Shown: one piece after another, positions 1-64,000 of the stretch
Layout: each line of letters starts with the position of its first letter
How positions within the stretch are numbered: the stretch's first letter is position 1
Source: Leuctra nigra
Lineage: Eukaryota > Arthropoda > Insecta > Plecoptera > Leuctridae
Direction of reading: 5' to 3'
NCBI GenBank assembly: GCA_934045905.1
Contig: OW203768.1
Span: 1,578,316 to 1,642,315, forward strand
Length of the DNA: 64,000 bases
Made by a program: the position numbers and the translations under genes
Notes under the pieces: model-generated
Seen by the model: only the letters and a program-made list of their open reading frames with translations
Database searches by the model: none
Told to the model about the DNA's origin: nothing

Positions 1-96
1 GAAGAGGTGAGGATGGACGGTGGGCAGGAGGCGGTCGTATGGCCTATTAGTAGGGAACCTTCTCAACATTTGCCTCTCGACTAAGAGGTCCTTAAG
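1..96 (-). repeat. tRNA-derived SINE, fragment cut by window start
   Basis: The plus strand shows the reverse complement of the SINE body seen many times in this window (GGACGGTGGG, GGAGGCGGTCGT, CCTATTAGTAGGGAACCTTC, TGCCTCTCGACT). The 3' part of the element lies outside the window. After the CTCGACT block the similarity fades, so the head is missing or displaced to the tRNA-like sequence at 181-262. Confidence 0.75.
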
Positions 97-180
97 GACA
101 TCTCCTGTTTTCAAGACAATAATAACGAAATGTTGAGCTGATGTAGATGTGAAATTAATAGGTAACCTGCGAAATAAAAT

Positions 181-262
181 CGCGCACCCCGACTGGGAAT
201 CGAACCCAGATCCTTCGGGTTACCGGCCCTATGCTTTAACCACTATGCTATGCCCTATGCTT
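181..262 (-). repeat. tRNA-like sequence (SINE head or tRNA pseudogene)
   Basis: Read on the minus strand it has an A-box-like TAGCATAGTGGTTAAAGC and a B box GGGTTCGATTCCC. The T arm CTGGG-TTCGATT-CCCAG pairs perfectly. The anticodon arm is poor (only three to four pairs around a loop CCGGTAA), so a working tRNA is unlikely. It is most simply the Pol III promoter head of a SINE or a decayed tRNA copy. Confidence 0.55.
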
Positions 263-865
263 TTTTCACTAAATTTCCATCATTATTAAACTAATAGAAT
301 GAAATTAAATGGCTTCTGACTTCTGAGATAATTAAGTTCAGTAGTGGTTCACATTTTCGACGCATTGCAGGAACTAATTAGCCTACAATTGGCCTTATTC
401 TCTAAATGTCAAAATCACGATTCTGCTGGATTCCGATTCAAGTCCATCCGAATCGGATTCCATCCGAATCGGCGGAAATGTTAAAGTTTTTTTAAAGCAG
501 GAAATACCATATATTTTCAGACGTCAAGTTCCAGTATACTTTCATCCTCGGTTGAAAGCAATTTGTCACAAGACGACTGATTCTCAGCCAATCGAATCAT
601 TAGCCGTAAGTTGATTGAAACCTGATTAAAAGGTTCAATTACTTCTGAACTGAAGGCTGTGTTTTAATTGCACTGGCTGAGCTTGTAATCGGAGTGATTT
701 GCATGAAGCTTCGCGGTGGTCTCGCTGCATCGGACAGAGTGCACTTGTTGCTGGTGAGGTGTTTAGCTGGCTGGTTGCACTTAGAGGAGGTGGTTATTCC
801 AACACGCAAGATTTACAGGCGACATTGAACTGTTTGTAGTAGTGTCAAATTCAAATAATATCGTG
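263..865. other. No gene seen
   Basis: AT-rich sequence without an open reading frame of note. Around 430-470 there is a short imprecise duplication of a CCGAATCGGATT-type motif. Nothing else recognisable. Confidence 0.5.
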
Positions 866-1280
866 AATACCCGAAAATATTTTTTAATTAAAAAAATAGC
901 ATTGTATTAATTATTCCAGCATTTAAACTATATTTTAATATAAAAGATTCATCAAATGTCTAGTAACTTACAACTCTATTAATATTGAGTTTTCAGTTTT
1001 ATGTTTTCAGAATATGAGGAAATTTTAACACAGGATTTTATAGGAAAATTACTTAGATTTTGGTTTCTAACTCTTAAAAACGTACATGTAGGTGTATATA
1101 TAAAAATCTTAATAAATACCTCTATGTCTAATACCCATAATATTAGCTTTTGGTTAGAATCTATCGGCGGGAAATAGTTTAAATCTAATATTTACTAGGA
1201 ACATTTTAGTGTTTTTTTCGACTTGCCACATTTATAAAGTGATATATCTTGGAAACTAGTTCGGCTACCCCACTTTTATT
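866..1280 (+). repeat. Dispersed repeat family A, copy 1
   Basis: About 400 bp that recurs in the same orientation at 24740-25125. Shared blocks include GATTCATCAAATGTCT, GGTGTATATATAAAAATC, ATCTATCGGCGG, and AAGTGATATATCTTGGAAA followed by TTCGGCTACCCCACTTTT. It is AT-rich with no coding capacity. The similarity stops shortly after the CCCCACTTTT block in both copies, which marks one probable boundary. Confidence 0.7.
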
Positions 1281-1689
1281 GCGTTTATATGGTGCACAAG
1301 GAAAGTATCTAATAAATAATCATATTAGTTCAGATATCTATCGGAAATCTCTATTCGTTCATCCATACTTAAAATTACATATATTTGTACCACGAAATGC
1401 CACCAAATGTAATATTCTTGTTACCAAATCTCAAATCTGAATCGTATGATTACCGCAAAGCAACTGATAAAATTAGCAACTGGATTATTAACAGAACAAT
1501 AAAACCCTGCACATTATTAAGATACATACTCTACATTACGTAAAAGTCCCAGTTTAGTTAATATATCCAGCCCAATAGCCCCATTGTGTCGGGAGTGGAG
1601 ATACATTCGCATGTAAATGAAGTTGGCATCACTGTACCGCGCCTTGAGCATGTAAACTGTTTGACAACTCCCCACATCGTTCTCACAAC
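1281..1689. other. No gene seen
   Basis: AT-rich unique-looking sequence. Short open frames here (for example 1249-1440) begin inside the dispersed repeat and show no recognisable protein features. Confidence 0.45.
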
Positions 1690-1935
1690 ACAAGTCCGGC
1701 GAGTTGCTCGCTGCCCCGGGTCACGTGATTGCACGGTGCAGTTCAAAGGGCGGCCATGTGGTCGCGACGCGTGGCCTCGCTTTGATTCCAACATGGCCGG
1801 CGGCGTCGCGGCGGCCGCGGAGCGAGGGGTGGACAGGAAGAGGATCACTGCCAACGTCATGGTTCTTGCGTCTCGTGGTGCTTTGTCCTGGACGTTGTGT
1901 GGCGGCGAGAGGTCGGGAGGAGGACGATATCAGCA
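1690..1935. promoter_or_regulatory. GC- and CpG-rich island
   Basis: A sharply GC- and CpG-rich block in AT-rich surroundings. It contains TCACGTGA at 1722, TCGCGACGCG near 1763, and ATGGCCGGCGGCGTCGCGG at 1793 followed by an alanine-rich open stretch of about 50 codons (MAGGVAAAAERGVDRKRITAN). It could be an unmethylated promoter with a first coding exon, or a relic of a GC-rich repeat. No convincing splice donor follows, so no exon is called. Confidence 0.3.
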
Positions 1936-2562
1936 AATAAGCGATACGTGATGGAGCCACTTCTGGCAAGATGGCTACTATCAGTCAACAGATTTTTTTT
2001 GTTTTTACATTTCGTGTTTCCATAATGCAGTGAAAAAGGGAGAAACAATTGAAATTGATATTAAGCTATAAATTTACTTTTTTATCCTATAACAAACAGC
2101 TACCTATAGCAAATATTTATATTTATGCAAATGCGCCCCTTGATAGGCGCCATTTACCTAGTACCAAAATAGCCACCAGAGTGCAGCGTGTTCCTTGTTT
2201 TCTTGAATTGAGAAGGACCTTTGAACCCATGGTCTTTGGGAGGTGTTCCGGGAAAACCGGGAGTCATTTTTATTTGCTCGTGATTTTCAGGCATAGTTCA
2301 GTAGGTATATCATTGAAATTCACGACATTTAAGAAGTAAAGTAAATACGCATTTTCTTGGAGCCTCATTATTGCAATCGGGTTTTATTATTAGATAACGG
2401 TTCAATCAGAGAGATGGGTGGAAAGCACCACGAGAAAATGATAGGACTCCTATTTTTGTGTAATTTTGTTAAAAATTATAAAATTATTTCACATTTCCAT
2501 CTTGAAATTGATATATTTATGTCTGCACCTAGGCTAATGGCGACAGTGCGGTCAAATGATTA

Positions 2563-2690
2563 AGAATTATGATGATGATTGGGAGATGATGATGATGAAG
2601 AATAGGTAAGGAAGGACTGTGGGAAGGAAGCGGTCGTGACCTATTAGTAAGAGAAACTATTGACTAAGAGAAACCACGACCAATCTTCTG
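2563..2690 (-). repeat. tRNA-derived SINE, diverged partial copy
   Basis: Reverse-complement SINE body: ATGATGATGATTGGGAGATGATG, then GGACTGTGGGAAGGAAGCGGTCGTGACC. The terminal GACGTTAAACA end is lost and the segment between the body and the head is degraded. Confidence 0.65.
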
Positions 2691-2799
2691 ACTGGATAGA
2701 GAACGCTTCTTCCCATGAATCTCTCCCTGCATGTATGTTTGCGCACCCCTGACGCTGCCTCCGGACATCATGTGTCTGCATCTGACGTCTCCTGGCTCC

Positions 2800-3515
2800 C
2801 ATGCAGGTCCGCCATCTTGTGTAGCGGGGACAAGATGGCCGCTGTTATGTCTCGTGGAGTTGGCTTGGACTTGGAGTTGTAAATCTAGTGAACGAGGACA
2901 AGTGTTGTGTCAAATCACATGCAGGTCCGCCATCTTGTGTAGCGAGGACAAGATGGCCGCTGTTATGTCTCGTAGAGTTGGCTTGGACTTGGAGTTGTAA
3001 ATCTAGTGAACGAGGACAAGTGTTGTGTCAAATCACATGCAGGCCCGCCATCTTGTGTAGCGGGGACAAGATGGCCGCTGTTATGTCTCGTGGAGTTGGC
3101 TTGGACTTGGAGTTGTAAATCTAGTGAACGAGGACAAGTGTTGTGTCAAATCACATGCAGGCCCGCCATCTTGTGTAGCGGGGACAAGATGGCCGCTGTT
3201 ATGTCTCGTGGAGTTGGCTTGGACTTGGAGTTGTAAATCTATAGTGAACGAGGACAAGTGTTGTGTCAAATCACATGCAGGCCCGCCATCTTGTGTAGCG
3301 GGGACAAGATGGCCGCTGTTATGTCTCGTGGAGTTGGCTTGGACTTGGAGTTGTAAATCTAGTGAACGAGGACAAGTGTTGTGTCAAATCACATGCAGGC
3401 CCGCCATCTTGTGTAGCGGGGACAAGATGGCCGCTGTTATGTCTCGTGGAGTTGGCTTGGACTTGGAGTTGTAAATCTATAGTGAACGAGGACAAGTGTT
3501 GTGTCAAATCACGCC
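2800..3515. repeat. 118-bp tandem repeat, six copies
   Basis: Six head-to-tail units of 118 bp (two junctions are 120 bp, because of an extra AT in CTATAGTGAACG). Each unit contains CCATCTTGTGTAG...ACAAGATGG, a 9-bp inverted repeat around a short loop, followed by CCGCTGTTATGTCTCG. The units are nearly identical, implying recent amplification. The overlapping 76- to 116-codon open frames are by-products of the repeat; a 118-bp period shifts frame from unit to unit, so they are not genes. Confidence 0.95.
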
Positions 3516-3735
3516 TGACGTTCTAATTTGTCGGATCCAAATGCTTGTCTACTATTTCATTCGCAGCCACTGGCAACTATTTTACAAGTTGCCACAATTT
3601 ACTCACATTTTATGCTCAGTACCCACTTTTAATATAGAACCCATCTTATTTTTATACAACTCCACCATTTATTCACATTTCATCTCATTTTGTTATTTGT
3701 TTGCTTGTTTGTGATTTTGCCAGCGTGCCCAGGTC

Positions 3736-4120
3736 AAATCATTCAAATAATCGATCTGAAATTTTGTTTACATAATAATGTCTCAAGAGCGGTCTCGTGT
3801 GTAGTTTTAGAACCGGATTCTGTAATTATTTTGAAAATTGAAACTGGAACCGTTTGATCGATCAACTTCAAACTTTGCATGGTCATTGGGACCGACACTT
3901 TGGGTGTTTTTGTCAATCTTTAGACCAATCTGTCGAGAATTTAAACAGTTATTGACATTTTACGGATATGTTATTCCTGTTTGAAATATTTGTCAATTTT
4001 ATTCAACGAAATTTCAGAGATATTATCACTGCTTCCTTGACGCATTTAATTTCAGCTATTTCCAAGGTCTGTAGAGCAGAAACTTTCAACCATCAATCGC
4101 ATGCAATAAGAAAGCTCGCT
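3736..4120 (+). repeat. Dispersed repeat family B, copy 1
   Basis: Related to 17077-17720 and, in inverse orientation, to 36180-36310 and 54895-55045. Shared ordered blocks are CGATCTGAAATTTTG, ATGAGCGGT or AAGAGCGGT, ACCGTTTG(T/A)(C/T)CGAT, TTGCATGGTCATTGG-like sequence, TTATTGACATTTTA-like sequence and TTTCCAAGGT...AGAGCAG. Diverged and without coding capacity. Confidence 0.6.
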
Positions 4121-4447
4121 TTTCCACGCGTTACAAGAAGCGTTTTCCTAGTTTATATAAATAACTAGTCAAAAAACTGGTTTGCTATTTTGTAGAGAAC
4201 TCGACAATTTGTCTACCTTTCTCAGTAAATAGTTAAAGATGTACTCAGTTGTTATCGTGTTTGTCGTTGTTCTGTGTCGTCTGGAAGACAAGTGAGTGTA
4301 ATGTAATTGCACTGCCATGTGGACAATTAGCTTGGTCTGACAGACAGACCGGCTCGCATCATGTCTATGTCTGCCTGCTGTCTAGATCCACTTGGCACGG
4401 CCTCTTGGTTGCATCAGCACTTCATTCAGAAATAACTCACAGGCGCG

Positions 4448-4558
4448 AGGTGGCCGTGACAAAACACATTCATGTGGCCGTGGACAAAACACATTCATGT
4501 GGCCGTGGACAACACATTCGTGGCAGTGGGCAACACATTCATGTGGCCGTGGACAAAG
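4448..4558. repeat. 24-bp minisatellite
   Basis: Four to five imperfect copies of a unit containing ACACATTCATGTGGCCGTGG, with the third copy shortened. ACATTCATGTGG is a partial palindrome inside each unit. The open frames across it are repeat artefacts. Confidence 0.85.
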
Positions 4559-4559
4559 T

Positions 4560-5790
4560 ACAAAACATTTGAAAGAAAAGGAATCAATCCTTGTTATTAT
4601 CAGATTATTCGAGTTATGGTACTACCATTTATAGTATTTATCCATTCATTCAATGAAATCAGAGCTCACCTACTAGAGATAGATTACAAGTTAACATCGG
4701 ATGATGCCATCAAATCTTTTTCAGACAATGCGTTTTTTTCGAATACCGATTTTAGATTTATCTTTTGTTTGGCGCAGACCTAGAGATCGACTTATATTCT
4801 TGCTATAAGAAAATAAAGACATGTACGAGACTCATCGGCAGAATGAGTCTAAATAGATTTGCAGAACTGAACTATCAGTATGATTTAAAACTATAAGAAA
4901 AATACTGTTGTAACAATAAAAACTATAATACGCATGATGAAATCATGCTAAATTGTGAATTTATAAAATTTTACAGAAGACAGCACAGTCATGTTAGGGA
5001 TGAGATGTTACCAAAGTGAAGATAACCAAAAGACATGAAACACTTTAGCCCCTGCTCGACCATCACGCTAAGGGTGGGGGGAGGGGGGGGGGGGAATAAT
5101 CCTCCCATTTTTCACTTGACCTGCATTTGTAAACTTTGATTGAGTTTTTGTAACTTTCTGGACAAGCTTGTCAAACTGACTGATAGACTGATTGAAAGTA
5201 AACTCGTGAGTTGTGAGTGAAACACAGGACGATGCTGGTATTTATAGCGTCCTCGATGTTGTTGTTGCGTCTAGCGGGTTGAGGGTTGATTCCCCTCCCC
5301 CTCCCCGCTATCTCGTCACGATATTGATTCAAACATTAATTATCGCGTCCCGTATCGACACATGCGAGATCAAAGTGGTCGCTCCCGCCCCGGACCTGCC
5401 CCCGACCTGCCCCGGACCTGTTCACTTCGATATGAGCTACATGCATGAACAACCGTCAGAAGTCAAGCCAGAGTTGCCCAGGAAGCCTATACTTGATGAA
5501 ATCCATGTTTTAAGAAGCACACACAAAAAGGCGGCCCCTACTTTTTTCTCAACGGCTTTACCGATTATCTTAAAATTTTCACAGATTATACAAAAAGTAG
5601 ATCTGTGTCTCCAGTGGCCCATTTTTTTTTTTTTTTTTTATTTATTTATTTCAGGGCAGAGGTTCCAAAAGACCCAAAAATTGCCCACCTCCTCAACACG
5701 AGAAAACACATTTTTATTATTTTTTGAATCACTAGAGACACAGATGTACTCTTTATTTTATGCTGTTAAATTTTGAAGACAATCGGTCAA
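4560..5790. other. No gene seen; contains a G run and a T run
   Basis: AT-rich sequence with a G12 run at 5083-5094 and a T tract near 5623-5640 followed by TTTATTTCAG, which mimics a splice acceptor. A long open frame (5213-5776) spans this area, but it reads through homopolymers and has no recognisable protein features, so it is not called. Confidence 0.4.
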
Positions 5791-5793
5791 TTG

Positions 5794-5843
5794 CCCAAGG
5801 TGTCTATAGAAGTTGAGCAACCAACTTCTATAGACACCTTGGG
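5794..5843. repeat. Perfect 22-bp hairpin
   Basis: CCCAAGGTGTCTATAGAAG (part of the stem) is followed after a 6-nt loop (AGCAAC) by its exact reverse complement. The stem is 22 bp without mismatch (5794-5815 with 5822-5843). The loop is too short for a typical animal microRNA precursor. It could be the fused ends of a small TIR element or a replication or assembly snap-back. Confidence 0.9.
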
Positions 5844-6470
5844 TCAAGCCATTGAGAAAAGAGTAGGGGTTGCCTTTTTATGTTTTTTTGTGTGATGCAA
5901 CATGCAACACACGATTAAATGTCACAAATGTCACGTACAACCCATTGCTATAATGCATTTTCATACATTTCTAGGATTTTTTTACATCCGAATCGAAATT
6001 TTCTGCGAGTATAATCGACTCAATGCCCGGATAAAAAGGTGAGATATCCCCACCCGCAGGCACAATCTAAACCTCCCACCCAATGCATATTTCACGCTCA
6101 AAATGGAATCATCGTTCAAATTAGCACAAACACTTGAACTTTCGAATTAAGTAGCTTGCATGCGATGTCACGCATTTGTTCTTTTGACCCTGTATTGTTG
6201 AGTGTTGACACACATTTACTGGCTGTCAATATGTGTTTTATCTTCTGTAATACTTACCTGTGCAATATTGCATTGCAGTCTGCGGTAAAAGTTCTAGTGT
6301 AATGACCCGATAGGACATGACATCTGTGTCAACAAAATGACACTAACATTTTTGCGTTGTTCAAGAAGAACAAAGAAAATATAGTGCAAATGAATAGAAT
6401 TTTCGTGATGCATAAAATATTTCAAAATAATTCACTTAATACGTACCTAAATTTTTGTAGTTTTTCTAAC
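5844..6470. other. No gene seen
   Basis: AT-rich sequence with no recognisable repeat. The last part (TTTTTGTAGTTTTTCTAACCAG) is pyrimidine-rich and may be the 3' end of an intron leading into the candidate exon that follows. Confidence 0.35.
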
Positions 6471-6479
6471 CAGTTTTAG

Positions 6480-6745
6480 GTTCCGAGTCTAAATCTAAGA
6501 CTTCAAATGGCCACTCCTTCTCTTTCAAGATTCCGCCACGGGGCATCAAACCGATATTGACAGCCGAATTCGACAATCAGTCCGATATTTCTGAAATAGT
6601 GCATGAAATCCTGTACAAGACGTTAGAAAGTGAACAATCTCTTCCACCACATTATCTCGATGCCCCCGGAGCGCGGACCAAATTGAAAGTGTTTATCCGC
6701 CGCCCACCGCCAGATCACAGAGCTATCAGCCTCCTGGATCTCTGA
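6480..6745 (+). other. Candidate terminal coding exon, unknown protein
   Basis: An open frame of about 88 codons follows a plausible acceptor: a T-rich tract, a TTCTAAC branch-like motif, then CAGTTTTAG at 6471-6479. It ends at TGA 6743-6745. The translation has balanced, protein-like composition, with FSFKIPPRGIKPILTAEFDN near the start, a helical SDISEIVHEILYKTLE stretch in the middle and a basic end (RTKLKVFIRRPPPDHR). No signal peptide or membrane segment is visible and I do not recognise the family. The last ten codons lie inside the first unit of a 99-bp minisatellite, so the stop codon is itself part of the repeat. An internal ATG start is absent, which fits an exon rather than a whole gene. 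It could also be a chance open frame. Confidence 0.3.
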
Positions 6746-7107
6746 TCAACACTCTGGTTACCCGCGTGCGCGCGCAACTGCTGTAATCACGGCCACATAA
6801 AGCACGCATCAGATCACAGAGCTATCAGCCTCCTGGATCTCTGATCAACACTCTGGTTACCCGCGTGCGCGCGCAACTGCTGTAATCACGGCCACATAAA
6901 GCACGCATCAGATCACAGAGCTATCAGCCTCCTGGATCTCTGATCAACACTCTGGTTACCCGCGTGCGCGCGCAACTGCTGTAATCACGGCCACATAAAG
7001 CACGCATCAGATCACAGAGCTATCAGCCTCCTGGATCTCTGATAAACACTGCTTACTCCACGTGCGCGCGCAACTGCTGTAATCACGGCCACATCAAGCA
7101 CGCATCT
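6711..7107. repeat. 99-bp minisatellite, four copies
   Basis: Units start at 6711, 6810, 6909 and 7008 with CAGATCACAGAGCTATCAGC and include CGTGCGCGCGCAACTGCTG and ATCACGGCCACAT. Units one to three are nearly identical; the fourth is diverged (GATAAACACTGCTTACTCC). A period of 99 keeps reading frame. The first unit overlaps the end of the candidate exon, so the array seems to have grown from it or into it. Confidence 0.95.
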
Positions 7108-7234
7108 GCCGTTACTCTTGCGACACCGGTGGCTCAGTCCATCATGCAGTCTCCAGGCGTCAGAACATTTACATCATTCATGTAATTGTCTGGAATTAGG
7201 TGATAAGTTGGACCGATTTAATATGGCTTAGGGG

Positions 7235-7389
7235 TAACTCTGATTCCATAGAACCTGCTTTATGACGGGTTTCCCTCAGTCAAAAGCCAAGCGATGGGAA
7301 GGTTCATTATTAATAGGCCACGACCGGCTCATTCCCACCGTTCATCCTCACCTATCCATTATCATCTCCCAATCATCATCATCATCATA
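7235..7389 (+). repeat. tRNA-derived SINE, 3'-truncated copy
   Basis: Sense-strand body GGGTTTCCCTCAGTC, GATGGGAAGGTTC, TAATAGGCCACGACCG, TCTCCCAATCATCATCATC. The CGTCGCCATTAGCC to GACGTTAAACA end is missing. Confidence 0.75.
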
Positions 7390-7530
7390 AAAATAATAAC
7401 GATAAGATAATTCTTGTATTTGATAATACGATTGTTGAACTTTTGATGAAAACCAGTTTCATGCTTTGGTTCCTTCGGAAGTTGAACGTAGGAAGTTTAA
7501 TCGGTTGTTAAGAACTTCGGTGAGAATTTT

Positions 7531-7684
7531 CAGTGGTTTACCTCTGGGACGGTTCCCTATACTGATAGGACACGACCGCCTCCTTCCCACCTCGCCTATT
7601 CTTCATCATCATCTCCCAATCATCATCATAATCATTCATCCGTCGCCATTAGCCTCGCTGCAGAACAGTGCGACGTTAAACACA
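7531..7684 (+). repeat. tRNA-derived SINE, intact 3' half
   Basis: Body from GGACGGTTCCCTA through CACGACCGCCTCCTTCCCAC, a CATCAT-rich segment, CATCCGTCGCCATTAGCCTC and the terminal GCAGAACAGTGCGACGTTAAACA. The tRNA-like head is lost. It ends 24 bp before a head fragment of the same family in the opposite orientation. Confidence 0.85.
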
Positions 7685-7707
7685 ATGCTCCTCAGTCTTT
7701 GAGGGAC

Positions 7708-7772
7708 TCGACTGAGGGAAACCCCAGTCAGGGATCGAACCCGGATATCCGGAGTCTGACTATTACGGGGTT
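7708..7772 (-). repeat. SINE head fragment, inverted to its neighbour
   Basis: CTCGACTGAGGGAAACCCC and AGTCAGGGATCGAACCCGGA are the head and proximal body of the SINE read backwards. With 7531-7684 it forms a tail-to-body inverted pair. Confidence 0.65.
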
Positions 7773-8037
7773 GTAACTATCATTGATTTTCAATGCAGAT
7801 ACAGCTGTTTAATACTGAGACAGCGGCTGTTTCATAAATTACATTTTAGAAATAATTACACATGGATTTTCTTGATAAATTTGTCTGGAGCTGACTTTAT
7901 ATCATTTGTGAACCGAGCTCCAGGGAACGGGATTAAAAGATGAAATATTTCGTCATTTACCCGATAAATGAGTTTCCACGAAGAGTAGGTGATTCGCCGC
8001 AGCAAATTGAATGGCAACTTGGAAATTGCGATTTTAA

Positions 8038-8485
8038 GAGCCCTAGAAACTGACGGAGGCGTCAAAGTTTCACAAAAAGCGGACATAATCCTAGGCTAAT
8101 TATTTACTTTACTGTTATACAACTTTGGGAGGTAGTTTTGATACACATTTTCTGGGAATGCTATTGAGAAAATATAGAAAAACTTGAAATAAAAAAGTGT
8201 GATATTTCATTTATTTTATGAAATTTGTGAAATATATAACTTTTTTCCATTAAATATTTATTAAATTTTCTCAATAAAAATAAAAAAGTGTGATATTTCA
8301 TTTATTTTATGAATATATGAAATATGTAACTTTTTTACTTTAAATATTTATTAAATTTTCTCAATAGGATACCCAGAAAATGTGTATCAAAACTACCTCC
8401 CAAAGTTGCATAACAGTGGAGTAAATAATGAGCATAGGATGTCTGCATTTGTGAAACTCTGACGCCTCCGTCAGTTTCTAGACTC
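8038..8485. mobile_element. MITE with long TIRs flanked by TTAA
   Basis: The left end GAGCCCTAGAAACTGACGGA and the right end reverse complement (GAGTCTAGAAACTGACGGA) match. The inverted repeats continue with interruptions through GGCTAATTATTTAC-like and GGGAGGTAGTTTTGATACAC blocks to CCCAGAAAATGTG, over about 120 bp per arm. Both ends abut TTAA (8034-8037 and 8486-8489), the likely target duplication. The centre contains a direct duplication of an AAAAAAGTGTGATATTTCA block. No transposase is present. A related element lies at 46461-46784. Confidence 0.8.
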
Positions 8486-9722
8486 TTAAGTTTTGTAAAT
8501 CGCACACAATTTGTCGTTCAAGTTTCGATTATTCCTCTGGCAATGTTAGTTGGTTATTAGTCTTGGGGAGGGTTAATCCCCCTCCTGGCAGGGGGTGGGG
8601 GGGGGGGGGGGGGCGATGATACGTCACAGCCGGGGTCGTGTTGTAATTACACCCCCCGTGCTCGCTCGTCTCGACCACACAGATCGATTACACATCGAGA
8701 TATATCGATTACACATCGAGATATATCGATACGAGTCACTTCGACTCATCTTCACCACGGGGTTCGTGCGGAAACATCGTTGACATTCCTATGATAAATT
8801 AATGAATTCTTTCAATGTTGCTTGTAAACGACTACGAACTAATTATGATACCAGTTGGTTTGCATTATTTTTCAACACCCTTTTACAACTATGGTATATG
8901 TTTACACAAATAGAGTTCTAAAAATTTGTTATAATTACGTTTTGTCTTTTTTGTTTTATATCAGCAATGCAAAACTTTGAATTTTCACCCGAGGTCGGAC
9001 ATTTTGTTGGCACGTGGTGGGTCAGATTCCACTTATGTATCAAGGTAAACTGAGTATTTTTGTATAATATGAGTAATTCCTACAAGTTCTTTTTAAAGAT
9101 TTCTCCAATGCCCTATAACCATTAAAACTATCAAATATATCCAAACCATCACAGAATGGAAGATATTCTACATGGTGCCAACAAGATGGTGTCAAAAATG
9201 GGGTTTTCTCATGCAAACTAGGAAGTAAACTTTACCAATTTGGCGCATCAATAAATGGTGACTATACGTGTTAATCATGAATTTTTATGATCACACATAT
9301 TTTATTGGTCACACAAATTGGGAGTGTACAAATTTCTTTTTTAAACGGCACATGATTTACAAACATGAAATCTCAAGAATTTACCCGCCACAATCATCCA
9401 TAGCATTGCTTCACCATCCCGAAACAATACAGTCTACAATAATCAACAATCAACATCAATCAATTAACTAAAACATCCTAATTGAGCGCATTGTATTGTC
9501 TCAAAGTTGATTACCAAACGCAGCTCGAGAAAGTTTCTCTCCATGCACTAATGAGCCGGGTGCATCTAACATGTCATAAATCAACTCTAACTTCTATAAC
9601 TTATCCCGCATACACTTGGCCCCCCAAGCCCAAACTCACTTATTATCTTGTTAAATAATTTCAAGAAAATGTGTTTCTTTCGTCCGTGGAAATATAAGCC
9701 TTCTTGAGCGGAAATTCTCTAT
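8486..9722. other. No gene seen; G17 run and a 22-bp direct duplication
   Basis: It contains a G17 run (8597-8613), a tandem duplication of ATTACACATCGAGATATATCG at about 8686-8729, and otherwise unremarkable AT-rich sequence up to the LINE insertion site. Confidence 0.5.
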
Positions 9723-9738
9723 TAAACGCTTGTAAAAA
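9723..9738 (+). repeat. LINE target-site duplication, left copy
   Basis: TAAACGCTTGTAAAAA is identical to 14240-14255. A 16-bp perfect direct repeat is typical of target-primed reverse transcription and fixes the left edge of the LINE. Confidence 0.85.
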
Positions 9739-9992
9739 CTTCATTTGTTTCTTCATAAATGAAAGTTAGTTCTGTGAATTATTCTCAGTATTTTCGCTTA
9801 TATTTGTGGATTAATCGCTAGTTTTGCATGTTTGTTGTGTTGAATGGTGATATTAGATATTTTGGGAGCCATTCAAACCATTTTTCCGCGTCAGAATCTG
9901 TTTAAAGTATTAGAAAATAGTTTTATATACTAGGTTTACGAAACCTACCAAGAGACGCTTGTAGCTCATTTGGACTTGAAGTAATGTGAGCA
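9739..9992 (+). promoter_or_regulatory. LINE 5' UTR with presumed internal promoter
   Basis: A 254-bp AT-rich leader between the left target duplication and the ORF1 start. Jockey elements use internal promoters placed at the extreme 5' end; here the element starts CTTCATTTGTTTC. No TATA box is expected, and none is assigned. Confidence 0.5.
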
Positions 9993-11462
9993 ATGAGTGG
10001 AATATATAAAGTTTGGAGTGATGAAGTAAACCGGCTAGATGCCCCTTCAGCTGTAGACAATGTCATAAACATTTCTAGTCAACCCATAGGAGCTTCTATA
10101 AATGATTTTTCGTCTAGTGATGAATCGGACACGGAGCTAATGCAAGTTGAGTCTGCAACCAATGAGATGTCTTTGAACATAGTTCCCGATGGTTTCACGA
10201 TGGTGACAGGAAATAAAAGGCGTCGTAATTGTAACGATCGTCCCAGCACACGATCATCTGGGTCAGATGCTTCAGGCCCATCATCCAAGAGAGTGATCAA
10301 CCTTGTGCGTACGCAGAACTCATTTGAGCCGCTTGCAAGTGCAAATGATATGGACACGACCCCGATGACGGCGGAGACTTTGCCAGATAAGAAGTATAAA
10401 ATCCCACCAATAGTGATTCAAAATATGAAATCTCATAAGGCATTAGTTGAGTTGCTCTCCGCTGTATGTCCAGAACAAGGGGCATTCATAATCAAACCTG
10501 GTCTCGAAGTTTCTCGAGTAATCATTAGAGATATTACCTCGTACAAACTAATTACCTCCGCCCTAGACTCGACTGAGGGAATAGAGTACTACACGTTTCC
10601 AACTGAGCGCACTAGATCACAGCGTTTTGTTCTGAGAGGTCTGCCACAATCTGCTGAAACAGAAGACATTCAAGAGGAGCTGAAGCAGCAAGGCTTCAAT
10701 GTCCGCTCTGTGCGGCAGATGAAGATGCCTGGAGACAGTACACGTCTTTTGCCCCTTTTTGAATGTACGCTAGTAAGTACGAGTGGTCAGGCTCCAGTGG
10801 ACCTCAGCCAAATCAAGAGACTCCTCTACTGCGTGGTCTCCACCGAGGCCCCACGGAGCAAGAAGATTAATGTCATACAATGTTTTAATTGTCAAAGAGT
10901 GGGTCATACGGCCAAATTTTGTCATCGCCAGCCACGATGTGTTCGATGTGGAGGTGTGCATCAGGTTAAGGAGTGTAAGGAGTCACCAGAAACAGCAAAG
11001 TGCTGTAACTGCAATCAGCAGCATGCCGCTTGCTACCGAGGATGTGATGTCATCAAGGCAGCAACTCGTCATGCTACTCGAGCCCGACGTCCACAGCAGC
11101 AAGATGGCTCTTCTCCACAGCATGATAACCGAGGGAATACTCAGACGCAACCCACGCCCGTGCCACGAGTCTCATTGGCGCAACCACGGACTTTTGCTTC
11201 TGTTTTGAACACTCAGATAAATCCAGAGCAACCCTCGTCCTCAAACACCACTGCCTTAGAAGAAGCAGAGAGGCCACCCAATGCTCTTCCTGAACTCGTA
11301 CAACCGGTAGTACCTCAACAATCAACTATTGATTGGATAGCCCTTATAAACGGCATTGCAATTTTTATAGTTAATATGAACATTCACCCCATCATTACGT
11401 CTCTGGCAAGTTTTGTGCCAACTCTTCTTTTGTCTGTACAAAATCGCAATGCCAGCGATTAA
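9993..11462 (+). CDS. LINE ORF1: gag-like nucleic-acid-binding protein
   Basis: A 489-aa protein of the Jockey/I-type ORF1 family, which coats the element RNA and escorts the ribonucleoprotein. The N-terminal 130 residues are polar and probably disordered, with a basic KRRR patch. Residues about 211-265 match the PRE_C2HC domain (RFVLRGLPQSAETEDIQEEL). Three zinc knuckles follow: residues 297-310 (CX2CX4HX4C, CFNCQRVGHTAKFC), 316-328 (CX2CX3HX4C) and 337-351 (CX2CX3HX6C). This arrangement is diagnostic. After an acidic, proline- and glutamine-rich linker the C terminus is hydrophobic (IDWIALINGIAIFIVNMNIH). The start ATG at 9993 is the first after the leader. The frame ends at TAA 11460-11462, 14 nt past the likely ORF2 start. 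No stop or frameshift is present. Confidence 0.93.
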   Translation: MSGIYKVWSDEVNRLDAPSAVDNVINISSQPIGASINDFSSSDESDTELMQVESATNEMSLNIVPDGFTMVTGNKRRRNCNDRPSTRSSGSDASGPSSKRVINLVRTQNSFEPLASANDMDTTPMTAETLPDKKYKIPPIVIQNMKSHKALVELLSAVCPEQGAFIIKPGLEVSRVIIRDITSYKLITSALDSTEGIEYYTFPTERTRSQRFVLRGLPQSAETEDIQEELKQQGFNVRSVRQMKMPGDSTRLLPLFECTLVSTSGQAPVDLSQIKRLLYCVVSTEAPRSKKINVIQCFNCQRVGHTAKFCHRQPRCVRCGGVHQVKECKESPETAKCCNCNQQHAACYRGCDVIKAATRHATRARRPQQQDGSSPQHDNRGNTQTQPTPVPRVSLAQPRTFASVLNTQINPEQPSSSNTTALEEAERPPNALPELVQPVVPQQSTIDWIALINGIAIFIVNMNIHPIITSLASFVPTLLLSVQNRNASD

Positions 11463-14088
11463 TTCAATTAATCTAATCATTTGGAATGCTAATAGCATAA
11501 GTTCTCGTAAAGACGAATTACTTCTATTGATGGAATCACGAAATTTAATGGCTGCCCTTGTCTGTGAGACCCATCTTAACCCTAAGGACAAGCTTAAGCT
11601 TGCCAATCACTCAGTGTATAGAACTGATCGTCCAGGAGACAGGAGAGCAGGAGGGACTGCAATCATCATTGACAATCGAGTAAGTCACTACGAGATTGTT
11701 TTACCTGAAACGAAATCAATAGAGGCTACCGCTATCCTGCTTTTTACTAAACTGGGTCCACTACGGCTTATAGCCACGTATTGTCCTCCGCGAACTAAGC
11801 TTCTCACAGCAGATATAGAAGCATTAATGGACTCGAATTACCCGACTATTCTCGGTGGCGACCTTAATGCTAAGCATACAGCCTGGAACTCGCGAGTTGT
11901 CAACGCCAATGGCCGCACTCTCCTTTCACTCTCCCGTATAAGTGACTTTACTGTGACTGGACCGCAAGAAGCGACACATCTTCATATCCCTACAGGAAGA
12001 GCTGATGTTCTTGACATTGCGGTGGTGAAAAATCTGCGACATTCCATTGAATTAGAAACACTTTTAGAATTGTCTTCAGATCATAATCCTGTACTTTTGA
12101 GCGTAGGGGACTCATACGAGACCGTTGATCCCATCATTCGATTCAATTACAGAAAAGCAGACTGGGAAAAGTTCAGAGAGCATTTATCAAATAAGTTGGA
12201 GAGTGGACCACTTGATTCGCATCAGGATATAGATTTAGCAGTAAATAAATTAACGGAAAATATTATGGAAGCAAGAGCGATCAGTGTTCCCATTTGTAAT
12301 ACAAAAAGGTGCACAATATTTGATCTTCCACGTGGAATTAAACTGTCAATAGCCACTCGAAACCGTGCACGTAGGAGATGGCAGGCGCTCAGAACACCTG
12401 ATTTACATGAAGAATATAAGCTCTTAGACAGATCTGTAAAGGAATTAATTCGTCGCCACAGGAGAGAGAGGTGGGAAGATGCTGTAGCCACACTAGAACC
12501 AGGGAGTCGTCCACTCTGGTCCATGGCAAAACGACTGACAAGAAGCAAACAACCAAATCCACCCATTCAAGGTAGTACACACCTTGCATGCAGCCCACAT
12601 GATAAGGCAGAAGTTCTAGCAGATTCGCTTCAAAATCAGTTTTCCCCAAACCCGCCGACTAATTCATCAGCACATATCGAGGCTGAAGTAAGAACCCATC
12701 TTGCTATACACAAGGCGCAGGCTGAAGATGATGAAGTCGTTCTCTGCTCTATGGACGAAGTAATTATATATCTAAATGAACTTGCAAATGGCAAGGCACC
12801 TGGTATTGACGAGATCACAAACACGATTCTTAAAGAACTTCCTATACCTGCCGGTGAACGTATCCTTGAAATATTTAATGCCAGTCTCCGTCTTCAACAC
12901 TTCCCCACCCAATGGAAAGTAGCCAAAGTCATTGTGTTCCCGAAAGCGGGAAAGAATCTTCGTGACCCTGCAAATTACCGGCCGATTAGTCTCCTCTCAT
13001 CACTATCGAAGCTTTTTGAAAAGGTCCTTCATGCTCGAATTAGAGGCCACGCAAACGCTACAAAGCTGCTGATCAATGAGCAGTTTGGCTTTCGACAGAA
13101 GCATTCAACAACACATCAGCTTCTACGTGTGGTTGACAAGATAAACGATGGATTTAAAAAGCTGAAAGGAACTGGTATAGTTTTCCTGGACGTTGCTAAA
13201 GCATTTGATAGAGTTTGGCATGAAGGCCTACTACAAAAACTAATTAAATATCAATTCCCCAACTACTTAATCAATATCATCCACTCCTATTTAAATCAAA
13301 GATCCTTCACCGTACACATCAACGGTGCCTGTTCTTCAGCGAGGCCTATTCTGGCTGGAGTTCCTCAGGGATCTATCATTAGCCCCATCCTCTTCAACAT
13401 CTTCACCAATGACATCCCAACTAACATTCCGGACACCGAAGTAGCTTTCTATGCTGACGATGCCGCAGTCATCTGCCAATCTATGGCATCTAATCAACTT
13501 GGCCCGCCTCTGCAAAAAGCATTAGACGTACTCAGCCACTGGTATACAGAGAACCGTATAGCCCTAAATTCATCTAAGACAGAGGCAACACTCTTCACCA
13601 AGCGACGGAAATTTCAACCCCCTACCATAAACATCTCTGGTACAGATGTCTCCTGGTCTCCCAGCAATGTTTACCTGGGTGTCACCCTGGATGCCAAGCT
13701 CTCCTGGAAGGCCCACGCTGAGAAGATTGCCAGCAAGGCCAACGGGAAGACGGCGGCGCTGTTCCCACTGCTCAAAAGCAAATCCATGCCGCTCACCAGC
13801 AAGCTGCTTCTTATCCAGAGCGTCATCGTGCCCACACTGACGTACGCCTCACCAGTGTGGTACGAGAGGACTTCAGCGGGAGCGAGAACAATGCTGCAGA
13901 GGGTGCAGAACAGGGCCCTCAAGATCGCCCTGCGCACTCCGATGTTCACCCGGACGAAGAGCATACACCAAGATATAGGATTTGCCTATCTCCACGAAGT
14001 CATGGAAAATCAGAGAGAGTCGTTCTACGCAGCACTCGGAGACCATGGAAATCCACTAATCAGCAGACTGGCTGATGTTACTTCCTAA
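11449..14088 (+). CDS. LINE ORF2: APE endonuclease and reverse transcriptase
   Basis: It nicks the target DNA and copies the element RNA by target-primed reverse transcription. Starting from ATG 11449 the protein is 879 aa, close to the usual Jockey ORF2 length; an in-frame ATG at 11413 would add 12 residues. The endonuclease occupies about residues 1-225: IIWNANSISS near the start, CETHL, the metal-site GDLNAKHTAW (D at 138) and SDHNP (D211, H212). The reverse transcriptase spans about 440-740: NGKAPGIDEI, NYRPISLLSS, EQFGFRQKHST, FLDVAKAFDRVWH, GVPQGSIISP and the catalytic YADD at 668-671 (13450-13461). The C-terminal part (RVQNRALKIALRTP) is typical of the Jockey lineage. No RNase H is seen. 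All key residues I checked are present. ORF2 is in a different frame and overlaps ORF1 by 14 nt, suggesting termination-reinitiation. Confidence 0.95.
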   Translation: MPAINSINLIIWNANSISSRKDELLLLMESRNLMAALVCETHLNPKDKLKLANHSVYRTDRPGDRRAGGTAIIIDNRVSHYEIVLPETKSIEATAILLFTKLGPLRLIATYCPPRTKLLTADIEALMDSNYPTILGGDLNAKHTAWNSRVVNANGRTLLSLSRISDFTVTGPQEATHLHIPTGRADVLDIAVVKNLRHSIELETLLELSSDHNPVLLSVGDSYETVDPIIRFNYRKADWEKFREHLSNKLESGPLDSHQDIDLAVNKLTENIMEARAISVPICNTKRCTIFDLPRGIKLSIATRNRARRRWQALRTPDLHEEYKLLDRSVKELIRRHRRERWEDAVATLEPGSRPLWSMAKRLTRSKQPNPPIQGSTHLACSPHDKAEVLADSLQNQFSPNPPTNSSAHIEAEVRTHLAIHKAQAEDDEVVLCSMDEVIIYLNELANGKAPGIDEITNTILKELPIPAGERILEIFNASLRLQHFPTQWKVAKVIVFPKAGKNLRDPANYRPISLLSSLSKLFEKVLHARIRGHANATKLLINEQFGFRQKHSTTHQLLRVVDKINDGFKKLKGTGIVFLDVAKAFDRVWHEGLLQKLIKYQFPNYLINIIHSYLNQRSFTVHINGACSSARPILAGVPQGSIISPILFNIFTNDIPTNIPDTEVAFYADDAAVICQSMASNQLGPPLQKALDVLSHWYTENRIALNSSKTEATLFTKRRKFQPPTINISGTDVSWSPSNVYLGVTLDAKLSWKAHAEKIASKANGKTAALFPLLKSKSMPLTSKLLLIQSVIVPTLTYASPVWYERTSAGARTMLQRVQNRALKIALRTPMFTRTKSIHQDIGFAYLHEVMENQRESFYAALGDHGNPLISRLADVTS

Positions 14089-14239
14089 CTCTTGACTCCT
14101 ATAGTCTAAATTTGTGTCAATGTTTTACAATTTTTATAATTTCCAAATGTCATGACAGAGTTATGTACAAACATTATGTGTACGGTATCTGAAAATTCAG
14201 GCACTACAAGTATGTAGTAGCCAACAAGAGCGAAGATGA
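14089..14239 (+). other. LINE 3' UTR
   Basis: A 151-bp AT-rich tail after the ORF2 stop, carrying the presumed recognition site for the element's own reverse transcriptase. It does not resemble the GCGACGTTAAACA tail of the SINE family in this window, so this LINE is not an obvious mobilising partner of that SINE. Confidence 0.7.
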
Positions 14240-14255
14240 TAAACGCTTGTAAAAA
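14240..14255 (+). repeat. LINE target-site duplication, right copy
   Basis: TAAACGCTTGTAAAAA, identical to 9723-9738. Confidence 0.85.
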
Positions 14256-14594
14256 TGTTGAACTGAATTAGTGTTGCCAGATGGCGGTGGAATGATGATG
14301 ATAGAGCTCTTATTGCATCTCGCATCGCAGCTTTCAACGTTCCGGACAAATTTATTAGTGCTGAGAGCCTAATTGCCTTCTGGTCAAATATTGAATGAAA
14401 CAATTGATGGGGATTTATCGGACGTTGTTTGGACTCCGTTGATTGGAAAACGTAAATTATGTGGACAAAGGCGCGTGGAACGAATATCTGAAATCGATAA
14501 ATAACAAATAATGAAGAAGATAGATCAGATAATGTTGAAGGGCGGGATACGAACCTGGCGCCTCCGCAAGGACTTTGGTTGTTTATTTCAGTGC

Positions 14595-14800
14595 TTTTTA
14601 ACGTCGCACTGTTCTGCAACGAGGCTAATGACGCCGGATGAATGATTATGATGAAGACCCAAATGTTGGACGGTGGGAAGGAGGTGGTCGTGCCCTATTA
14701 GTAGGGAACCTTCCCATCATTGCCTCTCGACTGAGGGAAACTACGATAAAACCTCAGTCAGAAAGATTGGATGCGGGAATCGAGCCCGGGACGAGAAAAT
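14595..14800 (-). repeat. tRNA-derived SINE, near full length
   Basis: Minus-strand copy starting (on the plus strand) TTTAACGTCGCACTGTTC, then GAGGCTAATGACGCCGGATG, GGACGGTGGGAAGGAGG, TCGACTGAGGGAAACTACG and the B-box region GGGAATCGAGCCCGGGAC. Part of the CATCAT segment is deleted and the distal head is replaced. Confidence 0.85.
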
Positions 14801-17076
14801 TTTTCTGGCAAAAACTTGGGAGAAAGAATTATTTTTAATAAATTTCCGTTTTAAAATTTTTGAAGTGAAATAAATGGTTGATCCAACTAGATTATGTTTT
14901 CAAATGTCATTCACGATAGTTCTGGGAGTAAGTCGTGGTCGTGAAAAACTTCTAGAGTAAAAAAATGTTCGATTTTTTTAATTCGGAATAAAGCATATTT
15001 AGTCCTTCATTTTACTGATGTAATAGCTGTCAGAACACAGTATGTCACTTCTAAATCAGAGTTCTATTTGTATAAATAAGTAAGTTATTAGAGTTTTTGT
15101 CACAGTCGATTAAAGTCCCATTTACGAAGTCTTTGCCAAAAACATTCTCGCACCCGGGACCTCCGGAGTTCCGGTCAGGATATACACACTGGGGCACAAT
15201 TTTATATTGTGATTGATGACGTACTATGACGTCACGGACTGAATTTCAGCAGCTGAGGATTATTGAATAATCCATCCAGCTACAGTAGAATCATGGCGAA
15301 CCATAATCAAGTTAGCTGTCCTCCGTCGTGAATCACTGACCAATTAAAACTTACCGATTGTTTCGAACTATTTCATGAAATTACAACATTCTGTGATACG
15401 AATTACGTATTGTTAATTGAATCCTAACTTCTGATTCAGGTATACGCGGGACCCTATTCTGTATCTGACATCTCACGTGAGACCTCCGCACCGCCATAAC
15501 AATAACACTTGAGTGAGACGAGATCACAAGGAGAATATTTACCGAATAAAGCCATGATGTTTCTACGCGCATGGACCAAGTCGTTGTGAGAAATGAAATA
15601 TCAAACCGATGCATACGAATGTTCTCTTCATATCCCACGGCAACGCGAAACACTGTTCTATTCCCTGGATACCTGTTGAGCCGGCAATATTCCATGATTG
15701 AATTGAAAAACAATATTCCCTTCCACCTTCATCCAGGCTGTTCCAGGTGCTCCAGGAATGAGGGACAATTATCGGGAATCGCTTAGTGTCTGGACTCATT
15801 TACCTGGCAATTCATATTCTTGCTTTAGTGTGTGAAATATGCATAATGTTGATGATGAGAAATGAAGCTTTCAACTTGGCGAGGCGAGAATTATGAGAAG
15901 CGTTGAGTTTTCAGCGGCATTGATGTTGTTTTAACTTCAAAATGCCGAGTGAACGCGTTGATAAGCGAGCATTCGAAATGGGTCACAATATTTGTGTCAA
16001 CTACTCACTATTATTTCAGCTGTGAGTTGAGTTTGGTAACAAATGTTGTGTCATGGACTAAAATAAGTAGCTCAAATAGTAGTCAAATATTTTTCTCATT
16101 TTCCATAATTTGAATGGTTCAAGACTTATGACAATATTTAGGAATTATTATCTCCAATTTTTACTGTAAGTAAATTTCCGGTGAAACCAAGAAAGCGATC
16201 TTGCTAGAAATCAATAATAAATGCAGACGAACAGGAGAGTAATGAATCTTAATTCTGATATATTTTGTGAAAAACACAAAAAATATAGATTTTAGCTAAG
16301 TTTCAAATGGAGACGCATCACTTAAACTTATTTTCCATCTTCAGCAAGACGGCCCAATATCAAATATGGCGGTTTAGAGGGTAATCCTTCCTCTTAATGG
16401 AATTAATCGTCAAAATTTGACTAAAATGCAAACTTTTTTGCTAAGATAAGTGAAGTAAAAAGCGAGTCTAACTTCCACAAAATTACCAAAATTATATAAA
16501 ACTTCCATTGACGAAAACAAAGACATTTTCTAAATAATTCAATGAGGAAAGTTAAGCTCTGAAAGCTTTTATGCTGTCAAGTTTAGTTTGGTAATTGGCG
16601 AGGTATTTTCGAGCAAGTTTAACTTGATGAAATTAGCAGTGTGGGGGGGGGGGGGGATACGTCACGTGACTACGGCAATGAACAAAGTGATAAGTTGATA
16701 ATGAGGAAGGTTGTAGCTGGAACGTCAAACGCACGACAATCCATCACATCCCGGCTCGTTCCCGGTCTTCCCGTCGCCATAGAGATGGCGTGAATGATGC
16801 AGGGTCTCGATTCACAAAGAAGTAGAACTTTATGACCGAAAAAACTAATATCAATATTAGCTATTACCATGTTTTCCCGGCATATGGTTATGAATTTAAT
16901 TGTACAAATCACCACTTATAATGATAATATACCAGGTATTAACATGATACTATCATGGTATGAGAGATATTGGTAGTTATAATGCTATACCGGCATAAAG
17001 TTATGCCGGAATAAGGCTTAAATCCTTTTGTGAATCCAGCTCCAGGGATACTTTCTCTGTTGCCCACTGCCCAGGT
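14801..17076. other. No gene seen
   Basis: AT-rich sequence with an isolated SINE-head-like piece near 15150-15180 (CACCCGGGACCTCCGGAG) and a G14 run at 16643-16656 followed by TACGTCACGTGAC. Short open frames on both strands near 15400-15800 overlap each other and have no recognisable features. Confidence 0.4.
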
Positions 17077-17720
17077 CAAGCTCCAACCTTTCGATCTGAA
17101 ATTTTGCACACACACTAATGTCATATGAGCGGTTACTTGTATACTTTTTAAAGCAAAATTCTCTGATTTATGAAAAGTGAGATTGAACCGTTTGTCCGAT
17201 CATGTTCAAATTTTGCAAGGTCATTAGGACCATCACTTTACGAGCTTTTGCCGATTTTTACCCAAATCTATGCAGTACTTGAAGAGTTATTCACATTTTA
17301 AGCTCATATAATGTTTTATCGATTAATTATCACTGGTTGTCTCTACAGCTGTTTTAGGTCTGTTTAGGTTTAGAGCAACTAATATGAGCGGTCCCGTGAA
17401 TACTTTTTTAAAATCAATATCCTCTGATTGTATGAAATTGAGAGTGAACCGTTTGTCCGATAATGTTCAAATTTTGCGTGGTCATTCCCAATGAAAAAAT
17501 CGTAAATTTACGATTTTTTGCTAATTTTCACCCCATCTGTCCAGAACTTTAAGAGTTATTCACATTTGAGCTCATTTAATGTTTTATCGAAGAATTATTC
17601 ATTGCACATTGATACAATGATAAGGGTTGTTTTTACAGCTGTTTCCAAGGTAATTGTATAGAGCAGCAACTTTCTTAAATCATATTCATTTGTATGCAAT
17701 ACAACGGCTTTACAAAGGGT
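17077..17720 (+). repeat. Dispersed repeat family B, two tandem copies
   Basis: The block AACCGTTTGTCCGAT(C/A)ATGTTCAAATTTTGC, followed by GGTCATT, occurs twice (about 17190 and 17450). Each is preceded by ATGAGCGGT and followed by AGAGTTATTCACATTT. The downstream AGAGCAGCAACTTTC segment also matches the copy at 3736-4120. This is a diverged tandem duplication of the family. Confidence 0.65.
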
Positions 17721-19045
17721 CCTGATCCTACAACTATTTTCGAATGCTTGCGGAATAATCTGTATAAAAGCTTATGGCAAAATCTCATTGCTAACGGAGT
17801 TGCGCACCTTTGAAGTTACAGAATCGCAACTCGAGCATTTTCTAAGTCATTCCATAGAATAAGAAGCGTGGTGAATAAAAAAGTTCTCCTCAACCATAAA
17901 CCCGCTATATTACGTTGCATCACGTGACATGTCCTGCCACTAGAGGGCCGTTGCATCGCTCCCACGTGATCAAGTTGTCAGCACGGCCACATTGTCCGCA
18001 CCTCGGAACATCAGCGAGTCATGCGGGGATAAAGAAGACCGTGTCAAACCAGCGCCCAGGAGATCGCCTCAAACACGGCGCCGACGATTCACAAGTCCAT
18101 CATTTTACACGAGATTGTTCACCAAATTTGGTGCTCCTTTGTTGTGGCGTGTAATGTGCAGTGTTGGGAAGATTTCAGGTTTTGTGGGGGAGAGTTTTTT
18201 GTATCGGCGGTTGAGTTTCTTTTGAAAGAAAACACGAGTTTTAACGAGAAAAATGCATTTGTTGGCCTGGCGTAAAATTATGGATTCGCGATAGTAGAAA
18301 ATAGTATAATAGTATAATAACGGATTTGCAGCAGAAAATTGAAGTATGTCGAAGTAGGAATATCAATAAATTGCCAGATTGTTAATAATTCGGAAAGATG
18401 TTTCGAAATTAATTCTCCAAATCTACTAAAATATAAATATGATGTAAATTATATAAATAACGGTGAAATTACGGATGCCATGTAGAATAATATGACATTC
18501 CTACTTCGTCAAAATTTACGAATATTACCAAGTGGCCCACAACAATTAAACACAATTTAAAAGCCGCATTTTTTTAAAATGTCAGTTTGTTAACTCTAAA
18601 GGCTACGAAAGTATTAAAAATGTAAAATAAATATAAGTACATAAAGTATATTTTTCCCTAAAATATAACAACTATTTCTTTTAAATGTACCTAACATGGC
18701 AATAAACTTGGAATTCTCAAATGAATATTGAAGTGGCAACTTTGTGGTGGTGAACCCAAAAGGTGGCATAAAACCGCGTTCTATTGGAAAGCCAAGCTGA
18801 ATGCTCGTTCGAGTCCCACACACCTGTAGGTCCAAGTCCGTGTCAGTGGACTAATAGTAAGATGATGATAGCTGAAACCCAAGCCAATACACACACTCGG
18901 TGTCCGCAGTGGCAATGCACACACTCGGTGTCGATAGTGTCAACACACGGCCACTTGGCGTCCACCGATGCGTTCAGTGTCAAGTGGAAGGGCAAACATT
19001 TGTCCGGCCTTCCTGCTCGCTCATTCACTTCTCTCACGCTCCATT
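17721..19045. other. No gene seen
   Basis: Unassigned. Contains two CACGTG sites near 17920 and 17960 and, near 18890-18945, a short duplication of ACACACTCGGTGTC. The open frames 17915-18154 and 18784-19080 lack recognisable domains. Confidence 0.4.
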
Positions 19046-19227
19046 CACTGAGGTTCGATTCCAGTGACAGTCCTTCTTGATCAGCAAGGTTACCTACTGA
19101 TAGGCCACGACCGCCTCCTTCCCACCGTCCATCCTTATCTACTCTTCATCATCATCTCCCGATCACCATCATAATCATTCATCCGTCGCCATTAGCCTCG
19201 CTGCAGAAGAGTGCGACGTTAAACACC
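19046..19227 (+). repeat. tRNA-derived SINE, sense strand
   Basis: GGTTCGATTCCAG (B box) is followed after a shortened body by CTACTGATAGGCCACGACCG, CCTCCTTCCCACCGTCCATC, the CATCAT segment, CATCCGTCGCCATTAGCCTC and GAGTGCGACGTTAAACACC. A deletion removes the CCCTCAGTCGAGAGG part of the body. Confidence 0.85.
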
Positions 19228-20153
19228 AATGATATAAGAAGTATAGTGGTTTATTATATTGTTGTTGTATTTTTTCCTCTGGGGTCCACGAATAAAGCAA
19301 ATAAAAATAAAAATAACAGTTTTATAAACTTAATTCTGTAAAAATAACATAAGACAGCAACATATTTTAAGACAGTCCCGACTGAGTTAATTCCAATCTG
19401 TACACTGGATGAATTTGTTTTCATTTGAACTGAAATGCAAAAGCAAACACTTACACTTTATGGAGGATCAGTATTCATTTCAATTCCATAAATTAAAACA
19501 TTTACATAAAATAAAATGTAAAAAGTGGCTCCAAGGCGAGATTTATTGTCTAGTTATTCTCCGCAATGCATCTTGGCTTGTGATTGGTGTAGCCAGGTCA
19601 CGAGGTCACGGTGTATTTACACTGTGTCTGAAACCACCTGTAACTTGTTTGCACCTGACAAGACACAGCAATAAACACTGCAACTATGTGCATCTAGACA
19701 CTGCATCATGCACTTACATTGCATTCTCCTGCTCGGGCAAACAGCTGCCGGTAATCTGTGCAAATAGACATTGTGTGTGCAGCTTGCAGTGAGTCAGCAC
19801 AGATCTCTCTCAATGAAAGTCTCGTTCGAGTTAAATGGAATCTCATCACTTCAGCCGCTGCTTCAATAATAAGACATTTTTGAAATAAAGTTATTTTTCA
19901 ATCACTGCTTTTAAATGTTTGTTTCTCAATGTTAAGTTTCGATATAGATTAATTATTAATACACACTCCTTGGACATTTCTCAAACTTTTTGTTTTTATT
20001 TTTAATCTCCATATTTTCTCCCATTTTCAGTGGCCTTTATCAGGAGAACAAAGTTCACTGAAAAGGGGAAGAAATATTGAGATTAATTAAAAAATACAGA
20101 GTTTGTGAAACGTTCAAAGAGAGAATATTAAATAATCATTAATATTTTAATTG
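19228..20153. other. No gene seen
   Basis: AT-rich sequence. The open frame 19409-19792 (127 codons, cysteine- and histidine-rich) has no recognisable domain and no supporting splice or start context. Confidence 0.4.
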
Positions 20154-20410
20154 TTGTTTAACGTCGCACTGTTCTGCAACCAGGCTAATGGCGACGGATG
20201 AATTATTATGATGATGATTGGGAGATGATGATGAAGAATATGTAAGGATGGAGGCGGTCGTGGACTATTTAGTGTGGAACCATCCCATCATTTGTCTCTC
20301 AACTGAGAGAAACCACGATTCTCTCTGATCTCAGTCAGACGGGAATCTAACCCGGGACCTCCTGCTTCAAGGTGATAGTGGTTACCGTCTGAGCCAACTG
20401 CTCCGGCTGA
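20154..20410 (-). repeat. tRNA-derived SINE, full-length copy
   Basis: Minus-strand copy complete from the 3' end (TTTAACGTCGCACTGTTCTG on the plus strand) through the CATCAT segment and body to the tRNA-like head. The sense-strand head has AGTTGGCTCAGACGGTAACC as an A-box region and CCGGGTTAGATTCCC as a B box with one change. This copy and 33810-34075 define the family at roughly 260 bp. Confidence 0.9.
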
Positions 20411-21052
20411 GATAAAGATGTCCGCTGATTCTAGTTTCAGTTTTTATATGTGAACGTTTTTTCTTCTCCACATTTAATAATAGACAAATACATATCATTT
20501 TCATCTATAATAATACCTCTTCTAAACTCAAGTATCTGCTGAGCGTTTTACATAAACAGTTCAGATGGCAGACGAAGATTATTGTTTATGGTTTTTCATT
20601 CCAAGTATCGATTTGACTCCTCTGTTAAATGAAGGCCATCAATCAATATGGACCGATATGTGCAACATTCCAGGGAAAATATCCAGGTATGACATGCCAC
20701 CGACCAATCAGAAGTAAGCCTGGAAGTCATTACCAACAACTGGGTCAATTACTAAAAGAAGCCTTGAGCTATTGAAAATAAAGTCATTTTATAAGATTGA
20801 AAAGTGTGTTACTATATTATATTTATGTTTGATATTTGACAGAAAGGTTCTTCCATTTTGCCACAATGATTTTGATGCCAATAATAGAAAATGCTTTTTC
20901 AGACAGTAAAATCAGGGTTGAACAGATTTAAATTTAAAATGTTGCTTTTTATGGAACCTCAAATTACAAAATTAAGTTTGTTTTCATTTGTTGAAATATA
21001 TTCAGACGAAATCATTGATTTCATGAATTTCAAGTATATTTTACCGAATACC

Positions 21053-21335
21053 AGAGTTGGGTAAAAGTTACTTTTCAACTTTTCAATATTATAGGTACGT
21101 CTGATCTATGGTCATATAAATACAAAATAAAATAAAACTTGGCTTTGTATTTTCAGTCAAGAGTTAGAAAGGGAGTTTGAAGACTCTAAAATTTCACCAA
21201 AATATTACATTTGTCGAATTAATATTTCACCTAAAAGTAAATTTAAAAGTAACGAAAATTAAGTTATGAGTTACTCTAAAATTGCAACTTAGTTACTCAC
21301 AAAGTACTGATAATGAAAAGTAACTACATTTTCTA
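21053..21335. mobile_element. Possible MITE of the GTTGGGTAAAAGTAAC type
   Basis: It begins AGAGTTGGGTAAAAGTTACT and ends with GAAAAGTAACTAC. The interior carries repeated AAAAGTAA and AGTTACT motifs in both orientations. No transposase or clean target duplication was found, so boundaries are tentative. Confidence 0.35.
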
Positions 21336-21424
21336 TCAATATCAACAAATTGACCATTGTTATAACTAAATTATCAGGATCTACACTCCAAATCCACCCC
21401 GATCATATTGTTTTCCTTGTTATC

Positions 21425-21690
21425 TGCATCATAACGCGGTGTCGTGCTGGACAAGGACGATGTACCTAACCACTGCCTGGTGGATGGAGAGACTGAGGAA
21501 TGCAGCCCGCAGCATCAGAGGTGATCTATGTGGCGACCTCCCGCTGTTGCCTAATCAACCCGTGTTCACACCTCCTGGACCCTCCGACACCCACGCTTCC
21601 CGCAGCCCCCGTGGCGCAGGAGGTAGCGCACCAGCACACCACCTTCTTCTCTTGGTTTACACTCAGCAAATCATACAACGGTATTTGAGC
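21425..21690 (+). other. GC-rich block, possible short exon
   Basis: This block is much richer in GC than its AT-rich neighbours. A pyrimidine stretch ending CACGCTTCCCGCAG at 21594-21607 could be an acceptor; the next 74 bp read APVAQEVAHQHTTFFSWFTL in one frame and end at ACG-GTATTT, a weak donor. Other frames are open too. I do not recognise the peptide. Confidence 0.18.
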
Positions 21691-21708
21691 GAAACGGAAG
21701 AACGATAG

Positions 21709-23084
21709 ACGAACCAATCAATGCTTGTTATTATCATTGAAATGAGAGGTCACCTACTAGAGTGAGACAAGGCTGACTTCTGATAGTGTGATCTATAATT
21801 TTTTCAGTCGATTAGATTTATCGAGCGATAATTTAAATCTGTCAAGTGTATACATGAAATTTATTTTATTGAAATTATAGGTTGTTAGGTACTTTTTATA
21901 TTACATTGTTTTATTGTTATAAAAAATCAGTCGTATTTTAGTTTAATTTTACATTAAAATGCATACTATTTTATTTCGCGATTCTTGTGGGTAAAACTAT
22001 ATGGTTGATTCTAGGAACGTGCACAATTAATGTAGGTACCTAATTTGTCGAATAATGTCAAGTTCAATGTCAAGTCAAGTTTTTGTCTTGATTTAACTTC
22101 ATTACTCGCAGTCGCCTTTGAAACTTGTTAAAAATGATAAATCTCGAGAAAGAACCTTTTTATGTAGATATATTCCCCTTCTCCCGTAGACATTCGAATT
22201 CAATCAACTCCGAGATAAAGTATTTAAAAATGATTTAATTCAGAAACAACCCCCTCCCCTTTTCCCCAACTAACTTATTTTAATTGAGTCAATTCCTCCG
22301 ACTTATTAAAATAATCGCTGTTCCTGCTGAATGTATTCGACTGCCGGTTGAACCCGGGCGAGGGATTAAGCTGTAAATCAGGCGCCGGCCTACGAGGAAG
22401 CGTCAATTTAATTGCCGTTAATTAGTTAATTAAAAAGCCCCCTCACTCGCAGCGAGACGCGAGGAGACTTGCTGATGGAAACTCACTTCTGTCTGGGAAA
22501 GCCAGCTTCTTTTATGATATGTAACCGTTATGTGACAGTCGAGAGTCTACGCGGGGCTCTAATTAGTGGGGGGGGCATAGATGTATGAATAACAGTCAGG
22601 ATCGTTATTAATAGTATGCATGTTTGTTCATTATTGGGATGTTTCTTCAAAAGTTGTACGGACAATTTTTCCATGTGATGATTCAAAAATACGACATGAA
22701 ATCAATTATTTTAATTAAAAAAAAAATGAAAACAGAGAAATATCCAGATAAAATAGCGCCCATGAATTCCATTTTGAAATGTACATCAGTTGTTAAAATA
22801 TTTAAAAATGTATTCTAGGCAACGGAAAATTAGAAATTTAAATATTGTTTAAATTTTTAAATGGAATGGAAAACAATGCTTGAAGTTACTTGATTCATAT
22901 AAATGAATATGACGATTTCTGCCATAATAATAGACTTTACAAAAGCTAAATCATCACAGAACGTAGCGGCGAGTTGATTCGCTACGGAACTTTGGCGCTG
23001 TAGAGCGTTTTTAGAGCTTTTCCGCCTCTTTTTCTTAAAAAATTAGGTTTCTGAAGTTTCTGTGGAAAACTTCCATGGAGTCAG
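21709..23084. other. No gene seen
   Basis: AT-rich sequence with nothing recognisable apart from a B-box-like GGTTGAACCCGGG at 22346 and a short G8 run near 22568. Confidence 0.4.
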
Positions 23085-23195
23085 ATTGATATGAAGGAAT
23101 GCGTTCTGTGAGAAATGTCCGCTTCAGCTCAGTTGGAAGAGCTCTCGCCCGGCAAGTGATAGGTTCCGGGTTCGAACGCATCCCTTCATATCAAT
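23085..23195 (+). repeat. tRNA-like sequence closed by a 22-bp inverted repeat
   Basis: ATTGATATGAAGGAATGCGT (23085 on) pairs with 23174-23195 over 22 bp with one mismatch. Between the arms is a tRNA-like sequence: A box CAGCTCAGTTGGAAGAGC, an anticodon arm with loop CCGGCAA (a GGC anticodon would be alanine), and B box GGTTCCGGGTTCGAACGC. The T-arm stem does not close (CCGGG against GCATC), so a working tRNA is unlikely. It is best read as a tRNA-derived SINE head or pseudogene captured in a snap-back. Confidence 0.55.
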
Positions 23196-23235
23196 GTTAC
23201 TTGTGTTCCTCCTACGCACTGCTTATTCCAGGAAT

Positions 23236-23335
23236 GTCACCATGTCAAGGATGTGTCGGCCACGTGATCACTGGACCACGTGATGCGCTGCGAGGATGTG
23301 TCGGCCACGTGATCACTGACCACGTGATGCGCTGC
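23236..23335. repeat. Two-copy direct repeat with four CACGTG sites
   Basis: Two copies (periods 49-50 bp) of GGATGTGTCGGCCACGTGATCA, CACTGGACCACGTGATGCGC and CTGCGAGG. Each copy has two CACGTG E-boxes, the second followed by ATGCGCTGCGAGG. Confidence 0.85.
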
Positions 23336-24739
23336 GAGGTGCGGAGCTGCAGGTGGATTTCAACGCGCTGAGACAATGATGCGCTAATTGCCAGGCGCAG
23401 GCGCAATTAACACGTTTACAAGCGAGGTCACAGGTCACGCCGGTGTGGCCGACCAGGGGGGGGGGGGATTCGCTGAATGACGGGGTTTAAAACAAATCGG
23501 GCACGCTCCATTCAAAATTTGGGATCTGTTTTTTTTATGTAGGTATTTCGCTTTAGAAAAAACGAAGTAAAGCATCAGACTAAGTTTTTCACAAAAGATT
23601 CGTTACTACGCTGTTCGTCTCTCTATTGATTTCTAGCAAGATCGGAATCTTTGTTTTACCAGGAAATGTTATTTACTCCGCTTTACTGACGGATAATCTG
23701 AAATAAAAACTGTGGTAGGTATTTCGAAGGTTTGCTTACCAAACAAAGTGGGCGTTACTTTGATTTGCCGGGTTGCCATGTTGTTTCAAATTACACAAAT
23801 ACGAAAATCACAGGTTGACTTACATTCTGACGTGTGCCAACACAATGGCCGCCGCACAATGCGTGACACATGCAAGCTATGAATAAGTAAATACAGTTCA
23901 TGGTTGTCTCACAAATTCTCAATGTATCCATGTTGTAATGACAACGATCATGGGCCAATGTCGCCAACCTAACGCTGTCACATGTCCCTAGTTTATCACG
24001 GCTAATTACCGACTACTTGGAGAATATTTACTGCTCGATGTTGGTAGACTGTTAGATTTATCACACACATTCTTGCAGTTCATAAATGAATCAAACTCGG
24101 GTCGCTTATTTACATAGCTTTGTCGGCGGCGTCCGAGATATCAGCTCAGACAAATCGCCGAGCGGAATTGGAAATTAAAAACAAGCGACGTGATATTAAA
24201 CTCATTTTGTATCAGCTTTGAAGAAGACTTCATCTCTTTTTATCTCTAATAATTTGAACAGCGAACTTCTTGAGATTAAAAATCGCGAAGTTAATATTAT
24301 GAACAGCATATTCTGATAGAAAATAAGAAGAAAATGAAAAGTTATTTGCAAGTTAAAGTCAGAATGTCGACACATAACGGGCTGCAATATTTACGTTATT
24401 GCATGTTTATGGAAATGTGTGTTTTTCTCTCTGTCTACCGCTTTGGAAGTGTGTATTTTCTCTCTCTCTGCCAGCTCTGGAAATGTAATACATTAGCTTG
24501 TATGAAACGAGCTGCATTTGTACGACGATGTTTGCGAGATTCTTCTGCAGGACGAGGTGTAATGCGACTTTGTTGCAGCTCTCACGTACAGGAGATATGT
24601 CTAAATGTCTGGTGTCGGCCAAATTGTTTCAGAGATCTTCCTCCAACGTCACGTCAAATGGGGACAAATTTAAGGAATGATGCCAAAGTAGATTTTCCGA
24701 AAAAAAATTTTTTTTGAAATTTACAATTTTTATAATTTT
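23336..24739. other. No gene seen
   Basis: Contains a G12 run at 23456-23467. A 127-codon open frame at 24334-24717 passes through CTCTCTCTGCCAG-type sequence and is cysteine-rich near its end, but no domain is recognisable. Confidence 0.4.
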
Positions 24740-25125
24740 TTTAAATTTCAATTATATTTGTATGAAAAAGATTCATCAAATGTCTTGTAACTTGCAATTC
24801 TCGACTTATATTGAGTTTTCAATGTCTTCAGAATTTGAGGAAATTGTAATACAAGAGATATATTAAAATTATTTAGAATTTGGCGTGTATCTTTTAAAAC
24901 GCACGGTAGGTGTATATATAAAAATCTTAATAAATACCTTAATATCTAATACACATACCTAATATTGGTTTTTGGAAAAAAAATCTATCGGCGGAAAATA
25001 GTTTAAATCTATTATTTACTAAAAAAATTACTCTGTGGTTTTCGACTTTCCATGTTAAAGATAGGGCTAACTCAAATTTATAAAGTGATATATCTTGGAA
25101 AATAGTTCGGCTACCCCACTTTTTA
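24740..25125 (+). repeat. Dispersed repeat family A, copy 2
   Basis: Same ordered blocks as 866-1280: GATTCATCAAATGTCTTGTAA, GGTGTATATATAAAAATC, ATCTATCGGCGGAAAATAG, AAGTGATATATCTTGGAAAA, TTCGGCTACCCCACTTTT. The copies diverge downstream of CCCCACTTTT, where here a long inverted repeat starts about 40 bp later. Confidence 0.7.
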
Positions 25126-25166
25126 CACAAAAAAGTATACACATAATAGAATACACATAATACACA

Positions 25167-25826
25167 TATTAGAAAACATACCAAAATTGAATATGTGCAA
25201 GTTTAAAAAACATTGCTATTGTAGGAAAAAAGTTACAGCTGTTCAAATTTGGTTGTCAAAAAATTGATTAAACGGAGCTCAAATAGCTCGCGTCAAGAAA
25301 ACTTCCAATGGCCGGGACGCTGTTTCTTCAAAACTACGTACGATATCAAGCTGAAAATTTCAAATTATATTCAAAATAGATTAAGATCGATTGTGTAAAA
25401 ATTTCAATCAATTTAAATAAATGGAACGAAAATTATGGAATCTTGAAGTTGAGCTTGAAAACAGAATAGTGGGAAAAGAATCACTTTTATAACGTGTGTA
25501 ATAAAAGTTTAGAAATAATCTTCATTTTCTGATTTTACGCTCAACTTCAAGGTTCCATAATTTTCGTTCCATTCATTCAAATTGACTGAAATTTTTACAC
25601 AATCGATCTTAATATATCTTAAATATAATTTGAAATTTTCAGCTTGATATCGTACGTAGTTTTGAAGAAACAGCGACCCGGCCATTGGAAGTTTTCTCGA
25701 CGCGCGCTATTTGAGCTCCGTATAATCAATTTTTTGACAACCAAATTTGAACAGCTGTAACTTTATTCCTACAATTGTAATGTTTTTGAAACTTGCACAT
25801 ATTAAATTTTGGTATGTTTTCTAAGA
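25167..25826. repeat. Long snap-back inverted repeat, about 290-bp arms
   Basis: Left arm 25167-25455 and right arm 25539-25826 are reverse complements at high identity, with a loop of about 84 bp. Matching landmarks are AAAACATACCAAAATTGAAT, TTACAGCTGTTCAAATTTGG, TTCTTCAAAACTACGTACGA, CGATTGTGTAAAAATTTCA and TTGAAGTTGAGC. There is no open frame. A transcript would fold into a long double-stranded RNA. It may be a MITE; no clean target duplication was seen. Confidence 0.9.
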
Positions 25827-26586
25827 CGTGTACAAATTTCAGAATCCTATCTATAATAGTTTCGATATAGTGACCTCTCAATCAGGGGGATTTTTTTTTG
25901 CGCCACCCGGTACATGTTTTCACTCTTACATATTCATCATTTTATGACATCCAATTCCTCATTAGAGTTGATGTTTTAATTTGTTAAACAATGTCTTCAT
26001 CTTTAATCGATTCAAAGCATCACGTTGCGTGAAATATAGACTCTAATTTATGTTTCTTTCTGTTGTAACAATTCGGTCGCAACTGATTGGATCGTGAAAG
26101 TGTGTTTTGGCAGCGGCAAGGTTCGCAGATCGCACAGAATGTTAACAAGCAAATGGTTGGCAGATCGTCCCTAACAGATGGTGTCACATTCACTGGTAGT
26201 TACAATTAAGAGAAACATCGCTTTCTGTTTCACTCAACCATGACACTTTTCAACAATTCCAAGGGGTTGAGGTCGCACGGTTTGATCAACCACTTTCATT
26301 TCGGTTTCATTCAAATAGATTTCATTTCAGCTAACAGAGACATATTTCTCAAATATTGACAAACAAACATCCACAATCTCAAATGAGAGAAGATTTGGAA
26401 TGGAAAAAGCGTCCGAAAGCTAACAACAGAAATATTAAAAATTTATTATTTAAATTTATTAACAAACTGCAATGGTTAATATAAATACATGACTAAACTT
26501 CTTCAGGTAATGACATTTCTTATAAAAGATGAAAACAAAAGCTTAAAAGTTGACTACTCTAGGCATCAGTTCCAAAGATTCAAAGA
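25827..26586. other. No gene seen
   Basis: Begins with a GCGCCACCCGGTAC motif after a T tract (about 25890-25915), then AT-rich sequence without recognisable content. Confidence 0.4.
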
Positions 26587-26620
26587 AATTACAAAGTAAT
26601 TTTGTAATTACTTTGTAATT
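26587..26620. repeat. Perfect 15-bp AT-rich hairpin
   Basis: AATTACAAAGTAATT (26587-26601), a 4-nt loop TTGT, then its exact reverse complement (26606-26620). Confidence 0.85.
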
Positions 26621-26628
26621 AAAACAGC

Positions 26629-26786
26629 TCCAGTTTATTTTAGGTCGCTTTTTCCTAAAATGTGAATCAAAATGGCGTCAAAAAATAATACCCATTTTGG
26701 CTCACATTTTAGGGGTTACGCCGTTTTGCCTCACATTTTAGGGGTTGTATCAGCCTTCAGGGAAAAAACGATCTAAAGTACACTGG
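26629..26786. mobile_element. Small MITE-like element
   Basis: The left end CCAGTTTATTTTAGGTCGCT and the right end reverse complement CCAGTGTACTTTAGATCGTT are inverted over about 27 bp, continuing into TTTTTCC. The inside carries a direct duplication of CTCACATTTTAGGGGTT. No clear target duplication. Confidence 0.55.
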
Positions 26787-26834
26787 ATCTGTTTTTAGCC
26801 TGCTTTGGCTAAGTATTGGTTTCATGACATGGTG

Positions 26835-26938
26835 TCACAGGCAAATGCTGGGAAGGTTCCCTGCTAATAGTCCACTCCCGCCTCCTGCCCACCGTCGCCA
26901 TCAGCCTATAGTTACGAAACAATGCGACTTAAACATTT
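26835..26938 (+). repeat. tRNA-derived SINE, internally deleted copy
   Basis: GGCAAATGCTGGGAAGGTTCC, TGCTAATAGTCCACTCCCGC, CCCACCGTCGCCATCAGCCT and ACAATGCGACTTAAACA. The whole CATCAT-rich segment has been lost, joining CCCACCGTC directly to CGCCAT. Confidence 0.8.
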
Positions 26939-28680
26939 GGATTGAACTGGATCTCTGTGTGATATCGATGTTATCCGTGTCCTATTCTAATCGAAGTCGT
27001 GTATTAACATACAAGAGAATTAGCATCACATGATTGTGACTACATGCACATTAGCATCACATACAAGCACATTAGCATCACATGATTGTGACTACTCATT
27101 GTGTTGTCAGCGAACACCTGGACAGCTCATCTGTTATTCCAGAACACATTCCTGGAGCTGGAGGAAGTTTCTTGCGATCTGTGGACACGTCGTTGTGCTC
27201 TCTTGGGAGTTTCAAAAGAATCAGTCACAATGGCGAACAAATAGACAACATTTCGCGTGAGATTTGCTGTCCAGACATTGACGTTTTCACAACATAAACA
27301 CTCTGCAATATCTGGACAACCAAACCGACGTAATTTTATTTTAGAAACCAGAGCCACCCGATTGATTTGGTCGAGAGCAGAAAAATACAAAGATGAAGAA
27401 AATTGGCCGCGTTCCCTCTCCTATAACTAACTCATATTCACTCGTCGAAAAATAGTAATTTTGAAGAAATAAAGGACCATTTTTCAATACTGTATTAAAT
27501 TTTAAACCGTTGATTGGGACTGTATTTCCATGGCAACAACGAATGGTATTCCTTAAATGACCGTTTAAACCTAACTATACTAGTTTTAACAGCTTAGTGA
27601 AAAACCGACCCTAAATCATACACCTTCAAATTAGAAAATGCAGTCGAAAAAAATTAAGGATAAATATAATTGAGATAAATATTTATTTTATAATGCTAGA
27701 ATGTTGCGTTATTTTGTTCACCTGTCACTGTTGCTGGTAAATACTTCCCATGATCTCTGAATCTGGTTGAAACCGAATGTACCGGGCGGAACGTACACGT
27801 CACACAATGCCGTCAGCTAATTGGCTTCCTGTGGCAGTGAATGCTAATGTCAACAATACAGCGCGATGTTGCTAACTTCACACTCCTTCTTTTGTCGTCT
27901 CCTTGGCGCGATCTGCTCCGTGGGATTCGCGAAGCTGCCAAAAGATAACCCGATCTTCTCGTAGACGCGGCGGCTCCCACTGACCTTTAGGCTTTTAAAG
28001 AAGATGGCGAGAAATTAAGTGTTTTATAAAAATGTCAAAATGAAAGCAATAGGTATAGTTGTATCTAATTCCCAGAAATGTTATAAGAATATCATACGAT
28101 ATATTAGGGAGGGCATACATATTAAAACCATTTTAAGTGTGTACAGCCTCATGCTCAAAAGAATTTCCGGATTTATCTCTGCAAGGTCCAGAGTCTAGTT
28201 CACGGTCTTGTGTTGTGGTGTTGAGGACTTGCAACTTCCTTTGACCATAGGCTGATATCTGCACAGTCTGATGGCACTGGATGATGAATATGATGATGAT
28301 TCGCGTTTTCGAGCAAAGGGGGTACACTCTGGTGTGAGAAAGTATAAGTGCTATATCGGAATCGTTTTCGTATCGTCCGTCTTTTGTTATTGATGTTATC
28401 AATGTCATTTTGATCAGAAAGGTAGTATTTATTATCTTCGGAAATGAACCCCAATTATGGTAAGGAATCTGGTGGAAATGATAAAATGAAGTAATAACAA
28501 TGTAATAACGTAAACAACACAACTCACAAGTTATTCCACCTTCACTGACACTTCGATTCCGCCATGACAGCTTGACACCAAACAACGTAAACAAACCAAT
28601 GCGCGTTACTGCGCAGTGTCATGGTGGTTATAGCGGCCTGGAAAGTGCTGCCATCTGTTCAGCCCGAAAACGCGAATTGG
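26939..28680. other. No clear gene; weak minus-strand open stretch
   Basis: A short duplication of CATTAGCATCACATGATTGTG lies at 27020-27100, and an X-box-like ATTTCCATGGCAAC at 27524-27537. On the minus strand 28454-28200 is open for 84 codons with protein-like content (for example YYLSDQNDIDNINNKRRTIR), but it starts at TTG after a stop and I do not recognise it. I would not call it a gene without transcript data. Confidence 0.35.
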
Positions 28681-28826
28681 TAGGTGATGATGAAGAAGGT
28701 AACGATGGAATGAACGGTGGGAAGAAGGCGGTCGTGACCGATTATTAGTGAACCTTCCTGGCATTTTTCTCCCAGTCTAGACTGACGAAAACCACAAAGA
28801 ATCTCAGTCCCAATTCTTGAGCTTTT
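28681..28826 (-). repeat. tRNA-derived SINE, diverged copy
   Basis: GGTGATGATGAAGAAGG, GAACGGTGGGAAGAAGGCGG, TCGTGACCGATTATTAGTG, then AGACTGACGAAAACCAC. The 3' end and most of the head are gone. Confidence 0.7.
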
Positions 28827-28877
28827 ACGTTTTGAAACCGTCCACGTTTACATTGTATACAACTTGAAAAGCCTTAA

Positions 28878-29386
28878 GCTGGGTCCACATAGGCCGTTTT
28901 TTCCGTTTTGCGTTTTCCGTTTTTCTCTCTTGACCAATCACAAACCTGCCGCACGCGGATTTTCTTCTCGCCGCGCCGCAGAAACTTCAACGAGGATTTT
29001 AAAAAAGACGCGCGGCGGAAGTGACGTAAAACGTTTAACACCCAATCACGCGCGACTACGTCACATGATCAAATAACATGGCCGATCTGACACTAGATAC
29101 ATTATTTTAAAATTACATACCTGTGAAGAATATAAGTCCATCTAATTACTCACAAACTGTCACTGACAGATAAAAATAATGTTGAATGCACTTTCTTGTT
29201 TTCCACGGCCTCCTGACATCTCGAATGTAAAGTTTAAAGAAGGCGGGGATCAAGGTGCTTACAAACGTTTTCGTAGAATACGCAAAACGCAAAACGCTCT
29301 ATGTGGACAGTCCCACCAAAAACGGAGATGTTCAATGAGTAAAAACGGAATACGCAAAACGGAAAAACGGTCTATGTGGACCCAGC
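28878..29386. mobile_element. MITE with GCTGGGTCCACATAG TIRs
   Basis: The left end GCTGGGTCCACATAGGCCGT matches the reverse complement of the right end (GCTGGGTCCACATAGACCGT). The inverted repeat continues about 48 bp through CCGTTTTGCG and TTCCGTTTTT. It is flanked by TTAA on the left (28874-28877) and TTTA on the right (29387-29390), so the target duplication is TTAA with one change, or TTA if the ends are read one base out. At 509 bp it has no transposase. A related element is at 53944-54417. Confidence 0.8.
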
Positions 29387-29390
29387 TTTA

Positions 29391-30851
29391 GTCTTCAACT
29401 TGTTCAAGTTTTATACAATGTCCTGTTCTATTATTTTGGAACAGTTCTGATGTTTATAGCGGATTTGGGAATTTTGCCAGAAGAGAAACTTTGGGTCAGG
29501 GTCATTAAAGTTATGAGATCCACATTTATTCATAATGGTATTTTAATTTAGTTCTATTTTCTTCTAGCCAAATCCTAATCTTCACAAAGTAACATGTGGA
29601 ATTACAGACAAAACGATCGTTCTGTGCCGTAAATACAACACGTAACAAATGAAGCAACGCGAGTACTTGATCCCACAAACACGATCTCGTTTGTTCAGGA
29701 CATGATTCGCAAAACATCGCTTTCTAAAACACATCTTCCATCTTCATCGTCCACCTTTCATTTCCAACCTCACCTCCATCTTGTCCGAAACAAAATCACC
29801 CTAAACAAGCTCGAATGATTTACACTCGCATTCGATTAATCGATCGAGCACCTCGAGAGATCGAGAAAGCGGTCTCGAAGGCGGCGGTGGAGTAATTTCA
29901 CACTGGCCGTGATTTACGAACTGTCACAACAGTAATGACTTAATTTGTATCCCAGATGCATCCATTACAGTTGTGTTAGAGTTATAAGGCCTTGTTAGAC
30001 GGCTGGAGGTGTGAAAGGAGGTTTATGACTTGTGAAAACTGGTGGAGGTGCCGGGTTTGGAGGCTTGCGAGAACAGCCAATCCGATTGGGTACATTGTGG
30101 AACGATTCGAATTCGAGAGACCTCGTAATCGAGAAAAAGGCACATGATTGCACTCTGGTGGCTAATGTGCTAATGCAGAGCAATGGCGGACAATAAAAGC
30201 TTTAAAATGTACAACGTTTTATCGGCGATCATGTACCTCCTACAGGGATAGTTCAAGCTATTGTTTAAACAATATTGTTTATTGTTTAAACGCCGAGTTG
30301 CCTCGGCGTTTTTTTTCACTAATAGGTCAATTTTATTTGCAAAACATTTAACGGGATGCCAACATAACATCCATTTTGCACATAGTTCACAGAGCCATCT
30401 AGACCGCTAAAGTGAACTTTAACGTACTTATCGGGACATACAAGGATCTCTAAAAAGTGACAATCTCTTTGAAATAGACTATTTGAGGCAACGAAATACT
30501 CTTTGAAATAAATATTAGTACCTATTCAAATTATGACCGGTTTTAAAAATTCAGATTTTCACTGACAAAATCAGAGATTTTTTTTTTGTAAAATCTCGCA
30601 ACTTCAGAAGATACAACTTTTAACACGAAAGGGGTTGACAATTTTCTAATAGCAATTAATTTAGTACTCCCCAACGATGGTGTCACATTCATAATAATGT
30701 GGGTTTTAGAATGAACCTTCGCCCTTAAACATAAGAACGTATAATTAGTTTTCATCGGCTGTACATAACTTGACACTCTGCAGCTTACGTTTCCATGGCA
30801 ACCTCTTCCGGCATCGCGTAACGCACACCGAGTATCATCGCACTCACTCAC
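29391..30851. other. No gene seen; terminator-like hairpin inside
   Basis: AT-rich sequence. At 30289-30316 a 9-bp stem AACGCCGAG / CTCGGCGTT with a 4-nt loop is followed by eight T residues. An X-box-like GTTTCCATGGCAAC lies at 30789-30802. Confidence 0.4.
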
Positions 30852-31073
30852 TCAGTATCATGTCATTTGCGACGGTATCCACGGCGGACTTATGTAAATC
30901 GTCGCAGCTACCCTCCTTGTCTTGGTAATTACTATGTCTGTCTCTCTCGCTTGTTGGCGGAGATCTGAAGATTGGAGGCGACGTGACTCGGATTCCACTG
31001 CAGAAGCCGGACATTTTCATTCGCTTTCCCGTTGATTTGTAATGCTTTTTATCTGAAGCGACGTGGTTCGGGA
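30852..31073 (-). other. Candidate internal exon, unknown protein
   Basis: On the minus strand, 222 bp are open between a pyrimidine-rich acceptor (CTCATTTTCCACTGTTAAAG) and a donor ATACTGA-GTGAGTGAGT. The translation of about 74 residues is soluble, charged and varied (SDKKHYKSTGKRMKMSGFCS, SPPIFRSPPTSERDRHSNYQ, DKEGSCDDLHKSAVDTVAND), like a linker or cytoplasmic region. I do not recognise the family. The frame stays open upstream into a hydrophobic stretch, but that is less protein-like. No partner exons were identified. It may still be a chance open frame. Confidence 0.3.
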
Positions 31074-31344
31074 CTTTAACAGTGGAAAATGAGCACAAGA
31101 CAAAAAGCAAGCAGTTTTCGATAAATCTAAGATACGAGACAAATAGTAGATACAACTTTAAAATATGAACAGGGTAGCCGGCAACAATAACATTTGTTTC
31201 AAATGCAGCTACTAGAAATGTAAAAAATATTTTATTTCTATGAATATTTTATTAATTTACGTGAATAATTAAAGAGAAAAGCGCACCTCATGAAGCCGCA
31301 AAACAGTTGCTTAGAGGTAGCTTGGTTTATCAAAGATTTTAATA

Positions 31345-31570
31345 CATATGAATGCTACAGGGAAATAACGCTATGAGTCACATTCGCAAGAAACTGAGCT
31401 AAACAAAGTTCTATGTTGAAACTTGTATCTATGTTCCATACAAATCGATATTTCAATTGCGGTTTTCAAGACATTGTGGCAATATTTTATAAAAAAAACC
31501 TAGGGTATATTCTGAAAGCTCATAAAAATCACTGCAAGATTACATGGACTTCTATCGTTCTTTCCCTGTA
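31345..31570 (+). repeat. Dispersed repeat family C, copy 1
   Basis: Matches the reverse complement of 35735-35930: GAGTCACATTCG, AACAAAGTTCTATGTTGAAAC, CTTGTATCTATGTTCCATAC, AAATCGATATTTCAATTGCG, AAGCTCATAAAAA. The pair is inverted and about 4.4 kb apart. No coding capacity. Confidence 0.75.
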
Positions 31571-33809
31571 CCCTTCAAATGGAATAGTAAATACCTGAAT
31601 TACAACTCTTGACTATATTCAAGTTACTATCTCTGGCCGAATTGTAGGTAACATCGTTTTGAAGCATAAACCTTAATTTTGTATTTCCTGGAAGATTCTA
31701 CATAGATCGTATTAGCTACTAGATTTAGAATATCTCCCCCGTTCAAACGCCAACAACAATGCAGACCTTGACGTTAAAACCAATGCGACACGAGTGTTCT
31801 GTCTTGTCCCTCCGCCCCGAATACTTCCAGTGCGATGTTGATCTGCACGTCTGCATTGCGCATGAAAGTATAAACAACTTGTCTTGCACTTACTTGTACC
31901 AACCCCCAGAGTCAGTGCTGCATGCATGGAAATACATGTTGAGCACTGCTGCTACATGGAACATGGAACATGCAGGACATGGAACACTGCATTGTATGTA
32001 GATACATGCGTAGAGCATCCTTTCAATCATGTCGACTGCATCCTTCACATCCTTGGCATCATTTACATCCTCCACATCTGCAAAGTATATCAAGATAATT
32101 TTTTCTAAATGTTCACAATTTTACAACCGAACCATTCAATTGACCAATGTAGATCTGACCAAACTACGACGTCATAAAACAAAAGTCAATGTTTGGTCAC
32201 AATCAAAGAGCTTGTATACACAGCAAATTGAACACATGATATTATTAGAATAATGTTGAATTCGTACAGAATTTAACAGTTTTACAATCAACAAATTGCC
32301 GTTAATAATAGTATTGCTTTAAGCTATCTACTTGAATATTGTTCAGTCTTAATTAACTTCTCATAAGATAGGAAGGGCCTATTTAAGTTGACGGAACTAT
32401 CCAGTGACAGACGCCATTGAAAAGTAAAACGCTTTGGCAACATACCTGTCAAAATACTATTTGTTTCGTTGTAGCATCTGTAATAATTGTCCAGCAAATC
32501 ATCAAACATGATTTATATGATTTAAATATATTGATTGTATTATTTCAAGTGATAAATTAAACTAGATTAAACACGTGTGAGCTATTTCTTTGATCTTTCT
32601 GAATTTCATTTGTTTGAATGAAAAATTGTTTTTTCTAAGAACCCTGGAGCTACCATGGTAATACTAATACATTGGTCAATTATTCGAGGTCCACTTCGAT
32701 GGACCTGTTATTTTCATAGTTTTAGTAGAAATGACAAATGAATTGAAGGTTCCTATTAGGCCACAAGCTCTTCATCACCATCTCAACACTCTGGCACACA
32801 TGATAAAATATGTTCAATTTGAGGGTTTTGTGATGGTTGTCCTGAAAAGTCCTATATATGATCACGACATGGACACGACAAATAGTGTAGATAAAACGAA
32901 TGAATTTGGCATGATCTATATTTACAATAATAGTTGTAGGTACAATGAAAAGTGATTTCATTTGTGAAAAGAACCCATTTAAATAATGTCCGCGAACCTG
33001 GTGTTGGAAAGAGATAACAATTTCATCGCATGACTGATGCAGTACAAAACAAACACACAGCCCTGTTGATTCCTGTCTGTTACAAACACACGGCCTTGTT
33101 GTTTCTACAGTTGATTCCTGGCAGTTATCGCGCCAACAGAGTCCAGCAGTGTGATTGTAGCACCACACTCAGTGCACGTGATTGACAATCAATCCACTGG
33201 CCGATATAATGCGCGGGGCGGGAGGGGGGGGGGGGGGGTTGTAAATCAGCCTTGGCTTGGGGAAGGACTAACGGAGGACTCTTCGAAATGCTTGGAAGAC
33301 TTTGACCACAGCTTTCCTGACAGATTATCCATCAGTAAAGCGGAGTCTTAAAATAAGTTTTTCGTAGAACCAATTGGCCGATCTTGCTCGAAATCAATAG
33401 GTAAAATCAGCAGTTAGTAATGAATCTTTTGTGAAAAGTTGGCCTGATCTATTACTTGGTTTGTCCTGTAATATGAAAAAGACACAGACAGAGATTCGAT
33501 TTATAAAGTTTGAAATGACATTGTCGACACAAATGTTCTCTGCTCTCATGTTTGGTTTTGACGCGCGAGGACTGAGCGATCGACATCGAAGTCACGTGGC
33601 ATCTGTCAGATGTCAGATCGATATTAATCGAGATTTCTCCTCATAAATCCCCGTGTCTTGATGGCAACAAATGCACGTCAGCTCAGCAACTGCAACAGAC
33701 GGTCAGCGTGATTCATGGCGGTCGATCAATCAGTTCGACCCCGGGGGCCGACTGTCCTGAACATGGTCCAGCAAGATTCTCTGTTCCTTGTAGACATTAT
33801 GATGAGACT
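31571..33809. other. No gene seen
   Basis: Unassigned. Holds short direct repeats of ACAAACACAC(A/G)GCC with a TTGATTCCTG block at about 33055-33125, ACATGGAACATG-type repeats at 31955-31990, and a G15 run at 33224-33238. Confidence 0.4.
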
Positions 33810-34075
33810 TGTTTTATTGTTCTGTAGCGAGGCTAATGGCGACGGATGAATGATTATGATAATGATTGGGAGATGATGATGAAGAGTAGGTGAGGATGGA
33901 CGGTGGGAAGGAGGCGGTCGTGGCCTATTAGTAGGGAACCTTCCCAGCCTTTGCCTCTCGACTGAGGGAAACCACGCAGTTAACTCAGTCAGGAACGAAG
34001 GCTCAGGGAATCGATCCCGAGACCTCCTGATAGTAAGTCAGAGCTTTACATCCTGAGCCAACTTGCACACTGAAC
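33810..34075 (-). repeat. tRNA-derived SINE, reference-quality copy
   Basis: Near-complete minus-strand copy. In sense orientation the head has A box TTGGCTCAGGATGTAAAGC and B box GGGATCGATTCCC; the body is GGTTTCCCTCAGTCGAGAGG then GGGAAGGTTCCCTACTAATA and GGCCACGACCGCCTCCTTCC; then the CATCAT segment and CATCCGTCGCCATTAGCCTC. The last bases of the 3' end (GTGCGACG) are deleted. A and B boxes indicate Pol III transcription and a tRNA origin. Confidence 0.9.
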
Positions 34076-35440
34076 TCAAGTCTTACCAACTACATAAAAT
34101 TACAATTTTAATGTCTTGATATTTAAAACTTTCGAAAAATAAACAAATTATTTTGAACTTTCATGTTGAACGTGAAAGTGCCATTTTCATATTAAAACCT
34201 GCTATAAAAGGAAATCATCTTTTCTCAATTCTGGGTGCCTATTCTCGAATAGAAACCGCGTGCGACAATGTTTGATACGAAACCAAGATGGTGGCAGGCA
34301 ACAATGAGATGACATCACGATTATCTTGTTTCATGTATAAACTTCCATCTTCCTGAGCAGTTTTGCCTGCCTTCTTCCTCCCGGCCCGACTCTCAGCCCA
34401 GCCCGTGAGCGATGGAACGTGCAAGGCGGGTTGCTGTCATCGGGCGCACAATTACCTCGGCGCTTAATTAGATTATTAACTCTATGTTAATGGAATTACA
34501 CGGGTTTGATGGAACGACGCTAATAATAGACAACATTATAAAGTCCGCGCGCCATCTACAACTGTAAGCATTGCATGCTGGGTTAATATTGTGGCCCACT
34601 CGCTCCACCGTTCATTTCTTATGGGATTAGGTAGGCGAAGTTTTATTTTTCCTCAGCTTGGTGATGCCATAATGAAGCTACAGAACAAGTAAACAATTTA
34701 AATTGTATTAAAAACATCTTGATTGGGATATTTCATCCTGTATTATTTTTATTTTAACGTAATGTCAACAGTTTCGGTCCATATGTTTGGACCTTCTTTT
34801 AGAAGAAGAAAAAACAGAAATAAAGTTTTTTCCCGTGAACTTCCCGGGAATATTCCCATACAACTATTGGGAACATTGGGAATAATTGTAGCCGTCGGGA
34901 ATTTACATATCATTAATTCACTATTTCGGATCACAGCACAACTAAATGCATTCCCTCATTTGCTTAGTTACTACCTACATGGGCAACTTCTTCCCTAGAA
35001 TTCACTGTTTTTGATTGCACTTGATATTGAAGAACCCAGCTCTCAAATTTATCAGGCATCAATCACAATTTAATTTAATAAGATTAAATTAAAATTGCTC
35101 TCTTTAAAATGTTTGGACTACACGCGGATAAATTTAGTTGCTTCAAATGAAAATATATCTATTTAGTGCGGGTCGCACATCTCTTATCTCGAATGGTAGG
35201 AATGATAATGTATACTGATTTTTCTGTATTATCATTGTGGGTATTTAAACAAAAAATATGCAACATTGAGCCACATGTAAAATGCTCTCTTTCATCACGT
35301 GAAAGACGGAAAAGGAAATACCTTTGGACTTGGTAAATATAATGTTATGTTTACATAATAGGACACAAAGAACGGTCCTGAACGATCTGTTATGACCTCT
35401 TTTTCTATTAATTACTCTGATAATTACACAATGAAGTTTA
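34076..35440. other. No gene seen
   Basis: AT-rich, unassigned. Minus-strand and plus-strand open frames near 34240-34425 and 34720-35000 are short and featureless. Confidence 0.4.
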
Positions 35441-35449
35441 AACACAGAT

Positions 35450-35700
35450 CTAAGGGGGCGGAACTCTTGCGCGCCGTGTGTTTCAGTACAGCTTCTAGAA
35501 CCAGCTGTCAAAGTGGCCACACTAGCGCTCGCCAATGCAGTGCGGCACGCCGCGCATGCGCAGTGATTTTGTAATGTTGTCTATTCAGCGACTTGCGGTC
35601 ACGAGGCGCCGTGCGCATGCGCTACGTGTCTACAATAACCAGGAGAACGCGCTGTGTAGCGCGTTGATGAGCGAGCACCCGCCGTGCATGGCAAGTGGAA
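35450..35700. promoter_or_regulatory. CpG-rich island with two NRF-1-type palindromes
   Basis: GCGCATGCGCA at 35552-35562 and TGCGCATGCGC at 35612-35622 are near-perfect NRF-1/ewg-type sites 60 bp apart in a CpG-rich block. The distal part (AACGCGCTGTGTAGCGCGTTGATGAGCGAGCAC) resembles 42118-42155 inside the foldback loop, so the block is at least partly repeat-derived. It may be a promoter or a CpG-rich repeat end. Confidence 0.35.
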
Positions 35701-35734
35701 ACGATATACAATCATTTGAAGAGTACAAGGAAGA

Positions 35735-35930
35735 ACGCTGTAAGTTTTTTTATGAGCTTACCCTCGGTTTTAAGAAAATTTTGCCAAAAAGTCTTCAATA
35801 ACGCAATTGAAATATCGATTTGTATGGAAGATAGATACAAGTTTCAACATAGAACTTTGTTTATCTCAGTTTCATCCGAATGTGACTCAGAGCGTTCTTT
35901 CCCTGTATCCTTCTTTTGCGAGTGATCAAG
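35735..35930 (-). repeat. Dispersed repeat family C, copy 2
   Basis: Reverse complement of 31345-31570 at high similarity. It leads at 36180-36310 into an inverted copy of family B, suggesting that B and C are parts of one longer element. Confidence 0.7.
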
Positions 35931-36179
35931 GTGCGATGTTTACTTTATCGATAGACTTGATCAATTTTGAAATATTGTATTTCTCTGATTACCTAAGATG
36001 GAGGGATGTTATTAACAACTACTAATTGGTTGACAATTATTTCGAAATAATGAGCTCATAATTCTCCTCACGTTCTTGACACTGAATTCGATAAAAAAAT
36101 GAAATATGAGCAAATGTACTTCTAGTGACCATGGCAATTTGCAACTTGGATAGGCAAACTCTTCAGTATCCTTTGGACA

Positions 36180-36310
36180 AACAGTTTATTTTCAATTTTC
36201 AACCACACAGAGGATTTGGCAAAGAATAATTATGGCATTAGTGTGTGTGCAAAAATTGAAATCGACTGGTTGAACGGTGTGACCTGGGCAGTGCCTACAA
36301 ACAAGCAGAA
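36180..36310 (-). repeat. Dispersed repeat family B, inverted copy
   Basis: In reverse complement it shows CACTGCCCAGGTCA and TTGCACACACACTAATG, as at 17065-17120, and AACTGTTTGTCC in place of AACCGTTTGTCC. Confidence 0.6.
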
Positions 36311-36889
36311 GAGTGACCTTGAATACTGCAGTGTCGTACGAGCTCCATCTATGTTCAAAGCTTTTCATCTTATTAAAAAGAGTTTTTTGAAAACTTGATT
36401 CTAAAATATTATTTATAACTCAATGTGTCCATCCTTCATTAAAACTTAGCGAAAGGATTGAAAACAGGGAAAGTTATTGAAGTTTGAATCTCCAATTCTT
36501 TTCCATTGAATCGAAGAAAACTCAAGATAATTACTTGAAGACGTCTCGTTTGAAACCAGAACTTGAGTATTTCTTGAGTTTTTCATTTCAATGTATTCAA
36601 TGAACTGACTTGTAATTACTTGACTGGATATTATTGAATATGAACTTTATGTTTGTCCACGCAAGCAGACAGCAGTATTCGGTTCAGGACCCATGATACA
36701 TCAGACCGGGAACACAATGTTGTTATTTAGGGGATGGAGTCGAGCAAAACCACCCCTCTCAACCACCGTCTCGAGGACAAATCGAGATCGTTGTGTCTTA
36801 TTCTTTGTGACCCCAGCGTTATGGCCACAAAGTGCTATCATTTGATTTAGAACCAACAGTTGATGGGAGATTGCAACAGAGTTGTGGTT

Positions 36890-37340
36890 ATCTTCAAGCT
36901 GCTTCCACAGATATTACAAATATCATGGAATCTTTTATTTGTTCGATGGAGCAAGTTGGCCCAGGCACTTACTAAGTTTTGTCAAGTTGTATTTAACAAA
37001 TCCCACCATTGGTAGAAAAATTAAAATTAACCTTTTTTATTTAAGTTCACATTTTGTATGGCCAACATTTTCTCACATTTTAAACATTTTCAGCCAAATC
37101 GGTCAAGAACATTCAAAGAAATTCACATTTTAAGCTTATTTCGAAATATTTGTCAATTAGTTTATCGACCAATTTCGATGAAAATTTATAAAATTTTATA
37201 CATTGTTGGCATCAAAGAAATTGCTAAATTTCAACTATCGGAAGATGTTTACTTCTCAGCCAATCTGAATTTTGGAAAAAATTTAACTGTACCTATTCTT
37301 CACCATACAAATGTTCATTCTGCGCCATTAGGGTAGTTTT
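36890..37340 (+). repeat. Possible further copy of family B
   Basis: Contains TTGGCCCAGGCACTTACTAA, CAGCCAAATCGGTCAAGAAC and AATTCACATTTTAAGCTTAT, which parallel blocks of family B at 17070-17320. Strongly diverged; boundaries uncertain. Confidence 0.35.
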
Positions 37341-37369
37341 AGAACAGTGCGACGTTATGAAAAGCAATG

Positions 37370-37610
37370 CCGGGATAGTTCCAAGTGTAGAGACGATGAC
37401 GTCATCTCCACGGCCTGCTCATCTGCTCCGCCGTTGCGCGTCGAACCCGGGACGCCCGGCGGCGTCTCATTAGCGTCGGCGTCGCTTGTACCGCCGTCGG
37501 CGTCGCGAGAGTATTCCCGTGTCTCCCCCCGGCGCCCCTCTCCCCCCCCCCCCCCCTCACGCACCCCGCACGCACAACTTCTGCGTTGCGTTGCGAGAGT
37601 AAATATATGT
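37370..37610. promoter_or_regulatory. GC-rich island with a CRE palindrome and C15 run
   Basis: CpG-dense sequence including GATGACGTCATC at 37396-37407 (a perfect CRE core), GCGTCGAACCCGGGACGCC (B-box-like in reverse) and GCGTCGGCGTCGC repeats, followed by a C15 run at 37542-37556. The 126-codon frame 37347-37727 crosses these low-complexity parts and is not called as a gene. Confidence 0.3.
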
Positions 37611-38195
37611 ACTCATATGTTTGACGGAGTTGAGAGTTTTTCTCCTTTTAGCGAAAATCAATCGGCTTTTCATCATAACTTATTTGTAAACCTCGTACCT
37701 ATTCCTGAGATACGTGAGAGGACTTGATAAAGATCAGCAAAGAAGAATCCAGAATGCGTAGAAACTTTGGGGTTTCTGATTTTCTCGCTTTTCGTTGATG
37801 CAACACCTCGAAACAAAATTCCGTAACACACAGAAAACATATTTGCCAACTGTTAGCATCATATGATGAGAAAAAATGAATCGATAAAAATATCTACAGT
37901 TAAATGATTGTATCTGCCCAAAATTGTGTGCTGTTTTTTTTGCTAGGAAAAAAACCCAAATCATTTAAAAATTAACAAGGTGCTTTTACTTTTCGATAGG
38001 AAGTTCAATTTTGACAGTCGTTTCAAAACAAGATTTTAATTTTAACAGTTCTTCAAGTTCTTAACAATTTGGTCTAAAGCTTGGACTTTCACTCGGTCAG
38101 ACGATTTTGATCAAAAGCTGACTGCAAACCAGACTTGTGTTCTTGACGAATTTCAGCTCAATCAGAGAAACGGTGTGGCTTGTCGCACGAATAAC
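37611..38195. other. No gene seen
   Basis: AT-rich flank of the foldback element; nothing recognisable. Confidence 0.4.
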
Positions 38196-38204
38196 CGGAA
38201 AAAC
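38196..38204 (+). repeat. Foldback target-site duplication, left copy
   Basis: CGGAAAAAC abuts the first base of the inverted repeat (AGGTCCGTGACC) and is repeated exactly at 45197-45205. Confidence 0.85.
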
Positions 38205-41200
38205 AGGTCCGTGACCTCAGCACCCCCTTTTTGGAAATTTGGAATTCCGCCAACGGCATTCGTTTGTGCTTCGTTTGTGCTCGTTTGTGCACTAAAAAAT
38301 TTCGTTTGTGCCTAACTCGAACACATAAATATGGGCCAAGGACGAATGGGGTGCTGAGGTCACGCCAGCACCCCCACTTTGGAAATTTGGAATTCCGCCA
38401 ACGGCATTCGTTTGTGCTTCGTTTGTGCTCGTTTGTGCACTAAAAAGTTTCGTTTGTGCCTAACCCCTTCAACCCCTAATGAGCAAATCAAAATTTTGTA
38501 AAACGTGACCTCAGCACCCCCACTTTGGAAATTTGGAATTCCGCCAACGGCATTCGTTTGTGCTTCGTTTGTGCTCGTTTGTGCACTAAAAAGTTTCGTT
38601 TGTGCCTAACCCCTTCAACCCCTAATGAGCAAATCAAAATTTTGTAAAACGTGACCTCAGCACCCCCTTTTTGGAAATTTGGAATTCCGCCAACGGCATT
38701 CGTTTGTGTTTCGTTTGTGCTCGTTTGTGCACTAAAAAGTTTCGTTTGTGCCTAACCCCTTCCACCCCTAATGAGCAAATCAAAATTTTGTAAAACGTGA
38801 CCTCAGCACCCCCTTTTTGGAAATTTGGAATTCCGCCAACGGCATTCGTTTGTGCATCGTTTGTGCTCGTTTGTGCACTAAAAAGTTTCGTTTGTGCCTA
38901 ACCCCTTCAACCCCTAATTCGCAAATCAAAATCTTGTAAAACGTGAACTCAGCACCCCCACTTTAGAAAATTGGAATTCCGCCAACGGCATTCGTTTGTG
39001 CTTCGTTTGTGCTCGTTTGTGCACTAAAAAGTTTCGTTTGTGCCTAACCCCTTCCACCCCTAATGAGCAAATCAAAATATTGTAAAACGTGACCTCAGCA
39101 CCCCCTTTAAGGAAATTTGGAATTCCGCCAACGGCATTCGTTTGTGCTCGTTTGTGCACTAAAAAGTTTCGTTTGTGCCTAACCCCTTCAACCCCTAATG
39201 AGCAAATCAAAATTTTGTAAAACGTGACCTCAGCACCCCCACTTTGAAAATTTGGAATTCCGCCAACGGCATTCGTTTGTGCTTCGTTTGTGCTCGTTTG
39301 TGCACTAAAAAGTTTCGTTTGTGCCTAACCCCTTCACCCCTAATTATTAAATTCAAGTTTTGGAAAAAAGTGATCTCAGCATCCGACTAAGGAAATTTGA
39401 AATTTGAATAACGACATTCGTTTGTGCTTCGTTTGTGCTCGTTTGTGCACTAAAAAGTTTCGTTTGTGCCTAACCCCTTCAACCCCTAATTCGCAAATCA
39501 AAATTTTGTAAAATGTGACCTCAGCACCCCCCTTTGGAAAGTTGGAATTCCGCCAACGGCATTCGTTTGTGCTTCGTTTGTGCTCGTTTGTGCACTAAAA
39601 CATGTCGTTAGTGCCTAAACCCTTCAACCCCTAATTCGCTAATCAAAATTTTGTAAAATGTGACCTCAGCACCCCCCTTTGGAAAATTGGAATTCCGCCA
39701 ACGGCATTCGTTTGTTCTTCGTTTGTGCTCTTTTGTGCACTAAAACATGTCGTTTGTGCCTAACCCCTTCAACCCCTAATTCGCAAATCAAAATCTTGTA
39801 AAACGTGACCTCAGCACCCCCACTTTAGAAATTTGGAATTCCGCCAACGGCATTCGTTTGTGCTTCGTTTGTGCTCGTTTGTGCACTAAAAAGTTTCTTT
39901 TGTGCCTAACCCCTTCAACCCTTAATTCGCAAATCAAAATCTTGTAAAACGTGACCTCAGCACCACCACTTTAGAAATTTGGAATTCCGCCAACGGCATT
40001 CGTTTGTGCTTTGTTTGTGCTCGTTTGTGCACTAAAACATGTCGTTTGTGCCTAACCCCTTCAACCCCTAATTCGCAAATCAAAATCTTGTAAAACGTGA
40101 ACTCAGCACCCCCACTTTGGAAATTTGGAATTCCGCCAAAGGCATTCGTTTGTGCTTCGTTTGTGCACGTTTGTGCACTACAAAGTTTCGTTTGTGCCTA
40201 ACCCCTTCAACCCTTAATTCGCAAATCAAAATCTTGTAAAACGTGACCTCAGCACCCCCACTTTAGAAATTTGGAATTCCGCCAACGGCATTCGTTTGTG
40301 CTTCGTTTGTGCTCGTTTGTGCACTAAAACATGTCGTTTGTGCCTAACCCCTTCAACCCCTAATTCGCAAATCAAAATTTTGTAAAATGTGACCTCAGCA
40401 CCCCCTTTTGGAAAATTGGAATTCCGCCAACGGCATTCGTTTGTGCTTCGTTTGTGCACGTTTGTGCACTACAAAGTTTCGTTTGTGCCTAACCCCTTCA
40501 CCCCTAATTATTAAATTCAAGTTTTGGAAAAAAGTGATCTCAGCATCCGACTAAGGAACTTTGAAATTTCAATAACGACATACGTTTGTACTTCGTTCGT
40601 GCTCGTATGTGCACTAAAAAGTTTCGTTTGTGCCTAACCCCTTCAACCCCTAATTCGCAAATCAAAATTTTGTAAAATGTGACCTCAGCACCCCCTTTTG
40701 GAAAATTGAGAGTCCGCCAAAGGCATTCGTTTGTGCTTCATTTGTGCACGTTCGTGCACTACAAAGTTTCATTTGTGCCTAACCCCTTCACCCCTAATTA
40801 TTAAATTCAAGTTTTGGAAAAAACTGATCTCAGCATCCGACTAAGGAAATTTGAAATTTCAATAACGATATACGTTTGTACTTTGTTTGTGCTCGTTTGT
40901 GCACTAAAAAGTTTCGTTTGTGCCTAACCCCTTCAACCCTTAATTCGCAAATCAAAATCTTGTAAAACGTGACCTCAGCACCCCCACTTTAGAAATTTGG
41001 AATTCAGCCAACGGCTTTCGTTTGTTCTTCGTTTGTGCTCGTTTGTGCACTAAAAAGTTTCGTTTGTGCCTAACCCCTTCAACCCCTAATTCGCAAATCA
41101 AAATCTTGTAAAACGTGACCTCAGCACCCCCTATTTGGAAATTTGGAATTCCGCCAACGGCATTCGTTTGTGCATCGTTTGTACTCGTTTGTGCACTAAA

Positions 41201-41769
41201 AAGTTTCGTTTGTGCCTAACCCCTTCAACCCCTAATTCGCAAATCAAAATCTTGTAAAACGTGACCTCAGCACCCCCACTTTAGAAATTTGGAATTCCGC
41301 CAACGGCTTTCGTTTGTTCTTCGTTTGTGCTCGTTTGTGCACTAAAAAGTTTCGTTTGTGCCTAACCCCTTCAACCCCTAATTCGCAAATCAAAATTTTG
41401 TAAAATGTGACCTCAGCACCCCCTTTTTGGAAAATTGGAATTCGGCCAACGGCATTCGTTTGTGCTTCGTTTGTGCCTGTTTGTGCACTTAAACATTTTG
41501 TTTGTGCCTAACCCCTTCAACCCCTAATTCGCAAATCAAAATCTTGTAAAACGTGACATCAGCACACCAACTTTGGAAATTTGGAATTCCGCCAACGGCA
41601 TTCGTTTGTGCTTCGTTTGTGCTCGTTTGTGCACTAAAACATGTCGTTTGTGCCTCACCATATCAACCCCTAATTCGCAAATCAAAATCTTGTAAAACGT
41701 GACATCAGCATCCCCACTTTGGAAATTTGGAATTCCGCCAACGGCATTCGTTTGTGCTTCGTTTGTGCT
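38205..41769 (+). repeat. Foldback left arm: 146-bp satellite, about 24 units
   Basis: Unit: GTGACCTCAGCACCCCC, TTGGAATTCCGCCAACGGCA, then four copies of a 10-bp TCGTTTGTGC motif split by CACTAAAAAG, then CCTAACCCCTTCAACCCCTA and CAAATCAAAATTTTG. A diverged unit type (GATCTCAGCATCCGACTAAG, CAATAACGACAT) is interspersed near 39375, 40540 and 40830. The outermost unit is unusual: CTAACTCGAACACATAAATA leads to GGGGTGCTGAGGTCACG, an inverted copy of its own start. Confidence 0.95.
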
Positions 41770-42608
41770 GTAAGACAAGATTTGCAAAATCAGCTTTGTG
41801 TAGACTATAAGATTGTGTGAGATGAAAATATCACGCAAAGCATATTCATAGCAGTCGTGTGAGCATAAATTATAAAGCTTGACCATAGCTTGACGGGGTA
41901 CAAAATTGGTAGAAATCCATACGACTACGAGTGAGCATGGAAAAACCACAACGTTACGGCGTTTTGTCGACAGAAACATGAATGGCATAATATTTGTTCA
42001 AAAATTTACTGATTAAACTGAGATCAGGTCTCTATCAAGATTTTGTCCCGTTTGTGTTTGGGCGGGGTTGTGTTCTTGGTTTTATCTGCCACACACTTGA
42101 ATGTCTACTAACTACGAAAACGCTCAGTGTTACGCGTTGATGAGCAAGCACAGATACGCGCAACATCAGGCGCGTAGGAACTTTATTTTGAAAGGGGGGG
42201 TCAAAATTATAGAGGATCGATCGATGTCAGGAAAAGGTAGTTCGCTGCTACAAGGGAACTGGGGGACTCACACCCAGTTAGCCCAGCAGAGCCTTTTTTG
42301 AATTTTTGATAAAAAAAAAATAATCGAATTTTAAGCTTTTTTATCATTCTTTTCACAGAAATATAAAATGTGAGATATGCAATATTCTGTGGAAACTTAA
42401 GAAAAAATGTTTTTATAGAATCCCCAATGCCCCGCAGGGCATTTTTTATGTCTTGATAAAAAAATTATTAAATTCGACGCTTTTATGCAATCTTTTTTTT
42501 TAAGGAAATTAAAAATTTGTGTATGCAATATTCTTGGGGAAACAAGAGACAAAATGAAAATTTCGTTATTTGACAAAATCCCAAATAGCCCCGCAGGAAA
42601 ATACTTGA
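41770..42608. other. Foldback loop, unique part
   Basis: Non-satellite sequence between the arms. It includes CAGGCGCGTAGGAAC at 42168, a motif also seen at 57613 and 59955, and a degenerate two-copy repeat of about 130 bp in which each copy ends with GCCCCGCAGG (about 42430 and 42588). Open frames at 41536-41988 (minus) and 42101-42301 are short and show no transposase features. Confidence 0.6.
42596..42608 (+). repeat. 13-bp target duplication, left copy
   Basis: GGAAAATACTTGA, repeated exactly at 43012-43024 and flanking the GC-rich retroelement insertion. Confidence 0.8.
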
Positions 42609-43011
42609 TTAATTAATTGATTAGTTTGGTTTAACGGCGCGTCAACGACGAGGTTATATTGCGCACATTCATTTTTTATTTAACTTTATTGAACATAATT
42701 GGAGGACATAGGGAGGGTCGACCTAACGGGCCCGATCCGGGGGAGTCCCTCACTGGTGGGAAGGCCAAGCCGGAATGGGGACAGACCGAGGGGGGGGGGG
42801 GGGGAGGGGGGGAGACTTCGGGCCGGTGGGACCCGATTTCAGGGGGATCACCATCTCGAGAGGGGAGGCCGGCCCGAGGGGCCCGCGAATTTGGGAGGGC
42901 ATGGGTAAGACTAGGTCGACCCTGGACTGCACTTCGTTGGGACCAACACTCGTTATGTGAGGCGGCCCCTTAAGCCCCACCACCGCGTCAAGGTGGCAGT
43001 CCATTGGTGGG
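42609..43011 (-). mobile_element. Non-autonomous retroelement inserted in the foldback loop
   Basis: A 403-bp insertion between 13-bp direct repeats. Read on the minus strand it starts CCCCACCAATGGACTGCCAC and CTTGACGCGGTGGTGGGGC and ends GCGCCGTTAAACCAAACTAA plus a TTAATTAA-type tail. GC-rich body with a G15/C15 run, AT-rich tail and long duplication fit SINE-like or 5'-joined retrotransposition. The 104-codon Gly-rich open frame in it is a low-complexity artefact. Confidence 0.7.
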
Positions 43012-43024
43012 GGAAAATACTTGA
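43012..43024 (+). repeat. 13-bp target duplication, right copy
   Basis: GGAAAATACTTGA, identical to 42596-42608. Confidence 0.8.
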
Positions 43025-43055
43025 ATTCTAGTGAAAGAGAATAGATTATGAATCA

Positions 43056-45196
43056 TTTTTTTAGTGCACAAACGAGCACAAACGAAGCACAAATAATTGC
43101 CGTTGTTGAATATTCAAATTTCCTTAGTGTGATGTTGAGATCACGTTTTCCAAAAAATTGAATTTAAAAATTAGGGGTTGAAGGGATTAGGCACAAACGA
43201 AACTGTTTAGTGCACAAACGAGCACAAACGAAGCACAAACGAATGCCGTTGGCGGAATTCCAAATTTCTAAAGTGGGGGTGCTGAGGTCACGTTTTACAA
43301 GATTTTGATTTGCGAATTAGGGGTTGAAGGGGTTAGGCACAAACGAAACTTTTTGGTGCACAAACGAGCACAAACGAAGCACAAACGAATACCGTTGGCG
43401 GAATTCAAAATTTCTAAAAAGGGAGTGCTGAGGTCACGTTTTACAAAAAAATTATTTGCGAATTAAAGGTTGAAGGGGTTAGGCACAATCGAAACTTTTT
43501 AGTGCACAAACGAGCACAAACGAAGAACAAACGAAAGCCGTTGGCGGAATTCCAAATTTCTAAAGTGGGGGTGCTGAGGTCACGTTTTACAAGATTTTGA
43601 TTTGCGAATTAGGGGTTGAAGGGGTTAGGCACAAACGAAACTTTTTAGTGCACAAACGAGCACAAACGATGCACAAACGAATGCCGTTGGCGGAATTCCA
43701 AATTTCCAAAGTGGGGGTGCTGGCGTGACCTCAGCACCCCATTCGTCCTTGGCCCATATTTATGTGTTCGAGTTAGGCACAAACGAAATTTTTTAGTGCA
43801 CAAACGAGCACAAACGAAGCACAAACGAATGCCGTTGGTGGAATTCCAAATTTCTAAAGTGGGGTTGCTGATGTCACGTTTTACAAGATTTTGATTTGCG
43901 AATTAGGTTTTGAAGGGGTTAGGCACAAACGAAACTTTTTAGTGCACAAACGAGCACGAACGAAGTACAAACGTATGTCGTTATTGAAATTTAAAATTTC
44001 CTTAGTCGGATGCTGAGATCACATTTTTTCAAAACTTGAATTTAATAATTAGGGGTGAAGGGGTTAGGCACAAACGAAACTTTGTAGTGCACAAACGTGC
44101 ACAAACGAAGAACAAACGAATGCCGTTGGCGGAATTCCAATTTTCCAAAAAGGGGGTGCTGAGGTCACATTTTACAAAATTTTGATTTGCGAATTAGGGG
44201 TTGAAGGGGTTAGGCACAAACGACATGTTTTAGTGCACAAACGAGCACAAACGAAGCACAAACGAATGCCGTTGGCGGAATTCCAAATTTCTAAAGTGGG
44301 GGTGCTGAGGTCACGTTTTACAAGATTTTGATTTGCGAATTAAGGGTTGAAGGGGTTAGGCACAAACGAAACTTTTTAGTGCACAAACGAGCACGAACGA
44401 AGTACAAACGTATGTCGTTATTGAAATTTCAAAGTTCCTTAGTCGGATGCTGAGATCACTTTTTTCCAAAACTTGAATTTAATAATTAGGGGTGAAGGGG
44501 TTAGGCACAAACGAAACTTTGTAGTGCACAAACGTGCACAAACGAAGCACAAACGAATGCCGTTGGCGGAATTCCAATTTTCCAATAGGGGGTGCTGAAG
44601 TCACATTTTACAAAATTTTGATTTGCGAATTAGGGGTTGAAGGGGTTAGGCACAAACGACATGTTTTAATGCACAAACGAGCACAAACGAAGCACAAACG
44701 AATGCCGTTGGCGGAATTCCAAATTTCTAAAGTGGGGGTGCTGAGGTCACGTTTTACAAGATTTTGATTTGCGAATTAGGGGTTGAAGGGGTTAGGCACA
44801 AACGAAACTTTTTAGTGCACAAACGAGCACAAACGAAGAATAAACGAATGCCGTTGGCGGAATTCCAAATTTCCAAAAAGGGGGTGCTGAGGTCACGTTT
44901 TACAAAATTTTGATTTGCTCATTAGGGGTTGAAGGGGTTAGGCACAAACGAAACTTTGTAGTGCACAAACGAGCACAAACGAAGCACAAACGAATGCCGT
45001 TGGCGGAATTCCAAATTTCCAAAGTGGGGGTGCTGGCGTGACCTCAGCACCCCATTCGTCCTTGGCCCATATTTATGTGTTCGAGTTAGGCACAAACGAA
45101 ATTTTTTAGTGCACAAACGAGCACAAACGATGCACAAACGAATGCCGTTGGCGGAATTCCAAATTTCCAAAAAGGGGGTGCTGAGGTCACGGACCT
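43056..45196 (-). repeat. Foldback right arm: inverted 146-bp satellite, about 14 units
   Basis: Same unit as the left arm in reverse complement (GCACAAACGA motifs, TGCCGTTGGCGGAATTCC, GGGGGTGCTGAGGTCACG). The diverged unit type appears near 43110, 43990 and 44440. The outermost unit with the ATAAATATGGGCC segment (45060-45080) is also repeated internally at 43750-43770. The innermost unit is the most diverged. Confidence 0.95.
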
Positions 45197-45205
45197 CGGA
45201 AAAAC
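45197..45205 (+). repeat. Foldback target-site duplication, right copy
   Basis: CGGAAAAAC immediately after the last base of the element, matching 38196-38204. Confidence 0.85.
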
Positions 45206-46300
45206 TGACTTCGAATTGATTAAAGTGCAGATAGAAAAGTTTTTCAGTTGAGTTATTTTTGACACAACGGCCGGAGAAAATTTAACTAACGGAAATTGTT
45301 AAAATATGACTCAGATTCACTCATTATCAAGTCGAGCCATCTTCAAATGAATCTCCGCCTTTTATCACAAAAACTATCGCCTTCCCCGAAGCTTCTTAAT
45401 GGGCGAGCTTTAAAAGCTCTCTCTATCGCGGGTTAACGACGCACGGAGAGCTTTGTTTGGCGAGTGATGAAATGTTCCGAGAATCTTCAACCACCCTCGA
45501 AGCGCTCAACTTTCGCGTTGCCAGAACACGATTAGAATCCAGTTGAGTACATAATTCAACCTCACTTCGTAAATCATGGAATATTACCGGCCCATTACCA
45601 ATCGGATAAGTAAGAATAAAATTTCTTCATTGGAAATGTCATCATTAAAGTAACACCACTTGGTTCATTATTTTCAACAATGTTTCTCATTGTTAGAAAC
45701 TGGCAGAAACTTTGATAACAATTGTTTCGATATTTAAAAATTATTTTACGAATCGAATTCTATGTGTAAAAAATATGATAAATCACATCCAAAAGTCAGA
45801 TCCAAAGAAGGATATGATCCGATAGAAAATTTGTGAATAAAAAAACTTAAAATTAAACTTATTTTGATAGGTATATAACCAATTTATAACTTTTCAAAAC
45901 GTTGATCTAAAATTAGATTATGATAAAAATTCAAAGAACCCAATAGGTAGGTATAACAAAAAATTTAATGAAATCCAAAATTAAAACATTTTAATGACAC
46001 ACTAATGAATGTTAATTGTTGAGTTTGGAAACAGTGCATCAAATGTAATATGCTTGACCTTGCCGCATTGACCACTGAATGTTACATCACCCCCGCTACA
46101 AGGCCCCAGCATCTGTGACTCATCTCATACGAGGTGATCTTCACGTTGCCATGGAAACCAACACCTCCAATTACACGCGTCATCTGGAATCTGAGTCTTC
46201 TTATTGCACTCACTTGGACGCTGATATTAACTTTAACGACGCACGAACACAGAGGGCGCGTTTAGAAATCACCGGACAAAGAGGAAGATACTTTTTACTG
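45206..46300. other. No clear gene
   Basis: AT-rich until about 46060. From 46079 an 84-codon frame with an ATG is open (HLIRGDLHVAMETNTSNYTR and similar) and runs into a SINE at about 46302, so its end is not native. An X-box-like GTTGCCATGGAAAC lies inside it at 46145-46158. Coding status is unproven. Confidence 0.3.
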
Positions 46301-46301
46301 G

Positions 46302-46460
46302 TGTATAACGTCGCACTGATCTGCAACTAGGCTATGGCGACGGAATTATGATTGGGAGATGAAGATGAAGAATAGGTAAGGGATAAGGATGGACGGTGGG
46401 AAGGAGGCGGTCGTGGCATATTAGTAGACACCTTCCCAGTAATTGCCTCTTTAAGAGTAA
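46302..46460 (-). repeat. tRNA-derived SINE, interrupted by a MITE
   Basis: Minus-strand copy from TATAACGTCGCACTGATCTG through GGACGGTGGGAAGGAGGCGG and CAGTAATTGCCTCTTTAAGA, where the MITE at 46461 interrupts it. A displaced head-like piece (CTCGAACCCGGGTCCGCC, GCGAGCCAACTAAGC) follows at about 46864-46912. Confidence 0.8.
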
Positions 46461-46784
46461 GAGTCCTGGGGACCGCTATGGAAACTGACGGTTACGTCAA
46501 ATTTTCCCAAAATACCAAAGTCTCTCCAAGGCTCATTACATACAAGGCTCAGAAATACTTGAAACAAAAAAAGTTTTTAAAATATTTTTTTCATGAAATA
46601 TCTGAAAATACATTTTTTTCTTTAAATATTTTTTAAATTTCTTAATAGTATTACGAGAAAATGGGCACCAAAACTTCTTCCCAAAGTTGCATAGCAGTGG
46701 AGTAAATAATGAGCCTTAGGGAGACTTTGGTATTTTGGGAAAATTTGACGTATCCTTCAGTTTCCATAGCGGGCCCCAGGACTC
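46461..46784. mobile_element. MITE with about 64-bp TIRs, inside a SINE
   Basis: The left end GAGTCCTGGGGACCGCTATG and the right end reverse complement GAGTCCTGGGGCCCGCTATG match, and the repeat continues through GAAACTGA, ACGTCAAATTTTCCCAAAAT and ACCAAAGTCTC. Flanks are GTAA and ATAA, each one change from the TTAA flanking the related element at 8038-8485. It is 324 bp with no transposase. Confidence 0.8.
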
Positions 46785-47192
46785 ATAATTAGCCGTGAAT
46801 GTGTGAGCTAGTGCCAGAAGAGAAACGGATAATCTCGCTGCACCACGATCAGGATGCTCATTGTCTCGAACCCGGGTCCGCCAAGTGTCTGGCAGCGAGC
46901 CAACTAAGCTGACAGCAACCGATGCCGATGTTTCCCGCGCATTCGTCTTGTTTGTGCAGAAACTCAGGGAGGAAATGACGCAGATTTTCTACTTCCATAG
47001 ACAGAAATAATGACAATCATCTTTTCGCTTGATACCTCAGATAAAGTTGAAGCAAAGCGCGTGTTATTTGATAAATTCGCGTGAGATTGAGTGGAATGAG
47101 GAGGGAAGCTTTGAGTGATGTTCCCAGGTCTTCCAGGATAACATCAGGTCCTGGAACTTCTCCAGAACAACACAGTGGCGGACCTAGCGTGG

Positions 47193-47546
47193 CCTTGAAG
47201 AGTTTATTAATCGATTTTTATCAATATCTTTTACCAGTGTAGGTAATTGTTAATAAAAAAAGGCATTGTACGAGGCTTCAATGAATGAACAGTTCAATGA
47301 AAACAATTTCATAGATAGGAATGATTTATTAGTTTTATTTTGTTCTACAGAGGTTTAGTGCCTAAAAATTAGTAAAAATATGACACTAAACGTCTGTAGA
47401 ACAAAATAAAACTAATAAACCATTCAAATCTATGAAATTGTTTTCATTGAACTGTTCATTCATGAAGCCTCGTACAAAGCCTTTTTTTATTAACAATTAC
47501 ATTGGTAAAAGATATTGATAAAAATCGATTAATAAACTCTTCAAGG
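47193..47546. mobile_element. 354-bp near-perfect hairpin element
   Basis: CCTTGAAGAGTTTATTAATC and its reverse complement form the ends. The arms are about 165 bp and match through TTTTTATCAATATCTTTTACC, GTACGAGGCTTCA, GAACAGTTCAATGAAAACAA and TTTTGTTCTACAGA, with a loop of about 40 bp. Just outside the left end is CAGTGGCGGACCTAGCG, resembling a hAT terminus, with a weak inverse match (CTCACTAC) beyond the right end. Confidence 0.85.
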
Positions 47547-47580
47547 TCAGGCTCACTACTCAGCCGTCTTAAAACCTTCT

Positions 47581-47790
47581 TTAATAGCGTCGCACTGTTC
47601 TGCAGCTAGGCTAATGGCGACGGATGAATGATTATGATGATGATTGGGAGATGATGATGAAGAATAGGTGAGGATGGACGGTGGGAAGGAGGAGGTAGTG
47701 GACTATTAGTAGGGCACCTTCCCAGCATTTGGCTATCGACTGAGGGAAACTATGAAAAGCTTCAATCTGGATAGACTGAGGTTTTGAAAT
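47581..47790 (-). repeat. tRNA-derived SINE
   Basis: ATAGCGTCGCACTGTTCTGC, CTAGGCTAATGGCGACGGAT, the ATGATG segment, GGACGGTGGGAAGGAGGAGG, TATCGACTGAGGGAAACTATG. The distal head is degraded. It lies 35 bp beyond the hairpin element. Confidence 0.87.
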
Positions 47791-48189
47791 GAGGACCAGG
47801 GGCCTTATTCTAGAACTTTTAAATTCCCAATTCTGATGGAATTCGATTCCATGCAATATTAATCCTTATGACCGTGAGCCGGATACCATCCCCAATTTTA
47901 TGTATAGTATTTTTTACCATTTGGTATTTTCTTTTTAATTATGTAAAACTACATTTGCCAGTTCGTCAGTTTAAATTTTTCAGAATGAAAAGTACAAGCA
48001 TTCACTAATTTGTCAAACAAAAATATGATATCCACGCAATAGTAACAATCTGTCTATTTTGTCGCCCCTCGCCGCCGAGTCTGCCAGACAAGAAGATGGG
48101 GTGTTATTGGTTGTGGAAGGAAGTTGCGTCTAGAGGGGGAGGGGATGATCCTGCAGGATCTAATAACATTAGTCTTGAGACCCAGTTGA

Positions 48190-48207
48190 GGGGGGGGGGG
48201 GGGGGGG
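48190..48207. repeat. G18 homopolymer run
   Basis: Eighteen consecutive G residues, the longest G run of about ten G or C runs of 12 or more in this window; potentially quadruplex-forming. Confidence 0.9.
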
Positions 48208-48554
48208 TGTGTACACTTCCTGGCTCGGTATAAATATTATGCGATTATCAACCGACACAACATTTGACTTCGTTTCATGAGGCGTCAATTAGTAGCAGTT
48301 TTCATTTACCTAATGGTAATGGAGTAAAATGACAGAGGATGAAAGGGCAGACATTAGTCAGATTTTGAAAAACAGCTCTACGTTAAATCGAGTAAAAACT
48401 GCCCAAAATCAAGTGGATTTAAAAAACTTTACTTTGCACACTTTCCAGTTCCTTTCTTCAGTGCGGGATTCACTCAATCAAATCACGCGTTCGATTCGGA
48501 GCGTCGAAAGCTGCAGAATTCTGGAATATTGTAGGAATTTGAAATAATTTCTGT

Positions 48555-48747
48555 ACCTCGGAGATAGAAGAGCGGAAGTTATTTGTCTCGATTTTGCGTT
48601 GCGCACTTTTGGAATGACGTAATCAAGCTCTATCAACAACAATATTGAAGTATTCTCTTACACAATGACTCATGTCCTCATTACCTGGTCTTTGAGCTAA
48701 CCTCAAAAACCATTGTAATGGACATCGGGCCTCCTACTTCTGAGGTG
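48555..48747 (+). repeat. Repeat family D, copy 1, beside the E-box satellite
   Basis: Outer ends CCTCGGAGATAGAAGAGCGG and the inverse CGGGCCTCCTACTTCTGAGG form imperfect terminal inverted repeats of about 20 bp. The interior (GGAATGACGTAATCAAGCTC, GAAGTATTCTCTTACACAAT, GACTCATGTCC) matches the reverse complement of 57090-57246. Both copies sit next to minisatellites. Confidence 0.7.
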
Positions 48748-48904
48748 TTGAGTGTTTTGAACCGCGTGATAATGATGTGTAATGATTTGTGTCCACGCCC
48801 GCGTCTATATGTAGAGAGGGCGGTGTGACATGACAGCGCACGCGCGTGGGACACTCGGTCATTACCATAGACTTCTTATAGTAGTTAGGTGTCATTACAC
48901 GAGC

Positions 48905-50240
48905 AATTACACAGTCACGTGACCCTATAGATAGGCACCTCCACGCGGTTACACAGTCACGTGACCCTACAGATAGGCACCTCCACGCGGTTACACAGTC
49001 ACGTGACCCTACAGATAGGCACCTCCACGCGGTTACACAGTCACGTGACCCTACAGATAGGCACCTCCACGCGGTTACACAGTCACGTGACCCTACAGAT
49101 AGGCACCTCCACGCGGTTACACAGTCACGTGACCCTATAGATAGGCACCTCCACGCGGTTACACAGTCACGTGACCCTATAGATAGGCACCTCCACGCGG
49201 TTACACAGTCACGTGACCCTATAGATAGGCACCTCCACGCGGTTACACAGTCACGTGACCCTACAGATAGGCACCTCCACGCGGTTACACAGTCACGTGA
49301 CCCTACAGATAGGCACCTCCACGCGGTTACACAGTCACGTGACCCTACAGATAGGCACCTCCACGCGGTTACACAGTCACGTGACCCTACAGATAGGCAC
49401 CTCCACGCGGTTACACAGTCACGTGACCCTATAGATAGGCACCTCCACGCGGTTACACAGTCACGTGACCCTATAGATAGGCACCTCCACGCGGTTACAC
49501 AGTCACGTGACACTATAGATAGGCACCTCCACGCGGTTACACAGTCACGTGACACTATAGATAGGCACCTCCACGCGGTTACACAGTCACGTGACCCTAC
49601 AGATAGGCACCTCCACGCGGTTACACAGTCACGTGACCCTATAGATAGGCACCTCCACGCGGTTACACAGTCACGTGACCCTATAGATAGGCACCTCCAC
49701 GCGGTTACACAGTCACGTGACACTATAGATAGGCACCTCCACGCGGTTACACAGTCACGTGACCCTATAGATAGGCACCTCCACGCGGTTACACAGTCAC
49801 GTGACCCTATAGATAGGCACCTCCACGCGGTTACACAGTCACGTGACACTATAGATAGGCACCTCCACGCGGTTACACAGTCACGTGACCCTATAGATAG
49901 GCACCTCCACGCGGTTACACAGTCACGTGACCCTATAGATAGGCACCTCCACGCGGTTACACAGTCACGTGACACTATAGATAGGCTCCTCCACGCGGTT
50001 ACACAGTCACGTGACCCTATAGATAGGCACCTCCACGCGGTTACACAGTCACGTGACCCTATAGATAGGCACCTCCACGCGGTTACACAGTCACGTGACC
50101 CTATAGATAGGCACCTCCACGCGGTTACACAGTCACGTGACCCTATAGATAGGCACCTCCACGCGGTTACACAGTCACGTGACCCTATAGATAGGCACCT
50201 CCACGCGGTTACACAGTCACGTGACCCTATAGATAGGCAC
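48905..50240. repeat. 42-bp satellite, 32 copies, each with TCACGTGA
   Basis: The unit is GCGGTTACACAGTCACGTGA followed by CCCTATAGATAGGCACCTCCAC. TCACGTGA recurs at exactly 42-bp spacing from 48915 to 50217, giving 32 copies with no indel. Variation is almost confined to one octamer: CCCTACAG, CCCTATAG or CACTATAG. The order of variants shows higher-order periods (CACTATAG at 49713, 49839 and 49965, 126 bp apart). The 544-codon minus-strand frame across it exists only because 42 is divisible by three and one frame lacks stops. Confidence 0.97.
50233..50240 (+). repeat. hAT target-site duplication, left copy
   Basis: ATAGGCAC, part of the satellite unit, repeated exactly at 52609-52616 after the insertion. 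Confidence 0.9.
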
Positions 50241-52608
50241 CAGTGGCGTGCCGACCTATCTAAATTTGGTGCTCGAGCACAGTCATTTTTTGGGGGTGGG
50301 TGGTCCCCGCCAGGGGACCTACCCACCTTGGGACACATTTTATAATGTAACAGTGATACATTCTCCACTAATACAACTTAATGTATTCACACAAACATGG
50401 TGATGAGGGTGTATACGTCGTATTGCTGCACAGCAAACTGTAACATTGTAAATATCAATAATGGAAAGGGAACAAAAGATTTTTATCAATAAATGTATGC
50501 AGTGAACATGTACATAAGTGCTAATGCAATTGATACATTTTAGGGGTTGAGTAGGTCTAGGTGGGTGGATTGTTGCAAAAACTGCAGGTTGATGGTTCGG
50601 TGGGTGGATAGATACTAAAATATTTATGAAATAATATTGAATTGACCCATTTTCAGTACTTATTGAAAGGATTTGATGAATCATAAAAACAGCATAACGG
50701 TTAGAGAATCATCTTCTGTAGGTATTTTCTTTCATGCTCCTGCATGCTGGATCGAAAATAGTATTTATTATCAGCAAAGAAGCATAGGAAATTTAAATAT
50801 CGCTGAGATACAGTTTGCCTGTGTATAATTTATGATGGATGTAAATTAACGAACATGAATCCATTGAATCCATTGAATTATGGATTCAATTGCACCAAAA
50901 TCATTTTAAACCCGTCCTTGGGTAGCCTCAAGGGCGTTTTCAGGGGTGGGCCGAGGGGGCCATGGCCCCCACCGAAATCAGGATTTCATCTAAGAAAATA
51001 AGCACATTTAAAATAATATGTGGAAAAAAACTTAAAAATAGATAGATCATGTCAAAAACGTTCCAAATGGTTTAGAATTGAGTTTAAATTCACAAAAATT
51101 TCTTTAACCTCTTAGTCTAATTTTTTGATATTTTGTAATTTATTATTTCCCAAAATAGCTATACATTGCGATTCAAAATTGCACCTAAATGAATGACCTT
51201 GATCCAAAATTTTCTCGGGGGCTGCGCCCCCGAACCCCCTGTTTTAAACTGTCATTTTTCAGAATATTAGTAATGTCGGCCCCCCCCCCCCCCCGAAATT
51301 TCATCCTGGATACGCCCTTGGGTAGCCTAATACAAAAAATAATCATTCACAATTATTGTACCTACCTGAAAAACCATTTTAAACGTGTGCTAATGTAGAG
51401 TTGAAAACTAAAAAATAGGTGCGCCGCATTTTTTTTTGTTTTAATGACTTTTTTGTTTTCTATCAAAAATACAGTACCTTGTAAAATTATTTAAAACCCG
51501 TTTTAATGTAGCCAAAACCAAAAAGTTTCACTGCGCGGCTATTTTATTTATAATTTTATTACTTACCTATATAAATTAAGAATTTTTCTGTTTTCCTTAA
51601 AAAACAGAGTAATGTAAAATCATTTTAAACCTGTCCTAGGTAGACGAAAACCAAAAAATTCGCTGCAGCGCATTATTATGTGTGCTTTTCTTTTTATAAA
51701 TAAATCACGTCTTTGTTTATTCATTTCAAAATCATTTAAATCACTTAAATCATTTAAACCCGTTCTAATGTAGCCAAAAACAAAAAATTTCGCTGCGCGG
51801 CTATTTTATGTGTGATTTTATTGCTAATGTAATATCATTTTAAACCCGTCCTAAGGTAGCCAAAATACAAAAAATTCGCTGCGCGGCATTTTTATTATTT
51901 TTTTGTTTTCTTTCAAAATTATACTTAGTAGGTACCTGTAAAATCATTTTAAACCCGTTGTAATGAAGCAAAAAAAAATTATTCGCTGCGCGGCTTTTTT
52001 ATGTGTGATTTTTTATACATGAATGAATTTTCTGTTTTCTTTCAAAATCGTCGTACCTGTAAAATCATTTAAAACTCGTTCTAATGTAGTCAAAATCCCA
52101 AAATTTCGCTGCTCGGCATTTTTCGTTTGATTTTATTTCTAATATAAATTATACTGACTGTTCTGTTTTCCTTCAAAAATATCGTACCTGCCTGTAAACT
52201 TATTGTAAACCCGTCTATAACCAAAAGAAAAAAAATCGATGCGCGGCATTTGTGTGGGTGCAAACCGTTTAATAATTAAATTAATTACTTCCCAGAGCTA
52301 AAACTAAAATAATTCACTTCACTATATTTGTTTCTCTGTTGTTTTAAGAGGTGCTTCATCAAACATTAACAATGATAAATTATTTTCAAGTCTAAAATGC
52401 ACCATAAAACATTCAAAGTTGGTATTGAAATTGAATTTTTTTCCGAGGCTATGCTCGCACCCCGGACCTGCATGTACCTACTGGGGGGTCCTCTCCCCAG
52501 ACCTCATTGCGATCGCTGCCAATTTTATGTTCGTGACCATTGGGGGTGGGTGGGTATACCCATCAATGAATAAGCACCGGTCCTCAAGATAGGTTCGGCA
52601 CGCCACTG
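50241..52608. mobile_element. Non-autonomous hAT-type transposon inserted in the satellite
   Basis: A 2368-bp insertion with ends CAGTGGCGTGCCGA and its reverse complement TCGGCACGCCACTG (14 bp perfect, then CCTATCT on both sides) and an 8-bp target duplication, the signature of the hAT superfamily. The interior is a degenerate tandem array of about 110-135 bp (AAAATCATTTTAAACCCGT, CTAATGTAGCCAAAA, TTCGCTGCGCGGC) from about 50880 to 52240. A GGGGGCTGCGCCCCC palindrome lies near 51218 and a C15 run at 51280-51294. No transposase frame. Confidence 0.92.
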
Positions 52609-52628
52609 ATAGGCACCTCCACGCGGTT
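52609..52628. repeat. Remnant of the 42-bp satellite beyond the hAT insertion
   Basis: ATAGGCACCTCCACGCGGTT continues the unit that was interrupted at 50240, after which the array ends. Confidence 0.9.
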
Positions 52629-53943
52629 CTAGGTGGACTCGATTGTACAGGGAGGAAACCCTTTAAAATCACAATCTGGACCATATTTTTACAAATTAGA
52701 AGCTGTGGAATTCACGGAAGCCTCCAGAAATGGATCCTTTGTTTAAAAAAATTTAAGTATAACGTGTCAATTGTTATCCCTTTCAGGCCCAGACGAAAGA
52801 TTATTTTGGAAGATTTTTGGAAATTCTTTGGAAAACCGCCAGATGATAAGTTTTAAGAGTTGTAAACCATCAAAAAAGATTGTGTAATTCATACATCGAT
52901 AATTATCGATAATTGTAAGTTTTTCTCCAAAGATATCACTTATATGACATTAATCATAACTTATTCTACCGAAAAGAGTTATCGGGAAAATCAAACTGCG
53001 GATGTGCAAGTTTTAGATAAAAGGAACCTTAATTTTAGTTGCTATCATGACAATGTTAACTCTTATGGCTAAAATGTATTAACAAAAGAACGATTTTAAA
53101 TGGTCCACAGCCATCTCGATAGCTTCTTGCCAGGTGTTGTTATGATTTGGTCCGATGTTTCCCGCTATGGAGTTGCCAGGGCGTGAGTATGTGACAGAGA
53201 GAGGTGACAAGACTGCGCAGGCGCGTGGGCGCACACGGCGAATAACATGTCGGCGCAAGCGCACTGCCACATGGCATGACGGGACTCGAACCCACGTGCT
53301 GTCGACACGGGTCTAAATCACGCGGAACAAGAGGGCCGTGTGTGGACCACATTCACCGCCCGCTGGATGATTCCAACACGGAGAAACTCGACAGATCTTC
53401 ATGGACCACGCGTTTCACACACTTTAAGGTGCTGCAAGCGTGAGCGATTTAGCCGCTTGTTGCAGGCACTTTTTTGGATACGATTGGAGACAAAATGGGT
53501 TGACAAAATGATTTGAAATTTTACCATGATTAGATGAAAGACAAACTTAGAGTTGTCACTTGGTACATTTTTAATTTTTACTTTGTTAATTAGTAATAAC
53601 TAGTTGATTTTTGGTGAAAATTGGTCTATTTTTGTGTCTCACTGGGTGCCGTAAGAAATTTATTTTAAAAAATATGCTAAGTGATAACCCTAAGTTTGTC
53701 TTTTATCTAATCATAATTAACTCCAATCGTATCGGAAATTTCATAGTTTTGAACGGTTTTGTTGAATAACCGGCGCCTAATTAACAATGCAAGAAAGCAA
53801 AAATGAAAAAGTGCTATTAACATACAATCAGATTGATCATGTGAACATCCTATCAAAGTTATACCCACTTATGAAACAATTGGTCTCTCTCAATTTTCTA
53901 AAACGGCCGAGCGCCAGATGAAACTTATGGCTCGAAGTGTTAA
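52629..53943. other. No gene seen; one tRNA-like stretch
   Basis: AT-rich sequence. At about 53272-53340 the minus strand has a B box GGGTTCGAGTCCCG with a T-arm that can pair, in a GC-rich block with CGCAGGCGCG. It is probably another SINE head or tRNA relic. Confidence 0.4.
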
Positions 53944-54417
53944 GCTGGGTTCCCATAGTTCGCTTTCGTTTCGCATTCGGTTCGCTTTCGCGTCGCGAAG
54001 TTTGTAGTCGTTTCCATAATTTCTGTTTCGCGCGTTTCGCGTATCCATGGATACGCGAAACATAAATAGTATTCTGCCAATAGTTAAAAACAAAATGATG
54101 GATAATAATCAGATAATAAGCAAGAACGGCAAGAAAATGCGGAAAAAGTGAAACTTGACAGTTGAAACGTCAAAACGTCAAAACATATGTTCATTAATCG
54201 AATATCGAATATAAGCTCGAGGTCGACCGGAAATGGAGATTCGATATATCGCATCACTTCGGATTTCGCGCGTTTCGGTTTCGTCGAAGTTGAAGTTGGT
54301 CCAACATTTTTGCATTTCGGAGACGAAATTAAACATGGACGATTTTCTGTGTTAAAAGGTAGCCATTTTGCGAAAGCGAACCGAATGCGAAGCAAAAGCA
54401 AAGTATGGGAACGCAGC
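53944..54417. mobile_element. MITE with GCTGGGTTCCCATAG TIRs, TTAA target
   Basis: The left end GCTGGGTTCCCATAGTTCGC and right end reverse complement GCTGCGTTCCCATACTTTGC match. Both continue into CTTTCG/CGAAAG-rich, GCATTCGGTTCGCTTTCGC sequence. Perfect TTAA on both sides (53940-53943, 54418-54421). It is 474 bp with no transposase. Its terminal GCTGGGT-CC-CATAG core links it to 28878-29386. Confidence 0.85.
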
Positions 54418-54739
54418 TTAATGCATTACAGGTCAAGCGAAGTAACGGATCTGGAGGACAATTCTTGAGCTTTCACGTGTTGAAACCGTCCACGTTTGAA
54501 AATTCTTAAGTTTTCATGTTTTGAAAGTGTTTACGTATGCACTGCATAGACTTGAAAAGTTGAGGGCGAAATTTGTAAACTTCTTCAAGATTTCATTTAA
54601 TCAATTAAAACGTGAATGGTTGCAAATGTGAAAGCTGAAGAATGGTGTACCCACTGACTGAGTTGTATATATAGGTAGATATACAAATCAGTGGGTATAC
54701 CTATAAAAAAAGATGTACTATCATGTTCTTTTCCCTAAC

Positions 54740-54875
54740 AATTAAAATTATAAATAAAATAATAAAATAAAAATAATAAAATAATAAAATAATATATAAT
54801 AAAAATAAAAATAATAAAAATAATAAAATAATATTATTATTATATTATAATATTATATAATATTTAAAATAATAA
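54740..54875. repeat. AT-rich simple repeat (AATAAAATAATAA type)
   Basis: Continuous AAT/AAAT/ATT microsatellite with a short inverted ATTATT/AATAAT core. Confidence 0.9.
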
Positions 54876-54894
54876 ATTTACTCTCTTCGACTGT

Positions 54895-55045
54895 GAAAAA
54901 GTTTAAATTGATCGGGCAAACGGTTCGATATCAGTTTTCTTTTCAGCCAATCAGAGGATTTTACTCAAAGAAATGCACGTGACCGCTGGCATGACATTGG
55001 TGTCTGTGCAAAATTTCAGATCGTTGGTCGACCGATGTCGTTCCC
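54895..55045 (-). repeat. Dispersed repeat family B, inverted copy
   Basis: In reverse complement: ACCAACGATCTGAAATTTTGC, ACAGACACCAATGTCATGCC, AATCCTCTGATTGG, GAACCGTTTGCCCGATC. The same ordered blocks as at 17080-17200. Confidence 0.65.
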
Positions 55046-55061
55046 TTCATGTCCTAACCCA

Positions 55062-55249
55062 ATAGACCATTTTATAAATTATCAATGTGGCTCTGCTTTT
55101 TAACAAAAATCATATGCAGTTTGATTTCCAGGTCCCCTTGTTATGTGTTACATATTGTTAAAACAGGGACTAAGGTACCTGGAAATCAAACTGCTTATGA
55201 AAATTTATTAGAAAGCAGAGCCACCGAGATAATTTTTAAATAGGTCTAT
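55062..55249. mobile_element. 188-bp inverted-repeat MITE
   Basis: AATAGACC...AAATTATC, GTGGCTCTGCTTT and GCAGTTTGATTTCCAGGT are mirrored by ACCTGGAAATCAAACTGC, AAAGCAGAGCCAC, GATAATTTTTAAATAGGTCTA. Arms are about 80 bp around a loop of about 35 bp. Confidence 0.8.
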
Positions 55250-56865
55250 ACATTACAGAAACTGCACGGACGCTTTTACACCAATCCAATCTGTAAAACC
55301 CGTCGGCGCTGAGACAAACAGTTATCTCTAGAAGGCTCTGGAATCATTGTTATTCCGCTGTCTGCATTAAGAAGGCCGTGGAATCACTGTTATTCGTTCT
55401 TTTGTTCGAGAAGAGCGATCACAATGACATCATCAATCATCATTTATCATAATCCGTCGATTAGTCGATGCCATTGTGTTTAATAAACCAGGCACGAAGT
55501 GATTCTTGATAATTAATAATTATTGTTAGAGTTAATTGATCTATTGAATTCCTGGACATGCTTTCTGTCGAGCGCTGTGATTGGTGGAGGAGATCACGTG
55601 ATATGAGGCGAGGTTGTGAAGGATTGGGGGAATGATTGGATGTGACGTGATGGAAGGATGGGGAAGGAGGATTTACCATATGAACATAATTCAAGCCTAA
55701 CGGTAAAATATTACTGGAGAGCTTTGGAAACTTTGGGGGGATTTATATGAAACTATAGAACATGAGCTTTAGTATACTAGATATAGGTACTACCATTGAA
55801 TATTACACTGGAAAGCTATATAAGTCGTATTTTAAACTTCCTTGTTGAAAGATCGTTTCAAAATAACATTGTTGAAAAGGCTCGCTTTATAATTCCCGAA
55901 AAATCAAAATTTTTGTTTGTAAAGATTAATTTGTATTTCCAGAGACTTGGTGGAAAACGGTATTACGGGAATGTAATTTCTAATAAACATGATGTAATGT
56001 CGACAATGAAATGTGACATCAAAAGTAATTAGTTTATGCCGTTTTCTCGCCGAAACGATCACTCAATACATATTATGCATGCAGTAGACTTATGAGGATG
56101 AAAATGAGATGTTTGAATGTGTTGCTATTTAAAATAATTGATTTCAAACTCATAAAAATCATTTAATTACATCGAATTATTCAAATTTATTTCCACACCT
56201 TGATAAAGCAAACTTGAAATTACATAATTAAACATCCCAGCCTCTCGGCCCACATTCAAAATTACACTTTCAACCTTCATTCTGATTTCCAAAGTTTACT
56301 AAAACAGTCTTCACGTGTCAAATAAAACCCATAAACTGTCAAAAACCGAACATACATCAACGCAGACTCGTTCTTTTAATTATGCAAATCTTCATAAACA
56401 CATAAAACAAGGAATCCTCATTATAAAATGCAAAGTCAGTCCGCAGGAAACTGATTTGTTCCGATCAAAAAGCCGTGTGATCGATCGCTTGATTTTCATA
56501 GAATCTTGGTTCGAGCGGATCCACTTGATTTCATAAGGCGCCCGAGCCCCCAATTACCCCCCTCCCCCCCCCCCCCCCCCCCCCTAGTGGTTGCAGGCAC
56601 CAGCGCGCCTTGATGCACGCCGCTAATTGAATCTGACCAAATGTGGCGAAATATTTTATAGGTGAGACTGAGCGTAAAAAAGTGTGGATGCATTCCAGGA
56701 AGCTTATGTTACTGGTTTTATTACCGGCTTGAGGTGAAGGAGGACTGTCACGGTTCCATTGCGATAATTCATATTGTAAAGCCAAAATCATCCTCACCAA
56801 TATAACTGTATTTTCTTTATAATCGATCCCTTATTCAAGAAAGGTGGTAGTGAAATTACCATTAT
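55250..56865. other. No gene seen; C21 run
   Basis: Unassigned AT-rich sequence, with a direct partial duplication of GGAATCA(T/C)TGTTATTC at about 55340-55400 and a C21 run at 56564-56584 followed by TAGTGGTTGCAGGCACCAGCG. Confidence 0.45.
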
Positions 56866-57025
56866 ACTATGGCTGAGGCACTCCTGAGGTCCCTGGTTCG
56901 ATCCTGGTTCCTTCCTGAGAGTTTATCGTACATTCACTCAGTACATTCCCATAGGTTCCCTGCTAATAGGCCACGACCGTCTCCTTCCCACCGTCTATTC
57001 TTTCATCATCTCCCAATCATCACAA
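56866..57025 (+). repeat. tRNA-derived SINE, 3'-truncated copy
   Basis: TGGCTGAGGCACTCCTGAGG, B box CTGGTTCGATCC, TAGGTTCCCTGCTAATAGGC, CACGACCGTCTCCTTCCCAC and TCATCATCTCCCAATCATCAC. The CGTCGCCATTAGCC to GACGTTAAACA end is missing. Confidence 0.8.
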
Positions 57026-57089
57026 TTATCAGTCCATCTAAATTATTCTTAGGTGAGCTTATTGACCGCAATTCTGCGTTCATTCAATC

Positions 57090-57246
57090 ATAGTTGTAAT
57101 GGTGACATGAGTCTTTGTGTAAGAGAATACTTCAATACAATATTTGTTGACATCAGTCAAATGGCAATTGATTGAGCTTGATTACATCATTCCAAAAGTG
57201 TGCAACTCAAAATCGAGATGGACTTCCGGCCTCCTACCTCTGAGGC
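57090..57246 (-). repeat. Repeat family D, copy 2, beside a 30-bp minisatellite
   Basis: Reverse complement of 48555-48690: ATGAGTCTTTGTGTAAGAGA, ATACTTCAATA, GAGCTTGATTACATCATTCC, and the end GGCCTCCTACCTCTGAGG. The opposite terminus appears to be lost at the SINE side. Confidence 0.7.
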
Positions 57247-57254
57247 TCTGGCAG

Positions 57255-57345
57255 TGTTGCCATGCGGCATGCAACGCGTCACAATGTTGCCATGCGGCAT
57301 GCAACGCGTCACAATGTTGCCACGCGGCATGCAACGCCTCTGTTG
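57255..57345. repeat. 30-bp minisatellite, three copies, imperfect palindromes
   Basis: GTTGCCATGCGGCATGCAAC plus GC(G/C)(T/C)-CACAAT, repeated at 30-bp spacing. CATGCGGCATG and GTTGC...GCAAC make each unit an imperfect hairpin. The small open frames on both strands are repeat artefacts. Confidence 0.9.
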
Positions 57346-58727
57346 TGATTAACATGTCAGACACTGGCTAGGCGTTGTGCGCAGACGCGGAGAGACGCTA
57401 ATAAGATGCGCCCACCTTGGTAATGACGCCGTCGGATCCAATTAACCCGTGCTGCCCTCCCGCGGTGGAGACACGCAACACGCGGCGTAAATCACAACGT
57501 GGAGGCGTTGTCGAGGACGTGTCCAGGTTCGAGTCCCGTCCTAGAGGGTCCTGACGTCAAAGCCAGAGGTCAACAGATCGGACTGAAGCCATTGTTGGTT
57601 GTATCTATTCCCAGGCGCGTAGGAACTTAATTTGCAAGGGGGGAGGGGGAATGATATTCTAAAAGAACTTGAGCTGGAGGTACTAGTGTTACGAAGACAA
57701 TAGGGGGCTAGGGGGAGGGCCCCCCAGGGAAATGCGGGTCCGGAAAGAAATCAAAAATGGAAATCAAAAATGAAAATCAATGAAAAGTAAACGAAATGCG
57801 AAAGCAGTGCGATCCATGCCTAGAATGCTAGGAAATTAGGTTTTCAAGTATCCACTTAACAAATTTGCAGCTGTTATTTAAATTATTTATCATTTTTTCA
57901 AATATAATTTTTCAATGATTTATTAAGTTTTTGTGAATTTTTTGATGCATAAAATCTATTTTTTGGGGCACAATTTACATACTACATACTATAATACACC
58001 GGCTTCAAATAATCATAGCAACCATGGGGTGAAGTAACTACCCTACAGGGAGTTACACGTGCTTGCAAAGTGCAAGTCCTGCTTATGAATTGGCAACCCC
58101 CAGATCATAGTATCAATATTTCCATGAAACCGAGGGGCTATAGGCACCGAGTGTTCGCCACGAGTGAGAGAAATTAGCAACATTTGTGGGAAGATCGTCA
58201 ACTGTTTTATTTCTCATTGGCCGTGACCTAGCAACCGATCAGATGTCAACAAATGTACTCAAAATATTTCGGAATCAGAACTTAGTCGCGCAAATTAATA
58301 TTGTGATCAGATTCAGTGAAATTGTGAACACTTTGTTGTTAATATTTTGTAGGCGAATAAACATTAGATAAACTTGTGTCAATTTTAAGAATTGATAATG
58401 CGTAATATGTGCAGCAACATAACGTATAACTGCAGCGACTTGGACGCCTTGCCAAAGGTAAGCTTCCTTCCCACAGATTAGGTGGCTCTGTCTGTACTTT
58501 TGCAGTGCCATCTGTTGTCTAAACACGCTGCCTATTTTGAAATCTCATAACCCACTCGCAGATGACACATCTGTCTCAATTACTTATTGCATTGTTCTTC
58601 CCTTGATCCTTCACTTCGCTGCATATTCATTCACAGAACAATGTGTCGTAAAGTCCAAGGAAACTGCAAGTGTTTAGCATGGAAATTGTCTCTCGTGGGT
58701 GAAACAAACAACCTCTCTTGTATTTAC
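57346..58727. other. No clear gene; hAT-like terminus at 57613
   Basis: Contains B-box-like GGTTCGAGTCCCG near 57525, then CAGGCGCGTAGGAACTTAAT at 57613 followed by a G-rich stretch and AGGGGGCTAGGGGGAGGGCC, similar to 42168 and 59955. The rest is AT-rich and unassigned. Confidence 0.4.
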
Positions 58728-58895
58728 TGTTCTGCAAATAGGCTAATGATGATGATGATGATGAAGAAGAATAGGTAAGGAGGTGGGTAGGAGGCTGAAG
58801 TGGATCGTTTGCCTCTCGACTGAGGGGAACCGCAAATCCTCAGTCAGGAAGGACGGACTCAAGGAATCGAACCCGGACACCCAGAGTGTATTTTA
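58728..58895 (-). repeat. tRNA-derived SINE, diverged copy
   Basis: TACTGTTCTGCAAATAGGCT, an expanded ATGATG run, TGCCTCTCGACTGAGGGGAA, CCTCAGTCAGGAAGGACGG, B-box complement GGAATCGAACCCGGA. Confidence 0.82.
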
Positions 58896-59260
58896 AAACC
58901 AAAAGTTCGCGTTTTGATAAGCGAAGACAGATAATCAATCAGTTATTTTACCCAATGATGGTAAAATATGTTTTCCATATTTTACTATCCTTAAGTTTTC
59001 TATAGCGATCCTTATCCAAATAATAAAATAGTACAAACCCTCAGATATCTTACAAAAACCATCTTGACCATTCTAAACTGAACGGTTCAACAACATCTGA
59101 AGAATTAGATAGACACAATAAAAGCTAAGCATCATAACAATCAAAATATATGCACAAAGGTGTAAAAACGGACACTTAAATTTGGAGAAAAAATATATAA
59201 AAATTGGTGATTATTATATAAAGTACGAGTATAAACATTTCTATTTGATTCTGAAGGGGA

Positions 59261-59711
59261 CAGTGTTGGGATAAGATAATATTATTTTTTATCTAGATGA
59301 TGATAAAGATAGTTGCCAAAAAATCTAGATAAGATAATACCTAGATAAATTTCTAAGAAATCATATAGATAATAGATAAAGCAAAAAATTATTATCTAGA
59401 TAATTGTAATAGGTAATAGATAATTTTTTTAACATATTCTACTGTTCCCTAATTATTTTCGAATCCTAAATTCGGAACTCGAGTTTTTAAAAAATGGGGC
59501 CGTAAACCAAGCCAACTAATTCGACTAAACGGAGATGATTTTCATTTTTCATATCATCTGTCATTTGTGGTTCGGGCATGTTCATGCACACAGTGCATTT
59601 TGAAATTTATATGTTTTTATCTAGATAATTGCCAATAGATAACAATATTTCTTATGTAGATAAAGATGAAGATAACAAATTATTTAATGATGATCTCGAT
59701 AAGAGACACTG
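59261..59711. mobile_element. hAT-like MITE rich in TTATCTAGATAA motifs
   Basis: It starts CAGTGTTGGGATAAGATAAT and ends GATAAGAGACACTG. Flanks GAAGGGGAC and GAAGGGAC differ by one base, so the 8-bp duplication is slightly decayed. The interior is full of ATCTAGATAA and AGATAA motifs in both orientations. No transposase. Confidence 0.65.
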
Positions 59712-59729
59712 AAGGGACGACACGACACT

Positions 59730-60060
59730 GCATTGGTCCTGGCCACTGGGTCACTCCGCACTGATTGGCATCACGTGGTCGCTAATGAACATCAGCCGAG
59801 TGTTTTACAGCCGGATTTAAGCGATCGTTTTGTTCCACTGTATCGGGCGGTTGTCGCGGTGCCGCCCGGCATTCCTCACGCCACCCGCGACAACACCGCG
59901 CAGCCACAACCTCGCGTACACACACATCAGTAGGGGTTGTTTGCTGTTTGGTGGACACAGGAGCGTAGGAACTACTTTGATCATGGGGGGGAGGGAGGAT
60001 TGCGACACCCGGAAGGGGGGTCTGGGGGCGAAGTTCCCCAGTTTTAGCCCCACAGGATGC
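59730..60060. other. GC-rich block and a hAT-like terminus
   Basis: 59730-59940 is GC-rich with a perfect 10-bp stem GTTGTCGCGG / CCGCGACAAC around 59850-59895. At 59955 CAGGAGCGTAGGAACTACTT is followed by a G-rich stretch, a relative of 42168 and 57613. Overlapping frames on both strands are not convincing. Confidence 0.4.
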
Positions 60061-60248
60061 GTTTTTATAGAATTTAACAATTTAAAAGTGATTTTGGGGC
60101 TCTAAAATACACGAAAGGAAGCAAACTACCCTCCAAATGTTGCCTCGCAACGCGATTATGCTTCTCAGAAATGTTGCTTCTCTGAATAGTTAAAATAAGT
60201 TACTAATATTTTGAGAGAGTTTGACACATCCTTGTCCAATTTTAATAG

Positions 60249-60400
60249 TGTTTAACGTCGCACTGTTCTGCAACTGGCGACGGATGAATGATTATGATGA
60301 TGATTGGTATGGATGGACAATGGGAAGAAGACGGCCTTGGTCTATTACTAGGGAACCGTCCCATCATTTTCCTCTCGACTGCGGGAATCGAACCCGGGAT
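60249..60400 (-). repeat. tRNA-derived SINE, distal part of a split copy
   Basis: GTTTAACGTCGCACTGTTCT through ATGATTATGATGATGATTGG, ACAATGGGAAGAAGACGGCC, TCCTCTCGACTGCGGGAATC and GAACCCGGGAT, where a 716-bp TIR element interrupts. The element resumes at 61117. Confidence 0.87.
60392..60400 (+). repeat. 9-bp target duplication, left copy
   Basis: ACCCGGGAT within the SINE B-box region; repeated exactly at 61117-61125. Confidence 0.88.
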
Positions 60401-61116
60401 GCGTCTTTCCATACCCTAATCGATCCCAACTCATTGATTTGAAAATTTGCATTTTACTCGCATTTAACGCCGAATCTATTCGGTATAACCAAACACTCAA
60501 ACACTCCCATTCATAATGAAGCAGCTAAGTGAGGTGTCTCCGCAATATTGGAGGTTTTACTCACGTTATTGTTGATAGTTTGAAAGTAAAGAACATTGTT
60601 CGGAAAGTAGATTTAAACACTTTATAAAAAGATACAAATATCTCGATGTCAAAATTCGGACACGAGACAAAAATGCAGTGGATTATAAGCAAGGCGAAAC
60701 AAAATGAGCAGAAGAGGTTGGTTTTCATCAATAATTATAATAATCATGAATATTAAATTATGACCATTTTTTCAGGTCAACACCATAAGCATACGCAAAA
60801 GTCCGATATACCCCAAGTATCTATACTTTTGGACTTTGCCTTAATACCAACGAATTTTTAGATCAGACTAGATTATCTAATATTGTCGGCTGGGTTTTTT
60901 GTAGGTACAATATACCAATTTAATATGGTTTTTTGTGTGACAAAACAGGTACCAGGTGTTTATAGGTGCTTAAGTACCTAAGGTACTAAGAATTGACAGT
61001 AGGAAGTCATTTGAAGGATGACATAAAATAATTTGTGCTAGAAAATATTTTGTTCAGTACTTTAGTCTCTTAAACAGTTGTATTGAGTTGGGCTCGATTA
61101 GGGTATGGAAAGACGC
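60401..61116. mobile_element. 716-bp TIR element with 9-bp target duplication
   Basis: The left end GCGTCTTTCCATACCCTAAT and the right end are inverted repeats over 33 bp with one mismatch (ATCGATCCCAACTCA against the complement of TGAGTTGGGCTCGAT). A 9-bp duplication and no transposase suggest a Mutator-like MITE. It split a SINE, which proves the boundaries. Confidence 0.85.
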
Positions 61117-61175
61117 ACCCGGGATTCCGGAGTCCGAGTCCAGATCTTCACTGCCTGCGCCAACTTGCTCCGTTG
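61117..61175 (-). repeat. tRNA-derived SINE, head of the split copy
   Basis: ACCCGGGATTCCGGAGTCCG followed by TGCGCCAACTTGCTCCG is the tRNA-like head of the SINE in minus orientation, the missing partner of 60249-60400. Confidence 0.8.
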
Positions 61176-61410
61176 ATAAGTTCGTCCCTCGAGTCAGGAA
61201 TAGAAGTACGATGAAAAGTGTTCGTATAAATGGAAATGCTCACACGCGTTTATTCCCCCGGCCTGGTGCTCTGGTGCCACTGCATGTGATCTGCAATGAT
61301 GTTAGCGCCACCTAGCGCCGTGGAATGTCACAGAAACCGACACCGAAGAATGTCCGCCTCATTATCCTCAAATCCTCACCCGTGTAGATCCTCAATGTTC
61401 TGTCCCGGTG

Positions 61411-61421
61411 GCGCATGCGCA
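61411..61421. promoter_or_regulatory. NRF-1-type palindrome
   Basis: GCGCATGCGCA, the same core as the pair at 35552 and 35612. Isolated here beside a SINE; functional status unknown. Confidence 0.3.
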
Positions 61422-61433
61422 CAGGGGAAATGT

Positions 61434-61672
61434 TAACGACGCACTCTTCTGCAGCGAGACTTGAACCCCATGACTTGATTCCATGGCGTTATTCCTGACT
61501 GGGGTTTCCCTCAGTCGAGAGGCAAATGCTGAGAAGGTTCCCTACTAATAGGCCACGACCGCCTCCTTCCCACCTCCATCCTCACCTGTTCTTCATCATC
61601 ATCTCCCAATCATCATCATAATCATTCATCCGTCGCCATTAGCCTCGTTGCAGAGCAGTGCGACGCTAAACA
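61434..61672 (+). repeat. tRNA-derived SINE with an inverted 3'-end fragment
   Basis: Sense copy from about 61459: CCTGACTGGGGTTTCCCTCA, GTCGAGAGGCAAATGCTGAG, CTACTAATAGGCCACGACCG, the CATCAT segment, CATCCGTCGCCATTAGCCTC and CAGTGCGACGCTAAACA. Immediately upstream, 61434-61458 (TTAACGACGCACTCTTCTGC) is the SINE 3' end in the opposite direction. Confidence 0.88.
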
Positions 61673-61680
61673 CTATACTA

Positions 61681-62001
61681 AAGACTAAATTACACGATTC
61701 AAGTTTCCTTGAATGCAACCCTTTCAAGGGGGTTGAATTCAAGACTTGGATCGTCTAAATGAAAACATTGAAGCATTTAACACGTTTTCAATTCTTCAAT
61801 TCATGACATTTCTTCAGCCTTTTCAATTAGAACATGTCATATTTTCCTTCAAGTCTTTAAATACTTCAACCAATTGTTAATTTCACCGCAATTTCAATCA
61901 ACAATAAACATTAAATCGTCTAAATTCTCTTTCATGTTTCCTTGAAATCAAGGGTTGAATTCAACCCCTTCAAGGAAACTTGAACCGTGTAATTCAGGCT
62001 T
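61681..62001. mobile_element. 321-bp MITE with TA target
   Basis: AAGACTAAATTACACGATTC and AAGTTTCCTTGAA are mirrored by TTCAAGGAAACTTGAACCGT and GTAATTCAGGCTT. TA flanks both ends (61679-61680, 62002-62003), pointing to a Tc1/mariner-type non-autonomous element. Inner sub-terminal GGGTTGAATTCAA motifs repeat the pattern. Confidence 0.75.
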
Positions 62002-62003
62002 TA

Positions 62004-62849
62004 GAAGAGTAATTTCAGTTCCTAAGACACAAGTAATTCGTAATATTTGATTAATTTCTTCCTAAACTCAGCGCTCCGCCACTGGTCTTGACTGCACATG
62101 TGTCAGATATGCGTGGAATTCGGAATTCCTGCCCACCGCCCTCTAACCGCTGTTTTAACGGCCTATTAGAGCCTTAAAACTCACTAAATGCGCGTTTTAT
62201 TGCGCATCTGTCACGTGACCTCTTCCACGACTAGCCCACGTGCTCGGACTGTTTCCACAGCCGACAGGAATATTACCATTCGTTTCAATCAGAATCACAT
62301 TTCAATGCAAATATTAAGCAAATGCCATTTTATGAATGTCAACAATTTATACCTTCTGTCGGAATAAATTGTCTCAGAATAGCTAAGATAAGAACGTTAC
62401 GATTTGCCGTGTACAAAACAATAGAACAAGATATGCTTAAAACGTAAAATAAAACCAATCAAGAATGTAATTCCGAAATTAGACCGCATCCAAAATATTT
62501 GTAAGATCAAAACGTCGAGAAGAGATAGTTTCTTTCACTAATTTAAAAATCTGAAAATATTTGAAAACATTTTAGACACTCTATAACGCCTGAAACCCGT
62601 ATTTGAAAATGCCACAATTTAAAATTTACAGCAATGTATTTCTTGTGTGTAAGTTGCAGTTCCATGTCCTGCTCGGTGGAGGCGCCATGTTTTGTTACGG
62701 ACCAACGCAACTGATGTACAAATGTACAGCGAATGAACTCTATCCATGTGTATGGACCACATCTCTACCAAGTGGCAGATGAATCATCTGGCCCGATGTT
62801 AGTTTCATCTCGCAGATAAAACTGAGACGTGACTTCCCGGTTAATCTCT
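62004..62849. other. No gene seen
   Basis: AT-rich sequence with a TCACGTGA site at 62211; no recognisable repeat or coding region. Confidence 0.45.
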
Positions 62850-63240
62850 TTGCATCACGGCATACTGGAGCGCATTTACTTGCATCACGGCATATTGGAG
62901 CGCATTTACTTGCATCACGGCATATTGGAGCGCATTTACTTGCATCACGGCATACTGGAGCGCATTTACTTGCATCACGGCATACTGGAGCGCATTTACT
63001 TGCATCACGGCATATTGGAGTGCATTTACAATTGCATCACGGCATATTGTAGCGCATTTACAATTGTATCACGGCATACTGGAGCGCATTTACAATTGTA
63101 TCACGGCATACTGGAGCGCATTTACAATTGCATCACGGCATACTGGACCGCATTTACTTGCATCACGGCATACTGGAGCGCATTTACTTGCATCACGGCA
63201 TACTGGAGCGCATTTACTTGCATCACGGCATATTGGACTG
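62850..63240. repeat. 30/33-bp minisatellite, 13 copies
   Basis: Unit TTGCATCACGGCATACTGGA plus GCGCATTTAC. The first six and last units are 30 bp; middle units are 33 bp, with an extra ACA (TTTACAATTG). Both lengths are multiples of three, which creates the 170-codon plus-strand frame and a minus-strand frame; neither is a gene. Confidence 0.95.
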
Positions 63241-64000
63241 CATCACAGACAGAGAATACTTCTTTCGACATGATAATATCACTGATAAAACATATAGAAA
63301 GTGAAAAGGTGTTGGTTGACTGGGACTTTTTAATACAGTAGATGCAAGTTTGATGCACCTCTATACATTTCCATGTACCTATCCTATTGTTTTTTTTTTG
63401 TAGACCTGCAAATGTCACATGAAATTACATTTTTGATACTTTTTTTGTAGACTATTTATTCAAGAAACTTGTCAGGGAGAGTTCAATGCACTTTCAGGAT
63501 CCGTATTACAAAATATATTGTATCATTTCACTACAACAGCAAATCATTGGGTTATATATAAAACATGTACAGTCGAACTATACAAAGGCAACTTTTAGTT
63601 TATTAACCAGGTTCTGCACATGAAATACCTAACAACCAATCTCCAGAAATGGTATTTCATTGCGGTGTGTAATTATTAAATTCGCACAATATGTATTGCG
63701 AAATCGCATTATAATAAATGAACTCTCAATTGCAAGAGCATATAGGAATATGAATGATTGTATAATTAAAATAAACACACGTGAACACAAATATTACGCG
63801 ATTCGCTCTTAAAATACCAGTGTAAAACGTAAAACGATCAAACTGTATAAAATCCATTCTCGGAAAGTATCGACCATGGACCATTGGTATTGTCAAGCCA
63901 TTTATAAGATTGCCATCCAGCAATCTATTAAAAACACGTTGTTTACATTAAATATAATTAGGTACTGATATTTTACAATCAATAAAATCGTATTCAAAAT
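63241..64000. other. No gene seen
   Basis: AT-rich sequence to the end of the window without recognisable features. Confidence 0.45.

What the first reader, a model, noticed from the sequence alone, without database searches (positions are those of the whole stretch)
38196..45205. Giant foldback transposon whose inverted arms are 146-bp satellite arrays
The sequence shows two satellite arrays in opposite orientation, perfect outer inverted ends (AGGTCCGTGACCTCAGCACC) and an exact 9-bp direct repeat CGGAAAAAC at both edges, so the 6992 bp moved or was inserted as a unit. From known families, a 9-bp duplication and repetitive inverted arms match Drosophila Foldback elements (Mutator-like superfamily). 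Inference: a previously undescribed foldback family that can also seed satellite DNA.
Basis: partly seen in the sequence, partly recalled or inferred. Interest (0 to 1): 0.86.

Follow-up and report, generated by a model that had tools for sequence, protein, structure and literature searches.

The report
Foldback jumping gene with satellite arms
The stretch is a real, recently moved jumping gene of an animal genome whose two mirror-image arms are built from a 146-base satellite repeat, and larger relatives carry a cut-and-paste enzyme that appears to be fused to a ubiquitin-removing enzyme.

Summary
The unnamed 536-Mb host genome holds a family. Of 27 paired copies read whole, 27 have plus-array/core/minus-array and 21 a perfect 9-bp duplication (0 of 702 cross-pairs). 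Two copies on other contigs differ from the window copy at 4 and 6 positions. One copy has paralogous empty sites. Large copies carry a long gene, open in three: a transposase with invariant D/D/D/E residues whose model best matches ISCth4, then Hermes and P element, fused to a USP-type deubiquitinase domain with conserved catalytic residues. Several relatives are annotated NOF-FB. A sister family (52-53% identical) has its own 137-bp array and 9-bp duplications. Satellite seeding is not supported: 529 of 612 monomer sites lie inside the 27 elements. Satellite-armed foldbacks are known (Rehavkus-1_TC, Tetris); new here are open autonomous copies, an architecture shared with a sister family, and the transposase-deubiquitinase fusion.

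The parts
38196..38204 (.). left 9-bp target site duplication CGGAAAAAC
38205..45196 (.). whole non-autonomous foldback element, 6992 bp
   Evidence: two near-identical copies on contigs C5 and C6
38205..38224 (+). left terminal 20 bp AGGTCCGTGACCTCAGCACC; the first 6 bases (AGGTCC) mark the true end, internal monomers mostly read TAAAAC or TAAAAT there
38205..41769 (+). left arm, 25 monomers of about 146 bp
38324..38351 (+). inner part of the left terminal unit (CATAAATATGGGCCAAGGACGAATGGGG), followed by an inverted copy of the end motif
41770..43057 (.). core, about 1.29 kb, no frame of 120 codons or more; about 1165 bp of it equal one end of the large copies' core (95-96%), about 120 bp do not match them
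43058..45196 (-). right arm, 15 monomers of about 146 bp
43737..43764 (-). internal copy of the terminal-unit marker in the right arm, 9 monomer lengths inside the terminal one
45050..45077 (-). inner part of the right terminal unit
45177..45196 (-). right terminal 20 bp, exact inverted copy of the left end
45197..45205 (.). right 9-bp target site duplication CGGAAAAAC

Best explanation
A non-autonomous copy of a recently active cut-and-paste foldback transposon family of the MULE/NOF kind. SHOWN: unit insertion with 9-bp TSDs; inverted arms made of tandem copies of the sub-terminal sequence; large copies with an open frame for a DDE-type transposase followed by a USP-like domain; small copies whose core is mostly one end of the large core; one arm that differs by a clean block of about 15 monomers between otherwise identical copies; a sister family with its own array, similar ends and 9-bp TSDs. 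INFERRED: the transposase binds the motif repeated in the monomers (GCACAAACGA, shared with the sister family), so arms are arrays of binding sites; it pairs the two ends, cuts where AGGTCC meets the flank and inserts with a 9-bp stagger; the window copy is moved in trans; arms change by unequal exchange or replication slippage, and occasionally one arm is copied onto the other end; the USP domain deubiquitinates the transposase or chromatin.
Against: 4 of 27 copies have no TSD (L011, L012, L024, and E40, one of the three with an open frame); recombination is assumed. Ten exact ends had no partner; the five of them that I fetched are single-ended remnants or partial copies. The element's own transposase fragment has no Pfam match; 9 of 50 members match MULE, weakly. 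The NOF-FB name is a source's annotation; Drosophila NOF was not among the results. No transcript, protein or population data. The empty site of the window copy could not be searched. About 11 kb of the large core has no assigned function.
Confidence: 0.93

Rival explanations
1. A plain 146-bp satellite array with a local inversion; the TSD is a coincidence.
For: The arms alone look like satellite; TRF gives 83-88% matches between units.
Against: Dispersed copies with exact ends and 21 different exact TSDs, near-identical 7-kb copies at three sites, an empty site of one copy, and 529 of 612 monomer sites lying inside elements.
Confidence: 0.01
2. A foldback element driven by another superfamily (P element/Galileo type or hAT) rather than a MULE relative.
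For: Galileo is a foldback-like element of the P superfamily with internal tandem repeats (passages of PMC4079207); P element and Hermes follow ISCth4 in the fold comparison.
Confidence: 0.06
3. The elements are being turned into satellite DNA: arrays have escaped and stand free elsewhere.
For: Precedents: Tetris TIR-220 and TCsat23. 68 of 612 monomer sites were not in the loci that I counted.
Against: 529 of 612 sites lie in the 27 elements and 15 more in nine other fetched loci; the 100 places that one search prints all fall in paired elements or the single-ended locus L047. Longest arm 40 monomers.
Confidence: 0.08

Closest known systems
Rehavkus-1_TC and Rehavkus elements (passages of PMC10218199 and PMC6446971)
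   Same: 9-bp TSD; [quoted passage not shown] related to MULEs; a minisatellite is noted in or near the C-terminal part, where our ORF has 46-residue repeats.
   Different: Arms here reach 40 monomers, copies with an open frame are 20-31 kb (Rehavkus-1_TC 9.5 kb), no PHD finger was matched, and a USP domain follows the transposase. The Rehavkus protein was not compared, so the two could be one clade.
Drosophila FB / NOF-FB
   Different: Monomer 146 bp here; Drosophila NOF sequence not compared; whether NOF has a USP domain is not known to me.
Tetris of Drosophila virilis (passages of PMC4079207)
   Same: Foldback with about 220-bp tandem repeats in the inverted arms and 8-10-bp TSDs.
   Different: The authors found no autonomous Tetris copy; its repeats form long arrays, ours were not seen to.
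Tm1 of root-knot nematodes (passages of PMC3169594)
   Same: Composite arms of tandem repeats of variable number, 9-bp TSD, MULE transposase, MITE-like derivatives.
   Different: 14-bp repeats; 496-aa FLYWCH/MULE transposase of the Phantom type.
Plant MULEs with ULP1 (passages of PMC2528002) and Helitrons with VTD/OTU deubiquitinases (passages of PMC9741609)
   Same: DNA transposons that carry a protease acting on ubiquitin or ubiquitin-like modifiers.
   Different: Different protease families; the plant ULP region lies downstream of the transposase in either orientation; here a USP fold is in the same frame and recurs across relatives.

Membership tests
Foldback (FB-like) transposons | long inverted arms made of tandem repeats of variable number | tested here: met
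   27 of 27 copies, 2 to 40 monomers per arm
Foldback (FB-like) transposons | flanking target site duplication of 9 bp | tested here: met
   21 of 27 perfect, 23 within one mismatch, controls 0
Foldback (FB-like) transposons | empty site with one copy of the duplication | tested here: met
   paralogous empty sites of L028; the window copy could not be tested
MULE superfamily | DDE/RNase H transposase related to MULE/IS256 | tested here: met
MULE superfamily | TSD 8-11 bp, usually 9 (recalled; 9-11 bp in the groups shown) | tested here: met
NOF clade | transposase homologous to Drosophila NOF | tested here: inconclusive
   relatives named NOF-FB by sources (P0005, P0024, P0061, P0073); NOF itself was not in the results
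Rehavkus | PHD finger in the transposase | tested here: inconclusive
   no PHD among Pfam matches of P0001/P0002; 8 of 50 members match Znf_SCAND3
Rehavkus | protein similarity to Repbase Rehavkus entries | not testable with these tools
   Repbase not held
USP (peptidase C19) deubiquitinases | USP fold with catalytic Cys and His and an acid/Asn | tested here: met
USP (peptidase C19) deubiquitinases | deubiquitinating activity | not testable with these tools
   needs biochemistry
satellite DNA | long free-standing tandem arrays | tested here: inconclusive
   529 of 612 monomer sites inside elements; 68 sites not located, and an assembly may collapse arrays

The most novel reading that the evidence does not exclude
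An old animal clade of MULE-like transposons works as a two-part machine: a single transposase-deubiquitinase protein, and inverted arms of satellite monomers that act as cooperative binding arrays. A satellite array, a similar terminal unit and the USP domain are also found in a sister family whose transposase is only 52-53% identical, so arrays and fusion would be functional parts under selection rather than decay. The deubiquitinase would protect the transposase from degradation, or strip ubiquitin from chromatin at the arms, letting the element excise from satellite-like DNA.
Probability: 0.35. Interest if true: 0.75.

Novelty: new variant of a known kind. Interest (0 to 1): 0.58.

Why it matters
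Autonomous copies of satellite-armed foldbacks can be missing altogether (none was found for Tetris). Here copies with an open transposase frame, deletion derivatives, a near-pure foldback, a sister family and recent jumps coexist in one genome, so the role of tandem arms (binding arrays or by-product), the gain and loss of monomers, and the link between transposons and satellite DNA become directly testable. A transposase fused to a USP domain with conserved catalytic residues in many relatives would be a further case of a mobile element carrying its own ubiquitin editor.

Tried and rejected
Plain satellite with a local inversion: rejected. Free satellite arrays: looked for by a 30-base monomer pattern; none among the 100 places printed; 68 of 612 sites remain unlocated. 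Other genes in the large core: three further ORFs of 126-137 aa gave Pfam matches of E 0.15 or worse, or none. The Pfam PhosphMutase match in the coding repeats (8.2e-05 in P0001, above its cut-off; 0.0034 in P0002) is judged spurious, as it covers about 40 residues of a tandem repeat. Host identification: the window's LINE protein finds at best a 71% relative in unnamed data; of 7 named relatives among the 120 listed, 4 are insects and the 3 from a newt include the best two; the COX1 search did not complete. The host is left unnamed; the transposase's named relatives are insects except one catfish entry. Captured host gene in E36's 7.1-kb insert: one ORF of 116 aa, not followed. Papers, passages only: PMC12628747 and PMC8277862 gave nothing more on the clade; PMC13359780 is an arthropod MULE survey with TIRs of 13-1193 bp whose text has no 'foldback' or 'NOF'. 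Search for transposase + USP domain + MULE: 0 papers; two wider searches show no such fusion in the titles listed (20 of 24 and 10 of 42 papers).

Full report
WHAT IS THERE. The element runs 38205-45196 (6992 bp) between two copies of CGGAAAAAC (38196-38204, 45197-45205) and ends in AGGTCCGTGACCTCAGCACC on both sides, inverted. TRF finds a 146-bp period at 38210-41769 (24.5 copies) and 43058-45191 (14.6 copies); the arrays are in opposite orientation and flank a 1.29-kb core without a frame of 120 codons. The window lies at C7:1578316-1642315 of an unnamed 536-Mb genome.

A FAMILY, NOT AN ACCIDENT. The 20-bp end occurs 105 times with up to 2 mismatches (control 0); of the 100 listed, 64 are exact. 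The exact ends, with one end at 1 mismatch (L015), make 27 head-to-head pairs, one extra end inside E36 and 10 unpaired ends. I read all 27 pairs whole (26 fetched, plus the window) and fetched 5 of the 10 unpaired ends (L044-L048); these five are short remnants or partial copies and are not in the counts below. Most of the ends with 1-2 mismatches were not looked at. In 27 of 27 pairs a plus array, a core and a minus array follow each other; arms hold 2 to 40 monomers. 21 of 27 have a perfect 9-bp TSD, all different; L019 and L029 have one mismatch; L011, L012, L024 and E40 have none. Left and right 9-mers of different copies match in 0 of 702 pairs, also with one mismatch allowed. The 21 TSDs are A/T-rich in the middle, with C at position 1 and G at 9 the commonest.

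RECENT MOVEMENT. L017 (C5) and L019 (C6) are the window copy in reverse orientation, with 4 and 6 differences in 6993 columns, in different flanks with different TSDs. L023 is the same element less 2183 bp, about 15 monomers, in one arm: matching prefix and suffix together cover all of it. L011 and L027 differ in length by 582 bp, about 4 monomers. So whole monomers appear to be gained or lost quickly. Weaker junction-spanning matches (71-81%) exist for L015 and L021; the one for L021 has only about 25 bases on one side.

COPY TYPES. 18 of 27 cores are 1.17-1.30 kb; L012 and L013 have about 0.6 kb; L024 about 150 bp; L029 about 14 bp, nearly a pure foldback. E30, E33, E38 and E40 have cores of 16.8, 15.4, 10.6 and 22.7 kb that align in long blocks at 95-100%; about 1165 bp of the common core equal one end of these, and about 120 bp of the window's core do not match them. 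The small copies therefore look like internal-deletion derivatives. E36 is a common core with a 7.1-kb insert, and has a second, internal AGGTCC end 605 bp inside its left arm. In E38 the left arm is nearly a copy of its own right arm (1 difference in the first 1224 bp; 98.8% over 1560 columns, against 92% to E33's left arm) and cuts into the ORF: one arm seems to have been copied onto a truncated end. Other arms are not exact mirror images.

A SISTER FAMILY WITH THE SAME PLAN. The genome search with the protein gave 47 matches, including several further families at about 32-53% identity with open frames. Beside the 53% relative on C7 lies a 137-bp array of 6.2 units whose motif GCACAAACGA and whose terminal unit, with an inverted copy of the end, parallel those of the window family; the USP part of this family is 47% identical. 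Its end motif gives 132 hits at up to 2 mismatches (control 0), but many of these are the inverted inner copy about 136 bp from an end. Of 9 exact-end pairs less than 30 kb apart that I chose from the list, 7 have a perfect 9-bp TSD once the end is placed 4 bases outwards (a shift found on the same data), including all 3 pairs, of 28.7, 23.4 and 18.1 kb, that enclose the transposase. A closer subfamily (ends GGGTGCGTGACC) also has 9-bp TSDs: CTAAATTTG around L052 and TGTCTCCGT around L073/L074 (boundary read by eye; the script itself listed 7 matching bases). A mini-element of 446-458 bp (L049-L051) has TSD TAATACGTG, with one mismatch in L051, and occurs with the same flanks at all three places, so it was copied together with them.

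SATELLITE SEEDING. A 30-base monomer pattern with up to 3 mismatches has 612 sites in the genome (control 0); 529 lie in the 27 elements, 6 in the five unpaired loci, 9 in L049-L052; 68 were in none of the loci counted. The 100 places printed all lie in paired elements or in L047.

HOW IT PROBABLY WORKS. Shown: unit insertion, 9-bp duplication, exact ends, derivatives next to copies with an open frame, monomer turnover. Inferred: the transposase binds each monomer, the array raises the chance of end pairing, and only the AGGTCC at the very end licenses cleavage (of 377 internal motifs counted in the arms, 1 carries it, the nested end in E36). Two 99.8% identical loci (L045, L046) keep the left flank, 9 further bases and 58 bp of right end where L047 has about 1.26 kb of element after the same flank; their left boundary coincides with the element's left end, which looks like an imprecise excision. 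This site shows no TSD, so the reading is weak.

VERDICT. A genuine, recently active foldback transposon of the MULE/NOF kind, with unusually complete material. The kind is known (Rehavkus-1_TC comes closest and may be the same clade; its protein could not be compared); the copies with an open frame, a satellite array in a sister family and the transposase-deubiquitinase fusion are what a specialist would want to follow.

Noticed in passing
window 9993-14088: Two-ORF non-LTR retrotransposon: a 489-aa first ORF with CCHC-like knuckles (read by eye) and an 891-aa second ORF whose relatives carry endonuclease and reverse transcriptase domains; best relative 71%.
   Followed up: partly
window 48907-50241: 42-bp minisatellite, 31.8 copies, 98% matches, open in one frame as a 14-residue repeat.
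   Followed up: no
window 2800-3512, 6711-7106, 62850-63243: Three further tandem arrays (118/238 bp, 99 bp, 30 bp).
   Followed up: no
L045, L046 (C4:14259308-14267608 and C4:16038245-16046545): 8.3-kb inverted duplicates, 99.84% identical, about 1.8 Mb apart, each with a 58-bp element-end scar at a site that in L047 (C4:17363388-17371688) holds about 1.26 kb of element.
   Followed up: partly
L031:1299-5591, L033:5374-9333, L041:2491-6312: Coding minisatellite: 138-bp (46-residue) tandem repeats inside the transposase gene, differing in number between copies.
   Followed up: partly
G000, e.g. C10:1420651, C11:13702257, C3:43126019, C2:51877462: Several further NOF-like transposase families in the same genome, many matches lying in open frames of about 900 codons or more; the longest is 2308.
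   Followed up: partly
L036-L037 (E36): 7.1-kb insert in a common core, with a 3-bp overlap of the core match at its edges, tandem repeats of about 93 bp and no clear gene; also a nested second element end.
   Followed up: partly
window 42700-42900: Long G runs and a GC-rich patch in the core of an otherwise A/T-rich element; origin unknown.
   Followed up: no
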